A DNA stretch of 51,436 nucleotides from Ignavibacteriota bacterium (GTDB lineage: Bacteria > Bacteroidota > Ignavibacteria > UBA10030 > BY39): contig QOQV01000016.1 of NCBI GenBank assembly GCA_003327435.1, positions 1 through 51,436 on the forward strand. The letters are read 5' to 3'. The notes beneath the pieces were generated by a model. That model made no database searches, was not told the DNA's origin, and saw only the letters and a list, made by a program, of their open reading frames with translations. The translations under genes were made by a program, and so were the position numbers. Of the stretch, positions 1 to 51,436 are shown piece after piece; position 1 is the stretch's first letter, and every line of letters starts with the position of its first letter.

Positions 1-123
1 AAGAAAAACAATACAAACAATGTTTTTTTTCATTAGAATCTCATTTGTTTTGACTTTACTTCCTCTAAATATATATCAAAGAACTATTTACAGCTATTTC
101 AGCCACACTTTTTGACTATTATA

Positions 124-347
124 CCCATTCTGAACGAGTCCGTCGGTAGACGGACGAGTGAAGAATCTGATTGAGTGTTGTCAGATCCTTCACTATGCTC
201 GGATGACATTAGAGGCGGAGCGGAGGATAATGGTCATGTTGTCAGATGTTTCGCTAACGCTCAACATGACAATCACCCTTGTCTTTCTGAGAGAGTCCAT
301 CGTCAGATGAACGAACCAAGAATCTGGTAAGGTACAGTCAGATTCTT
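124..347. repeat. Hairpin-rich dispersed repeat cluster
   Basis: Non-coding stretch with at least two degenerate copies of one element. Copy A (about 127-170) reads CTGAACGAG, then a perfect 7-bp hairpin (GTCCGTC 138-144, GACGGAC 149-155, GGTA loop), then GTGAAGAATCTGA. Copy B (about 284-328) has the matching GTCCATC/GATGAAC hairpin and then AAGAATCTGG. A right arm at 180-207 (TCAGATCCTTCACT) is nearly the reverse complement of the end of copy A, so the two can fold together. Two more perfect 9-bp inverted repeats lie at 233-241/262-270 and 318-326/339-347. The pattern resembles intergenic REP- or MITE-like repeats of FCB genomes. The stem sequence differs between copies but mostly keeps pairing. 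No protein is encoded here. Confidence 0.6.
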
Positions 348-394
348 CTATACCAGAGCGTAGTTGTTAAACTCATTTATCGAAGATTTTAATT

Positions 395-408
395 TTGATA
401 TAAATCAA
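395..408. promoter_or_regulatory. FNR/CRP-family operator (TTGAT-N4-ATCAA)
   Basis: TTGATATAAATCAA is a perfect match to the classical FNR consensus and sits inside a longer 10-bp inverted repeat with a 4-base spacer (390-413). It lies about 50 bases before the ATG of the MocA-like gene. If an activator bound 41.5 bases upstream of the start site, as at class II FNR promoters, transcription would begin near 443. Oxygen- or redox-dependent control of molybdenum-cofactor genes would make sense. The match is seen directly; the bound regulator is inferred. Confidence 0.55.
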
Positions 409-458
409 AATTATTTTTAAATTAGACTGTTATCTGCAAATACTAAAATTTATACTAC

Positions 459-1076
459 ATGGAAAAGTTTAATAACATATATTGTATTGTTCTTGCTGCG
501 GGTGAATCTACTCGTATGGGACAACCAAAAGCTCTCTTAAAATTTAATAATGTTTCTTTTCTTGAACATTTAATAAATGTTACCAAAACAGCAGGACTTA
601 TAAATGTGATTATAGTGTTAGGATACGACTCAGAAAAGATAAGAAACTCACTGCGTTTGGAAAATTTTAAGAACAACCTGAATATTAAAATTGTGGTCAA
701 CAAAGATTATAAACTTGGACAATTATCCTCAATTCATACAGCTCTTTGTGCTCTTCCTGAAAATGCTGAAGCAATAATATTATTACCTGTCGATAGACCA
801 TTAATTTCAAGATATGTCCTGGAAGAAATTTTAGAAAAATATTTCCTCTCTAATGCAAAAATTGTTATTCCAACCTTCGAAGGTAAACGAGGCCATCCAG
901 TATTGTTTTCATCTGCTATGTTTGATGAATTAATGGATGCACCACTCGATATTGGTGCTCGTTATGTTGTTTGGAATCATCCTGAAGAACTTGTTGAAGT
1001 TGAAACATCAGAATCAGGTATTTTAATAAACATTGATACACCAGAAGATTATAAAAAATATATTCTGAAGGATTGA
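459..1076 (+). CDS. MocA-like molybdenum cofactor nucleotidyltransferase
   Basis: 205-residue NTP-transferase of the MocA/MobA type. The N-terminus carries the nucleotide-binding signature LAAGESTRMGQPKALL (about residues 12-27), and the middle has LLPVDRPL, the metal-binding acidic region of the fold. MocA proteins transfer CMP to molybdopterin to make the cytosine dinucleotide cofactor of xanthine-dehydrogenase-family enzymes. The neighbour, two bases downstream, is XdhC-like, which supports this role over MobA (GMP transfer). No clear Shine-Dalgarno precedes the ATG. An FNR-type palindrome lies upstream. No molybdoenzyme subunit gene is in the window, so the client enzyme is unknown. Confidence 0.8.
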   Translation: MEKFNNIYCIVLAAGESTRMGQPKALLKFNNVSFLEHLINVTKTAGLINVIIVLGYDSEKIRNSLRLENFKNNLNIKIVVNKDYKLGQLSSIHTALCALPENAEAIILLPVDRPLISRYVLEEILEKYFLSNAKIVIPTFEGKRGHPVLFSSAMFDELMDAPLDIGARYVVWNHPEELVEVETSESGILINIDTPEDYKKYILKD

Positions 1077-1078
1077 TT

Positions 1079-2140
1079 ATGCAAAATATCTATAAAAAAA
1101 TTATCGATTATCTTAAAGCAAATGAAAAAGCAATGCTGGCAACAATAATCTGGACATCCGGTTCTACACCAGCACCTGCACAGGCAAAAATGTTACTTTC
1201 TGTTGATGGTGAGAGAATTGCTGGTACGATAGGTGGTGGATGTATTGAAGATAGTATTATTCGCAGGACTGCAGCACTTGAAAACAAAAATAAAGCTACA
1301 ATTTTGTATTTTGAATTAAATGATGCTGAAATTGAATCTGGCTTAATATGTGGAGGTTCCTTAAAAGTATTGCTCGAACCAGTTAATAAAGATTATAAAG
1401 AATTATTTATCCTCTTAAGTAATAGAATTGAACAGGGACTTGATAGTATTTTGTTGACGGCTTTTATTGAAGAGAAACCAACATTAAAAAGTTTATATGA
1501 TGAAAATTTATCATTGTTATACGGACAGCCATCTGAAAAAGATATAATAACTGAATCACCATTTTCAAAACAAGCGCCGCTAATTATACAGAAAAAAGAT
1601 CTGCTTTATGTTGTTGAACCAGTAGAAGGGAAGATACCACTTTTCATCTTTGGTGGAGGTCATGTTGGTGCAGCTATTTCAAAGTTCTCAAGTGCCTGTG
1701 GATTCTCTGTTACAATTATTGATGATAGAATTGAATATACAGATAAATCAAAATTTCCAGATGCCGACAGGACAATTTGTTTACCATTCAGGGATATTTC
1801 TGAGCAAATAGGATTAAACGAAAACTCTTTTGTAATAATTGTGACTCGTGGACATAACTATGATGAGATGGTACTTGAAAAGGTAATCAATTACAATCCT
1901 AAGTATATTGGAATGATTGGAAGTAAGAAAAAAGTTCTTGTTACTTTTCAACATCTCATGCAAAGGGGAGTGAGTAAAGATAGATTAAGTAAAGTTTTTG
2001 CACCAATTGGTCTTGATATTGGTGCTGTCTCTGTAGATGAAATTGCCATAAGTGTGGTCGCAGAATTAATAAAAGTTAGAAGGAAAAAGAATGCCGATAT
2101 TGTTGAGCATAAAAAAATAAAAAATATACCAGAATATTAA
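1079..2140 (+). CDS. XdhC/CoxI-family molybdenum cofactor insertion protein
   Basis: About 353 residues in two domains. The N-terminal XdhC_CoxI domain contains SGSTPAPAQAKML and the IGGGCIED signature; the C-terminal Rossmann domain begins at IFGGGHVGAA. XdhC proteins bind the molybdenum cofactor and help sulfurate and insert it into xanthine-dehydrogenase-type enzymes. I place the start at ATG 1079, just after the upstream stop at 1076; an in-frame TTG at 1073 would add two residues and overlap that gene. It is surely cotranscribed with the MocA-like gene. Its stop overlaps the convergent EamA gene's stop by three bases. Confidence 0.82.
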   Translation: MQNIYKKIIDYLKANEKAMLATIIWTSGSTPAPAQAKMLLSVDGERIAGTIGGGCIEDSIIRRTAALENKNKATILYFELNDAEIESGLICGGSLKVLLEPVNKDYKELFILLSNRIEQGLDSILLTAFIEEKPTLKSLYDENLSLLYGQPSEKDIITESPFSKQAPLIIQKKDLLYVVEPVEGKIPLFIFGGGHVGAAISKFSSACGFSVTIIDDRIEYTDKSKFPDADRTICLPFRDISEQIGLNENSFVIIVTRGHNYDEMVLEKVINYNPKYIGMIGSKKKVLVTFQHLMQRGVSKDRLSKVFAPIGLDIGAVSVDEIAISVVAELIKVRRKKNADIVEHKKIKNIPEY

Positions 2141-3021
2141 CAGAGAAATAGTATTGCAACACCCGTGACTGCGATCGCTGCACCGGTGAATGCCCTGAAG
2201 CTAATTTTTTCTTTGTAGAATATTTTTAAAAGTGGCAGCATAAGCACAGGAACCAACGACATAATTGTAGCAGCTATCCCAACTTTAGAATATTCAACTG
2301 CAATCATACTCAGAGTAATTCCTAGATATGGACCTAGGAACGATCCCAGTAGTGTATACTTTAAAGCAATCTTGTCATTTTTCATTGCTACTACAGGATT
2401 TTTAAACCTGCCTGATAAAATTGCAAGTGGAGTTAGTGTAATTAATCCAGCCACAATTCTCGTAAATGCAGCAATGAATCCGTTAATCTCGCCACCGGTA
2501 AAAGCAAATTTTGCAAATATCAAAGATACACCCTGTCCAACTGCTGCAAGTAATGCAAACAAATACCCCGATTTTAAAATGTTGCTTGATTCTGAACCTC
2601 TTTTTTCTGTTACCACAAAAATAATTCCTGTTATCGTGATAATCATACCCAATAGATCTAACACTGTTAGACTTTCTGATAGGAAGAAAAATGCAATAAT
2701 TGCACTTACTGCAGGTGATAACGACATAAATAGCATTGTTAAACGCGCACCCAAACATTGATAAGCTTTAAATAAAAATGTATCACCAAGTGTTAATCCA
2801 ATAAAACCACTCAACATAAGATAAAAAAGCTGGGGAAATTTTAGTGCTAAACTAAATTGAAATAATAATATTGTGATTAAAAAAAAGAAGGCAGCTACCC
2901 ATAACCGAAGTACATTAATTGTTACAGAACCAATTCTTCTTGTTGCTTCAGCAAACGATATGGAAGAGCCAGACCAACAAATTGCAGTCACAAGGGCAGC
3001 AAATTCTCCAATTATGTTCAT
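2137..3021 (-). CDS. EamA-family (DMT) transporter
   Basis: 294-residue inner-membrane protein with about ten hydrophobic segments in two similar five-helix halves, the layout of EamA drug/metabolite transporters. The first half includes GLTLGDTFLFKAYQCLGARL and the second half FLGPYLGITLSMIAVEYS, the usual repeat positions. Substrates of such proteins (amino acids, metabolites) cannot be told from sequence. It is the last gene of the minus-strand operon starting at 8059, two bases after the GlcD-like gene, so export or uptake of a small metabolite connected to that operon is possible but unproven. Confidence 0.82.
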   Translation of the reverse strand: MNIIGEFAALVTAICWSGSSISFAEATRRIGSVTINVLRLWVAAFFFLITILLFQFSLALKFPQLFYLMLSGFIGLTLGDTFLFKAYQCLGARLTMLFMSLSPAVSAIIAFFFLSESLTVLDLLGMIITITGIIFVVTEKRGSESSNILKSGYLFALLAAVGQGVSLIFAKFAFTGGEINGFIAAFTRIVAGLITLTPLAILSGRFKNPVVAMKNDKIALKYTLLGSFLGPYLGITLSMIAVEYSKVGIAATIMSLVPVLMLPLLKIFYKEKISFRAFTGAAIAVTGVAILFLC

Positions 3022-3023
3022 AT

Positions 3024-4421
3024 CTAAAATATCTTTCCCGGATTTAAAATATTATTCGGATCAAACAATTTTTTTATTTTTTTCATTAATCTGATTTCTG
3101 TTTGTGATATTGCTATCGGTAAAAATTTTTTCTGTGAATATCCGATGCCATGTTCGCCAGAAATTGTACCACCTAAAGATACTGTTAACTCAAATATTTC
3201 TTTTATTGCTTGGTCTAAATATTCGTTCCACTTTGAGTCATCAAGATTTTTTTTCAAAATGTTAATGTGAACATTTCCATCTCCCGCATGTCCATAACAA
3301 ATTGATGTAATTCCGTATTTTGAGCAGATATTTTTTACCCCTCTTACAAGTTCTGGTAGCTTTGCACGCGGAACAACAGTATCCTCTTCTTTATAAGCTG
3401 ATATCGATTTCACTGCCTCACCAATGCTTCTTCTTAAATCCCAGATGCTTTCAATTTTTTGTCGTTCCTCTGCAAGAATTATTTCACCAACGTTAAATTT
3501 CTCTAAAACTTCCGCAATTAATTGAATTTCTTTATCAATTACTTCTGAATAATTCCCATCTACTTCTATCAGTAGATGTGCTTCCATATTGCTATTAGGA
3601 AATGTTTTATTCAGTTTCTCCTCAGCAGCTTTAATTGCAGATTTCTCAATGAATTCTATTGCAGCCGGTGTAATTCCTTCCTGAAAAATTTTTGCAACTG
3701 CCGAAACTGAATCCTCTATCGAATTAAATCCTGCTAATAAAACTTTTTTATACTTTGGCAGTGGTATCAACCGCACAGTAATTTTTGTAACAATTCCTAA
3801 AGTTCCTTCGCTTCCAATAAATAATTGTGTTAGATTATACCCGGTTACATTTTTTAATGTTCGTGCTCCTGTGTTAATGATGTTTCCATCTGGTAGAACA
3901 ACTTCAAGAGCCAATACATAATCTTTTGTTACTCCATACTTTACCGCATGAGGTCCACCAGAATTTTCTGTGATGTTTCCACCTAACATACAACTGCCTC
4001 TTGAAGCTGGATCAGGTGGATAATAAAGTCCAAACTTTTCAACTTCTTCCTGAAATTTTTGAGTAATCACACCAGGTTCAACAACTGCTTGAAAATTTTT
4101 TTCATCTATTTCAATTATTCTGTTGAATTTCTCCATCGATAGACATATACCGCCGTAAATTGGAAGTGCTCCACCAGAAAGTCCGGTTCCTCCACCTCGA
4201 GGAGTAATCGGAATTTTAAATTCGTTTGCTAATTTCATCAATTCTGATATTTGTTGCGCTTCAAAAGGTTTTACTACTACTTCAGGTGGGAAACTGTAAT
4301 CTTCTGTTTCGTCGCTTCCATAAATTTTTAAAGTTTCATCATCAATATATGTATTTGCTTTTCCAACGATGGATTCAATTTTTTTTAATATCGGTTTTGT
4401 GATTTTATTGTATCGTTTCAT
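3024..4421 (-). CDS. GlcD-type FAD-linked oxidase (glycolate/D-lactate dehydrogenase family)
   Basis: 465-residue FAD enzyme. The PCMH FAD-binding domain (about residues 35-215) shows PRGGGTGLSGGALP and later NSGGPHAVKYG and IGSEGTLGIVTKI. The C-terminal FAD-oxidase cap has CYGHAGDGNVHINIL and GEHGIGYSQKKF, the conserved histidines of this family. Members oxidise 2-hydroxyacids such as D-lactate or glycolate and pass electrons to quinone or a partner Fe-S subunit. No separate GlcE or GlcF gene is adjacent. Placed downstream of methylglyoxal synthase, D-lactate is an attractive substrate, by inference only. Confidence 0.82.
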   Translation of the reverse strand: MKRYNKITKPILKKIESIVGKANTYIDDETLKIYGSDETEDYSFPPEVVVKPFEAQQISELMKLANEFKIPITPRGGGTGLSGGALPIYGGICLSMEKFNRIIEIDEKNFQAVVEPGVITQKFQEEVEKFGLYYPPDPASRGSCMLGGNITENSGGPHAVKYGVTKDYVLALEVVLPDGNIINTGARTLKNVTGYNLTQLFIGSEGTLGIVTKITVRLIPLPKYKKVLLAGFNSIEDSVSAVAKIFQEGITPAAIEFIEKSAIKAAEEKLNKTFPNSNMEAHLLIEVDGNYSEVIDKEIQLIAEVLEKFNVGEIILAEERQKIESIWDLRRSIGEAVKSISAYKEEDTVVPRAKLPELVRGVKNICSKYGITSICYGHAGDGNVHINILKKNLDDSKWNEYLDQAIKEIFELTVSLGGTISGEHGIGYSQKKFLPIAISQTEIRLMKKIKKLFDPNNILNPGKIF

Positions 4422-4440
4422 ACTATATAGATTTTGTTTT

Positions 4441-6165
4441 TTAATATCCTATAGATTTTGCGTCAGGATTTCTAAAATCCGATGCACCATATCTTAAATT
4501 TGTTGCGGAGTCTATCATTATTGCTTGAACATCACCAATGTATGGAAATTTTTTGCTGTAAATTTCAAGTTTATGAGCTTTTATTTCAAGAGATTTTCTA
4601 ACATCTTCTGCAAGTCCAAAATTTTCATAATAAACTATATCCGGTAACCATTGATGATGAATTCGTGGTGCATTTACAGCTTGTTGAATGTTCATTCCAT
4701 GATCAATTACATTAATAATTACCTGAAGAACTGTATTGATGATAGTTGGACCTCCTGGACTTCCAAGTGCAAGGAATAAGTTTTCATTTTTTAAAACGAT
4801 TGTTGGAGTCATTGAAGAGAGTGGTCGCTTACCCGATTCAATTGCATTTGTTTCACCTTGAATAAGTCCGTATATATTTGGATGTCCTGATTTTATTGTG
4901 AAATCATCCATTTCATTATTCAATAAAAATCCAGCTCCTTTAACTACAGCTCCACATCCATAACTTCCATTTAATGTATATGTATTTACTACAACATTTC
5001 CATCTTTATCTACAACTGTGTAATGAGTTGTCTCTTCTGATTCAAATAAATAGGGATTAAAATTTTCTACCAACTTACTTTCTAATGCTTTGTTTGTATC
5101 AATTGTAAGATAAAGTTTGTGTGCATACTCTTTTGATGTTAACCCTGATACCGGTATTTTTATAAAATCAGGATCTCCCAGATATTTTGCTCTGTCGAAG
5201 AATGCTCTTTTCATCGACTCGATTAAAAGATGATATTTTCTTGAGGAATTTGGTTCATAATTTTTTAATTCGAAATTTTCAAGTATGTTAAGCATTTGTA
5301 TAAGTGCGATTCCACCTGAACTTGGAGGTGGCATAGTAATAATTTTGTAATTTCGGTAGCTTCCGACTAATGGTTCTCTAATTTTGGGTTTGTAGTTTTT
5401 TAAATCTTCAAATGTAATTAAACCATCATTCAATTGGAAATCTTTAACAATTAATTTTGCCGTTTCGCCTTCATAAAAATCTTTTGCACCATATTTTTTG
5501 ATTCTTTCAAGCGTTTTAGCAAGTTCTGGTTGTTTTAAAATCTCTCCTTCGGAATAAAACCCGTTTAGTTTATGGAATATTTTTCTACTCTCAGCAAACT
5601 TGAAAATTGGGTTTGATGAGTCCATTAACTGTCGTGATAAATTTAAACTTACAGGAAAACCATTTTTTGCGAGTTTGTATGCTGGCTCAAGCAAGGATTT
5701 CCATTTTAACCTGCCAAATTTTTTATGTGCAAGTTCGAATCCTGCTACTGTTCCGGGAACGCCGGCAGCTTTATAACCAATTACTGAAGCATCACGGTTT
5801 GGATTTCCATTTTCATCCAGATACATATCTCTATGTGCGGCTTTAGGTGCAGTTTCTCTGTAATCTATTACACAAGTTTCACCATTTGATAAGCGCACTA
5901 TCATAAATCCGCCACCACCAATATTACCAGCACTTGGATGTGTAACTGCTAATGCAAATCCGACTGCAATTGCAGCATCAACCGCATTACCACCTGACTT
6001 CAGAATTTCTACGCCTACTCTGGATGCAATTTCGCTTGAGGATGCCACCATCCCATTTTTAGAATGTTCAGGAAGTGGAAGCTGAATCTGAGTGTATAAA
6101 ATCTCTATAAAAAGGAATGATGTTATACATAAAAAGTATGTCAATGTTCTAATTTTTGTTCTCAT
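4441..6165 (-). CDS. ggt: Gamma-glutamyltransferase (glutathione hydrolase) precursor
   Basis: 574-residue N-terminal nucleophile hydrolase. Residues 1-25 form a signal peptide. The autoprocessing site is in [15 protein letters not shown], where Thr379 is expected to become the first residue of the small subunit and the catalytic nucleophile; SYGCGAVV and LLNNEMDDF follow as in known GGTs, and GSPGGPTI binds the glutamyl group. The enzyme cleaves gamma-glutamyl bonds of glutathione and similar peptides outside the cytoplasm. Its start overlaps the mgsA stop by four bases (ATGA), indicating translational coupling. Length and motifs are complete, so it should be active. Confidence 0.92.
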
Positions 6166-6608
6166 AATCTTGAGCGATATGTTTCATAGTCTGGTATTAT
6201 TCTTTCGTATTCAGTATTGAATAGGTTGGAGCTTATAATAAAGTCAGCAGTTGCGCGATTGCAGGCGACGGGAATATTCCAGACGACTGTTAAGCGTAAT
6301 AAAGCTTTAATATCTGGATCATGCGATTGTGGTTCAAGTGGATCCCAGAAAAAAATCAAAAAGTCAATTTCACCCTCTACTATTTTTGCTCCAATTTGTT
6401 GATCACCTCCAAGTGGGCCGCTTTCAAGTTTGTTTATTTTGATTCCTAATTCATTTTCTAAAAGCTTACCGGTAGTTCCAGTTGCGTAAAGCTTATGTTG
6501 TACCAAAGAATCTTTGTTAAATCTTGCCCATTCAATTAAATCAGTTTTTTTATTATCGTGTGCAACAAGTGCAATTTTCTTTATAGGTTTTAATATCGCT
6601 TTCTTCAT
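6162..6608 (-). CDS. mgsA: Methylglyoxal synthase
   Basis: 148-residue cytoplasmic enzyme converting dihydroxyacetone phosphate to methylglyoxal and phosphate. The family signature is intact: LVAHDNKK near the N-terminus (His17), ATGTTG phosphate-binding loop, [11 protein letters not shown] with catalytic Asp69, and [12 protein letters not shown] with His96. Residue spacing matches the E. coli enzyme (His19, Asp71, His98). It overlaps both neighbours by four bases, ggt downstream and the esterase upstream, so it is embedded in one operon. Methylglyoxal synthase bypasses lower glycolysis when phosphate is short. Confidence 0.93.
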
Positions 6609-8059
6609 TTTAGATAGATTCCTTTTTGAACTTCACGATGATCTTTGGATTCGAGTTTAAAAAATAATATGCCCGAGCTTAAATTATAATTGTTGGTATC
6701 GAAACTTATTGTATGTATTCCTTCTTCGTACCTTTGGTCTGTTAGTGTAGCAATTTCCTGACCGAGTATGTTGATGAGTTTAATTTTTATAGATGTAGGT
6801 TTACTTAATATAAAACTCAGATTCGTTGAGGAATTGAATGGATTGGGATAATTTTGAAACAACTTGAAATAGTTTTTTCCTTCAATCTCTTTATTATGTG
6901 TATTTTGTGATGGGAAAATATTTTCAAGTATGATATCGATAGTTGCGCGCCACAAACCCCAGCTGTGTCCTTCGGGAAATTCGAGAGCAATAAATTCATA
7001 ACCTTTTTTTATACATGAATCTCTAAAATCCCTCATATTTGTAAATAAAGATTCATAGCTACCCCATATTGATACAAATTTTATTTCTTTCTTCTGACCT
7101 TGCAAAATCAAATTATATGCTTCATAATTATTTGGTTGGAATGCTGCTGAATGTAAGCCACAATTCCCAAAAATTTCTGCATGGTTATAGCTTATGAGAG
7201 CGGAAATGTTACCACCATATGAATCTCCAATGATCAATCTTTTGCTTGCTGATTTTATTGTTCTGTATGTGCTATCGATATACGGTACAAGTTCGTTAAC
7301 AAAAAACAATCTGTATTGATTGCGCTTTGAAAAAGCATATTCTTCATTACGATTGTTGGGTTTTACAAAAACACCAATCAATGGTTCAATTTTGTTTGAA
7401 TCCAAAAGATTATCAAGAATATTCACTGCACTCGCTAATGAAATGTATTCTGCCCCGTCCTGAAAATAAACAGTTGGATAACCGGTACTGTTGCTATCGT
7501 AATCGGGTGGTAAATAAATTTGAATCTGATAAGTTGCGTTTAAATTATTGCTGAAAATATTTTTTTGTATTACTTTGCCATGTTTAATGTTTGATTTATA
7601 CTTAATTTCCCAAGGTTGGACATAGGCAGGCATTGCGAGTTCAGAATTTGGTCCAAATCCACCTGAGATTTGATTTGGATTTTCCGGGTCTAAAATCCAG
7701 TTTGAACCGTTAATTACAAATTTGTAATCGAGCCGAGCGTTTATTTCGAATGATTTTGATAAGTAGAAAAAGTTTGTGCTATCAATTTTTATCATTGGAT
7801 GCGCTGTTGGAGACCAACCATTAAAGTCAGATGCAATATTTACACCTGTTGCATTTCCGCGGTATATAAAATTTGCAGTATTGTTTTCTATAAAAGGTAT
7901 ACCCTGAGTCCTCGCAAAAGTTAAGAAGCTATCGATAACTGCATTTTTTTCGGTTGATGTTGTAGCAGAATTTAATCTCTGTAGAAAGTTTTGAAAATTT
8001 GACTGTGCATATGTTTGCACAGATAGTAAAAATGTGAATATTATACTTAGTATTTTCAT
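6605..8059 (-). CDS. Secreted esterase with N-terminal glycogen-binding-like domain and T9SS sorting domain
   Basis: 484-residue exported protein. Residues 1-19 are a signal peptide ending TYAQ. Residues about 60-145 resemble a CBM48/early-set fold (ASDFNGWSP and [14 protein letters not shown]). Residues about 160-375 are an alpha/beta hydrolase of the esterase D/enterochelin-esterase type with nucleophile Ser280 in IIGDSYGGN and a likely catalytic His in PEGHSWG. The last 85 residues are a type A T9SS sorting domain ([16 protein letters not shown] at its start), so the protein should be surface-attached or released. It is the first gene of the operon running to 2137. Substrate is unknown. 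Confidence 0.85.
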
Positions 8060-8169
8060 GTTTTTGTGTTAAAGATAAAAAATTAAATTGTAAAAAGAAA
8101 AGTTAATTTGTGGATGAAATAATCTGGTGAAATGATTAAGATTTTATAACACAATTGAAAATTATTAAA

Positions 8170-8201
8170 TTTGCCTTTACAAGAAATTTTGTATAAATTT
8201 A
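8170..8201 (+). promoter_or_regulatory. Candidate promoter of tRNA-Val (and possibly the pyr operon)
   Basis: TTTG at 8170-8173, a 20-base spacer, then TAAATTTA at 8194-8201, close to the Bacteroidota pattern TTTG-N20-TAnnTTTG with only the last base off. Start of transcription would be near 8206, about 16 bases before the tRNA. No second convincing promoter is visible between the tRNA and the pyr leader. Confidence 0.45.
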
Positions 8202-8221
8202 AATTGAAAATGTTGCATATC

Positions 8222-8295
8222 GGGCGGTTAGCTCAGCTGGTCAGAGCGCACGGTTCACATCCGTGAGGTCATAGGTTCAAGTCCTATACCGCCTA
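8222..8295 (+). tRNA. tRNA-Val (anticodon CAC)
   Basis: A full cloverleaf can be folded by eye. Acceptor stem GGGCGGT (8222-8228) pairs with ACCGCCT (8288-8294) with one G-U at the first pair. The D arm is GCTC/GAGC, the anticodon stem is CACGG/CCGTG with loop TTCACAT giving anticodon CAC, and the T arm is ATAGG-TTCAAGT-CCTAT. The discriminator is A8295. CCA is not encoded and must be added after transcription. The tRNA sits 12 bases before the first strand of the PyrR-type hairpin of the pyr leader. Confidence 0.93.
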
Positions 8296-8307
8296 CAATG
8301 TAAAAAA

Positions 8308-8338
8308 CCTTTAATCCTATCCTGCGAGATAGGAAAGG
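8308..8338 (+). promoter_or_regulatory. Putative PyrR-binding hairpin in the pyr leader
   Basis: Upper stem TCCTATC (8315-8321) pairs perfectly with GATAGGA (8328-8334) around hexaloop CTGCGA, which fits the CNGNGA hexaloop of PyrR-binding RNA closed by C-G. A lower stem CCTT/AAGG (8308-8311/8335-8338) is separated by an unpaired TAA on the 5' side only, like the internal bulge of Bacillus PyrR sites. The 3' strand contains AGGAAAGGA, the only Shine-Dalgarno for the leader peptide starting at 8343, so PyrR binding would hide it. The next gene but one is pyrR itself. Structure is seen; binding is inferred. Confidence 0.7.
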
Positions 8339-8342
8339 ACTT

Positions 8343-8393
8343 ATGAAAAACATAAATTTAAATATTAACAAATTAAAATGCCTCTTTTTCTAA
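8343..8393 (+). CDS. Putative pyr leader peptide (16 residues)
   Basis: Short reading frame MKNINLNINKLKCLFF preceded by AGGAAAGGACTT, one of the better ribosome-binding sites in the window. Its stop codon TAA (8391-8393) falls exactly at the first bases of the terminator loop, so a ribosome reaching the stop would cover the 5' arm of the terminator stem. That geometry matches leader-peptide attenuators. It is not otherwise recognisable and may have no function as a peptide. Translation is inferred from ribosome-binding site and position only. Confidence 0.5.
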   Translation: MKNINLNINKLKCLFF

Positions 8394-8420
8394 AGCGGAA
8401 AGAGAGGCATTTCTTTTTTT
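8376..8420 (+). terminator. Intrinsic terminator/attenuator directly before pyrR
   Basis: A 15-bp stem (8376-8390 with 8398-8412, one G-U pair, core AATGCCTCT/AGAGGCATT) with a 7-base loop is followed by C and seven T residues (8414-8420). The T tract ends on the base before the pyrR ATG. Such a position makes sense as a regulated attenuator: transcripts either stop here or run into pyrRBC. It could also end the tRNA-Val transcript. Confidence 0.8.
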
Positions 8421-8978
8421 ATGAATGTAAAATCAAAAATAATGGATGAAGAAAGTCTGAGTAGAACGCTCTGGCGATTGGCACATGAAATTATTGAACG
8501 CAATCGAGGTAGTGAATCTATCGCAATAATTGGAATTAAAACCCGCGGTGAGTTCTTAGCAAAAAGAATTGCTAAGATAATCTCAGATATTGAAAAAAGA
8601 AACTTACTTATTGGATTCCTTGATATTACATTATATCGAGATGATATAATGCATAGAAAATTGGAACAACCGGTTCTAAAAGGTACAGAGATTAATTTTG
8701 ATGTAACAGGGAAAAATATAATCCTGGTAGACGATGTACTTTATACTGGTCGGACAGTTAGAGCTGCTTTGGATGAGTTAATTGACCTTGGTAGGCCAGA
8801 AACAATTCAACTTGCTGTTTTAATAGATCGGGGCCATCGTGAGCTTCCAATCCGTGCAGATTATGTTGGGAAAAATATACCTACATCAGAAAGCGAGGAA
8901 ATCAAAGTTCATCTTAGAGAAATTGATCATGAGGATGCTGTTTTTATAATTGAAAAAAATCAAAAAGAGAAAGAATGA
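8421..8978 (+). CDS. pyrR: Bifunctional pyr operon regulator PyrR / uracil phosphoribosyltransferase
   Basis: 185 residues, strongly resembling Bacillus PyrR along its whole length. The PRPP-binding loop [13 protein letters not shown] is at residues 101-113; [23 protein letters not shown] and [20 protein letters not shown] are other PyrR hallmarks. PyrR senses uridine nucleotides and binds pyr leader RNA; it also makes UMP from uracil and PRPP. The start at 8421 aligns with known N-termini, though there is no good ribosome-binding site and the terminator T tract abuts it. Its stop overlaps the pyrB start by four bases. Confidence 0.93.
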
Positions 8979-9889
8979 AAAGCAAACATTTATTGGGATT
9001 GTTTGGAATTGAGCGAGAGGAAATTGAACTTATCCTCAACACTGCTCACAATTTTAAAGAAGTTCTGGAGAGACCAATTAAAAAAGTTCCAACTCTTCAG
9101 GGTAAAACAATAGTGAATTTGTTCTTTGAAAGCTCTACACGTACAAGGATTTCTTTTGAACTTGCTGAGAGGCGACTTTCAGCAGATGTTGTGAATTTTT
9201 CAGTTTCAGGCAGCAGTGTGGCTAAAGGCGAAACTTTAAAGGACACTGCCCGCAATATAGAAGCAATGAAAATTGATTTAGTTGTTATACGTCACTCATC
9301 TCCAGGTGCTGCTCATTTCCTCAGTCGTGTGCTTAATGCAGGAATTGTTAACGCTGGTGATGGTACCCATGAACATCCAACACAGGCATTGTTGGATATG
9401 TTTACTATAAACGAAAAATTCGGAAGGATTGATGGATTAAAAGTTTGTATCGTAGGAGATATTTTACATAGCCGTGTCGCACTTTCGAATATTTTTGGTT
9501 TAAAAACTATGGGTGCCAGTGTATCAGTTTGTGGTCCTAAAACTTTGATCCCGCGAGATATTGAGAAACTTGGTGTTAAGGTGTATTATAATGTCAATGA
9601 AGCAATTCGCAATTCGGATATCTTAAATGTATTGCGGATTCAACTTGAGAGGCAGGATAAGGTGTTCTTTCCGTCAATTCGTGAATACCATCTGTATTAT
9701 GGAATTACAAGAGAGAGGATTCAAAAATATAACAGAGATATCGTTATTATGCATCCAGGTCCAATAAATCGAGATGTTGAAATCTCAGCCGATGTTGCAG
9801 ATTGTGAACAATCTTTAATTTTACAGCAGGTACTAAATGGTGTTGCCGTTCGTATGGCTATACTTTATTTATTAGGTACAAAAAATTAA
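8975..9889 (+). CDS. pyrB: Aspartate carbamoyltransferase catalytic subunit
   Basis: 304 residues, normal size for the catalytic chain. The carbamoyl-phosphate site [12 protein letters not shown] spans residues 51-62, [12 protein letters not shown] is the second conserved block, and [13 protein letters not shown] near the C-terminus binds aspartate, of the Bacillus rather than the E. coli sequence type. The enzyme makes carbamoyl-aspartate, the committed step of pyrimidine synthesis. Start overlaps the pyrR stop by ATGA. No regulatory chain pyrI is nearby, which fits PyrR control of expression instead of allosteric control. Confidence 0.95.
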
Positions 9890-9901
9890 AATGGAAAAAA
9901 T

Positions 9902-11185
9902 ATGAAATTACTTTTTAAAAATGCGCACTTAATTAATCCGGCTCAAAAATTAAATAAAGTTGCAGATATTCTTATCATAGATGGAATCATAAAAAAAATT
10001 GAGCATGATATTATGTCAGAGCCTGATGTAAAAGAATATGATCTCGCAGGAAAAATTGTGGCTCCGGGTTTTGTGGATATGCATGTTCACCTACGCGAAC
10101 CCGGTTACGAACACAAAGAAACAATTGAAACGGGTTTACACTCAGCTGCAGAAGGTGGTTTTACTGCTGTTTGCTGCATGCCAAATACAAATCCACCAAT
10201 CGATGATGCTTCGGTTGTAAAATCAATTCTTCAAAAAGCAAAGGATGTACTCGGTGGAATAATTGATGTATATCCAGTGGCTGCCGCTACTAAAGGTCGT
10301 GAAGGCAAAGAATTATCACCAATGTTGGAACTTTCAGAAGCTGGTGCAATGGCATTTTCAGATGATGGTTCTACAATTTATAACACTGAAATTCTAAGAA
10401 GAGCTTTAGAATATTCAAGCATGTTGAATAGAATCATAATACAGCACCCCGAAGATTTAGAACTTTCAAGAAATGGGGTCATAAATGAAGGTTTTATTTC
10501 AACAATCTTAGGTCTTCCTGGAATTCCATCAATTGCTGAAGAAACTATTATCGAAAGGGATATTAGAATATTAGAGTATGTAGATGGATTTTATCATGCA
10601 GCTCACATTAGCACCAGAAATTCGGTTGAGATAATTCGAAATGCAAAGAGAAAGGGTTTAAATGTTACATGCGAGGTAACACCGCATCACTTCACATTAA
10701 GCGAGGAAGCAGTGAAGGGATTTGATACCAATGCTAAAATGAAACCACCATTAAGAACACAATCGGATATTGAAGCTCTTATTGAGGGATTATCGGATGG
10801 AACAATTGATGTAATTGCAACTGACCATGCCCCACATTCATTTGATGAAAAAGAAGTGGAATTTCTGGCAGCACCGTTTGGTATTGTCGGACTTGAAACT
10901 GCAATTGGGCTGGCTCTGACATATTTAGTTCATAAAAAACATTTAACAATAGAGCAACTAATTGAAAAGTTTTCTATCAATCCAAGAAAAATTTTAAGCC
11001 TACCCGAGATAAAAATTGAAGTAGGTGAAAAAGCGAATCTCACAATAATAGATATGAATAAAAAATGGACTGTTGATATTCAAAAATTTAAGTCCAAGTC
11101 AAAAAATAGCCCGTTCCACAATTTTGAATTAGTTGGTAAAAGTATCGGTATAGTTAACAATGGTAATGTATATTTTAATGAATAA
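9902..11185 (+). CDS. pyrC: Dihydroorotase (class I)
   Basis: 427-residue zinc amidohydrolase closing carbamoyl-aspartate to dihydroorotate. The metal-binding signature VDMHVHLREPGYEHKE (His61, His63) and the downstream TDHAPHSFDEKE block are intact; the length and sequence are those of class I enzymes. It follows pyrB by 12 bases with no terminator, completing the pyrR-pyrB-pyrC transcript. The remaining pyrimidine genes (carAB, pyrD, pyrE, pyrF) are not in the window. After its stop comes a 145-base gap, so the operon probably ends here. Confidence 0.94.
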   Translation: MKLLFKNAHLINPAQKLNKVADILIIDGIIKKIEHDIMSEPDVKEYDLAGKIVAPGFVDMHVHLREPGYEHKETIETGLHSAAEGGFTAVCCMPNTNPPIDDASVVKSILQKAKDVLGGIIDVYPVAAATKGREGKELSPMLELSEAGAMAFSDDGSTIYNTEILRRALEYSSMLNRIIIQHPEDLELSRNGVINEGFISTILGLPGIPSIAEETIIERDIRILEYVDGFYHAAHISTRNSVEIIRNAKRKGLNVTCEVTPHHFTLSEEAVKGFDTNAKMKPPLRTQSDIEALIEGLSDGTIDVIATDHAPHSFDEKEVEFLAAPFGIVGLETAIGLALTYLVHKKHLTIEQLIEKFSINPRKILSLPEIKIEVGEKANLTIIDMNKKWTVDIQKFKSKSKNSPFHNFELVGKSIGIVNNGNVYFNE

Positions 11186-11250
11186 GCTGGATATATTTAC
11201 ATACAATTTTGATTTTTAGAATGTATTTTATATTAAAAATTTAATCAACC

Positions 11251-11322
11251 CCTTTCATTTATTAAGGAAATTTTATGGCACAGGATTAGCTAAAGAATTT
11301 TATGTGTTAATTAAATGAAAGG
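11251..11322. repeat. 11-bp inverted repeat before the FN3 lipoprotein gene
   Basis: CCTTTCATTTA (11251-11261) is perfectly inverted as TAAATGAAAGG (11312-11322), the second arm ending eight bases before the ATG at 11331 and including its AAAGG ribosome-binding site. Pairing in RNA would hide that site behind a 50-base loop. It may be an RNA switch or a chance match in AT-rich sequence. Confidence 0.3.
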
Positions 11323-11330
11323 AATTTAAA

Positions 11331-12149
11331 ATGAAGAAAATAATTTTCTTAGGAATCTTAATATCTTTATTTATTGGTTGTGAAAATCATTATTATGGTA
11401 ATGATTATGAAACAGATTTAGTACCACCCTCACCACCTACAGGTTTATATGCTTCTGCTCGTGATAGCAAAGTAATACTTGAATGGCGTCACAACCCCGA
11501 GCGAGATGTTGCCGGGTATAAGGTGTGGTGGAGTACTTCTTATAGTGGTCGTTATCAATATCTCGGTTCAACTTCTCAAAATTATTTTGTTGATAGAGGT
11601 GCAATTAACGGTCGTACTTATTACTATGCAGTTTCAGCTTATGATTTCAGTGGAAATGAAAGTCAACTCAGTAGCGATGAGGCATTTGCAACTCCAAGAC
11701 CTGAGGGATACGGTCTGGTTTTATATGATTATCGTGCAAATCCTGATCGAGCTGGATATGACTTTTCAACTTTTTCAATAGGGCGTTATGATGATCAATA
11801 TACAGATATATTTTTTGAATATTATAACGGAACATACTATATGAATGTTTGGGAAGATACCGATATAAAAGATATGGGACCAACAAATTCACTCTACGAA
11901 ATTGAAATTGCACCTTCAGGTGGTTGGTCACCAACAAAAGATGTGGTTCTTGTAGTTGGAAGAACTTATGTAGTATGGACGTATGATGATCATTATGCAA
12001 AGTTTCGAGTTATTTCGCTTTCACCATCTCGTGTGGTAATTGATTGGGCGTATCAACTTCAAAAAGGTAATCCCTATCTCAAAAGAAATACCAATGCTGA
12101 AAATCGCAAATTAGAGCCCGGTATAGGTTTTAAAAGTAGAATAAATTGA
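11331..12149 (+). CDS. Lipoprotein with fibronectin type III domain
   Basis: 272 residues. The first 18 form a lipoprotein signal ending in LFIGC, so the mature protein should be lipid-anchored at Cys17 or nearby. Residues about 35-120 read as one FN3 domain (PPSPPTGLYASARDSKVILEW to YYYAVSAYDFSGNES), followed by about 150 residues rich in Tyr, Asp and Trp that I do not recognise. Likely an outer-membrane or periplasmic surface protein. It shares the FN3-lipoprotein plan with the gene at 28243 but is not clearly a duplicate. Function unknown. Confidence 0.7.
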   Translation: MKKIIFLGILISLFIGCENHYYGNDYETDLVPPSPPTGLYASARDSKVILEWRHNPERDVAGYKVWWSTSYSGRYQYLGSTSQNYFVDRGAINGRTYYYAVSAYDFSGNESQLSSDEAFATPRPEGYGLVLYDYRANPDRAGYDFSTFSIGRYDDQYTDIFFEYYNGTYYMNVWEDTDIKDMGPTNSLYEIEIAPSGGWSPTKDVVLVVGRTYVVWTYDDHYAKFRVISLSPSRVVIDWAYQLQKGNPYLKRNTNAENRKLEPGIGFKSRIN

Positions 12150-12165
12150 TTTTTAATAGGATATA

Positions 12166-12603
12166 ATGTATTTTTTAGATATGAAAAAGGTGCTAATAGT
12201 TTTATTTGCATTGAGTTATCTTTTTTTGTGTGCGTCATACACTCAGGAAACGCAAAAGAAAACTCAGCATAATGAAATATTTAATCTAATAGAAAGAGGT
12301 ATAAAGGGTTCAGATATTTCGGAGTTTTCCGTTTTTTTTGGTAAACAAATATATTTAAATTTAAAATCTGGTGAAAACGGCTTATTTAGTGCGAATCAAG
12401 CTTACTATATTTTGCAAAATTATCTCTCTAATCGAAAAATCATTGATTTTAATTTTAACTCTTTCGGGTATGCCGATGATATTCCTTTCGCTGTCGGAAA
12501 TTTAGTTTTTAAATATAAAAACAATCATATCTTTGCTCAGGTTTATGTATCACTGGTTTCCACGGAAGGTAAGTGGGTCATAGATAAAATTAACATCTAT
12601 TAA
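12166..12603 (+). CDS. DUF4783-like secreted protein
   Basis: About 145 residues, with a hydrophobic signal peptide. The body (HNEIFNLIERGIKGSDISEF, GLFSANQAYYILQNYL, WVIDKINIY) resembles Bacteroidota DUF4783 proteins of NTF2-like fold; no enzymatic role is known. Start choice is open: ATG 12166 has AGGAT in front, while ATG 12181 gives a more typical signal peptide (MKKVLIVLFALS). The gene follows the FN3 lipoprotein by 16 bases and precedes the histidine kinase by six, so a shared transcript is likely. Confidence 0.65.
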   Translation: MYFLDMKKVLIVLFALSYLFLCASYTQETQKKTQHNEIFNLIERGIKGSDISEFSVFFGKQIYLNLKSGENGLFSANQAYYILQNYLSNRKIIDFNFNSFGYADDIPFAVGNLVFKYKNNHIFAQVYVSLVSTEGKWVIDKINIY

Positions 12604-12609
12604 ATCCAG

Positions 12610-15600
12610 ATGTCTGCTGGAAACTTCATTTCTAAAATTTATCCACTGAATAAAAAATTAATCTTTGTTTTATTTATAACATTGTTTCTAATTTTTTTTG
12701 TTTTTATCTCTGAATATGTTTTTAGACATTATTTGGATGAAAACTGGAGGGAGATATCAGGAGAGAAAGATAAAAATTTTGAAGAAGATGTAAAGGTAAA
12801 ATTTATTGAGTATCAAAATAATCTTTTAAAAAATTCCAATAATATAAAAAGTGTAATTAGTAATTTTGTAAATTCTCAACCTCTTCGCCAAAGAGATTTA
12901 TTTGAAATTCTTAATGCTATCGAAGATGAGAATGTGAGTGCGAATTTATATGATAAAGATGGTAAGTTAGTTGCCTGGAAAAAAACGATTACTGTCTTCG
13001 ACTCTCACAATTTTATGAATTCTGACTACTTTTTTGTATCACATACTAACATTTATAAATTGCTTAATTTTTCTACATCTCTGAAAATTGGTGATACTAC
13101 CACATTTTATTTAGTACTTACCTCAATACTGGATTATAATTTTCCAATTAGTAATAGGTTTCTTTCAATAAATCTGAAGCAGAAAATTTTTACAAGGGAA
13201 CTGGATAGAAATATTACTTTTTTAAATAAATTGATCGATAATAATGATCCAAATGCAAAGATTATTAAATTACCATCTTTAAATGAAGCAAATTCACATT
13301 TGGGTTACATTCAATATTATCGACTAACGCAGGAAGATATCATCTATGAGCTGGAAAATTATTTTAAAGTATTAAAAATATTTCTGTTTCTTATTGCAGG
13401 ATTAGTTCTATTTGTTGTAATACACAATTTAATTCATAAAAATATTGATACACCTTTTAAGGAATTTGCTTTTATTCTTGGGATTTGGATTTTAAGATAT
13501 TTTATACTGATGATTGGCTTTCCTTCCAATCTTTTTGATCATAGCATATTTAATCCGTTTTATTTTGCATCAGATTTCGGCTATGGTATAGTAAAAAATA
13601 TTGGTGAGTTACTAATTACGAGTATTACATTGTTTATCACTGTTATATTACTAAATAATATTCTTCGCCATTTATATAGTAGCTCATTATTAAAGATAAA
13701 ATCATCGTTGTTTAAAATTGTTATCGTAATATTCATTTTTACGATAATCTTGTTTTTATTAAGGGGATATGTTGCTACTATTGTAAGCGCAGTTAAGGAT
13801 TCAAATCTTAATTATGTTCAGCAGACGGAAGTTGTACCTTCATTCGAAAAAATTGTAGTTTTTATAAGTTTATTATTAGTGACTTTTTCGTTCATTATCC
13901 TAATTTTACAATTATTGAGTATTTCATATAGAATTCTTGAAATTCGAAACAATCTAATACTTGGATGTGTAAAATTGTGTGTGATTTCGTTGTTTGTAAT
14001 TTTACTTTATCAAGCTCATCCCAATCCATTGGTAAATTTTTATGAAAGATTTTCTATAATTTTTGGGTTTATACTATTAAGTTATTTTGTAAGCGATATT
14101 GAAAGGATTTCAGTAGACACAAAAAACTTTATAATTATAATGCTCAGTTCCGTTGTGTTACAGAGTTTTGTTTTGATCTCTAAAATTGACGAAGATAGAG
14201 AGCAGAAATTGCTCGATTTGGCAGAACAGGTATCACAACCATTTGACGATTGGATGGCTTTTATTGTGGACGAAGCTTTGAATGAAATGCTTAATAGTAG
14301 TTTACTTCAAACAAAAGAAGAGTGGACAAATGATTTATCGTTCAATCTTTGGGCAAGAAATATTTTAAGTCAGAAGGGCTACGATTGTGAGTTGATAATT
14401 GTTGATACAAACCTTAATGTAATTAGCAAATTTGGAATTGGTTCATTTGATAATAATACTTTTAAGATAGAATATTTGCCAGATAAAAAAGTTGTTAAAG
14501 TTCAAGAAAGCTCTTTATCAAAAGGTGGGTTGAAATATTATTCTGGGTATGCACCAATATATAACAACACTGGTGAGATAAAAGGAGCAATATTTTTAAA
14601 TGTTGCCAGTTCGAGAAGCGAATTGTTAAGACCAGATTATACTAAAATACTTGTTACAGAAAAATATGAAAGAGACTACTTTTTTAAAAAAACTTTTTAC
14701 GCTGAATTTAGAAATGGGTATTTGGATTATTCAACGAATCAAGAATTTCCTAAAACTTTAAAGTTAGAGCACAAAATTATAAAGGATCTTAATGATAATA
14801 ATCAGAACTATTATCTTGTAAATCAAATTATTAATAACAAGCCTTATAAAGTTGTATATTGGAAATCTGACAATGATAACTTAAGTAGCCTTGGCATTGA
14901 AGTCCCTGCATGGAAGAAGTATGAAGTATTGAGATTATTTATTTACCTGATAATAATTTCAGGGGCGCTTTATGTTTTGATATCATTCAAAAAGCTAAAA
15001 AGTATTTATCAATTATCTTTTTTTACAAAACTTTCTATAACATTTATTGTTGTTTCAATTGTACCGCTTTTTATTTTTAGTTATTACAGCAATCGCTATG
15101 CGCAAGAAAGAATGATATCAATAATTATAGAAAATATGAGAAATGAAACCGAATTAATTATCAAACATCTAAAGTCAGATGAATTAATTTCAACTCAATA
15201 TGATAATTCACACATAACTGATGAAGTCTGTCAGGAAGTGAGCAATAGAACAGGAATAGATTTTATATTTTATCGAAATGGAATTTATACAGGTAGTAGT
15301 ATGCCAGAACTTTTACAGGCAGAACTGATTAATAAAGTTTTAAGCGAGCAAGCATATAAAAATATCATACTTGATGGAAGAGAGTTTTTTTATGAACCAC
15401 AAAATATTGGCTCATTAAATTATTATGCTGGTTACAGACCTTTAATTGATAATTCAGGAAGTATATCAGGTGTTGTTGCAGTTTTGACATTATCAAAAAT
15501 GCCATGGATAGAAGAAGAAATTGCAGAACGAAATATTAATATGTTTGCAATTTACTTTATTGTTTTAATATTTGTCTTGGGAACTGGAATTTTAATTTCC

Positions 15601-16446
15601 AGACAGATATCAATGCCTTTAAAAAATCTCGCAAATTACACGAAGATAATTGCAGATGGAAATTTAGATGTTAAAATTGGGACTAAACGTCAGGATGAAA
15701 TTGGCAAACTTGAAAATGCATTTGATAAAATGACGGCTGATTTAAAGCAAAAGCGTGATGAATTGATCAAGATTGAGAAAGAAATTGCCTGGAGAGAAAT
15801 GGCTAAACAGGTAGCGCACGAAATAAAAAATCCGTTAACTCCTATTAAATTGTCGATTCAACAATTGTACAAAGCCTATAAAGATGGTGCAAAGAATTTC
15901 GATGAAATATTTAAACAAGCTTATGAAATGATATCAGAACAGATTGAAACATTGAATAGGATCGCATCTGAGTTCTCGAATTTTGCAAGAATGCCTGAGA
16001 GAAGATTAGAAATATGTTCGGTAAACACTTTAATTGATGAGGCAATCCAGTTATTCGCTCAATATCAGGGTATCAGTTTTATTAAAAATTACTGCAGTCA
16101 GGATTTGCATGTAATTGCTGATAGAGATGAACTAAGACGCGCAATCGTAAATATTATCCGTAATTCAGTACAGGCAATCGGAAACAATGGAAGGATAGAG
16201 GTTACTACGCAACAACAAGATGAAAGAGTGATAATTAGTATCGAGGACAATGGTGCTGGTATTCCAGATGATGTTGCTAAACGGATTTTTGAGCCAAATT
16301 TTTCAACTAAATCGGATGGTATGGGATTGGGATTGGCGATTGTAAAGAAAACAATAGAAGATTTGAATGGGGAAATATCATTCACAACAAAGGTTGGAGA
16401 AGGAACAAAATTTATAATTAAGCTAAAGATTCTGAAAAGTGAATAA
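12610..16446 (+). CDS. Large multi-sensor transmembrane histidine kinase (NtrY-like)
   Basis: 1278 residues. One N-terminal membrane helix (about 17-37), an outside segment, roughly eight helices between residues 250 and 520, an outside sensor to about 770, two helices (775-797, 803-827), a second outside sensor to about 965, a helix (978-998), HAMP (999-1052), phospho-acceptor His1070 in AHEIKNPLTP, and a HATPase domain with DNGAGIP and GMGLGLAIVKK. The HisKA block resembles NtrY kinases. Both sensors end in a similar YY-GY-P---N-G-I-G motif (near residues 643 and 938), suggesting duplicated Cache-like domains. No response regulator is adjacent, so its partner is unknown. Confidence 0.85.
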   Translation: MSAGNFISKIYPLNKKLIFVLFITLFLIFFVFISEYVFRHYLDENWREISGEKDKNFEEDVKVKFIEYQNNLLKNSNNIKSVISNFVNSQPLRQRDLFEILNAIEDENVSANLYDKDGKLVAWKKTITVFDSHNFMNSDYFFVSHTNIYKLLNFSTSLKIGDTTTFYLVLTSILDYNFPISNRFLSINLKQKIFTRELDRNITFLNKLIDNNDPNAKIIKLPSLNEANSHLGYIQYYRLTQEDIIYELENYFKVLKIFLFLIAGLVLFVVIHNLIHKNIDTPFKEFAFILGIWILRYFILMIGFPSNLFDHSIFNPFYFASDFGYGIVKNIGELLITSITLFITVILLNNILRHLYSSSLLKIKSSLFKIVIVIFIFTIILFLLRGYVATIVSAVKDSNLNYVQQTEVVPSFEKIVVFISLLLVTFSFIILILQLLSISYRILEIRNNLILGCVKLCVISLFVILLYQAHPNPLVNFYERFSIIFGFILLSYFVSDIERISVDTKNFIIIMLSSVVLQSFVLISKIDEDREQKLLDLAEQVSQPFDDWMAFIVDEALNEMLNSSLLQTKEEWTNDLSFNLWARNILSQKGYDCELIIVDTNLNVISKFGIGSFDNNTFKIEYLPDKKVVKVQESSLSKGGLKYYSGYAPIYNNTGEIKGAIFLNVASSRSELLRPDYTKILVTEKYERDYFFKKTFYAEFRNGYLDYSTNQEFPKTLKLEHKIIKDLNDNNQNYYLVNQIINNKPYKVVYWKSDNDNLSSLGIEVPAWKKYEVLRLFIYLIIISGALYVLISFKKLKSIYQLSFFTKLSITFIVVSIVPLFIFSYYSNRYAQERMISIIIENMRNETELIIKHLKSDELISTQYDNSHITDEVCQEVSNRTGIDFIFYRNGIYTGSSMPELLQAELINKVLSEQAYKNIILDGREFFYEPQNIGSLNYYAGYRPLIDNSGSISGVVAVLTLSKMPWIEEEIAERNINMFAIYFIVLIFVLGTGILISRQISMPLKNLANYTKIIADGNLDVKIGTKRQDEIGKLENAFDKMTADLKQKRDELIKIEKEIAWREMAKQVAHEIKNPLTPIKLSIQQLYKAYKDGAKNFDEIFKQAYEMISEQIETLNRIASEFSNFARMPERRLEICSVNTLIDEAIQLFAQYQGISFIKNYCSQDLHVIADRDELRRAIVNIIRNSVQAIGNNGRIEVTTQQQDERVIISIEDNGAGIPDDVAKRIFEPNFSTKSDGMGLGLAIVKKTIEDLNGEISFTTKVGEGTKFIIKLKILKSE

Positions 16447-17179
16447 AATACCTGTAATAAAATCACAAATATTTGAAAACTATGCTCAAATTAAATTTGG
16501 ATTCAGTACAAGAATCGGTGGTGTAAGTCCTTATCCGTATGGTATGAATTTGAGTTTCAATGTTGGTGATGAAAGAGTAAATGTTATAAAAAATCGAGAA
16601 TTATTTTTTGGTGAGTTGAAAATTGGTTTAGATGAGCTGGCAATTCCTCAACAGGTCCAGGGGGGAACTGTAAAAAGAGTTTATGTTCAGGGTGGATACG
16701 ATGAATGTGATGGATTGATAACAAATTCGTACGGTGTCTTCCTGACAGTCACAACAGCAGATTGTTTACCTGTTTTTCTTTTTGATCCTGTTACAAAGTC
16801 GATAGGAGCTGTACATGCTGGTTGGAGAGGTTTGTTGTTAAATATAGTTCCAACAGCTATACGAATGATGTGGCAGGAGTTTCGTAGTTTTCCAGAAAAT
16901 ATTAAAGTGTTTATTGCACCGGCAGCTGGAGTTTGTTGTTATGAGATTATGGATGATGTTGGTTCAAAATTTCCAGAGGAATTTAAGGTTAAATCTGTAA
17001 AAACTTTTTTAGATATAAAGTTGTATGCAAAGATGCAGCTTATAAATTCTGGTGTAAGCGAAAGTAATATCGAAATATCAGAATATTGTACTATATGTAA
17101 TCCTGACCTCTTTCATTCTCATCGTAGAGATAAAAAAAAATCTGGTAGAATGATGGGCGTTATAGGATTGGTAAGGTGA
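16439..17179 (+). CDS. pgeF: PgeF/YfiH-family (laccase-domain) protein with altered metal site
   Basis: 246 residues of the YfiH/LACC1 family, whose members act on purine nucleosides or remove wrong residues from peptidoglycan precursors. TTADCLPVFLFD (Cys109) and GAVHAGWRGL (His126) are in place. The third metal ligand, His in the usual QVHG motif, is Gln74 here (PQQVQGGTV). Spacing matches E. coli His71/Cys107/His124, so the alignment is firm. It starts at GTG 16439 inside the end of the kinase gene (8-base overlap), with no later start that keeps the FSTRIGGVS block. Activity may be changed or lost. Confidence 0.8.
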   Translation: MNKIPVIKSQIFENYAQIKFGFSTRIGGVSPYPYGMNLSFNVGDERVNVIKNRELFFGELKIGLDELAIPQQVQGGTVKRVYVQGGYDECDGLITNSYGVFLTVTTADCLPVFLFDPVTKSIGAVHAGWRGLLLNIVPTAIRMMWQEFRSFPENIKVFIAPAAGVCCYEIMDDVGSKFPEEFKVKSVKTFLDIKLYAKMQLINSGVSESNIEISEYCTICNPDLFHSHRRDKKKSGRMMGVIGLVR

Positions 17180-17189
17180 TGAAATCTAC

Positions 17190-17843
17190 TCAGCTTTTAC
17201 GATATTTTATATCTATATCGTTTATTTTATCAACTCTTTTTTGATGGCGACCACCAGCATATTCAGTGTTGAGAAAAATGTTTACGATGTTTTTTGCTAA
17301 ATCCAGACCCAATATTCTACCACCTAAGGTGAGCACATTTGCGTCATTGTGTTCGCGCGAGCTTCTGGCGGCAAATTCGGTCTGACAGGCAGCTGCGCGT
17401 ATGCCACTCAATTTGTTAGCTACAATTGCAGATGCTACACCAACCGCATCAATCATAATCCCTTTATTAACCTCTCCAGTTGAAACAAGTTTCGCCACAG
17501 CAAAAGCATAATCCGGGTAATCGCAGGGATCTTCGGAACTTGTACCCACATCAAACACGGTATATCCTAATTCTTCTAAATGTGTTTTTAATTTTTCTTT
17601 AAGTTGAAATCCACCATGATCGCTACCAATTGCAATCTTGCCTTTGTATTTCACCTTTTCCGTTTTTGATTCAGTAACATCAGGTTTTGAATCTGATATT
17701 TGTTCAATTGTAATTCCCAAACTTTTTGCAGTATCTCTTGCGGCAGAAGTAACCATGATACTTTTAGAAATTTGTATTGTTTTCTGGCCTTTTCGTGCGG
17801 CTTCTTTGATGTCTTTTTCGGATAAAACTCTTTTCATATTCAC
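17190..17843 (-). CDS. RpiB/LacAB-family sugar-phosphate isomerase-like protein with N-terminal extension
   Basis: 217 residues. Residues 69-217 match RpiB (AIGSDHGGFQLKEKL, YPDYA, ANKLSGIRAA, SREHNDANVLTLGGR). The catalytic Cys of ribose-5-phosphate isomerase B, normally in CGTGIG, is replaced: the block reads IDAVGVASAIVANK with Asp132 at the Cys position. Residues 1-60 form an extra domain (SEKDIKEAARKGQKTIQISK, VTSAARDTAKSLGI) like short N-terminal domains seen on microcompartment-linked enzymes. No shell protein gene is in the window. It is four bases after the guanylyltransferase gene. It may use another aldose phosphate; ordinary RpiB activity is doubtful. Confidence 0.75.
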   Translation of the reverse strand: MNMKRVLSEKDIKEAARKGQKTIQISKSIMVTSAARDTAKSLGITIEQISDSKPDVTESKTEKVKYKGKIAIGSDHGGFQLKEKLKTHLEELGYTVFDVGTSSEDPCDYPDYAFAVAKLVSTGEVNKGIMIDAVGVASAIVANKLSGIRAAACQTEFAARSSREHNDANVLTLGGRILGLDLAKNIVNIFLNTEYAGGRHQKRVDKINDIDIKYRKS

Positions 17844-17846
17844 CTC

Positions 17847-18935
17847 TTATAAATATTCATCCATTTGTTTTCGTCTAAGGTAATCGACAACTTCTTTGAC
17901 ATCCTGTGATTTCCCAACTTTACATACAAGCAGTGCATCATCTGATTCGATAATAATAAGGTCTTCTACATCCAGAGCTGCAACAAATTTGTTTGGTGAA
18001 TAAATGTAAGTATTTTTTGTATTATGTAGCATCACCTTACCAGTTACACTGTTTCCATTATCATCTTTTCCTGATAACCTGAAAACTTCGTCCCATGAAC
18101 CAACATCGCTCCAGCCGAAATCACCTCTAATTACAAGTACATCCTGCGATTTTTCCATTACACCATAGTCAATTGAAATGCCTCTTATTAGCTTATAGGA
18201 TAGTTCAAGTGTTTGCTCATATTGAGCAGTTCCTATTTTTTCATCGATTTTCATTAATTCACTATAAATTTCTGGAAGTGATTTTTTTATTTCTTTCAAA
18301 ATTGTATCAACTCTCCAGATGAACATACCACTGTTCCAAACAAACTCACCGGATTCGATAAACTTTTTTGCTGTTTCTTCGTTTGGTTTCTCAGCAAAAG
18401 TTTTTACTTTATATATTCCGCGAGAGAAATAAGGATTTGTACCGTCATCTATATCGTTGTATTGAATGTAGCCGTAACCAGTTTCAGGTCTGGTTGGATG
18501 TATTCCTACTGTTATTAGTTTTCCTGATTCATATGCTACCCAGATTGCAAGTCGAAGTATGCGATGAAATTCTTCGACATCCTGGATAATATGATCAGCA
18601 GGTAAAGTAACCATAACAGCTTCAGGATCATTGCGTTGTAAAAATAAGGCTGCAAGTCCAATACACGGTGCAGTATTTCTGCCAAATGGTTCAACAATTA
18701 TGTTATCGACAGGTATGTACGGAAGTTGTTTGACTATTATCGGTTTTTGCAGTTTATTTGTTACTATGAGAATATTTGCTGGTTTGATAATTGTTTCGAT
18801 TCTCTTAACTGTATTAACTATCATTGAATTTTTATCCAGAATTTCTAACAGCTGTTTTGGAGATTTTTCCCTACTTCTGGGCCAGAATCTTGCACCAACT
18901 CCACCAGCCATTATTACCGCATATACATTGGGCAT
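17847..18935 (-). CDS. manC: Mannose-1-phosphate guanylyltransferase
   Basis: 362-residue nucleotidyltransferase making GDP-mannose from GTP and mannose-1-phosphate. The N-terminal signature AGGVGARFWPRSREKSPKQLL covers residues 10-30; PFGRNTAPCIGLAAL, LPADHIIQDVEEF and GDFGWSDVGSWDEVF are typical of the family. The length fits the single-function form without the C-terminal phosphomannose isomerase domain. GDP-mannose feeds surface glycans, so it may serve the polysaccharide cluster at 33-43 kb. It lies between alr (18 bases upstream) and the RpiB-like gene. Confidence 0.88.
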   Translation of the reverse strand: MPNVYAVIMAGGVGARFWPRSREKSPKQLLEILDKNSMIVNTVKRIETIIKPANILIVTNKLQKPIIVKQLPYIPVDNIIVEPFGRNTAPCIGLAALFLQRNDPEAVMVTLPADHIIQDVEEFHRILRLAIWVAYESGKLITVGIHPTRPETGYGYIQYNDIDDGTNPYFSRGIYKVKTFAEKPNEETAKKFIESGEFVWNSGMFIWRVDTILKEIKKSLPEIYSELMKIDEKIGTAQYEQTLELSYKLIRGISIDYGVMEKSQDVLVIRGDFGWSDVGSWDEVFRLSGKDDNGNSVTGKVMLHNTKNTYIYSPNKFVAALDVEDLIIIESDDALLVCKVGKSQDVKEVVDYLRRKQMDEYL

Positions 18936-18953
18936 ATCTATATCCTTTCTAAA

Positions 18954-20063
18954 TTAATTGTAGATTCTTGGTACACGTGTGTTAAGGTTACATAGTATTT
19001 CGTAAGCATTGGTTCCAATTTTATTAGCCAATTCCCAGACATCTATGAATTCATTGCCATCTTTACCAATTAATGTTACATCATCACCCACATGAACATT
19101 TTCTTCGCCAATATCAACCATAATTTGATCCATACATATAGCACCCACAACTGGAAAGCGTTTACCGTTAATAATTACATCTGTTTTGTTTGTTAACATT
19201 CTGCTATATCCATCACCATACCCAACTGGTATTGTTGCGATCCTTGTTTTATTTTTTGTGAAATATTTTCTTCCATAACTTATACTTGTATTTGCTTCAA
19301 CTGTTTTAATGAATACTATTTTGGATTTTAGTGATAATATGGGTTCGACAGAAACAGATTTTGAAACTTCTTCGGACGGATATAATCCATAAAGTAATAT
19401 TCCGGGTCTTACCATGTTATAATATGATTCCTGAAGATCCAGAACTGCGCTACTATTTGCAATGTGCTTTAAAGGAATATCAATACCAATTTTTTGAGTA
19501 TAATCCAAGACCTGATTGAACCGCTCAAGTTGTAAGTGTGCGAAACTTTTATCTTTTAAATCAGCTGTAGCCAAATGGCTATAAATCCCAACAATTTCTA
19601 CGTGTTTAAGTTTCAGAATTTCCTCGATGAAATTTGGAGCATTATTGGAATGAACTCCTATTCTTTCCATTCCAGTGTCGATCTTAAGATGCACTTTGGC
19701 TTTCTTTGCGAAATGGTCCTGTACTTCTTTATCTATGCGGCGAGCTAATTCAATTGAAGAGACAGTGATTTCCAGGTTGTTTGCTAAAAAGTGTTGGATT
19801 TGATCTCCGAGTACACCACCCAATACCAGAATTGGTGCTGAAATTCCGTTTTTCCTGAGTGTTAATCCTTCTTCTAAGAACCCCACACCTAAGTAATCAA
19901 TTCCATAATGAACGAGGGCTCGTGAAATTTCAACCAGACCGTGACCATAAGCATTTGCCTTAACAATTCCCATTATTTTAACATCTTGACCAACTTTCTT
20001 TTTAATGTTATTAAAGTTATTCTTTAGTATTGGGAGTGATATTTCTGCTCGAGTGGGACGCAT
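18954..20063 (-). CDS. alr: Alanine racemase
   Basis: 369-residue fold III PLP enzyme converting L- to D-alanine for peptidoglycan. The PLP lysine is Lys35 in VKANAYGHG, and the second catalytic base is Tyr263 in SISYGRKYFT; HLKIDTGMERIG and the C-terminal GTNAYEILCNLNTRVPR complete the family pattern. It follows atpC by 37 bases on the same strand and may share its transcript, or be expressed from a weak promoter in that gap. Confidence 0.93.
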   Translation of the reverse strand: MRPTRAEISLPILKNNFNNIKKKVGQDVKIMGIVKANAYGHGLVEISRALVHYGIDYLGVGFLEEGLTLRKNGISAPILVLGGVLGDQIQHFLANNLEITVSSIELARRIDKEVQDHFAKKAKVHLKIDTGMERIGVHSNNAPNFIEEILKLKHVEIVGIYSHLATADLKDKSFAHLQLERFNQVLDYTQKIGIDIPLKHIANSSAVLDLQESYYNMVRPGILLYGLYPSEEVSKSVSVEPILSLKSKIVFIKTVEANTSISYGRKYFTKNKTRIATIPVGYGDGYSRMLTNKTDVIINGKRFPVVGAICMDQIMVDIGEENVHVGDDVTLIGKDGNEFIDVWELANKIGTNAYEILCNLNTRVPRIYN

Positions 20064-20100
20064 TAAGATTTTTTAAAAATGCCATTTGTGGAAATCAATT

Positions 20101-20517
20101 TCAAATTCTATATAACCTCACAAGTCTGATTCTATTCAGGGCTCTCTGAAGTGCGATTTCTGCTCTTTGTAAATCTGTGCCAGGTTTTCTTTCTCTTAAT
20201 CTTTTTTTGGCTCGTTCCATTGCAGCTTCTGCGCGCTTTAAATCTATCTCTTCAATTGCTTCTATTGTTTCAGCAAGCATTACCACAGAATTGTCTTTGA
20301 CTTCTACAAATCCACCACTGGTTGCAAATTTCTTCTCTTCACCGGATGTTGTTGTAATTTTGACGAGACCAATTCCTATTTCTGAGATAAGCGGAGCGTG
20401 ATTGTAAAGGACTTGAAAACTTCCGGTTACACCAGGTGCTGTAAATGCAAAAGCTTCGCCTCGGTAAATTACTTTATTTGGTGATATTATTTCTAATTTA
20501 AATGGTTTATCAAACAT
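20101..20517 (-). CDS. atpC: ATP synthase F1 epsilon subunit
   Basis: 138 residues: an N-terminal beta-sandwich (KLEIISPNKVIYRGEAFAF, GSFQVLYNHAPLISEIGIG) and a C-terminal helical hairpin (IDLKRAEAAMERAKKRL to ALQRALNRIRLVRL). The subunit sits on the central stalk and restrains ATP hydrolysis. It follows atpD by six bases. No other ATP synthase gene is nearby, the split arrangement known for Chlorobi and Bacteroidota. Confidence 0.92.
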   Translation of the reverse strand: MFDKPFKLEIISPNKVIYRGEAFAFTAPGVTGSFQVLYNHAPLISEIGIGLVKITTTSGEEKKFATSGGFVEVKDNSVVMLAETIEAIEEIDLKRAEAAMERAKKRLRERKPGTDLQRAEIALQRALNRIRLVRLYRI

Positions 20518-20523
20518 CTGGTA

Positions 20524-21954
<1,431 letters not shown>

Positions 21955-21985
21955 TTATGATGATTAAAAGTTAAAAAATTCGCAT

Positions 21986-22017
21986 AAAATATAAGATAAA
22001 ATAAAGAATTTTCCAAA
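21986..22017 (-). promoter_or_regulatory. Promoter of atpD-atpC (Bacteroidota type)
   Basis: On the minus strand TTTG (22017-22014) and TATATTTT (21993-21986) are separated by exactly 20 bases, matching TTTG-N20-TAnnTTTG except the last base. Transcription would start near 21981, about 57 bases before the atpD ATG. The start of the divergent promoter at 22029 is only 11 bases away. Confidence 0.6.
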
Positions 22018-22028
22018 GTATAAATTCC

Positions 22029-22059
22029 TTGTATATTTCAAATCTTTTCTTTAATTTTG
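22029..22059 (+). promoter_or_regulatory. Promoter of the AMMECR1-led operon (Bacteroidota type)
   Basis: TTG at 22029-22031, a 20-base spacer, and a perfect TAATTTTG (TAnnTTTG) at 22052-22059. The start site would be near 22064, followed by AGGA (22074-22077) and the GTG start at 22083. This argues that the in-frame TTG at 22029 is a promoter element and not the start codon. Confidence 0.65.
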
Positions 22060-22082
22060 AGTTAGAAAATGTCAGGATATCT

Positions 22083-22622
22083 GTGTTCACAAAAAAAGAA
22101 AAAGAAATATTGTTACAGAATGCTCATCTGGCAATCCATGCTGCTGTAAAAGGTGAGCCAATCCCAACTGCAGAAAAATTTACCGAATTACTGAATTTAC
22201 CAACTGGAGCTTTCGTCTCAATTTATAAATTTGGAGAACTCCGTGGCTGTATTGGCTATGTGGAACCCAGAAAAAATCTACTACAAACTGTAATTGATGC
22301 TGCTTATAATGCGGCTGTTAACGACATAAGATTTAACCCTGTAAAAGTCGAAGAGCTCGAAGATATATCTATAGAAATTTCTGTCATCTCGAATTTGAAA
22401 GAGATAAAGGATATTTCTGAAATTGAAGTTGGAACGCACGGACTAATAATTGAGGAAGGTGAAAAAATTGGCATTTTACTCCCTCAGGTTGCATCGGATT
22501 ATAGCTGGGATAGAGAAACATTTCTAAATCAAACGGCTCGAAAAGCTGGATTGCCTTATGATGCCTGGAAAAAAGAAAATGTTAAAATTTATATTTTCAC
22601 TGCCGATATTATTAATGAATAA
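22083..22622 (+). CDS. AMMECR1-family protein (AmmeMemoRadiSam system protein A)
   Basis: About 179 residues from GTG 22083, chosen because AGGA precedes it by five bases, a promoter lies just upstream, and the N-terminus then begins as in other family members (FTKKEKEILLQNAHLAI). The AMMECR1 signature is GAFVSIYKFGELRGCIGYVEP, with RFNPV and LLPQVASDYSWDRETFL further on. AMMECR1, Memo and a radical-SAM protein commonly occur together in bacteria and archaea; the chemistry is not known to me. The Memo partner is next, 17 bases downstream; no radical-SAM gene is in the window. Confidence 0.85.
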   Translation: MFTKKEKEILLQNAHLAIHAAVKGEPIPTAEKFTELLNLPTGAFVSIYKFGELRGCIGYVEPRKNLLQTVIDAAYNAAVNDIRFNPVKVEELEDISIEISVISNLKEIKDISEIEVGTHGLIIEEGEKIGILLPQVASDYSWDRETFLNQTARKAGLPYDAWKKENVKIYIFTADIINE

Positions 22623-22639
22623 TAAAAAGTGAGGCAATT

Positions 22640-23488
22640 ATGGATAGTTGGAATGTAAGAGAACCCGCAGTCGCAGGTATGTTTTATCCTGTTGACAAGA
22701 AATCTTTGATGCGGCAGGTAGTTGAATTATTTGAGAGAGCTAAACCTAAGAAGATTAAGGGGCAAATAAAAGCTTTGATTTCACCCCACGCTGGTTATGT
22801 TTATTCTGGACTTACTGCTGCATATGCTTATAAATTGTTGGAAAATAAAAAATACGATTCAGTTGTAGTGATATCTCCAAGCCATAGAGAGTATTTTGAT
22901 GGAATTTCAATCTTTCCTGGAACTTACTACCGAACTCCATTAGGTGATGTACCTCTCGATTTAGAATTATGTAAATTAATAATTGAGAATGAGTCATCTA
23001 TAAAATTATCTCAACATGGACATATCGAAGAGCATGCACTCGAAGTACAACTTCCTTTTCTTCAAATTATTTTGGAGAGTTTTAAGTTAGTTCCTATTGT
23101 TATGGGTGACCAGAAAAAGGAATATTGTTATAAAATTGGTGATGTTTTAGGAAAAGTTTTAAAAAACAGAAATGCTTTAATTGTTGCAAGTACAGATTTG
23201 TCGCATTATCATCCTTATGATGTTGCAAATCAACTGGATAAAATAGCGATTGATGCAATAGCAAACTTTGATTATGAAAAGTTATTATTTGAATTAGAGG
23301 AACAAAACACAGAAGCGTGTGGCGGAGGCCCAGCTGCTGCAGCAATGATTGCAGCAAAAAAATTGGGAGCCAATAAAGTTGAAATTATGCATTCCTGTAA
23401 CTCCGGCGATGTAACAGGTGATAAAGATGCAGTGGTCGGTTATATGTCGGCGGTTGTTTATGAAGCTCATACAAATGAAAAAAAATAA
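22640..23488 (+). CDS. Memo-family protein (AmmeMemoRadiSam system protein B)
   Basis: 282 residues of the Memo (DUF52) family, structurally related to class III extradiol dioxygenases. Likely metal-site or active-site residues are in ALISPHAGYVYSG, SPSHREYFDG, HIEEHALEVQLPFL and STDLSHYHPYD; EACGGGPAAAAMI is another hallmark. It starts 17 bases after the AMMECR1 gene and overlaps the next gene by 14 bases, so all are cotranscribed. Function of bacterial Memo is unsettled; a redox or radical modification role with AMMECR1 is only inferred. Confidence 0.87.
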   Translation: MDSWNVREPAVAGMFYPVDKKSLMRQVVELFERAKPKKIKGQIKALISPHAGYVYSGLTAAYAYKLLENKKYDSVVVISPSHREYFDGISIFPGTYYRTPLGDVPLDLELCKLIIENESSIKLSQHGHIEEHALEVQLPFLQIILESFKLVPIVMGDQKKEYCYKIGDVLGKVLKNRNALIVASTDLSHYHPYDVANQLDKIAIDAIANFDYEKLLFELEEQNTEACGGGPAAAAMIAAKKLGANKVEIMHSCNSGDVTGDKDAVVGYMSAVVYEAHTNEKK

Positions 23489-24389
23489 TTGTAAAATATC
23501 GGTAATCGGTGCAGGCAAGGTGGGTTCTGCCATCTCTTATGCTTTATATCGCAAGGGATTTAATTTCTTAACTGTGATAGATAAAAATTTAAATAAAGCA
23601 AGCCGACTCAAAAATATTGTTAAAGCAAAAAACTTTTCTGATGATATTAAAAAAATTGGATCTGAAACCACATTTTTGTTAATTACAACACCTGATGATG
23701 TGATTTATTCTGTCGCAAGTCAAATTAGTAAGTTGAAAAATATTAATTTTGAGAATTTAATAGCAATACAAACATCAGGTGTACATTCTACAGATTCTTT
23801 AAGACCATTAGAATTGAAAGGAGCGCGAGTATTATCCTTCCATCCAATTCAAACTTTAACATCAAAATTAAACAAATTGAAAATTTATGATTCAGTGACA
23901 AATATATATTTTGGTGTTGAAACTCGAAAAGAAAATTATAGTATAGCCAAAACGTTAGCAGGATATTTGAATTCTAAAGTTATTTTTGTAAAAAAAGAAT
24001 ATAAACCGCTTTATCATATTGCATGTGTTTTTGCTTCAAATTATATTATTACACAATTAAATGCGATAGAGTTGTTAGCAAAAAAGATAAAAATGCAGAA
24101 GGTCTGGAAACATGCTTTCAAACCATTAATAAATGCATCTGTGACTAATGCTTTATATTACACACCAACTGAAGTTTTAACTGGTCCAATTGAACGCGGT
24201 GATGTAAAAACTCTTCAGATACATATTGAGAATTTAAAAAATTTTGCACCAGAATTTTTAGAATTTTATTGTGCTTCAGGTATTGAGACTCTGAAGATTG
24301 CTTTGAAAAAGAAATCAATAAACGAAAATAAGTTTTCTAAAATTAAAAAATTGTTTGAACAAAATATATCAGTCGGGAAAAAATTATGA
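23475..24389 (+). CDS. Rossmann-fold DUF2520 protein
   Basis: 304 residues from ATG 23475, which puts the dinucleotide-binding motif SVIGAGKVGSAISYALY at the N-terminus as expected; earlier in-frame ATGs would extend into the Memo gene. The N-terminal part is NAD(P)-binding and related to ProC-type reductases; LLITTPDDVIYSVA and RVLSFHPIQTL are family blocks, and the C-terminal half is helical DUF2520. It is a predicted oxidoreductase with unknown substrate. It overlaps the Memo gene upstream and rmlA downstream (ATGA). Confidence 0.8.
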   Translation: MKKNNCKISVIGAGKVGSAISYALYRKGFNFLTVIDKNLNKASRLKNIVKAKNFSDDIKKIGSETTFLLITTPDDVIYSVASQISKLKNINFENLIAIQTSGVHSTDSLRPLELKGARVLSFHPIQTLTSKLNKLKIYDSVTNIYFGVETRKENYSIAKTLAGYLNSKVIFVKKEYKPLYHIACVFASNYIITQLNAIELLAKKIKMQKVWKHAFKPLINASVTNALYYTPTEVLTGPIERGDVKTLQIHIENLKNFAPEFLEFYCASGIETLKIALKKKSINENKFSKIKKLFEQNISVGKKL

Positions 24390-25456
24390 AAGCATTAATA
24401 GCAAGCGGTGGTCGAGGAACACGCCTGCGGCCAATTACACATACTCAAAATAAACACCTTATTCCAATTGCCAACAAACCAATTTTACACTATGCCATAG
24501 AAGGTGTTGTAAATGCAGGTATTAAGCAAATTGGAATTGTGGTCAACGCCGATAGTGATGAAGTTCAGAGAGCAATTGGAGATGGTAGCAGATGGGGTGT
24601 GAAGATAACTTACATTCCTCAGGAAGCTCCACTTGGTCTGGCTCATGTTGTTAAAATCTCTGAACCATTCATTGGTAAAGATGATTTTATTTTTTATTTA
24701 GGAGATAATATGGTTGTTGGAGGAGTAAAAAGATTTATCCAGGAATTTAAAAAAAGCAAATGTAATTGCTGGCTTACACTTGCAAAAGTTAAGGATCCTG
24801 AAAGATTTGGTGTCCCGGAAATTAATAGTAGAGGTAGAATAATAAGCGTAGAGGAAAAACCCAAAAAACCAAAAAGTAGCTACGCTGTTGCTGGTATTTA
24901 TATCTACGATTCAAATATTTTCAAAGCTTGCAATAGTATAAAACCAAGTGCAAGAGGTGAACTGGAAATTTCTGATGCACATCAATGGCTAATCGACCAT
25001 AATTATAAAATTGGTTACAGTGAAATTACTGGATGGTGGAAAGATACAGGAAAACCAATTGACTTATTGGAAGCTAACCGACTTGTTCTTGACAATCAGG
25101 AAACTCGTATCGATGGAGATGTGGATAAATTATCGACTGTTGTTGGTAAGGTTGTGATAGAGAAAAATACAAAAATAATAAATAGCGTTGTACGTGGACC
25201 AGCAATTATTGGAAATGATTGTGTAATTGAAAACAGTTATATTGGACCTTTCACTTCTATCGGTGATAGAACTATCGTTAAGAACAGTGAAGTAGAATAC
25301 AGCATTTTATTAAGAGATTGTAAAATAATTTCTGTTAAAATTCGAATCGAAGGTAGCTTACTCGGTAACGATGTGGAAATTGTAGAAGCAAATAGTAAAC
25401 CTCATGTACATCGTTTTATGATTGGGGATCAAAGCCGTGTGGAAATAGCCTGGTAA
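24386..25456 (+). CDS. rmlA: Glucose-1-phosphate thymidylyltransferase, long (archaeal-type) form
   Basis: 356 residues: N-terminal nucleotidyltransferase (ASGGRGTRLRPITHTQNKHL, residues 6-25; YLGDNMVVGG as the metal-binding block; GWWKDTGKPIDLLEAN) followed by a left-handed beta-helix tail of hexapeptide repeats from about residue 245. The long form makes dTDP-glucose, the first step toward dTDP-rhamnose and related deoxysugars. rmlB, rmlC and rmlD are absent from the window. Its ATG overlaps the upstream stop by four bases. Confidence 0.87.
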   Translation: MKALIASGGRGTRLRPITHTQNKHLIPIANKPILHYAIEGVVNAGIKQIGIVVNADSDEVQRAIGDGSRWGVKITYIPQEAPLGLAHVVKISEPFIGKDDFIFYLGDNMVVGGVKRFIQEFKKSKCNCWLTLAKVKDPERFGVPEINSRGRIISVEEKPKKPKSSYAVAGIYIYDSNIFKACNSIKPSARGELEISDAHQWLIDHNYKIGYSEITGWWKDTGKPIDLLEANRLVLDNQETRIDGDVDKLSTVVGKVVIEKNTKIINSVVRGPAIIGNDCVIENSYIGPFTSIGDRTIVKNSEVEYSILLRDCKIISVKIRIEGSLLGNDVEIVEANSKPHVHRFMIGDQSRVEIAW

Positions 25457-25475
25457 AAATAATAGAGGAAATTAT

Positions 25476-26258
25476 ATGAATTACAAAACAATTTTAGTTG
25501 AGATCAGTGAGCGTATTGCTCTTATTACAATTAATCGTCCTGATAAACTTAATGCCGTTAATCTTGAAGTTATAGCTGAACTTGAAAATGTTTTGAATGA
25601 ACTTGAAAACAATTCAGAAGTTGGTGTTTTAATTTTAACTGGTGCAGGTGAAAAATCCTTTGTTGCTGGTTCAGATATCAGTGCGCTTGCTAAATTTTCA
25701 CCAGAGCAGGCAAAGGAATATTCCATTATAGGAAACAGGGTATTAAGTAAGATTCAAAATTATTCAAAACCTGTAATAGCTGCTATAAATGGCTTTGCCT
25801 TAGGCAGCGGATGTGAAATTGCACTTGCATGTCATATTCGTTTAGCTTCTGAAAATGCGAAGTTCGGTCAACCGGAGGTTAATTTAGGTTTGATTCCAGG
25901 ACATGGTGGGACCCAACGACTTGCTCGAATTGTTGGCATTGGCAAAGCATTCGAAATGATTTTGACAGGTATTAATATTGATGCCTCTGAAGCTCTTAAA
26001 ATTGGACTCGTAAACAAAGTGGTTCCACAAGCTGAATTAAAAAATTCAGCAATTGAATTGGCTAAAACAATACTGACAAAATCCCCTGTTGCTGTTGGTA
26101 TCGCTATAAAAGCAATTAATGCAAATCTGGAGAAATCGCTGTCTCAAGGATTAATTTTAGAAGCTGAGCTTTTTAAAGAATGTTTCTCAACAGAAGATTT
26201 CCAGGAAGGAACAAAAGCATTCCTTGAAAAAAGGAAACCAAATTTTAAAGGTAAATAA
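25476..26258 (+). CDS. Enoyl-CoA hydratase/isomerase family protein (crotonase)
   Basis: 260 residues with crotonase features: NRPDKLNAVNLEVI near the N-terminus, AGSDISAL forming the first half of the oxyanion hole, NGFALGSGCEIALACHIRLAS, and FGQPEVNLGLIPGHGGTQRL with both catalytic glutamates in place. It would hydrate 2-enoyl-CoA thioesters such as crotonyl-CoA. The gene stands 19 bases after rmlA with a reasonable ribosome-binding site (AGAGGAA). No other beta-oxidation gene is nearby, so whether it acts in fatty acid breakdown or synthesis of a product such as butyrate is open. Confidence 0.87.
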   Translation: MNYKTILVEISERIALITINRPDKLNAVNLEVIAELENVLNELENNSEVGVLILTGAGEKSFVAGSDISALAKFSPEQAKEYSIIGNRVLSKIQNYSKPVIAAINGFALGSGCEIALACHIRLASENAKFGQPEVNLGLIPGHGGTQRLARIVGIGKAFEMILTGINIDASEALKIGLVNKVVPQAELKNSAIELAKTILTKSPVAVGIAIKAINANLEKSLSQGLILEAELFKECFSTEDFQEGTKAFLEKRKPNFKGK

Positions 26259-26273
26259 CTTTTTCGTGCTAAA

Positions 26274-26768
26274 TTGGAAAAACAACCTTTCATCCGTATA
26301 TTTATATTGATTATATTATCAGGTATAGCAATTTATTTCATTTACTCTGGAATTTTAAAGTCGAATACTTTTGTTTCAGAAATTATTTTTAGAGATGTAC
26401 CTGATATAGATTCTGTAATTTTAAAAATTTTTGAAAAATATAGGATTCCTCAAACAAATATTCAGTTTAAAAAAATAAGATTTGAGGAATCTAATTTTGT
26501 AAGAGATGAAATAAGCGTTAATATACCAGGTACGATTTCTAAGGACAGTATGTTAAAAGCTGATACCTTGTTTTTGCTTATTCATTATGATTTGAAACAA
26601 GCATTATCTGGTTTTGATTATAGAGTATCTGGTGTAGAAAATACTTCAGAGAGAGTAACTACTTTGTTTATTGAAAGTAAAGGAAAGATAATTAAAACAA
26701 TAATATTTAAGTTACAAACAAAGAAAGAAAGGAGTTATAGTTATCAGCTCAAAAATAAAAGGAAATAA
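26274..26768 (+). CDS. Hypothetical membrane-anchored protein
   Basis: 164 residues from a TTG start at 26274; no ATG is available that keeps the N-terminal helix. Residues 6-28 form one membrane helix (IFILIILSGIAIYFIYSG), the rest is a predicted periplasmic domain with mixed charged and hydrophobic stretches. I recognise no family. It sits 15 bases after the crotonase gene and 16 bases before the glyS ATG, so it is probably cotranscribed with both. Confidence 0.6.
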   Translation: MEKQPFIRIFILIILSGIAIYFIYSGILKSNTFVSEIIFRDVPDIDSVILKIFEKYRIPQTNIQFKKIRFEESNFVRDEISVNIPGTISKDSMLKADTLFLLIHYDLKQALSGFDYRVSGVENTSERVTTLFIESKGKIIKTIIFKLQTKKERSYSYQLKNKRK

Positions 26769-26784
26769 AAATTCCGCAGAATTG

Positions 26785-28233
26785 ATGGAAAAAATAGTCT
26801 CTCTTGCTAAAAGGCGTGGATTCGTTTTTCAGTCAAGTGAGATTTATGGTGGACTTAATGGTTGCTGGGACTTTGGTCCGTTAGGTGTTGAAATGTTTCG
26901 CAACCTGAAAGATGAATGGTGGCGAACTATGACATATCGTGAAGATATTGAAGGTATCGATGCAGCTATACTGATGCATCCCAAAGTTTGGGAAGCGTCG
27001 GGCCATGTAGAAAATTTCACAGACCCAATGGTTGATTGTAAATCCTGCAAGTCAAGATACCGCCTCGATAATCTACTCAGTGATTTATCAATAAAAAGGA
27101 AAAAAGAAATCCTGCGTACAATTGAACCAGAACTTTTCGGTGGAAAACTTGAAGATGAACAAGTAAACACTGAATTCAACAATAGATTAAAAGGTGATTT
27201 AGCAAATAAAGTTGTTCAGACACTTGTCCCCTGTCCAAATTGTGGAAATACAGCAACTTTTACAGAAGCTAGAAAATTTAATTTGATGTTTAAAACATTT
27301 GTAGGGCCTGTAGAAGATTCAAGCGCTATAGTTTATATGCGCCCTGAAACTGCACAGGGTATTTATGTGAACTTTTTGAATGTTCAATCTGCTTCACGCC
27401 AAAAAATTCCATTTGGTATTGCTCAAATAGGAAAGGCATTTAGAAACGAGATCAATACCAAAAATTTCCTTTTCCGCACAAGAGAGTTTGAACAAATGGA
27501 AATGCAATACTTTGTGAAACCAGGTACTGACACTGAATGGTTTGAATACTGGCGTTCACAAAGAATCCAGTGGTATATTGATCTCGGAATGACGAAAGAG
27601 AAACTTAGATGGCATCAACATGAACCTGATGCACTTGCGCATTATGCTAAGGATGCCTACGACATAGAGTATGAATTCCCATTCGGTTGGGGAGAGATTG
27701 AAGGGATTCATAACAGAACAGATTATGATCTCTCCAGGCACGAACAATTTTCAGGGAAAAGTTTAAAGTATTTTGATGATCAAACCAAAGAAAAATACAC
27801 ACCTTATATAATAGAAACTTCCGCTGGAGCCAGTCGCTCGTTTATGGCTTTCTTAATCGATTCTTATTGTGAAGAAGAAGCACCAACTGCAGATGGTCAA
27901 ACTGAAACAAGAGTTGTTCTGAAACTGCATCCCCGACTTGCACCAGTTAAAGTTGCAGTCTTCCCTCTTGTTAATCGGGACGGAATGCCGGAAATTGCAA
28001 AAAAAATAGAAAATGAACTTCGACCACATTTGCGTGTTTTCTATGATGATGCTGGTGCAATTGGTAGAAGATATAGAAGACAGGATGAAATTGGTACACC
28101 ATATTGTATAACTGTTGATTCTCAAACACTTCAAGATAATACGGTTACAATTCGTGATCGAGATTCGATGCAACAAGAAAGAGTAAATATTAGTCAATTG
28201 CTAAATTATTTAAAAAACAAACTATCAATTTAA
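26785..28233 (+). CDS. glyS: Glycyl-tRNA synthetase (single-chain, alpha2 type)
   Basis: 482 residues from ATG 26785. Class II features: SSEIYGGLNGCWDFGPLGVE, motif 2 in FRNEINTKNFLFRTREFEQ, motif 3 in ETSAGASRSFMAF; a C-terminal anticodon-binding domain begins near KVAVFPLVNRDG. Two Cys pairs (VDCKSCKSR and VPCPNCGNT) could bind zinc. This is the homodimeric form, not the alpha2beta2 form of E. coli. A strong AAAGGAG at 26728-26734 lies well upstream, inside the previous gene, and the frame is open between it and 26785, so a rare-start longer N-terminus is conceivable. Confidence 0.94.
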   Translation: MEKIVSLAKRRGFVFQSSEIYGGLNGCWDFGPLGVEMFRNLKDEWWRTMTYREDIEGIDAAILMHPKVWEASGHVENFTDPMVDCKSCKSRYRLDNLLSDLSIKRKKEILRTIEPELFGGKLEDEQVNTEFNNRLKGDLANKVVQTLVPCPNCGNTATFTEARKFNLMFKTFVGPVEDSSAIVYMRPETAQGIYVNFLNVQSASRQKIPFGIAQIGKAFRNEINTKNFLFRTREFEQMEMQYFVKPGTDTEWFEYWRSQRIQWYIDLGMTKEKLRWHQHEPDALAHYAKDAYDIEYEFPFGWGEIEGIHNRTDYDLSRHEQFSGKSLKYFDDQTKEKYTPYIIETSAGASRSFMAFLIDSYCEEEAPTADGQTETRVVLKLHPRLAPVKVAVFPLVNRDGMPEIAKKIENELRPHLRVFYDDAGAIGRRYRRQDEIGTPYCITVDSQTLQDNTVTIRDRDSMQQERVNISQLLNYLKNKLSI

Positions 28234-28242
28234 GGAGGATTT

Positions 28243-29160
28243 ATGAAAACAAAATTGAAAATTATTTCATTGATGCTACTACCATTAGTTTTAATGTTCT
28301 TTTCAGCTTGTTCGGACAGTACAACTGATTCAGGTAAAACTCGTCTGAGTCCTGTTACAAATCTAAAAGCTTTCTCTGTTAATAATACAAGCGTTGGATT
28401 AAAATGGACTAAATCTGTAAGCGAAAATATCGCAGATTTTGATAAGTATGAAATTAAAATTAAACGTGCTGATACAACAGTATCCACTCAATATGTGAAT
28501 AAGGGTATAGATAGTGTAATTATCTCTAATCTAAGTAATGGTGTTATATACGATTTTATTGTAACTGCAAAGGTAACTTCAAACTCTCAAAATTATATTG
28601 ATAGTGATCCAGTTCAGGTTAGATGGTCACCTGCATGGAGATTTACAACAGAAGGAACTTTTCCAATTCAGGTATATGAACGCACAAGCAGCACAGGTTA
28701 TGCAAGTGGGTTGATTTTATATTATTTTAGTTTAAATGTTGCCCCTGGACCAAAAACAGTTTCTCTTCTTAGCGCTGATAGCTCACTTATCGATATTTTC
28801 GTAGATTCTAAAGGAGCAAGTAATATTGCTTTAAGTAGCTCCCATTTGTATAGACCAAATAGAAAGATCACAAGGTTCTCAACAGTTGAGTATTCTTCTG
28901 AAACATTAAATTATCCACAATTTGCACCACCGGATAGTGCGACATATACAAGGTTTGAAATAACAATTGATTCGGTTCAGGTTGCATCTTCGAAAATTGT
29001 TTATTACAAAGGAAGTAATGGCAATTATGGTAGGATTCTTATTAAGCGTAATCCCACTAATGGTACATTAATCTGGGGGACATCTCCAGAACAGTATGTT
29101 AGATTAGAGATTTCTTATCAGAGTGTACCTTATAATCCATATTCAAAAACATCAAGATAA
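28243..29160 (+). CDS. Lipoprotein with FN3-like domain
   Basis: 305 residues. The signal peptide ends in the lipobox FFSAC, predicting a lipid-anchored protein. Residues about 40-130 resemble an FN3 domain (SPVTNLKAFSVNNTSVGLKW, VIYDFIVTAKV). The rest is unrecognised. A very good ribosome-binding site (AAGGAGG) precedes the ATG, nine bases after the glyS stop. Similar in plan to the lipoprotein at 11331. Function unknown; a surface or periplasmic structural role is inferred. Confidence 0.7.
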   Translation: MKTKLKIISLMLLPLVLMFFSACSDSTTDSGKTRLSPVTNLKAFSVNNTSVGLKWTKSVSENIADFDKYEIKIKRADTTVSTQYVNKGIDSVIISNLSNGVIYDFIVTAKVTSNSQNYIDSDPVQVRWSPAWRFTTEGTFPIQVYERTSSTGYASGLILYYFSLNVAPGPKTVSLLSADSSLIDIFVDSKGASNIALSSSHLYRPNRKITRFSTVEYSSETLNYPQFAPPDSATYTRFEITIDSVQVASSKIVYYKGSNGNYGRILIKRNPTNGTLIWGTSPEQYVRLEISYQSVPYNPYSKTSR

Positions 29161-29178
29161 AAATAGGAGAGTGAATTT

Positions 29179-29553
29179 ATGAAGAAGAATATCTTTATTT
29201 TAACCTTAATTCTAATATTTGTATTTTTCACAACAGAGGCTATTGCTCAGAAGAAGGCAACCCTCTATGGTGAAATCGTAGAGTTAACTACATTCGTAAA
29301 GGATGGAATAAAACCAAATAGTCCAGCCGGGAAAGAAATTACTACTGAAAATCTCAATAAGGGTGGAACATTTGTTCTACTCGAAAAGGGTACTGGAAAA
29401 ATTGTATTATTAACTTCATCTGTACCAGAGTATAAACTTACTGAACAGTTAACACCATATTTGGGAATTACTGTTTTTGTAAAAGGTAACCTTTATAAAA
29501 AGGGTGGTATTAGATTGCTGGATGTACAGGATGTTGGAAAATATTTGAAGTAA
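29179..29553 (+). CDS. Small secreted protein of unknown function
   Basis: 124 residues with a clear signal peptide (MKKNIFILTLILIFVFF to AIAQ) and a short beta-rich mature part (ATLYGEIVELTTFV, GTFVLLEKGTGKIVLL, GITVFVKGNLYKKGGIRLL) that could be an OB-type barrel. AGGAG lies ahead of the ATG. It is 18 bases after the FN3 lipoprotein gene and is the last gene before the terminator at 29570, closing the transcript that began at 22083. Confidence 0.65.
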   Translation: MKKNIFILTLILIFVFFTTEAIAQKKATLYGEIVELTTFVKDGIKPNSPAGKEITTENLNKGGTFVLLEKGTGKIVLLTSSVPEYKLTEQLTPYLGITVFVKGNLYKKGGIRLLDVQDVGKYLK

Positions 29554-29569
29554 AATCTTATATTATATT

Positions 29570-29610
29570 GGGGTTATCTGATAATTTGTATTCGGATAAC
29601 CCCATTTTTA
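29570..29610 (+). terminator. Intrinsic terminator
   Basis: GGGGTTATC (29570-29578) pairs with GATAACCCC (29595-29603); three further pairs extend the stem inward. It is followed by ATTTTTA. It ends the 22083-29553 operon. The next gene starts at 29612, so that gene must have its promoter inside this structure or depend on read-through. Confidence 0.78.
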
Positions 29611-29611
29611 T

Positions 29612-30772
29612 ATGAATAAAAAAATTCACATATATTTATTTTTTGTTTGCATATTTTTTTTCTCAAGGGATTTACATTCTCAATGGATTTCTGATAGTAG
29701 GGTCGATTCTTTAACGCTTCGTGGTGTAGAGTATATTTATAATTTAAAGTTTGACTCAGCAAAAAATCAGTTCAACGAAGTTATCCGACTTTATCCGAAG
29801 CATCCTTCTGGCCATTTTTTCTTGGCAATGGTTGAATGGTGGAGAATACTTGTTAATCCAGATGATACAAGCTATGATGAATACTATTACTCTCTACTTG
29901 ATAAAGTAATTTATCTTTGTGATGAGATATTGAAGAAAAATCCAAATGATGTAACAGCATTATTTTTTAAGGGTGGTTCAATAGGATTTAGAGGACGTTT
30001 GCGAGTTCATCGTGAACAATGGTTATATGCTGCAAACGATGGTAGGCTGGCAATTCCGATAGTTCACCAGGCATATCAACTTGAACCAAACAATGTAGAT
30101 GTTTTATTAGGTATGGGCATTTACAATTATTATAGGGATGTGATTCCAGAAGAGTATCCTTTTGTAAAACCATTTGTAATATTTTTCCCGAAAGGGGACA
30201 AGATGCTTGGAATACAACAATTGGAGCTTGCTGCCAATAATGCAAAGTTTGCAAATTATGAAGCCACTTATTTTTTAATTCAGATTCTCTCGAATTATGA
30301 AAAAAAATATAGTAAAGCTTTGTCACTTGCTCAGAAGCTTTATAAAAAGTTTCCTACCAATCCGGTGTTTCATAGATACGTTGGAAGATTGTATGTATCG
30401 GTCGGTAAATGGCAGGAAACCAAAAAAATATTTAGTGAAATCCTGGACAATTTCAATAAAAACCTATATGGTTATAATTCATCTGCTGCAAGAGAGGCAT
30501 ATTATTACCTGGGCTTGTATTCTATGAATTTTGGGAATTATGATGAAGCATTAAATTATTTTTATAAATGTGATGAGCTTTCCCGTTCTTTGGATTCTAC
30601 GGAAGAATCAATCTTTATGGTTATAACAAATTTAAAAATTGGAATGATTTACGATTTACAATCTAAACGAGAGCTCGCAATTAAACAGTATAATAAAGTA
30701 TTGAATATGAAATCTTATCAAAATTCCAGAGAAATGGCGAAACAATATCTGAAAAAACCATATGGAAAATAA
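29612..30772 (+). CDS. Secreted TPR-repeat protein
   Basis: 386 residues. The N-terminus is a signal peptide (IYLFFVCIFFFSRDLHSQ), which supports ATG 29612. TPR-like helix pairs can be seen near residues 35-75 (GVEYIYNLKFDSAKNQFNEV) and 255-345 (ALSLAQKLYKKFPTNPVF, YLGLYSMNFGNYDEALNYF). Probably a periplasmic scaffold; partner unknown. It lies one base after the terminator tail, leaving almost no untranslated leader, and overlaps the ZIP transporter gene by 11 bases. Confidence 0.72.
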   Translation: MNKKIHIYLFFVCIFFFSRDLHSQWISDSRVDSLTLRGVEYIYNLKFDSAKNQFNEVIRLYPKHPSGHFFLAMVEWWRILVNPDDTSYDEYYYSLLDKVIYLCDEILKKNPNDVTALFFKGGSIGFRGRLRVHREQWLYAANDGRLAIPIVHQAYQLEPNNVDVLLGMGIYNYYRDVIPEEYPFVKPFVIFFPKGDKMLGIQQLELAANNAKFANYEATYFLIQILSNYEKKYSKALSLAQKLYKKFPTNPVFHRYVGRLYVSVGKWQETKKIFSEILDNFNKNLYGYNSSAAREAYYYLGLYSMNFGNYDEALNYFYKCDELSRSLDSTEESIFMVITNLKIGMIYDLQSKRELAIKQYNKVLNMKSYQNSREMAKQYLKKPYGK

Positions 30773-31523
30773 TTACTTTTACATCATCTTATTTGGTTTA
30801 ATTGCATCAATAGCTGAAATTTTTGGTGGATGTATTGTTATAACTAAAAAAAACATTACAAAAAAGTTTTTTGAATATTTAATTGCACTTGGTGCTGGAT
30901 TTATTCTGGCACTTGTGTTTTTAGAATTGATTCCGGAAAGTATAGAGCATTTAGGTTCTTTGGCACCGATTTTTATTCTGTTAGGTTTTGCTATTATACA
31001 TTTTTTTGAACATACTGTTGTAGGGCATCTTCATTTTGGAGAAGAAACTCATTCAGAGATTATGATTTCCAAAGCAGCGAGTTATAGTGCTGTGACGGGT
31101 TTATTTATTCATGCTTTTTTTGATGGTCTGGCAATTTCAGCTGCTTTCTTTTTTGATTTTAAGATTGGTTTACTTCTTTTCCTTGCAGTTTTTTTACATA
31201 AATTCCCGGAAGGTTTAACTGTTGCTACGATAATGCTCAGTTCTAAGCAACCTCGTAAGTATGCTTTCGTTGCAACTGCATCTATTGGTGTTGCTACGAT
31301 GCTTGGAATTGTTACAATATTTTTTCTTTCAGGAATTCACGAGAGCATAGTTGGAATTATGTTCGCAATCTCAGCAGGAGTTGCGACCTATGTGGGGGCA
31401 AGCGACTTAATTCCCGAAATTAATCGCTCAGAAAATCGACTCTCGCCCATCATAGTATTTGCAGGAATGGCACTCTTTTATGTCAGCGATATTTTAATTA
31501 GGCAGATGTTACCGGTTCATTAA
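30762..31523 (+). CDS. ZIP-family metal transporter
   Basis: 253 residues and about eight membrane helices. The ZIP metal site is visible as HAFFDGLAIS and HKFPEGLTVA, and the loop between helices 3 and 4 is His-rich (HFFEHTVVGHLHFGEETH). These proteins import zinc, iron or manganese. Start ATG 30762 lies within the end of the TPR gene, suggesting coupled translation. A 426-base gap follows. Confidence 0.85.
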   Translation: MENNYFYIILFGLIASIAEIFGGCIVITKKNITKKFFEYLIALGAGFILALVFLELIPESIEHLGSLAPIFILLGFAIIHFFEHTVVGHLHFGEETHSEIMISKAASYSAVTGLFIHAFFDGLAISAAFFFDFKIGLLLFLAVFLHKFPEGLTVATIMLSSKQPRKYAFVATASIGVATMLGIVTIFFLSGIHESIVGIMFAISAGVATYVGASDLIPEINRSENRLSPIIVFAGMALFYVSDILIRQMLPVH

Positions 31524-31949
31524 TTATTTTGAGTGGTACAATCCAGCATGGTGGAAGATTTTCAAATTATAATATTACAAAGAAAATTGGATGTCAAAGT
31601 TTATCTATCAGCTAACCGATACCATCTGCCTCCTTGTTTTATAGCAAGAGCATAAAAAATTAATTATAACACTAAGTGAATAACTGATGTAATTGTTGTG
31701 AGATCTCACCTTTTAAAAAATATTAGATAATTTTTTACCATGCATCTTTCTTAACCCATAAATCTACTGTTTTACAATTTGCCCCACGAAAAACCTGATT
31801 AAAAAATCATCGGCATCCTAAACATTCTATTTGGTTTTCACATTATAATTCCTTCAAAATTTCTTTCTCTTCAAAAAATTTCATATCCACATATTAAATT
31901 TTTTCTTAAACACAATATTTCGTATATTTTGAAAAAATTATAAGGAATT
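31524..31949. other. Intergenic region with no gene found
   Basis: Very AT-rich, 426 bases, with no reading frame or RNA that I can support. A perfect 12-bp palindrome GTGAGATCTCAC lies at 31698-31709. A possible promoter -7 element TATATTTT is at 31923-31930 ahead of the gene at 31950, but its -33 region is TTTT in place of TTTG. AAGGA at 31942-31946 is the ribosome-binding site of that gene. I saw no transposon remnant. Confidence 0.5.
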
Positions 31950-32216
31950 ATGACAACAAAACCACCATCTAAAGTTAAAGAATTCCCAGAAAATTCTCTG
32001 GAAAAGTTAGCTTACAACAGTGTAAAAAATATCCCAACCGTTGAACCAAACGACTCATACCGACTTGCATATCATGTTTTTCAATGGCTTACAAAAAAGG
32101 ATACTACACTGAAGGAAGCTATCAGAGTTTCCGCCGCTCGACTTTTAATCCCGGAAGAAGAAGCATATAAATTGATATCAGAATACTTGCAATCCCAGGG
32201 CAAAGAGATTAAGTAA
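31950..32216 (+). CDS. Hypothetical small protein (88 residues)
   Basis: Not recognised. It is soluble, with no signal peptide or membrane segment, and a predicted helical C-terminal half (YRLAYHVFQWLTKKDTTLKE, IPEEEAYKLISEYL). AAGGA sits four bases before the ATG. The stop is three bases before marC, so it is likely cotranscribed with marC and the SDR gene. Real coding is supported by ribosome-binding site, position and normal composition. Confidence 0.6.
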   Translation: MTTKPPSKVKEFPENSLEKLAYNSVKNIPTVEPNDSYRLAYHVFQWLTKKDTTLKEAIRVSAARLLIPEEEAYKLISEYLQSQGKEIK

Positions 32217-32219
32217 CCA

Positions 32220-32819
32220 ATGACTCAATATATTGAAACATTTTTTCTTGCGTTCATTCCACTTTTTGTTGCAATGGATGCACTTGGAACTCTACCGTTA
32301 TTCATTGGCTTAACTGAAGGAATTACCGAGAAGAAACGAAAGAAACTAATTATTGAAGCAACTCTAACAGCTCTCGCAATTTCTTTAATATTTTTAGGAA
32401 GTGGAAAACTGCTCTTCGAATTCTTAGGGATAACAGAAAACGATTTTAGAATTGCTGGCGGAATTGTTCTGCTCGTTCTGGCTATCAACGACTTGATTTT
32501 CTCCACCGATACAAGTCGGAAAAACCCTGAGTCGACAATTGGTGTGGTGCCTATTGGGATTCCGCTAATAATGGGACCTGCTGCCCTAACAACTATTCTC
32601 ATTCTTGTTGATGTGTACGGATATTTGTGGACGATTTTTTCCCTGGTATTAAACCTTTTTATTGTCTGGATTGTATTTCGAAATGCTGAGGCAGTTCTGA
32701 AATTTCTCGGCAAAGCTGGCTCTCGTGCTGTCGCAAAAGTTGCATCTCTGTTTTTAGCTGCAATAGCTGTAATGATGATTAGAGTTGGAATCTCTGAAGT
32801 CCTGAAAAAATTGGGATAA
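32220..32819 (+). CDS. marC: MarC-family integral membrane protein
   Basis: 199 residues with six membrane helices and the family pattern FFLAFIPLFVAMDALGTLPL at the N-terminus, GGIVLLVLAI and PLIMGPAALTTILIL in the middle. MarC (UPF0056) proteins sit in the inner membrane; their transport substrate is unknown and a link to antibiotic resistance in E. coli was not upheld. It ends two bases before the SDR gene. Confidence 0.85.
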   Translation: MTQYIETFFLAFIPLFVAMDALGTLPLFIGLTEGITEKKRKKLIIEATLTALAISLIFLGSGKLLFEFLGITENDFRIAGGIVLLVLAINDLIFSTDTSRKNPESTIGVVPIGIPLIMGPAALTTILILVDVYGYLWTIFSLVLNLFIVWIVFRNAEAVLKFLGKAGSRAVAKVASLFLAAIAVMMIRVGISEVLKKLG

Positions 32820-32820
32820 T

Positions 32821-33612
32821 ATGGATTTAGGAATTAAAAATAAAACTGCAATTGTATCTGCTGCAAGTAAAGGTCTTGGAAAGGCAACAGCTCAAGCACT
32901 TGCCAACGAAGGTGCAAGTGTGGTTATATTCTCAAGAAACAAACAGGAAATTGAAAAAGCTGCTGAAGAAATTTCCAGAAACTCAAATTCTAATGTTTTA
33001 CCCATTTCAGCCGATGTAACTCGATTAGATGATATCAAAAATGTTGTTGATTTAACAATACAGAAATTCGGTGGAATTGATATTTTAATAAACAACACAG
33101 GTGGACCTCCTGTAGGAAGTTTTGAAGATATTACAGATGAGCAGTGGTTATATAGTTTCAATCTAATTTTATTGAGTATGATCAGAATGACGCGACTTGT
33201 TCTTCCATATATGATGAAGAAAAATTGGGGGAGGATAGTTAACATAACATCTCTCACAGCAAAACAACCAGTGAATGATTTGATTACATCTTCAACACTT
33301 AGGCCTGGAATATTAGGTTTGACAAAAATATTAAGCAATCAATATTCGAAATATGGGATACTGTTTAACAATGTTTGCCCAGGTTTTATTCTCACACAAC
33401 GTTCAGAAGAAATAAGTCGTAAGCGTGCAGGTGAGCTCCAGCTCTCTTTTGAGGAATATTTAAAACAACAAAGTCGGGATATTCCACTTGGTAGATATGG
33501 GCAGGTTCAGGAGTTAGCAGATTTTATTACATTTTTGTGTTCTGAAAAAGCAAGCTACATAACCGGCGCAACATTCTCAGTTGATGGTGGCTTAATAAAA
33601 GGACTATTTTAA
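32821..33612 (+). CDS. Atypical short-chain dehydrogenase/reductase
   Basis: 263-residue Rossmann protein resembling 3-oxoacyl-ACP reductases. The nucleotide loop is SAASKGLGKATA in place of TGxxxGIG; INNTGGPP matches the NNAG block; Ser of ITSLTAK is kept. The usual catalytic Tyr and Lys (YxxxK) read TLRPG here (SSTLRPGILGLTKIL), so the tetrad is incomplete. The pattern matches a known BKR-like SDR subgroup with degenerate active sites. It follows marC by one base. Enzyme activity is uncertain. Confidence 0.8.
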   Translation: MDLGIKNKTAIVSAASKGLGKATAQALANEGASVVIFSRNKQEIEKAAEEISRNSNSNVLPISADVTRLDDIKNVVDLTIQKFGGIDILINNTGGPPVGSFEDITDEQWLYSFNLILLSMIRMTRLVLPYMMKKNWGRIVNITSLTAKQPVNDLITSSTLRPGILGLTKILSNQYSKYGILFNNVCPGFILTQRSEEISRKRAGELQLSFEEYLKQQSRDIPLGRYGQVQELADFITFLCSEKASYITGATFSVDGGLIKGLF

Positions 33613-33630
33613 AATTTGACTTTAAATCGA

Positions 33631-34503
33631 ATGAAATTTTCAATAATCATACCAACCTATAATCGATTGTCTCAAATACAGGCAACTCTTGAAAGTGTAT
33701 ATAATCAAACTTTTGATGATTTTGAAATCATAGTTGTTGATGATGGGAGTAGTGATGGTACATCTGAATTTCTGGATAATGTTAGCCGAAAAAACTTTTC
33801 AGTAGTTCATCAAAACAATAGAGGTCCTTCAGCTGCGCGCAACGCTGGAATTAGAATAGCTCAGGGAGAGATTTTTGTCTTTACCGACGATGATTGCATC
33901 GTACCAAATGACTGGCTCAGCAGATTTGAGAAAGTATTTGAGAATACTAATGCCGACGTTGTGGCAGGCTTTGTTCAAAATGCTTCAAAGAGTGTCTTTT
34001 CTGCAATAAGTCAGTACATCATTAATTATTCTGTTGCTTATCTATATAAGATGCATACAAATACATCTTTCTTCACATCAAATAATATTGCTTATCGGAA
34101 GGAAGTTATTAAAGAAGTTGGTGGGTTCGATGAAAGATTTAAAAATGCAGGAGGCGAGGAAAGGTTACTTAACTTTAAACTGATATTAAATGGTAAGAAA
34201 ATTGTGTTTGAACCGGAAATAACTGTTAAGCATTTTCACAAATTAGATTTTTTAAGTTTTGTTAACCAATTTTTTAATTACGGGAAAGGTTCATATTTAA
34301 TATATAAAATTTGTAAAGAGGAATTGAAACAGAAACCACCATTTGTACCATTTGTAACTTATACATCTTTTATCAAGGAATTGTTTAAGCAAAATTTTAT
34401 TTTAGGTCTTAGTATTGTTTTTTTTCTATTGATATCACAAATATCTGTTCTAATCGGGTTCATTAGCGGATTTTTCCGAGCTTTATTGCAAAAGAACTCT
34501 TAA
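33631..34503 (+). CDS. Family 2 glycosyltransferase
   Basis: 290 residues from ATG 33631; an in-frame TTG at 33616 is less likely because KFSIIIPTYNRL is the normal N-terminus. GT-A features: VVDDGSSDGTSEF, GPSAARNAGIR, and the DXD-like FTDDDCIVPNDW; GGFDERFKNAGGEE follows. A membrane segment ends the protein (SIVFFLLISQISVLIGFI). It transfers a sugar from a nucleotide donor to a lipid-linked or growing glycan. It is the first gene of the polysaccharide cluster. Confidence 0.86.
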   Translation: MKFSIIIPTYNRLSQIQATLESVYNQTFDDFEIIVVDDGSSDGTSEFLDNVSRKNFSVVHQNNRGPSAARNAGIRIAQGEIFVFTDDDCIVPNDWLSRFEKVFENTNADVVAGFVQNASKSVFSAISQYIINYSVAYLYKMHTNTSFFTSNNIAYRKEVIKEVGGFDERFKNAGGEERLLNFKLILNGKKIVFEPEITVKHFHKLDFLSFVNQFFNYGKGSYLIYKICKEELKQKPPFVPFVTYTSFIKELFKQNFILGLSIVFFLLISQISVLIGFISGFFRALLQKNS

Positions 34504-34534
34504 AATATAATTACGAGAATCTTTTTAAACATTC

Positions 34535-34566
34535 TTTGTGAATTTCTTATAAAATTCCTAAATTTC
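34535..34566 (+). promoter_or_regulatory. Candidate promoter of the polysaccharide export genes
   Basis: TTTG at 34535-34538, a 20-base spacer, and TAAATTTC at 34559-34566, one base off TAnnTTTG. Transcription would start near 34571; AAGGA and the ATG at 34589 follow. It would drive the ABC exporter and downstream glycosyltransferase genes to 43377. Confidence 0.5.
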
Positions 34567-34588
34567 AATTACTTTTAAATAAGGAATA

Positions 34589-35350
34589 ATGAAAGATTTT
34601 AAGAAATACCTGAATATTGTTCGCGAAATTGCCTTAACAGATTTTAGATTAAAATACCACGACTCAGCTCTGGGATATTTCTGGTCGTTGCTTAATCCAA
34701 TAGCTCAATTTGTTGTCCTGCATTTTGTATTTTCATATTTGTTTGTTACTCAAGTTCCAAAATTCACTTTTTATTTGTTATCCGGTATCGTATTCTGGAG
34801 CTTTTTCTATGATGCAACTTTAAGTAGTATGAACGCTATTTACGCAAAATCACCGTTAACAAAAAGGATATATTTTCCAAGAAACTTAATTATATTTTCC
34901 TCAACCCTAACTGCCTTAATATCATTTTGTATCAATACTACAATTTTATGGATTGTGGTAATTGTGTTCGATCATTTCTCTTTGAATCAGTTTCTTATTA
35001 TAATACCTTTTATTTCAATAATATTTCTTTCAATGGGTGTTGCATTTATAATATCGACACTTTATATATATTTTAGGGATTCAATTCAAATATGGCTTGT
35101 ATGTTTAAATGTTGGGTTCTGGCTGACACCAATAGTTTATAATGCACTTGATGCACCACTTCCTTTAAAAATGGTTGCACTTTTAAATCCGCTTGGCAGG
35201 ATATTGATTATGTTGCGTTCGTTTCTGGTGTTTAACGACTTCCCATCGATTGAACTGATATTAACGACATTAGTATTTTCGATACTGATTTTTGTATTTG
35301 GTTTCTGGTTGTTTAATAAGCACTCTGCTAAAATTGTGGAGTATTTCTGA
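34589..35350 (+). CDS. ABC-2 type polysaccharide export permease (Wzm-like)
   Basis: 253 residues with about six membrane helices. The N-terminal RDF-like segment (ALTDFRLKYHDSALGYFWSLL) and LLSGIVFWSFFYDA, IVYNALDAPL and LLNPLGRILIMLR match permeases that export O-antigen, capsule or teichoic-acid-like glycans. Its stop overlaps the ATG of the ATPase gene by one base, as usual for this pair. The glycan exported is not known. Confidence 0.88.
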   Translation: MKDFKKYLNIVREIALTDFRLKYHDSALGYFWSLLNPIAQFVVLHFVFSYLFVTQVPKFTFYLLSGIVFWSFFYDATLSSMNAIYAKSPLTKRIYFPRNLIIFSSTLTALISFCINTTILWIVVIVFDHFSLNQFLIIIPFISIIFLSMGVAFIISTLYIYFRDSIQIWLVCLNVGFWLTPIVYNALDAPLPLKMVALLNPLGRILIMLRSFLVFNDFPSIELILTTLVFSILIFVFGFWLFNKHSAKIVEYF

Positions 35351-36078
35351 TGATAGAAGTTGAGAGAGTCAGCAAAATATTTAAGATACCTCACGAGAGA
35401 ACCAAAACATTGTTTCACAAATTATCAGGTGTTTTCCGAGCTACATACAATTACGAAGAGTTTTATGCAGTCCGGGATGTTTCTCTAAAAGTTAATCAGG
35501 GTGAATTTATAGGAATAATAGGAAAGAACGGTTCGGGTAAAACAACCTTATTAAGGTTGATTTCAAGAATACTGGAACCAACAGGTGGTAGAATATCGGT
35601 TGCACAAGATATTGCACCATTCCTTGAAATTGGTCTTGGCTTTCAAATAGATTTTACTACTCGTGAAAATATTTTTATTAACGGGGCGCTTTTAGGATTT
35701 TCAAGAAGTGAATTAAAGAAGAGGTTCGATGATATTGTTGAGTTCGCAGGACTTGAAAAATTTGTGGATACAAAGCTTAATAAACTTTCTGCCGGGATGC
35801 AGGTACGACTGGCATTCTCGATTGCAATTCAATCAGAAGCTCCAATTCTGATAGTTGATGAAGTGCTTGCTGTTGGAGATATGATTTTTCAGCAGAAGTG
35901 CAAAGATGTATTCTGGAAATATAAAAAGCAGGGCAGAACAGTTTTGTTTGTAAGTCACGATATGAATTTAATAAAAGAATATTGTGATAGGGTTTTCATT
36001 ATGCACGAGGGCTCAATTGTTAAAGAAGGCAATCCTATCGAAATGGTCTCTTTCTATCAGGATAAATTCTTGAAATGA
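35350..36078 (+). CDS. ABC polysaccharide exporter ATP-binding protein (Wzt-like, short)
   Basis: 242 residues. Walker A GKNGSGKT is at 58-65, the signature LSAGMQ near 148, Walker B with LIVDEVLAVGD, and the switch His in VSHDMN. The long N-terminal lead before the core and the sequence type are those of Wzt/TagH ATPases. There is no C-terminal carbohydrate-recognition domain, so the exporter is not of the E. coli O9a type that reads chain-end caps. Pairs with the permease at 34589. Confidence 0.9.
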   Translation: MIEVERVSKIFKIPHERTKTLFHKLSGVFRATYNYEEFYAVRDVSLKVNQGEFIGIIGKNGSGKTTLLRLISRILEPTGGRISVAQDIAPFLEIGLGFQIDFTTRENIFINGALLGFSRSELKKRFDDIVEFAGLEKFVDTKLNKLSAGMQVRLAFSIAIQSEAPILIVDEVLAVGDMIFQQKCKDVFWKYKKQGRTVLFVSHDMNLIKEYCDRVFIMHEGSIVKEGNPIEMVSFYQDKFLK

Positions 36079-37415
36079 AATTTCTAACAAAAATAATTTT
36101 GTCTTTATTAATTTACATTAACTGCTATGGTTCAGATAATAATTGGTATGAATTGAAACCACTCAAGAATGTTTCTTTTAGAACTTTTTTCTATCCTGCA
36201 GTGAAGTATTATCCGTATTACAAATTTTATAATTCTTATGGTGAATTCCTCAAGAATGGCTGGAATTCCTTCTTACAATTAAACGGATCAGCATCGCTAA
36301 TCGAGAAATTTTATTTCAATTACAGAATACAACTTCAAAACTTTGATAATGTTTATTTTCAAAATTTAAATATTTCATATAGAGACAAATCTGTTTCGTT
36401 GATGTACGGTTTGGATTCTGTATGGTTGGGAAATGGATACCATGGTTCGTTGCTTTTATCGAATAATTCCACACCATTTAAAATTCTAAAATTCCAGACT
36501 GAAAAACCATTTTACATTCCTTTCGTCGGTCGTTTTACATACAGGTTCATTCACGGTTGGTTAGATAATTTTAAGTTACTTGCACACCGTGTTTCATACT
36601 TACCTTTCAATTGGATTGAATTTGGAGTTAATCAAACAGTTGCCTATCAACAAAATTATAAGTTATGGGAATTTTTTAAAGTTTTTTCTGCCGCTGAAGA
36701 AAATATCCCTGGTCAAAAATTTGATAACGACCAGAGGGCAAGTTTCGACATTGCCTTGCATCTTGAATTCCTTAATTCTTACATACCTTTTATAACAGGC
36801 GGAAAAATTTATTATGAATATGCTGGCGAAGATTTATTTGCCTGGTGGCAAAAGGAAGATAAAGTGTGGATAGGTCCATTAGGATTTGAATTCTTTGATC
36901 CAGCTTATTCCTATGGATTACAAATTGATTTTTTAAGAAGTAGATTTTGTTTAGAGTATTCACAAAATTATAAGATTCAAAACATCTTTAGAAATGTTCA
37001 TGTTGGTACAAGTTATCAGAATCTTACAAAAAAATGGTATCGCAAGGTTCCTTTTATTCAAAATGAATTTTTCGTTGGACATCATATGGGTTCAGAATCA
37101 GACGATTTTTACCTGGAGTATTATCACTTATTTAAATATTTCGGATTAAAATTTTTCTATCATCACGAACGACATGGTTTAGCTTCAAGTTATGGAAATG
37201 TTTATAAAGCTAATTCCTATCCGGAAACTTTTACGCAAATCGGATTTGAAATAAATAAAAACTTTGATAAACTTAATATTGCACTTTTGTTTATATCAAA
37301 TGATTACTTAAACATAGATGTAAATAAGGAATTGCTTGATTATTTAATTATAAAAGATTTGCACGAAAGTAATAGTATATTTGGAATCAAAATTTTATAT
37401 TCATTAAGCGAATAA
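36075..37415 (+). CDS. Wzi-like outer-membrane capsule assembly protein (putative)
   Basis: 446 residues with a short signal peptide (LTKIILSLLIYINCYGS). The mature part has many alternating aromatic beta strands, as expected of an outer-membrane barrel. The block VWLGNGYHGSLLLSNNSTPF resembles the conserved plug or loop of Wzi proteins, which hold capsule at the cell surface. It overlaps the ATPase gene by four bases, so it is translated together with the exporter. The Wzi assignment is inference from motif and context. Confidence 0.6.
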   Translation: MKFLTKIILSLLIYINCYGSDNNWYELKPLKNVSFRTFFYPAVKYYPYYKFYNSYGEFLKNGWNSFLQLNGSASLIEKFYFNYRIQLQNFDNVYFQNLNISYRDKSVSLMYGLDSVWLGNGYHGSLLLSNNSTPFKILKFQTEKPFYIPFVGRFTYRFIHGWLDNFKLLAHRVSYLPFNWIEFGVNQTVAYQQNYKLWEFFKVFSAAEENIPGQKFDNDQRASFDIALHLEFLNSYIPFITGGKIYYEYAGEDLFAWWQKEDKVWIGPLGFEFFDPAYSYGLQIDFLRSRFCLEYSQNYKIQNIFRNVHVGTSYQNLTKKWYRKVPFIQNEFFVGHHMGSESDDFYLEYYHLFKYFGLKFFYHHERHGLASSYGNVYKANSYPETFTQIGFEINKNFDKLNIALLFISNDYLNIDVNKELLDYLIIKDLHESNSIFGIKILYSLSE

Positions 37416-37416
37416 A

Positions 37417-37929
37417 TTGAAAAACTGGAAAAAAAATATAATTTTGTTTTTAATCATTTTTTTTGGGTGTGACTATCCGGTTCCTGAATCAAATTTAAGT
37501 TACGACTTTTTAGAAAATTTTAATAAAGCAAGTATTTCACCAGGTCCGGACAAAGTATTTAGATACCAATCCTGGATGAAGGGTACGGAAGGTAGAGATG
37601 CAATGGTTATTGGTGTATATGGCACAGTAACTTTTCAATTAAATCCTGATGAGGTTGGTGATGAATTGTATTTTGGTTTGCGACTGAGAAATCCTGATAC
37701 TGCTGCTGCAATCTGTAATATTAGCGTAAAGGCAAATGATAGTATTAGTGTGGTTTTTAGTAAAAATTTAAATACACGTTATAGAGCTGCTGATAGGGAT
37801 TGGTCAGATGCAAAGGTTGATTTTTCAAGATTTAAAAACAAGAGTATTTCTGTAACATTCAGTGTTCAGTTTGACGGAACAGATGCCTGGGTCGAATGGA
37901 GTAGTCCAATTTTACTGGCTAATCAATAA
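37417..37929 (+). CDS. Small lipoprotein in the polysaccharide cluster
   Basis: 170 residues from TTG 37417, a rare start required to keep the lipoprotein signal (NIILFLIIFFGCDYP, lipobox FFGC). The mature part has several beta strands (YGTVTFQLNPDEVGDELYFGL, ISVTFSVQFDGTDAWVEW), like a jelly-roll or carbohydrate-binding fold, but I do not recognise a family. It sits one base after the Wzi-like gene and overlaps the start of the next gene by one base. A role in anchoring or binding the exported glycan is an inference. Confidence 0.65.
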   Translation: MKNWKKNIILFLIIFFGCDYPVPESNLSYDFLENFNKASISPGPDKVFRYQSWMKGTEGRDAMVIGVYGTVTFQLNPDEVGDELYFGLRLRNPDTAAAICNISVKANDSISVVFSKNLNTRYRAADRDWSDAKVDFSRFKNKSISVTFSVQFDGTDAWVEWSSPILLANQ

Positions 37930-40688
37930 TGAAACCAACAATTTCTGTAATAATTCCTTGCTATAATTATGCTCGTTATCTGCCTGAAGCAGTTGAGAGT
38001 GTGATAAATCAAACATTTCAAGATTTTGAAATCATTATTGTCAATGATGGAAGTACTGACAATACTCAATCTGTCGCAGAATCTCTTATTAAAAAATATT
38101 CTCAATACAAAATTCGTTTGATAAATCAGGAGAATTCTGGAAATCCTGCAATATCAAGAAACCGTGGAATAAAACTATCAGCTGGAAAATATATCCTTTG
38201 TCTGGATGCGGATGATAAGTTAGCTCCAACAATGTTAGAAGAATGTTTGAATGTTCTTAAAACAACACCTGAAGTGGCAATTGTTTATACCGATAGATTG
38301 GATTTTGATGGGGAAGATTCCGTCGTACTGGCAAAAGATTATAATTTTGAAAAATTAAAATATGAAAATCATATTTCTTATTGTGCTCTTTTTAAAAAAG
38401 AGGTTTGGGAAAAAGTAGGTGGCTACAGAACGAATGTGATTGGTTGTGAGGATTGGGATTTCTGGATTGCTGCTGGTAGCAGGGGCTTTTATGGTTATCA
38501 CATCAACAAACCTTTATTTCATTACCGTAAACATAGTAGCGGTGTTTATCAGCAAGCTCTACGGAATATGCGATTATTGAAGGCAAAAATTATTTTGAAC
38601 AATCCGCAAGTTTACTCTGAAAAGGAAATTCTAGAAGCAAAAAATATTTTGAAAACTTCTAATGAAAATAAAACTGTACCATTAGTCTCTGTCATCTTAC
38701 CTACTTACAATCGACCTGAAAGCTTGGAGAAAGCATTGCAAAGTTTGAATAATCAAACATTCCAGAACTTTGAAGTAATAATTATTAACGATGGTGGAGT
38801 TGATGTTTCTCAAATAGTTGAAAAAAATAACCAGAAAAATAATTTTATATACATCTACCACGAATTCAATAGAGGACTACCAGCAGCCAGGAACACCGGC
38901 ATAAAAATGGCACAGGGTAAATATTTAGCATATCTGGACGACGATGATATTTTTTATCCTGAACATTTACAAACTTTATTTGATGTTCTGGAAAATACCG
39001 ATTACAAAGTTGCTTTTACAGATTCTATGCGTGCTGTCTATAAAAAAATTGATAATAGGTTGATCTTGGTTAGTAAAGAAAGGTTCGCTTCCAATGATTT
39101 TAATCTGGAAAATCTTTTTGTGGAAAATTATATTCCCATTATATGCGTAATGCACCAAAAAGATTGTCTGGAGAGTGTAGGACTATTTGATGAATCCCTG
39201 ACTTCTCACGAAGATTGGGATATGTTGATAAAACTTGCACATAAATACACTTTCAAACATATTCCAAGAATAACCTGTGAATTCAGCTGGATAGATGATG
39301 AAATCAGGGAAGGTAAAAGAAGAATTGAGTTTCTATCTACACTACTGAAGGTTTATGAACGATATGAGACCTCAGATAAAATCAATGTCACAATACTTCA
39401 AAAGCAAAAACAGAAGTTATTGCAGTCGCTGCAGTGGGCATATCGACAAATTGTAAATTTACAGGCATCCAATTCTGAACTGGCAGCAATACAAAATAAT
39501 CTATCCTGGAAAATATTAAATCGTTATCTATTTCGTGTGTTTGACAGATGGATTATTCCTTTTGGAACAAAAAGGAGAGCATTACTCGAAAAATTTTTCA
39601 GAAAAAAAGCCGATAAGCCAGAAATTTATACAGATTCCCAACAGGTAAAAGTAAAAAAGATTATTAAATCTCAGATAAATTCAAAAGAAATTAAAAAGTT
39701 TATAATTTATACTCACTCAAAAGGTAATTATTTCTTTAACGAAATCCGGGATTTAATAAAAGATGGACTCGCTGAACTTGGATATATGGTAGAAGTGAAA
39801 AACGAAGCTGATTGGTGGTATGATGAGCCTGTGTGGCATATTGTTGTGGCTCCACACGAATTTTTCCAGATTGGCAAAGCCAAGCGAGAGGGAAGTGAGT
39901 TGTTTCCGGAAAATTTAATTTTGGTTAATACCGAACAGCCATCAACAAAATGGGCTTATCTTGCCACTGAATATTTTCCCTATGCAAAAAGTATATGGGA
40001 TATAAATTTCGACTCTGCTCAACAAATTCTGAAAAAGGGTTTAAAGTGTAATTTTTTACCTCTGGGCTATGTTGAGAATTGTTATCTCTTCAAAGAAGTA
40101 AAAATTTTACCCAACAATTATGCTACTTATCATTTGGATCAGAAGATCAAATATAAATCTTACTTTAATGCTGGTTATAAAAATCGACCGATTGATGTTT
40201 CGTATGTTGGTTGCTCAACACAAAGGCGAGATAAGTTTTTTGCAAGTTGTGCCCCAGTTTTATCAAAATACAATACTTTTATACATTTTTCTGAAGGTTT
40301 GAATTCTCCAGTTATTCCTGGTTCTACAACTTTTATGAACTCTGAAACAACACTTGGTATTATGCAGAGAACAAAGATTTCACTAAATATTCATCAGGGG
40401 GCAGATAAATATTTCGAATGGCACAGAATTGTTTTGTTGGGTATTGCTCAAAAGAATCTTGTGGTTTCAGAACCATCAATTAATTCACAAATCTTTAAAC
40501 CTAACCTGCATTTTGTTGAAGCAAAGTTAAAAGATATTCCTGAATTAATCGACTATTACCTCACGAACGAAAAAGGCATAGAAGAAGCTAACAAAATTAT
40601 TGAAAATGGTTACAAAGAATTTATAAATTGTCGATTAAACAAACATCTACAAGCTTTAATTTCTGAACTTGTGAACGAAAGTGCATAA
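37929..40688 (+). CDS. Three-domain glycosyltransferase (GT2-GT2-GT)
   Basis: 919 residues. Domain 1 (about 5-230) is GT2 with SVIIPCYNYARYL, VNDGSTDNTQS and CLDADDKL. Domain 2 (about 255-490) is a second GT2 with SVILPTYNRPESL, INDGGVD and YLDDDDIFYPEH. Residues about 590-919 form a third domain starting FIIYTHSKGNYFFNEIRDL that resembles GT1/GT4-like glycan enzymes (IVVAPHEFF, LVNTEQPSTKW, SLNIHQGADKYFEWHR). Each GT2 has its own metal-binding motif, so the enzyme could add two or three sugars in turn. It begins inside the lipoprotein stop and is followed by more GT2 genes. Confidence 0.82.
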   Translation: MKPTISVIIPCYNYARYLPEAVESVINQTFQDFEIIIVNDGSTDNTQSVAESLIKKYSQYKIRLINQENSGNPAISRNRGIKLSAGKYILCLDADDKLAPTMLEECLNVLKTTPEVAIVYTDRLDFDGEDSVVLAKDYNFEKLKYENHISYCALFKKEVWEKVGGYRTNVIGCEDWDFWIAAGSRGFYGYHINKPLFHYRKHSSGVYQQALRNMRLLKAKIILNNPQVYSEKEILEAKNILKTSNENKTVPLVSVILPTYNRPESLEKALQSLNNQTFQNFEVIIINDGGVDVSQIVEKNNQKNNFIYIYHEFNRGLPAARNTGIKMAQGKYLAYLDDDDIFYPEHLQTLFDVLENTDYKVAFTDSMRAVYKKIDNRLILVSKERFASNDFNLENLFVENYIPIICVMHQKDCLESVGLFDESLTSHEDWDMLIKLAHKYTFKHIPRITCEFSWIDDEIREGKRRIEFLSTLLKVYERYETSDKINVTILQKQKQKLLQSLQWAYRQIVNLQASNSELAAIQNNLSWKILNRYLFRVFDRWIIPFGTKRRALLEKFFRKKADKPEIYTDSQQVKVKKIIKSQINSKEIKKFIIYTHSKGNYFFNEIRDLIKDGLAELGYMVEVKNEADWWYDEPVWHIVVAPHEFFQIGKAKREGSELFPENLILVNTEQPSTKWAYLATEYFPYAKSIWDINFDSAQQILKKGLKCNFLPLGYVENCYLFKEVKILPNNYATYHLDQKIKYKSYFNAGYKNRPIDVSYVGCSTQRRDKFFASCAPVLSKYNTFIHFSEGLNSPVIPGSTTFMNSETTLGIMQRTKISLNIHQGADKYFEWHRIVLLGIAQKNLVVSEPSINSQIFKPNLHFVEAKLKDIPELIDYYLTNEKGIEEANKIIENGYKEFINCRLNKHLQALISELVNESA

Positions 40689-41455
40689 TGATAATGGAAA
40701 AATTTGATCTTGACAGAAATACAGAGCTCCTGTTCGAGTTTAAAAAAGCAAATGCTAAATCTGATATAACAGTAAATATAAGTTTATTCAATTATGAAGA
40801 ATACATCGAGGAGTGTCTTGAATCTGTCAAATCTCAAATTCTTAATGATATAAATTTGATTGTTGTTGATGATTATTCTATAGATAACTCTGTTTCTGTT
40901 ACCAGAAAGTGGTTGGAAAAAAATAAAGAAAGGTTTAATGAGTGTCTGTTTATTCAACATAAGCAGAATTTTGGTTTGCCTTATACTCGTAATACGGCAT
41001 TATCTTACACAAAATCGGATTATGTTTTTATACTTGATGCTGATAATTTGCTTTATCCTCGATGTTTATCTCGACTATTGAGCGCTTTAAGAAATTGTGA
41101 TGCAAGTTTTTCTTACTGCCTTCTTGAAGAATTTGGAAGTGAAAATGGAATCAGAAACAAGAAACCCTGGAATCCAGATAAGCTGGCAACCGGTAATCCA
41201 ATAGACGCGATGGTTTTACACAGGAAAGATATTTTAAACAAAGTTGGTGGTTATTCTATAATGCCAGTTATGGGTTGGGAAGATTATGATCTCTGGTTCA
41301 AAATTGCAAGAATTAAAGGCTGGGGTATTCAGGTGCCAGAAATATTAGCTCGCTACCGCATACATAAAAAATCAATGCTTAATAAAATCACAAATCCTAA
41401 TGTTGAAAAACTCTGGGATTATTTGAAAAGCACCTATCCTGAATTTTTCAGATAA
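40688..41455 (+). CDS. Family 2 glycosyltransferase
   Basis: 255 residues. GT2 features are VNISLFNYEEYIEECLES, VVDDYSIDNSVSV and FILDADNLLYPRC; GGYSIMPVMGWEDYDLW is the acceptor-side ED motif. No membrane segment is present. ATG 40688 overlaps the upstream stop by one base; ATG 40694 is equally possible. Donor and acceptor are unknown, but the place between other glycosyltransferase genes makes it part of one glycan pathway. Confidence 0.85.
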   Translation: MIMEKFDLDRNTELLFEFKKANAKSDITVNISLFNYEEYIEECLESVKSQILNDINLIVVDDYSIDNSVSVTRKWLEKNKERFNECLFIQHKQNFGLPYTRNTALSYTKSDYVFILDADNLLYPRCLSRLLSALRNCDASFSYCLLEEFGSENGIRNKKPWNPDKLATGNPIDAMVLHRKDILNKVGGYSIMPVMGWEDYDLWFKIARIKGWGIQVPEILARYRIHKKSMLNKITNPNVEKLWDYLKSTYPEFFR

Positions 41456-41462
41456 TATTTAT

Positions 41463-42377
41463 ATGACGACTTCAAAACCTAAATTTTCAATTTTAATTGT
41501 AACCTATAATTCGGCAGAGTATATTACCGGCTGTCTTCAATCAATCATATCTCAAAATTTTAGTGATATTGAAATAGTTGTTGTTGATAATTTTTCGAAA
41601 GATGATACAGGTAGCATAGTGAAATCGAAATTTCCTCAGGTCAAATATTTTCAGAATTCAGCTAATCTGGGGTTTGCAAAAGCTGTAAACGAAAGTATGA
41701 AACATCTGAATGGAAAATATATATTGCTGTTGAATCCTGATTTAATTGTTGGTAAAGATTTTTTTTACAGGATTTACAATTTATTAAAAGATAAAGGGGA
41801 AATTGATATTCTTGGTGTAAAATTATTGGAAGAAAATGGTGAGGTGCAACCTTCCAGCTGGAAAAAAATTTCACTGCTAACGGTCTTGACTGAAATGTTG
41901 TTACCTTATCAAATTTCAAAAAAGTTAGTGACAATTGTACCTAAAAATTTCAGTGAGGTGGAAAATGTTTCAGGTGCCTGTATGTTAATTCGTAAAGAAG
42001 TTTTCCATTCACTCAATGGATTTGATGAAAATTTTTTTCTTTACTATGAAGAAATAGATTTTTGCCGTAGAGCAAAAAAATTGGGATATAAGATATTTTA
42101 TATCCCTGATATTGAAGCAATACACTTCGGTTCAAAGAGCACTTCGAACGATAGACAGATATTTTTTGAGAATTTATACAAAAACAAACTGTATTTTATT
42201 AAAAAACATTTTGGTAAATTATTCTATGCTACATCTTATTTCATAGTTATAACAGGTATCTTATTGCGTATAATTTTCGGTTTTATTTTTGGATTTGTGT
42301 TTTTTAATAGGAATTTGATTAGAATATCTCAATCACTTATCTTAGTGTTAATTAAGTTGATAAAAAATAATGCCTGA
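41463..42377 (+). CDS. Family 2 glycosyltransferase, rhamnosyltransferase-like
   Basis: 304 residues. SILIVTYNSAEYITGCLQS, VVDNFSKDD, NLGFAKAVNESMKH and LLLNPDLIVG follow the WbbL/rhamnosyltransferase type, with YYEEIDFCRRAKKLGYKI as the ED block. A C-terminal hydrophobic part (IITGILLRIIFGFIFGFVF region) anchors it to the inner membrane. Overlaps the next gene by eight bases. dTDP-rhamnose as donor would fit the rmlA gene at 24386, but this is a guess from family resemblance. Confidence 0.85.
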   Translation: MTTSKPKFSILIVTYNSAEYITGCLQSIISQNFSDIEIVVVDNFSKDDTGSIVKSKFPQVKYFQNSANLGFAKAVNESMKHLNGKYILLLNPDLIVGKDFFYRIYNLLKDKGEIDILGVKLLEENGEVQPSSWKKISLLTVLTEMLLPYQISKKLVTIVPKNFSEVENVSGACMLIRKEVFHSLNGFDENFFLYYEEIDFCRRAKKLGYKIFYIPDIEAIHFGSKSTSNDRQIFFENLYKNKLYFIKKHFGKLFYATSYFIVITGILLRIIFGFIFGFVFFNRNLIRISQSLILVLIKLIKNNA

Positions 42378-43377
42378 CGAAAATTTAAATACTCCTTTGG
42401 TATCTATAATCATTCCTGTAAAAAATTCAGAACGGACACTTGGCAGTTGTCTATCCGCAATTAAGAGATCTAACTACAAAAACTACGAATTAATAGTGGT
42501 TGATGATAATTCCAGTGATCGTTCTTTGGAGATAGCTAAAAATTTTGAATGTAAAATTTTGAAAGTGGAGAATGGGCAGGGTGCAAATTATGCTCGAAAT
42601 ATAGGTGGTATAAACGCAAATGGCAACATTTTGATTTTTGTCGATAGTGATATTGTTGTTCAAAAAGATACAATCCACAAGATTGTTGAAACACTACAGG
42701 ATGGAGATATTGATGCAGTTGTTGGAATTTATACTGCAAAGCACAGAAACGAAAATATAGTAAGTCAATATAAAAATTTATGGATTAGATATTCGTATCT
42801 GAAAAGTCCACCTGTAATCGATTGGGTATTTGGTTCAGTATCCGGGATAAAAAAAGAAGCGTTTATGAAGGTTGGTGGTTTCGATGTAAATCTGCTCTCT
42901 CGTAAGGGAAATGATGATATTGAATTGGGTAAAAGATTTGCTCAGGAAAATTTTAAAATAGTTTTAAACTCTGATATCGAAGTTGAACATTTAAAACAGT
43001 ATAACCTGCCTTCGTTTATCAAAAACGAGTTTGAAAGAAGCTCTGGATTTGCAGAACTTGCAGTTCGACTGGGTGAAACCGCGCATTCTGTAAAACATGG
43101 TTTTGTAAATGTTTACCCAGCTTTTATAATCTCAACTCTTATCATAATTCTGATACTTACATTTGCAATTCTTACGATTTCAGGTAAATTATCTTACTTA
43201 TACCTGATTGGAGGAATTCTTATATACCTGATTTTAAATATAAAATTTCTCAACTATCTTGAACAGGTGCGTGGTCTGTTCGCAATGCTTGCTATGATTC
43301 CAATCTTGGTTATTGACCATATTGTTTGTTTCGTGGGGAGTGTGGTAGGAACAATAAAAGGTATTTTTAAAAAATAA
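42370..43377 (+). CDS. Membrane-bound family 2 glycosyltransferase
   Basis: 335 residues. PLVSIIIPVKNSERTLGSCL, VVDDNSSDRSLE, GANYARNIGGINA and FVDSDIVVQKD make the GT2 core; KGNDDIELGKRFAQEN is the acceptor block. Two or three membrane helices end the protein (from about residue 255). It is the last gene of the plus-strand polysaccharide cluster; the next gene points the other way, four bases downstream, with only a weak AT hairpin between. Confidence 0.85.
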   Translation: MPDENLNTPLVSIIIPVKNSERTLGSCLSAIKRSNYKNYELIVVDDNSSDRSLEIAKNFECKILKVENGQGANYARNIGGINANGNILIFVDSDIVVQKDTIHKIVETLQDGDIDAVVGIYTAKHRNENIVSQYKNLWIRYSYLKSPPVIDWVFGSVSGIKKEAFMKVGGFDVNLLSRKGNDDIELGKRFAQENFKIVLNSDIEVEHLKQYNLPSFIKNEFERSSGFAELAVRLGETAHSVKHGFVNVYPAFIISTLIIILILTFAILTISGKLSYLYLIGGILIYLILNIKFLNYLEQVRGLFAMLAMIPILVIDHIVCFVGSVVGTIKGIFKK

Positions 43378-43381
43378 ATCC

Positions 43382-45352
43382 TTATTTATTCTCTGATTCT
43401 GTGTGATTCAGAAGTAGTAATAAATTGTCTCTCATAAATTTTGCATTTTCATCATCAGGTTTGAATTTTAGATAGTGTTCAAAGTATTGAACAGCAAATT
43501 GGTATTCTTTCAGATAATAAGAAACATAACCTAATTCGCGATAGATGATTGGGTCATTAAGTCCCAGATTTAAAGCTTTAAGGTAATTTTCTCTTGCAAG
43601 TTCATACTTTTTTTGATTCATAAACAAACTTGCCATATTGGCATAAGCTTTTGAACGGGTCGAATCCATTTCAATTGCTTTTAGGTAACATTTTAATGCA
43701 TTTGATGTATCACCTCTCCTTGAATATTCAACTCCAAGATTGATGTATACTCCTGGATTTGGTGAGTTTGCCAATGCTGCTTTTTTCAAAATTCTGAATG
43801 TGTTCTCATTATCGCGTAATTTCATATAAATTGCTGCCATATTTCCTAAAATTCTGGGATTTCCTGATTCAATAAGTATGTATTTCTCAAAATATTCTTT
43901 TGCTTTTACATAATCGCTCTTCCAGTAGTAAAAACTTCCAAGTGTTTCATAATAATTTAGCTGTGGTATCCTTCCTAAAAGTTTTTTATTATTAAGCAAA
44001 CTCATACGATTAATCGCTTTCTGTTCGTCAGCATTTACTAATAGCCAGCTCGAAGTATGTAGCATGATTAGGCTACTAAACAACACCACTATATTACTCA
44101 GAGAATTGAGCTGGTTTATTTTCCAGATTAAATATACATTTAAAAATAACAACGGCACAAAAAAGCTTGCCATAAAATCCCAATCCCGAGCCATTCCCAA
44201 TGCAAAATGTGTAATAAATGTAAATACCAATCCAAATACGCTTGCGATTGTTAAAAAAATAAAAACCGAATCCTTTCTATTTATTACGTTTCTGAAAATT
44301 AGTATTATACAAATGCTGATAAACAATCCAAATGGAGCAAGCAATAAATTTGCATTTAGCCAATCAATAATATGATAGATTGAAAATATCGTGTAAGAAA
44401 AATAATTTTTTGTCGAACTCAGTGGGAGGAAACTCCACCGACTTTCGAGTATTGCCTGGTCCAGAACATAAAGAAATTTATTTCTAAGAAAAAGCAATAC
44501 GATAATTATAATTCCTGCAATGGCACCTAAAATTATCCATAGTAAATTTTTGTTAATCTTTATTTTTTCATATATCAAAAATAGAATTGCAGGTAAAAAA
44601 CTAATACTACTGATATGGAATCCAATTGCAACTATGAATACTAAAATGGGTACAATAATATTCAGTTTATTTTCTAATGTTAACCAACCAGTGATCATTA
44701 GAGCTGTAATGCTTACATAGAGAAAAACATAATTTTCAACATATCCAATAAAGAGCTGAATACCTGCGGAACAAAGAATGATTACACCTAACAAAACCTT
44801 CTCAACTGGTTTTAATTTCAAACTTTTGAATAAATAAAAAACCAATGTTATTAAAATTATTCCAGCTACAAAATCATAATAGCGATAAAATACAATTGCT
44901 TCTTCAAGTGATTTAATCTGAATAAAATTTCTAATTAAATTTATTGTGATACCTACAAGAAATTGATGATTAAACGCTGGTGGAATTTCATCAGCCATCC
45001 AGATATTTGAAATCTCTCTTAGCAATAGAGCCCCATCGCCTAACAGGTGAGTTTTTACTGGAAGAGTTATTGATACAATAGCCAGTATTAAAATAGTAAT
45101 CAGGAACGGTATTGCTTTGATATTTGTGTTTTTGATTTTTTTAAGAATTGAGTTTATGCTTTTTAAAATTTTTTCCCTTAACGAATCAAAAAATAAAGCG
45201 ATGACAATAAGTAGATAAATAATCCTGAACAAATCATCCTGAAAAGCAAAGAAGTGAACTCCCCAGTTAAAATGAGATGGGAAAAATGAGGAAAATATCT
45301 GGAATAAAATAAATATAGCTGCGTATATTTTAATCGGGGTCTCAATTTTCAT
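43382..45352 (-). CDS. Polytopic membrane protein with C-terminal TPR repeats
   Basis: 656 residues. About eleven membrane helices fill residues 5-430, with a periplasmic loop holding HLLGDGALLLREISNIWMADE, as in GT-C-like membrane glycosyltransferases. Residues about 465-645 are four or five TPR units (LGSFYYWKSDYVKAKEYFEK, INLGVEYSRRGDTSNALKCY). This combination occurs in putative protein O-glycosylation enzymes and in unknown proteins. A glycosyltransferase role beside the glycan cluster is an inference. It is transcribed toward the cluster, from the divergent region at 45353-45440. Confidence 0.7.
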   Translation of the reverse strand: MKIETPIKIYAAIFILFQIFSSFFPSHFNWGVHFFAFQDDLFRIIYLLIVIALFFDSLREKILKSINSILKKIKNTNIKAIPFLITILILAIVSITLPVKTHLLGDGALLLREISNIWMADEIPPAFNHQFLVGITINLIRNFIQIKSLEEAIVFYRYYDFVAGIILITLVFYLFKSLKLKPVEKVLLGVIILCSAGIQLFIGYVENYVFLYVSITALMITGWLTLENKLNIIVPILVFIVAIGFHISSISFLPAILFLIYEKIKINKNLLWIILGAIAGIIIIVLLFLRNKFLYVLDQAILESRWSFLPLSSTKNYFSYTIFSIYHIIDWLNANLLLAPFGLFISICIILIFRNVINRKDSVFIFLTIASVFGLVFTFITHFALGMARDWDFMASFFVPLLFLNVYLIWKINQLNSLSNIVVLFSSLIMLHTSSWLLVNADEQKAINRMSLLNNKKLLGRIPQLNYYETLGSFYYWKSDYVKAKEYFEKYILIESGNPRILGNMAAIYMKLRDNENTFRILKKAALANSPNPGVYINLGVEYSRRGDTSNALKCYLKAIEMDSTRSKAYANMASLFMNQKKYELARENYLKALNLGLNDPIIYRELGYVSYYLKEYQFAVQYFEHYLKFKPDDENAKFMRDNLLLLLNHTESENK

Positions 45353-45357
45353 TAACT

Positions 45358-45365
45358 CAAATATA
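45358..45365 (-). promoter_or_regulatory. Possible -7 element for the membrane-TPR gene
   Basis: On the minus strand TATATTTG is a perfect TAnnTTTG element, but the -33 region 20 bases upstream is CTC, not TTTG. A start from here would fall at or within a few bases of the ATG at 45352, giving a leaderless message. Confidence 0.3.
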
Positions 45366-45382
45366 ATAAAAATTTGTAAATT

Positions 45383-45414
45383 TTTGAGATTGTCAGGTAA
45401 GGTGATTATATTAT
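45383..45414 (+). promoter_or_regulatory. Candidate promoter of the hydrolase-peptidase pair
   Basis: TTTG (45383-45386), 20-base spacer, TATATTAT (45407-45414), a partial match to TAnnTTTG. The start would be near 45420, about 20 bases before the ATG at 45441. Confidence 0.4.
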
Positions 45415-45440
45415 CTAAAATTTTAACTGTTTGAGATAAA

Positions 45441-46340
45441 ATGATAATTTTAATTACATTGCTTGTTGTTGCATTTTTGTTTCTGCTTTCGGTTACTGTG
45501 TTGTTACTATTTGCTGGACCAATAATGCTGTTGCAACCTAAAAGGCGTAAGGCAGACTTCTATCTTCAGCAAAACCATCCAGTGAAACCTGAGGATATAA
45601 AAGTAAATTATGAAAATTTTGAGTTGGAAGTCGAGAAGGACTTGACGCTTAGGGGCTGGATTGTGAAACCGATGCAGGAAATTCGAGGTACTCTAATTTA
45701 TCTTCACGGTGTTGGAGATTGTAAAATAGCAGGACTTCCTTTTGCTGAATACATGAGTGCAAATGGTTATCAGGTTGTAATTTATGATTCAAGGCGTCAC
45801 GGTGAGAGTGCAGGTAAATTTTGTACATATGGTTATTACGAAAAGTATGACCTTATTAAAATGATAGATTTTTTAAAACAGAAATACAACATTAATTCGG
45901 TAGGTTTGTTTGGGACTTCAATGGGTGCTGCCGTGGCATTACAAACGGCAGCAATGGATTCACGAATTAAAGCCGTGATTTCAGAAAATTCCTTTTCCAC
46001 CCTTAGAAAAATATTCGATGATTATCAAAAGAGAATTATTAAAATTCCTTTTCATTATTTGAGAAATTTAGTTATCACTCGTTCTGAGTTTATAGCAAAT
46101 TTCAAAGCGCGCGAGGTTTCGCCTCTCGATGCCGTCAAAAAAATCAAAGTTCCTATCCTCTTTGTGGTTTCAAAACAGGATAAACATATTAATCCTAAAT
46201 ATACATATCAACTTTATGAAAACACCCCAGGCAGAAAAGAATTATATATAATTGAAAACGCAACACATATTGATGCATGGGATTTAGGTGGTGATGAATA
46301 TCATCAAAAAATTTTGAATTTTTTCAGGGAGAATCTATGA
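45441..46340 (+). CDS. Membrane-anchored alpha/beta hydrolase
   Basis: 299 residues. A single N-terminal helix (residues 2-28) anchors it. The hydrolase core has LIYLHGVGDCK (oxyanion region), nucleophile Ser160 in GLFGTSMGAA, acid in VSKQDKH (about Asp254) and His in ENATHIDAW (about residue 278). Similar proteins are serine esterases or peptidases of the S9/BEM46 type. It overlaps the start of the M28 peptidase gene by four bases, suggesting that the two work in the same compartment. Confidence 0.82.
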   Translation: MIILITLLVVAFLFLLSVTVLLLFAGPIMLLQPKRRKADFYLQQNHPVKPEDIKVNYENFELEVEKDLTLRGWIVKPMQEIRGTLIYLHGVGDCKIAGLPFAEYMSANGYQVVIYDSRRHGESAGKFCTYGYYEKYDLIKMIDFLKQKYNINSVGLFGTSMGAAVALQTAAMDSRIKAVISENSFSTLRKIFDDYQKRIIKIPFHYLRNLVITRSEFIANFKAREVSPLDAVKKIKVPILFVVSKQDKHINPKYTYQLYENTPGRKELYIIENATHIDAWDLGGDEYHQKILNFFRENL

Positions 46341-48802
46341 AAGCAAAAATAGTTCTGTTCATAATTGTAATTTTATCAATGCAAATTTTTTCACAGACAG
46401 AATTCTCGCAGGAGAATGCCGAGAAATATGTAAAGGTACTTGCATCTGATATCGGTCCAAGACCGATGGGTTCACCGGCTGAGCAAAGGGCATTAAAGTT
46501 CGCCCTCGAAAAATTTAAATCTTTTGGTTGCGATACAGCTTTCATTTCGGAAATGATCAAACCTAAATATACAAACACTTCAAGTGGAAATGTAGTTGGG
46601 GTTAAATTCGGAGCGACTCAGAAGGTAATCGTCATTGGCGGACACCTTGATTCAGCTGGACCTGAGATACCGGGCGCAATCGACAATGCATCAGGTAGCG
46701 CGGTTGTTCTGGAACTGGCAAGAATACTTGCTAAAAGAGACAACCAATCAACACTTTTTTTTGTGCTTTTTGGAGGTGAAGAGTATGGCCTGGTCGGTTC
46801 TGAAAATTTCCTCGAGGATATTATGGTAGAAGGGATATCATTATATAAAGGAAAAAATATTACTTACCAGCCGGCACTTGATAGCATTATCCTTATGCTG
46901 AATGTCGATATGGCAAATGGACTGGGAGATATAGAGATTGATCCTCACGGTGCAGAGCTCAATGCACCAAGATGGCTTGTTAAAGCAGCAGTTGAAGAAT
47001 TCTATAATCTTGGTTATAAAAACCTGATATACACTGTACACGCACAAACAATAAACAACTCGGTTCGCAGAAGCGCAAGTTCTGATCACGAAAACTTCAT
47101 CAATCATGGAATACCTGCTCTCGATTTTACAACCGATATCAATACACCAATTCACACACCTCAGGATAATCTCGAAAATTTTGATCCACGAGGTTTGAAG
47201 AGAAGTGGCGACCTTATACTCAGGCTTGTTGAAAGATTTGATAACGGTATCCCTTCAAGAAATGTTGAAGAATACTGGATGTATTTAATTGGTAAATATC
47301 CAATTTTTTTACCTATCTGGGCATTAAGAGTTTTTATTGCTTTTGCTTTTCTAATTGCTGTACTTACTGTTATTATAAAAAGGAGAAAACGTCTTTTAGT
47401 GTATAATGCTCCAGTAATTGAGAATTCATCTACACCGCCACCAAGACCCAAAGGTAAGTTTACCGGCATAAAAGTACTGATTCTATCTGTAATTCCTTTT
47501 CTACTCGCTATGTTTGCTTTTTATTTAATCGGTTGGCTAAAAAATTTAAATCGTCCCTGGTATGCGGATCCATTTCCATATTTTCTCAATGCATTTCTGT
47601 TTTTATTGGTTGGATTCTGGCTGGTATTTCATATCGCAAAGGTATTTTCGCTTACCAGTTGTCATTATTCTTTTTATTTTAAATCGGCAGTGGTGATGAT
47701 AATTTTCCTTGCAGGAGCTTTGCTTCTTGATACAAAGTTAGCAATATACCCAGCTATTGCATTATTGTTTATATCGCTGTCTGCTCTTTTTAAAAATCAA
47801 TACATTAAAATTTTGCTTCTGACTCTTGCACCTTTGCCAATTTTGCGCTTGATTTTTAATGAATGGTTTTATTTTACATTAAGAATGTATGTGTTGCACA
47901 GTGTTGAAATTCCTGGCAGGCATACTCAACTTTTTGTAAATGCTGCTCTGATAGCATTTTTTACAGTTGTTTTTTTCCCTTTCTTTCTCGCATTCGGCTC
48001 GATCTATAGAGAATCTCCTATCACACAAAATATTGTTAAAAAATTTAAATCCGTTAAAGTTTTTGCAACGCTTATAGCTTTGATTATACTTATGAACTTT
48101 TATCTTTATATGCAACCATCTTACAACCAGATATGGCAAAAACCTGTTTTGGTTAAACAGACATTCGATATAAATAATAAAAAATTTTATACAATACTGA
48201 GGAGTCCAGAATATCTTAACGGCATAAAAATTAAATATCAAAATAATGATACAATAATAAGTGCAACGGAGAAAGAAATAGTGCTGATTGAAATGGATTC
48301 ATTGCCGATTGATTTAAAAAATTATAAAATAAAAATGGTTGGTGAATATTTTGAAAGCTTCGGTCATCAAGATGATGATGAGTCTGTTATCAAACCTGTT
48401 AACTATAAACAGTGGGAAAAGTATAAGGATACAGTTTTAAATATTATGCATGCCACGCTTAACCTTAAATATTCACCTTATAAAATCGATATTAATTTGA
48501 GCGGGAAAAAACATATCTTCAAAGATTTTGATGTTTATTGTGAAGATAATCTCAACAAGTTTTCAATCTGGAGTATGCATCAGGATTCCAGTGGTATTGA
48601 ATATTGTAATTTGAAGTACTATTATTTTCCTGAAGTACCCATTAAATTATGTTTTAATTTTGGGGGCAGAAAAAGTAAAGAGGATACAGTTAAAGTAGAT
48701 TTCAGGTTTGTTTATAACTATCCTCTCTATCCAGTTAAAGTATCGAGGGAAAATACAAACTTTATTTTTAGAAGTGAAATAATTAAAGAAGAAGTATTTT
48801 AA
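46337..48802 (+). CDS. M28-family zinc peptidase with polytopic membrane C-terminal domain
   Basis: 821 residues. A signal peptide (residues 1-20) leads to an M28 aminopeptidase domain (about 25-310): GGHLDSAG with His103 and Asp105, IDNASGS with Asp116 bridging two zincs, GGEEYGLVGS with catalytic Glu148 and Glu149, MLNVDMANG, and SDHENFINHGIP. From about residue 327 seven to nine membrane helices follow, then a final soluble domain of about 200 residues. The plan resembles Fxna/ER-type M28 peptidases of eukaryotes and a few bacterial relatives. The peptidase domain should face the periplasm. Overlaps the hydrolase gene by four bases. Confidence 0.85.
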   Translation: MKAKIVLFIIVILSMQIFSQTEFSQENAEKYVKVLASDIGPRPMGSPAEQRALKFALEKFKSFGCDTAFISEMIKPKYTNTSSGNVVGVKFGATQKVIVIGGHLDSAGPEIPGAIDNASGSAVVLELARILAKRDNQSTLFFVLFGGEEYGLVGSENFLEDIMVEGISLYKGKNITYQPALDSIILMLNVDMANGLGDIEIDPHGAELNAPRWLVKAAVEEFYNLGYKNLIYTVHAQTINNSVRRSASSDHENFINHGIPALDFTTDINTPIHTPQDNLENFDPRGLKRSGDLILRLVERFDNGIPSRNVEEYWMYLIGKYPIFLPIWALRVFIAFAFLIAVLTVIIKRRKRLLVYNAPVIENSSTPPPRPKGKFTGIKVLILSVIPFLLAMFAFYLIGWLKNLNRPWYADPFPYFLNAFLFLLVGFWLVFHIAKVFSLTSCHYSFYFKSAVVMIIFLAGALLLDTKLAIYPAIALLFISLSALFKNQYIKILLLTLAPLPILRLIFNEWFYFTLRMYVLHSVEIPGRHTQLFVNAALIAFFTVVFFPFFLAFGSIYRESPITQNIVKKFKSVKVFATLIALIILMNFYLYMQPSYNQIWQKPVLVKQTFDINNKKFYTILRSPEYLNGIKIKYQNNDTIISATEKEIVLIEMDSLPIDLKNYKIKMVGEYFESFGHQDDDESVIKPVNYKQWEKYKDTVLNIMHATLNLKYSPYKIDINLSGKKHIFKDFDVYCEDNLNKFSIWSMHQDSSGIEYCNLKYYYFPEVPIKLCFNFGGRKSKEDTVKVDFRFVYNYPLYPVKVSRENTNFIFRSEIIKEEVF

Positions 48803-48806
48803 AAGT

Positions 48807-49625
48807 ATGCGTTTAAAGATTACATTAAAGACATCAAATCCAGAACCTGTTGTACCTATTAATTATCAATATCCGGTAGCGTCGGCGATTTACAGGATTT
48901 TAAAAAATGCTGAACCAGAATTTTCAAAACTATTGCACGAAAAGGGTTACCCAACTGAGCATAACCGCAGGTTTAAATTCTTTACATTTTCAAAGATGTT
49001 TTTTCCTAACCCTGCAAGAGTAAAAAATAATACGCTTCTGCTAAATGGGAACGAGTCGATATATTTTTTAATTTCCTCTTTTAATGAGGAAGAATTTATA
49101 AAAAAATTTATTATTGGTTTATTTGAATCGCAGGAATTTCCAATTGGACTCAAAAATGTTTGTCATACCAATTTTAAAGTCGCATTTGTTGAAGCATTAC
49201 CAGAGCCAGTACTTCAGGGTACATTAAAATGTATTGCTATATCTCCTGTTTGTGTTTCTGTAAATGATGGGAGTTTACAACCGACATACTTACGAGCCCT
49301 CGACTCAAGAATTCCAGATGCTATAAAAAAGAATTTGCTGTGGAAATACCGCACACTCTTTAATAAAAGTAAGGTAGATTTTGATGGCGAATTTAATTTC
49401 CAGATAGATGCCGATTATATACAAAAAGCTGGAGGGGAGGAACGCGTTTCCAAGTTGATAACTATTAAAGAAAACCAGCCCGATGAAACCAAAGTAAGAG
49501 GTTTTATAGCTCCATTTACGCTAAGTGGTCCAGATATATTACTGAAAATTGCATATAACTGTGGCATTGGAGAAAAAAACTCAATTGGCTTTGGTATGTT
49601 TAAGGTAGAAAACACGATTAATTAA
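48807..49625 (+). CDS. cas6: CRISPR-associated endoribonuclease Cas6
   Basis: 272 residues of the RAMP superfamily. The C-terminal glycine-rich loop CGIGEKNSIGFGMFKV (about 252-267) is the Cas6 hallmark, and the ferredoxin-like N-terminus has His44 and His52 near the usual catalytic position. Cas6 cuts pre-crRNA within repeats, here expected to leave an 8-base 5' handle ATTGAGAC. It begins five bases after the M28 gene stop, which is not a cas gene, and precedes cas1 by 82 bases. No effector genes lie between cas6 and cas1, unlike usual type I-B loci. Confidence 0.88.
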   Translation: MRLKITLKTSNPEPVVPINYQYPVASAIYRILKNAEPEFSKLLHEKGYPTEHNRRFKFFTFSKMFFPNPARVKNNTLLLNGNESIYFLISSFNEEEFIKKFIIGLFESQEFPIGLKNVCHTNFKVAFVEALPEPVLQGTLKCIAISPVCVSVNDGSLQPTYLRALDSRIPDAIKKNLLWKYRTLFNKSKVDFDGEFNFQIDADYIQKAGGEERVSKLITIKENQPDETKVRGFIAPFTLSGPDILLKIAYNCGIGEKNSIGFGMFKVENTIN

Positions 49626-49707
49626 AAGCTGTGAGTTAGCTCATAAATAATTTACCTTCCCTTAGTTAAATTCCCTTTAAGATAAATAATTAAATAGGGG
49701 ATTATTT

Positions 49708-50808
49708 ATGAAACAATATTATTATTTTTTTACAAACGGGAAGTTAAGAAGAAAGGACCGCTCACTTTTTTTTCTATTCGGTGAGCAGGAGAATTCAGAA
49801 CCTGACGAAAGCCAGTTCCCGCTTGAAAATTCTCTCGTTATCAAATCTCAAACAGATGTTAACCAGAACTCCTCTGAAGATGATTCAGATAAAAATAACA
49901 AAATGCATATTCCAATTGAAACTGTTGAATCAATTTTTTGTTTCTCCGAAATTACATTCACAAGAGCTGTATTAAGTTTTCTGGGAAAATTAAATGTACC
50001 TGTTTTTATTTACGACTATTATGGAAATTACTGTGGAACTTATTATCCAAAGTGTGAGGTAATTTCAGGTGAGCGACTTTTAAACCAGGTTAGACACCAT
50101 TTAGATGCAAAACTTCGACTTGAAATTGCCAGAGAGGTTGTGTGTGCATCTATTAAAAATATGGATTCGACTTTGACTTATTACGAAAACCGTGAGATAG
50201 AATTAAAATCTGAGATCGAACAAATCAAAAAAATGTATGAAGATGCTGAAAGCTCAACAGGAATAAAACGCTTGATGGGTGCGGAGGGTTATGCACGGCA
50301 CAATTATTACGATGCCTGGAAAAAGATTCTGGCTGATAAGAATTTTGATGGTAGAAATTCGAACCCTCCTCTGGATCCAATCAATGCCATAATATCTTTT
50401 TTATATTCTTTGCTGTATAATATTTGTACTAACGAGTGTTATCGGATTGGGTTAAATCCTGCAATAAGTTATGTACATGAACTTGGTGAAAACCGTAACT
50501 CCCTTGCGCTTGATATTGCTGATATTTTTAAACCTATTATTTCTGATAGAGTGGCTTTTTCACTTTTGAATAAAGGTCAAATTAACGAAGCCGAGCACAC
50601 AAGGAGCGAAGCAGGTGGAGTTTATTTAAATGAGACAGGGATTAAGATAGTTGCCAGGAAGTTTGATGAAAAGCTACGAAGTACATTTTATCATCGCGAA
50701 TTGAAGCGGCATATATCGCATCGACAGTTAATACAGCACGAGGTATATAAACTGTTAGCACACATAAGTGGTGAGAAACCTTTAAAATGTTTTCGTGCCT
50801 GGTGGTGA
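49708..50808 (+). CDS. cas1: CRISPR-associated integrase Cas1 with N-terminal insert
   Basis: 366 residues, about 30-40 longer than typical type I-B Cas1. The catalytic residues are Glu193 (MGAEGYARHNYYDAW), His257 (SYVHELGENRNS) and Asp272 (DIADIFKP). The N-terminal KQYYYFFTNGKLRRKD and the VFIYDYYGNYCGTYYPK block fit subtype I-B Cas1. Residues about 27-63 are an acidic, Ser/Asn-rich insert (QNSSEDDSDKNNK) in the beta domain. Cas1 joins new spacers to the array with Cas2. A ribosome-binding sequence AGGGGAT precedes it; cas2 follows by 12 bases. Confidence 0.94.
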   Translation: MKQYYYFFTNGKLRRKDRSLFFLFGEQENSEPDESQFPLENSLVIKSQTDVNQNSSEDDSDKNNKMHIPIETVESIFCFSEITFTRAVLSFLGKLNVPVFIYDYYGNYCGTYYPKCEVISGERLLNQVRHHLDAKLRLEIAREVVCASIKNMDSTLTYYENREIELKSEIEQIKKMYEDAESSTGIKRLMGAEGYARHNYYDAWKKILADKNFDGRNSNPPLDPINAIISFLYSLLYNICTNECYRIGLNPAISYVHELGENRNSLALDIADIFKPIISDRVAFSLLNKGQINEAEHTRSEAGGVYLNETGIKIVARKFDEKLRSTFYHRELKRHISHRQLIQHEVYKLLAHISGEKPLKCFRAWW

Positions 50809-50820
50809 GGAGGAAATGTT

Positions 50821-51087
50821 ATGTATGTAATAGCTGTTTATGATATAAATGAGAAGCGTGTTAACAAAATATTAAAGTTAATGCGTCAATATCTTCACTG
50901 GCAGCAGAGGTCTGTCTTTGAAGGTGAGTTAAGTGAAGCAAAAATAGGAGAGTTGATGAGCAAATGTAATAGGATCATAAAAGATGAGGATACGATAAAG
51001 TTTTATATGTTTGAGAGTGTGAAATATTTCAGGTGTGAAATATTGGGTAGTGAAGTAAGGGATGATGGTTTGAGAAATTTTATATAG
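50821..51087 (+). CDS. cas2: CRISPR-associated protein Cas2
   Basis: 88 residues, usual size. MYVIAVYDINEKRVNKIL is the ferredoxin-like first strand with metal-binding Asp8, and LRQYLHWQQRSVFEGEL-like sequence follows, as in Cas2 of type I-B. It forms the central dimer of the Cas1-Cas2 integrase. GAGGAGGA gives a strong ribosome-binding site. The CRISPR array begins 156 bases after its stop on the same strand. Confidence 0.92.
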   Translation: MYVIAVYDINEKRVNKILKLMRQYLHWQQRSVFEGELSEAKIGELMSKCNRIIKDEDTIKFYMFESVKYFRCEILGSEVRDDGLRNFI

Positions 51088-51243
51088 TGTCGTCGATGTC
51101 GGTTTTTGGGAAAATTCCATAACTTATTGAAAATAAATGTGATATGAGGAAAAATCGGGGAAAAAGGGAGGCAACATATTAGATCGACGACGAAAATTTC
51201 AAAAAAGTTTGCAATTTGATTTATTTTTAGTATATTTTATAGG
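51088..51243 (+). promoter_or_regulatory. CRISPR leader
   Basis: 156-base AT-rich, non-coding region between cas2 and the first repeat, expected to hold the array promoter and the Cas1-Cas2 insertion signal. A 9-bp inverted repeat, GTCGTCGAT (51089-51097) and ATCGACGAC (51183-51191), brackets most of it. A promoter-like pair TTTG (51208-51211), 19-base spacer, TATATTTT (51231-51238) would start transcription at about 51243-51244, the first base of the first repeat. Confidence 0.6.
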
Positions 51244-51436
51244 GTTTGAATCGGACCATAGTGGAATTGAGACCTGGATTAAGTATTTAATTAAACTTTT
51301 TAAATTCGAGTTTGAATCGGACCATAGTGGAATTGAGACTTTGTTCATCTATTCCGTTTTTCATTTAATATATAAGTTTGAATCGGACCATAGTGGAATT
51401 GAGACGCTTGCGTGCATACCTTTTAATTAACGGTAT
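51244..51436 (+). CRISPR. CRISPR array (start only; runs off the window)
   Basis: Three identical 30-base repeats at 51244-51273, 51310-51339 and 51376-51405 beginning GTTTGAATCGG and ending AATTGAGAC. Two complete spacers of 36 bases (51274-51309, 51340-51375) and part of a third. The repeat resembles those of type I-B and III systems cut by Cas6. The spacers are AT-rich like the host sequence; I see no match to them elsewhere in the window. Array length cannot be known. Confidence 0.97.

Follow-up and report, generated by a model that had tools for sequence, protein, structure and literature searches.

The pyr leader and its gene neighborhood

The window, by which we mean the whole analyzed stretch of 51,436 nucleotides from an Ignavibacteriota genome, carries a pyrRBC operon that is preceded by a short leader (8296–8420) and, further upstream, by a tRNA gene. 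From 5′ to 3′, the following features were assigned:

8170–8201, + strand: probable promoter TTTG-N20-TAAATTTA, 5′ of tRNA-Val, proposed from the same arrangement in four genomes of family f1
8222–8296, + strand: tRNA-Val(CAC), single copy (ARAGORN and Rfam; matched in full once genome-wide), probably on one transcript with the pyr leader
8304–8418, + strand: whole PyrR binding site/attenuator (Rfam PyrR, RF00515; cmscan 54.1 bits, cut-off 54)
8308–8338, + strand: PyrR-type hairpin with CTGCGA hexaloop, the predicted PyrR site (from the fold, the conserved CNGNGA loop and the covarying stem)
8330–8339, + strand: 5′ half of a helix that could serve as antiterminator (duplex −9.5 kcal/mol), judged too weak to act
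8334–8339, + strand: AAAGGA, Shine-Dalgarno-like, in the hairpin 3′ strand, 3 nt 5′ of the leader ATG
8343–8393, + strand: leader reading frame MKNINLNINKLKCLFF, with start position and open frame kept in relatives
8376–8412, + strand: intrinsic terminator stem-loop of 16 pairs with loop 8392–8396 (−21.3 kcal/mol)
8413–8420, + strand: terminator U tract CTTTTTTT, adjoining the pyrR start
8421–8978, + strand: pyrR (NCBIfam NF003549, 250.7 bits)
8975–9889, + strand: pyrB, aspartate carbamoyltransferase (NCBIfam NF002032, 412 bits)
9902–11185, + strand: pyrC, dihydroorotase (TIGR00857, 444 bits)

The 125-nt leader folds with −34.0 kcal/mol (z = −5.8), and none of 200 shuffled sequences was equally stable. 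Its hairpin consists of a lower stem (8308–8311/8335–8338), a UAA bulge (8312–8314) and an upper stem (8315–8321/8328–8334) closed by the loop at 8322–8327. An A-rich spacer of 37 nt separates the hairpin end at 8338 from the terminator, which starts at 8376 and pairs 8376–8391 with 8397–8412. Sequence and fold, the latter proposed as a check by the original prediction, thereby bear out the anatomy described there: the hexaloop hairpin, the 16-codon frame from ATG 8343 to TAA 8391–8393 with its stop at the top of the terminator, and a T tract that ends one base before the pyrR ATG at 8421. The ribosome-binding site placed in the hairpin 3′ strand is likewise present as AAAGGA, although the AAAGGA-CTT-ATG spacing is short for a Shine-Dalgarno helix. 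The RF00515 match covers the whole model, barely passes its cut-off and is the sole one in the 2.6 Mb genome. At E ≤ 1, Rfam also returned PyrG_leader (33.8 bits, cut-off 65), which we discarded as a chance likeness of terminators.

PyrR of the window shares 58% identity with its Bacillus counterpart. Of the RNA-binding residues of PyrR, nearly all are kept: R15, R19, H22, R27, T41, H140, R141, R146 and K152 are conserved, and T18 is replaced by W. An Ignavibacteriaceae record (locus L075) encodes a PyrR that is 57% identical to that of the window and is preceded by the same hairpin and ATG. One open reading frame of the window features a T9SS-type NYPNPFN tail.

The tRNA-Val(CAC) gene, overlooked in the original prediction, ends at 8296, 11 nt 5′ of the hairpin. 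In the comparison, f numbers denote families, and G and L numbers genomes and loci. On the same strand, tRNA-Val(CAC) stands 5′ of the hairpin in f1 (5/5), f3 (6/14), f4 (19/31) and f5 (10/15), with gaps as small as 0 nt: in some f5 genomes the hairpin abuts the tRNA 3′ end. It was not found 5′ of the hairpin in f6 or the wider class. Four families of the order thus preserve the neighborhood of tRNA and pyrR, and this would imply a tRNA–mRNA co-transcript. We propose such a transcript also because a promoter-like pair, TTTG-N~20-TAAATTT, stands 5′ of the tRNA in four f1 genomes; the pair in the window resembles the Bacteroidota promoter consensus, TTTG/TAnnTTTG. The pyr leader hence probably forms the 3′ portion of a tRNA transcript that starts upstream of tRNA-Val. 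In the window, TACAAT at the tRNA 3′ end (8294–8299) could serve as a −10 element; it is not conserved, and f5 loci with no gap between tRNA and hairpin leave little room for such an element.

Conservation of the hairpin and of the leader frame

Leaders were collected via PyrR protein matches for the order and via Rfam hits for the class. Among the 98 genomes of the order that were searched, all 75 of good quality gave a PyrR protein match, a few of them only to other phosphoribosyltransferases with weak E-values. The hairpin is present in 128 of 135 genomes for which a leader was retrieved; within the order set, it is absent from f2 (G005–G007) and from two loci at contig edges. Its CNGNGA loop is kept in 126 of the 128 hairpin-bearing relatives. 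Covariation in related genomes, a check that the original prediction had suggested, is evident in the stem as well: across the six loop-proximal pairs, 612 of 636 cells hold standard pairs, compared with 533 (maximum 547) after shuffling of partners.

For the leader start codon we used one genome per genus from all families other than f4 (n = 58 genera). An ATG lies 0–9 nt past the hairpin in 51 of these genera, and dinucleotide shuffles yielded a mean of 13.1 and a maximum of 22. The next 10 nt contain an ATG in 2/58 genera. This sharp peak at 0–9 nt is found in families f1, f3, f5, f6, f14, f16 and f24. In f14 and f24 the ATG directly abuts the hairpin, and initiation there therefore cannot use AAGG in the normal way.

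The frame that follows was called open if it ended no more than 13 nt (one ribosome reach) before the terminator 5′ arm or ran further. This applied to 46 of 48 genera, compared with 25 and 31 for the other two frames and with a mean of 30.1 and a maximum of 39 in 200 shuffles. The wider class gives the strongest signal (25/25 vs 10 and 13); at the 13-nt limit the signal is weak in f3, f5 and f6 taken singly, and f6 alone is not significant. Hexaloop and leader frame, on whose conservation the original prediction had staked itself, are thus both conserved. The sequence of the leader peptide is not conserved between families. What speaks for coding is therefore the position of the start and the openness of the frame, and the function would lie in translation as such rather than in the peptide.

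Within the genus of the window, represented by the window and a sibling genome (G001), the sole indel lies 5′ of the ATG, and the 16 codons and the stop position are the same. The predicted stop at the terminator loop is shared by both genomes; it is, however, not general among relatives, and in many of them the frame crosses the terminator to end at the pyrR start. The leader ATG was also considered as the start of a longer pyrR and was rejected because most genomes have in-frame stops no later than the pyrR start. In f6, f14 and f24 (e.g., L183 and L217), the terminator 3′ arm often contains the pyrR Shine-Dalgarno sequence in the order GGAGG, U tract, ATG. Folding of the terminator may thus hide the pyrR start as well.

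Antiterminator competition and the predicted role of a leader ribosome

The original prediction had dismissed a Bacillus-type antiterminator as weak, with about seven pairs, three of them G-U. The count was wrong: 8330–8339 can pair with 8383–8392 over 10 contiguous pairs, two of which are G-U. Still, the dismissal as such holds. We evaluated transcripts cut before the terminator 3′ arm and compared the hairpin state with an open state in which the hairpin 5′ strand is freed. This competition test was preferred because z-scores from shuffled terminator arms are uninformative where the arms are C/U-rich. In the window, the open state lies 7.9 kcal/mol above the hairpin state; the sibling genome is at +6.7 kcal/mol, and G003 and G004 are at +5.4 and +8.5 kcal/mol, respectively. 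In the positive control, 19 of 22 Bacillaceae loci favored the antiterminator, with a median of −2.3 kcal/mol. A favored antiterminator was not found in any of 43 loci of f14, f16 and f24, with medians of +4.0, +9.0 and +7.9 kcal/mol, respectively.

Part of the order behaves otherwise. The open state is favored in 12 of 30 f4 genomes, a number blurred because the automatic search missed or misassigned the terminator in a few loci of f4 and f6 (e.g., G32 and G35). In the family of the window, G002 (L012) features a long spacer without a leader ATG and an antiterminator of 8 pairs at −1.9 kcal/mol. Since this genome has a workable antiterminator, the two designs appear to have been exchanged at short evolutionary distance. 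Both elements occur together in 7 cases, the leader frame only in 77 and the antiterminator only in 11; 26 cases have neither at the cut-offs applied, including mis-parsed terminators (e.g., G32) and possibly leaders with other start codons. Leader frame and antiterminator hence tend to be mutually exclusive (Fisher p = 0.004, in a statistic that ignores kinship). This suggests that, judged by sequence comparison, they replace each other within one order.

We consider it likely that in the pyrRBC attenuator PyrR blocks leader translation, and that the switch arm is leader translation rather than an RNA antiterminator. Because hairpin and terminator do not overlap and a competitive antiterminator is missing, the ribosome would be the only route by which PyrR acts on the terminator. 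With ample uridylate, PyrR-UMP would clamp the hairpin at 8308–8338 and hold the region just 5′ of the leader start. Initiation at 8343 would then fail, the terminator (8376–8420) would fold and transcription would stop. When uridylate is scarce, PyrR would be off the RNA, the weak lower stem could open, and a ribosome could initiate and trail RNA polymerase. At the stop codon (8391–8393) it would cover the whole terminator 5′ arm (8376–8391), so that no terminator forms and pyrRBC is transcribed. We infer PyrR binding, the UMP response, the ribosome action and the promoter from anatomy and conservation. The comparison supports this core model of the original prediction, as an ATG behind the hairpin, an open frame and mostly no antiterminator recur in the class. 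Several points weigh against it: Shine-Dalgarno spacing is short in the window, ATG and hairpin abut in f14 and f24, and G002 forms an exception. Moreover, the helix 8330–8339/8383–8392 is long in the window and could act kinetically.

A rival reading is a Bacillus-type switch, in which 8330–8339 would pair with 8383–8392 without PyrR, whereas bound PyrR would stabilize the hairpin and let the terminator form, the leader frame being incidental. Ten contiguous pairs with their duplex energy are in agreement with such a switch, as are the RF00515 match at the window and the strong antiterminators in G002 and part of f4. We nevertheless regard it as unlikely: the open state of the cut transcript is at +7.9 kcal/mol as opposed to the Bacillaceae median of −2.3 kcal/mol, the hairpin forms first, and leader start and frame are kept beyond chance in relatives without any antiterminator. 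Alternatively, the leader frame might be an accident of A-rich sequence beside AAAGG, with regulation absent or exerted in another way. The spacer is indeed A-rich and the peptides differ between families; yet 51 of 58 genera have the ATG where no shuffle exceeded 22, and the frame is open in 46 of 48, which renders an accident highly improbable.

Control could also be mainly translational. Leader translation would then open the terminator, whose 3′ arm carries the pyrR Shine-Dalgarno sequence, and couple to pyrR initiation, with termination being secondary. In favor of this, the terminator 3′ arm contains Shine-Dalgarno-like bases in f6 (8/13), f14 (11/18) and f24 (17/20); moreover, leader stop and pyrR start overlap in f6 (9/11) and f3 (8/13). 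In the window, however, a strong U tract and a stem of −21 kcal/mol argue for a real terminator, a gap of 13 nt separates the Shine-Dalgarno-like AGAGAGG (8401–8407) from the ATG, and 27 nt lie between the leader end and pyrR. We thus give mainly translational control little probability here, although transcriptional and translational effects can act together. Returning to PyrR-gated leader translation that prevents termination, a more speculative joint reading, which we put forward as a possibility only, would describe the locus as a tRNA-fused PyrR switch. The pyr leader would be the 3′ trailer of tRNA-Val(CAC), with the hairpin at or adjoining the tRNA 3′ processing site. The PyrR-gated leader ribosome would both prevent termination and open a pyrR start buried in the terminator, and ribosome arm and Bacillus antiterminator would have been swapped several times in one order around an unchanged protein–RNA contact.

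Relation to known pyr regulatory systems

In textbooks, PyrR attenuation is an RNA-only switch. The pyr attenuators of Bacillus subtilis share with the window the PyrR family, the CNGNGA hairpin (RF00515) and a terminator before the gene. They differ in the antiterminator, which is favored in the Bacillaceae loci and too weak in the window, so that the window does not class with the Bacillus type. RF00515 exceeds its cut-off in 11 of 391 genomes of the class, and 110 have a match at E ≤ 0.001. The model thus seems to be tuned to the Bacillus form and to under-score the form with a leader ribosome.

PyrR-mediated translational repression in Mycobacterium smegmatis was reportedly described by Fields and Switzer in 2007. 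There, as in the window, the PyrR hairpin overlaps a translation start region. In M. smegmatis, repression acts directly on the start of the pyr genes, whereas the start gated in the window would be that of a leader frame 5′ of the terminator. The hairpin of the window was not found over the ribosome-binding site of pyrR; it ends 82 nt 5′ of the pyrR ATG, with the terminator in between. In one Trueperaceae locus (L134), the hairpin ends about 7–14 nt before the apparent pyrR start and leaves no room for a terminator, which suggests that this Deinococcota genome uses direct, Mycobacterium-like repression of translation. A looser likeness exists to E. coli pyrBI, in which a leader-frame ribosome prevents the terminator. 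There, UTP is sensed through RNA polymerase pausing without PyrR; in the window, translation initiation would be the gate.

The closest likeness is to Thermus. For pyrRBC of Thermus ZO5, Van de Casteele and colleagues are said to have proposed in the Journal of Bacteriology in 1997 that, with PyrR and no antiterminator, a ribosome translating the leader prevents the terminator. The original prediction had presented the joining of the Mycobacterium-type and pyrBI-type principles as a new combination; this claim falls, since the Thermus proposal is reportedly older and Deinococci loci share the anatomy. To our knowledge, the ribosome mechanism was proposed this once, was not tested since, and control of readthrough by the leader was not shown there. 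Like Thermus ZO5, the window has PyrR, a terminator 5′ of pyrR and no competing antiterminator, together with a start codon behind the hairpin and a frame reaching the terminator. Thermus belongs to another phylum, and the stop at the terminator loop and the tRNA-Val directly upstream set the window apart. In Deinococci, an ATG or GTG lies at most 13 nt past the hairpin in 19/19 loci, mostly at 7 nt, and a favored antiterminator was not found in any of the 17 loci evaluated. The open-frame test is weak there (16 vs 13 and 14), as expected with high GC. Most Deinococci frames run through the terminator, whereas that of the window stops at its loop. An ATG behind the hairpin was also seen in several Omnitrophota and Zixibacteria loci and is mostly absent in Bacillaceae.

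It is thus well supported that the window carries a further case of the Thermus-type arrangement, which proves widespread. Well over a hundred genomes were compared, and the layout with a predicted leader ribosome proved to be the usual one in the bacterial class of the window, where it would replace the Bacillus RNA switch. The findings in Deinococci, several Omnitrophota and Zixibacteria suggest that, outside Bacillota, the same protein–RNA contact commonly works via a leader-frame ribosome. New in this work are the tRNA-Val gene 11 nt upstream and the exchange of antiterminator and leader frame within one order. If our reading is true, one RNA-binding regulator is wired to termination in two exchangeable ways, the Bacillus and the Thermus type, and the exchange of both wirings can be studied inside a single order.
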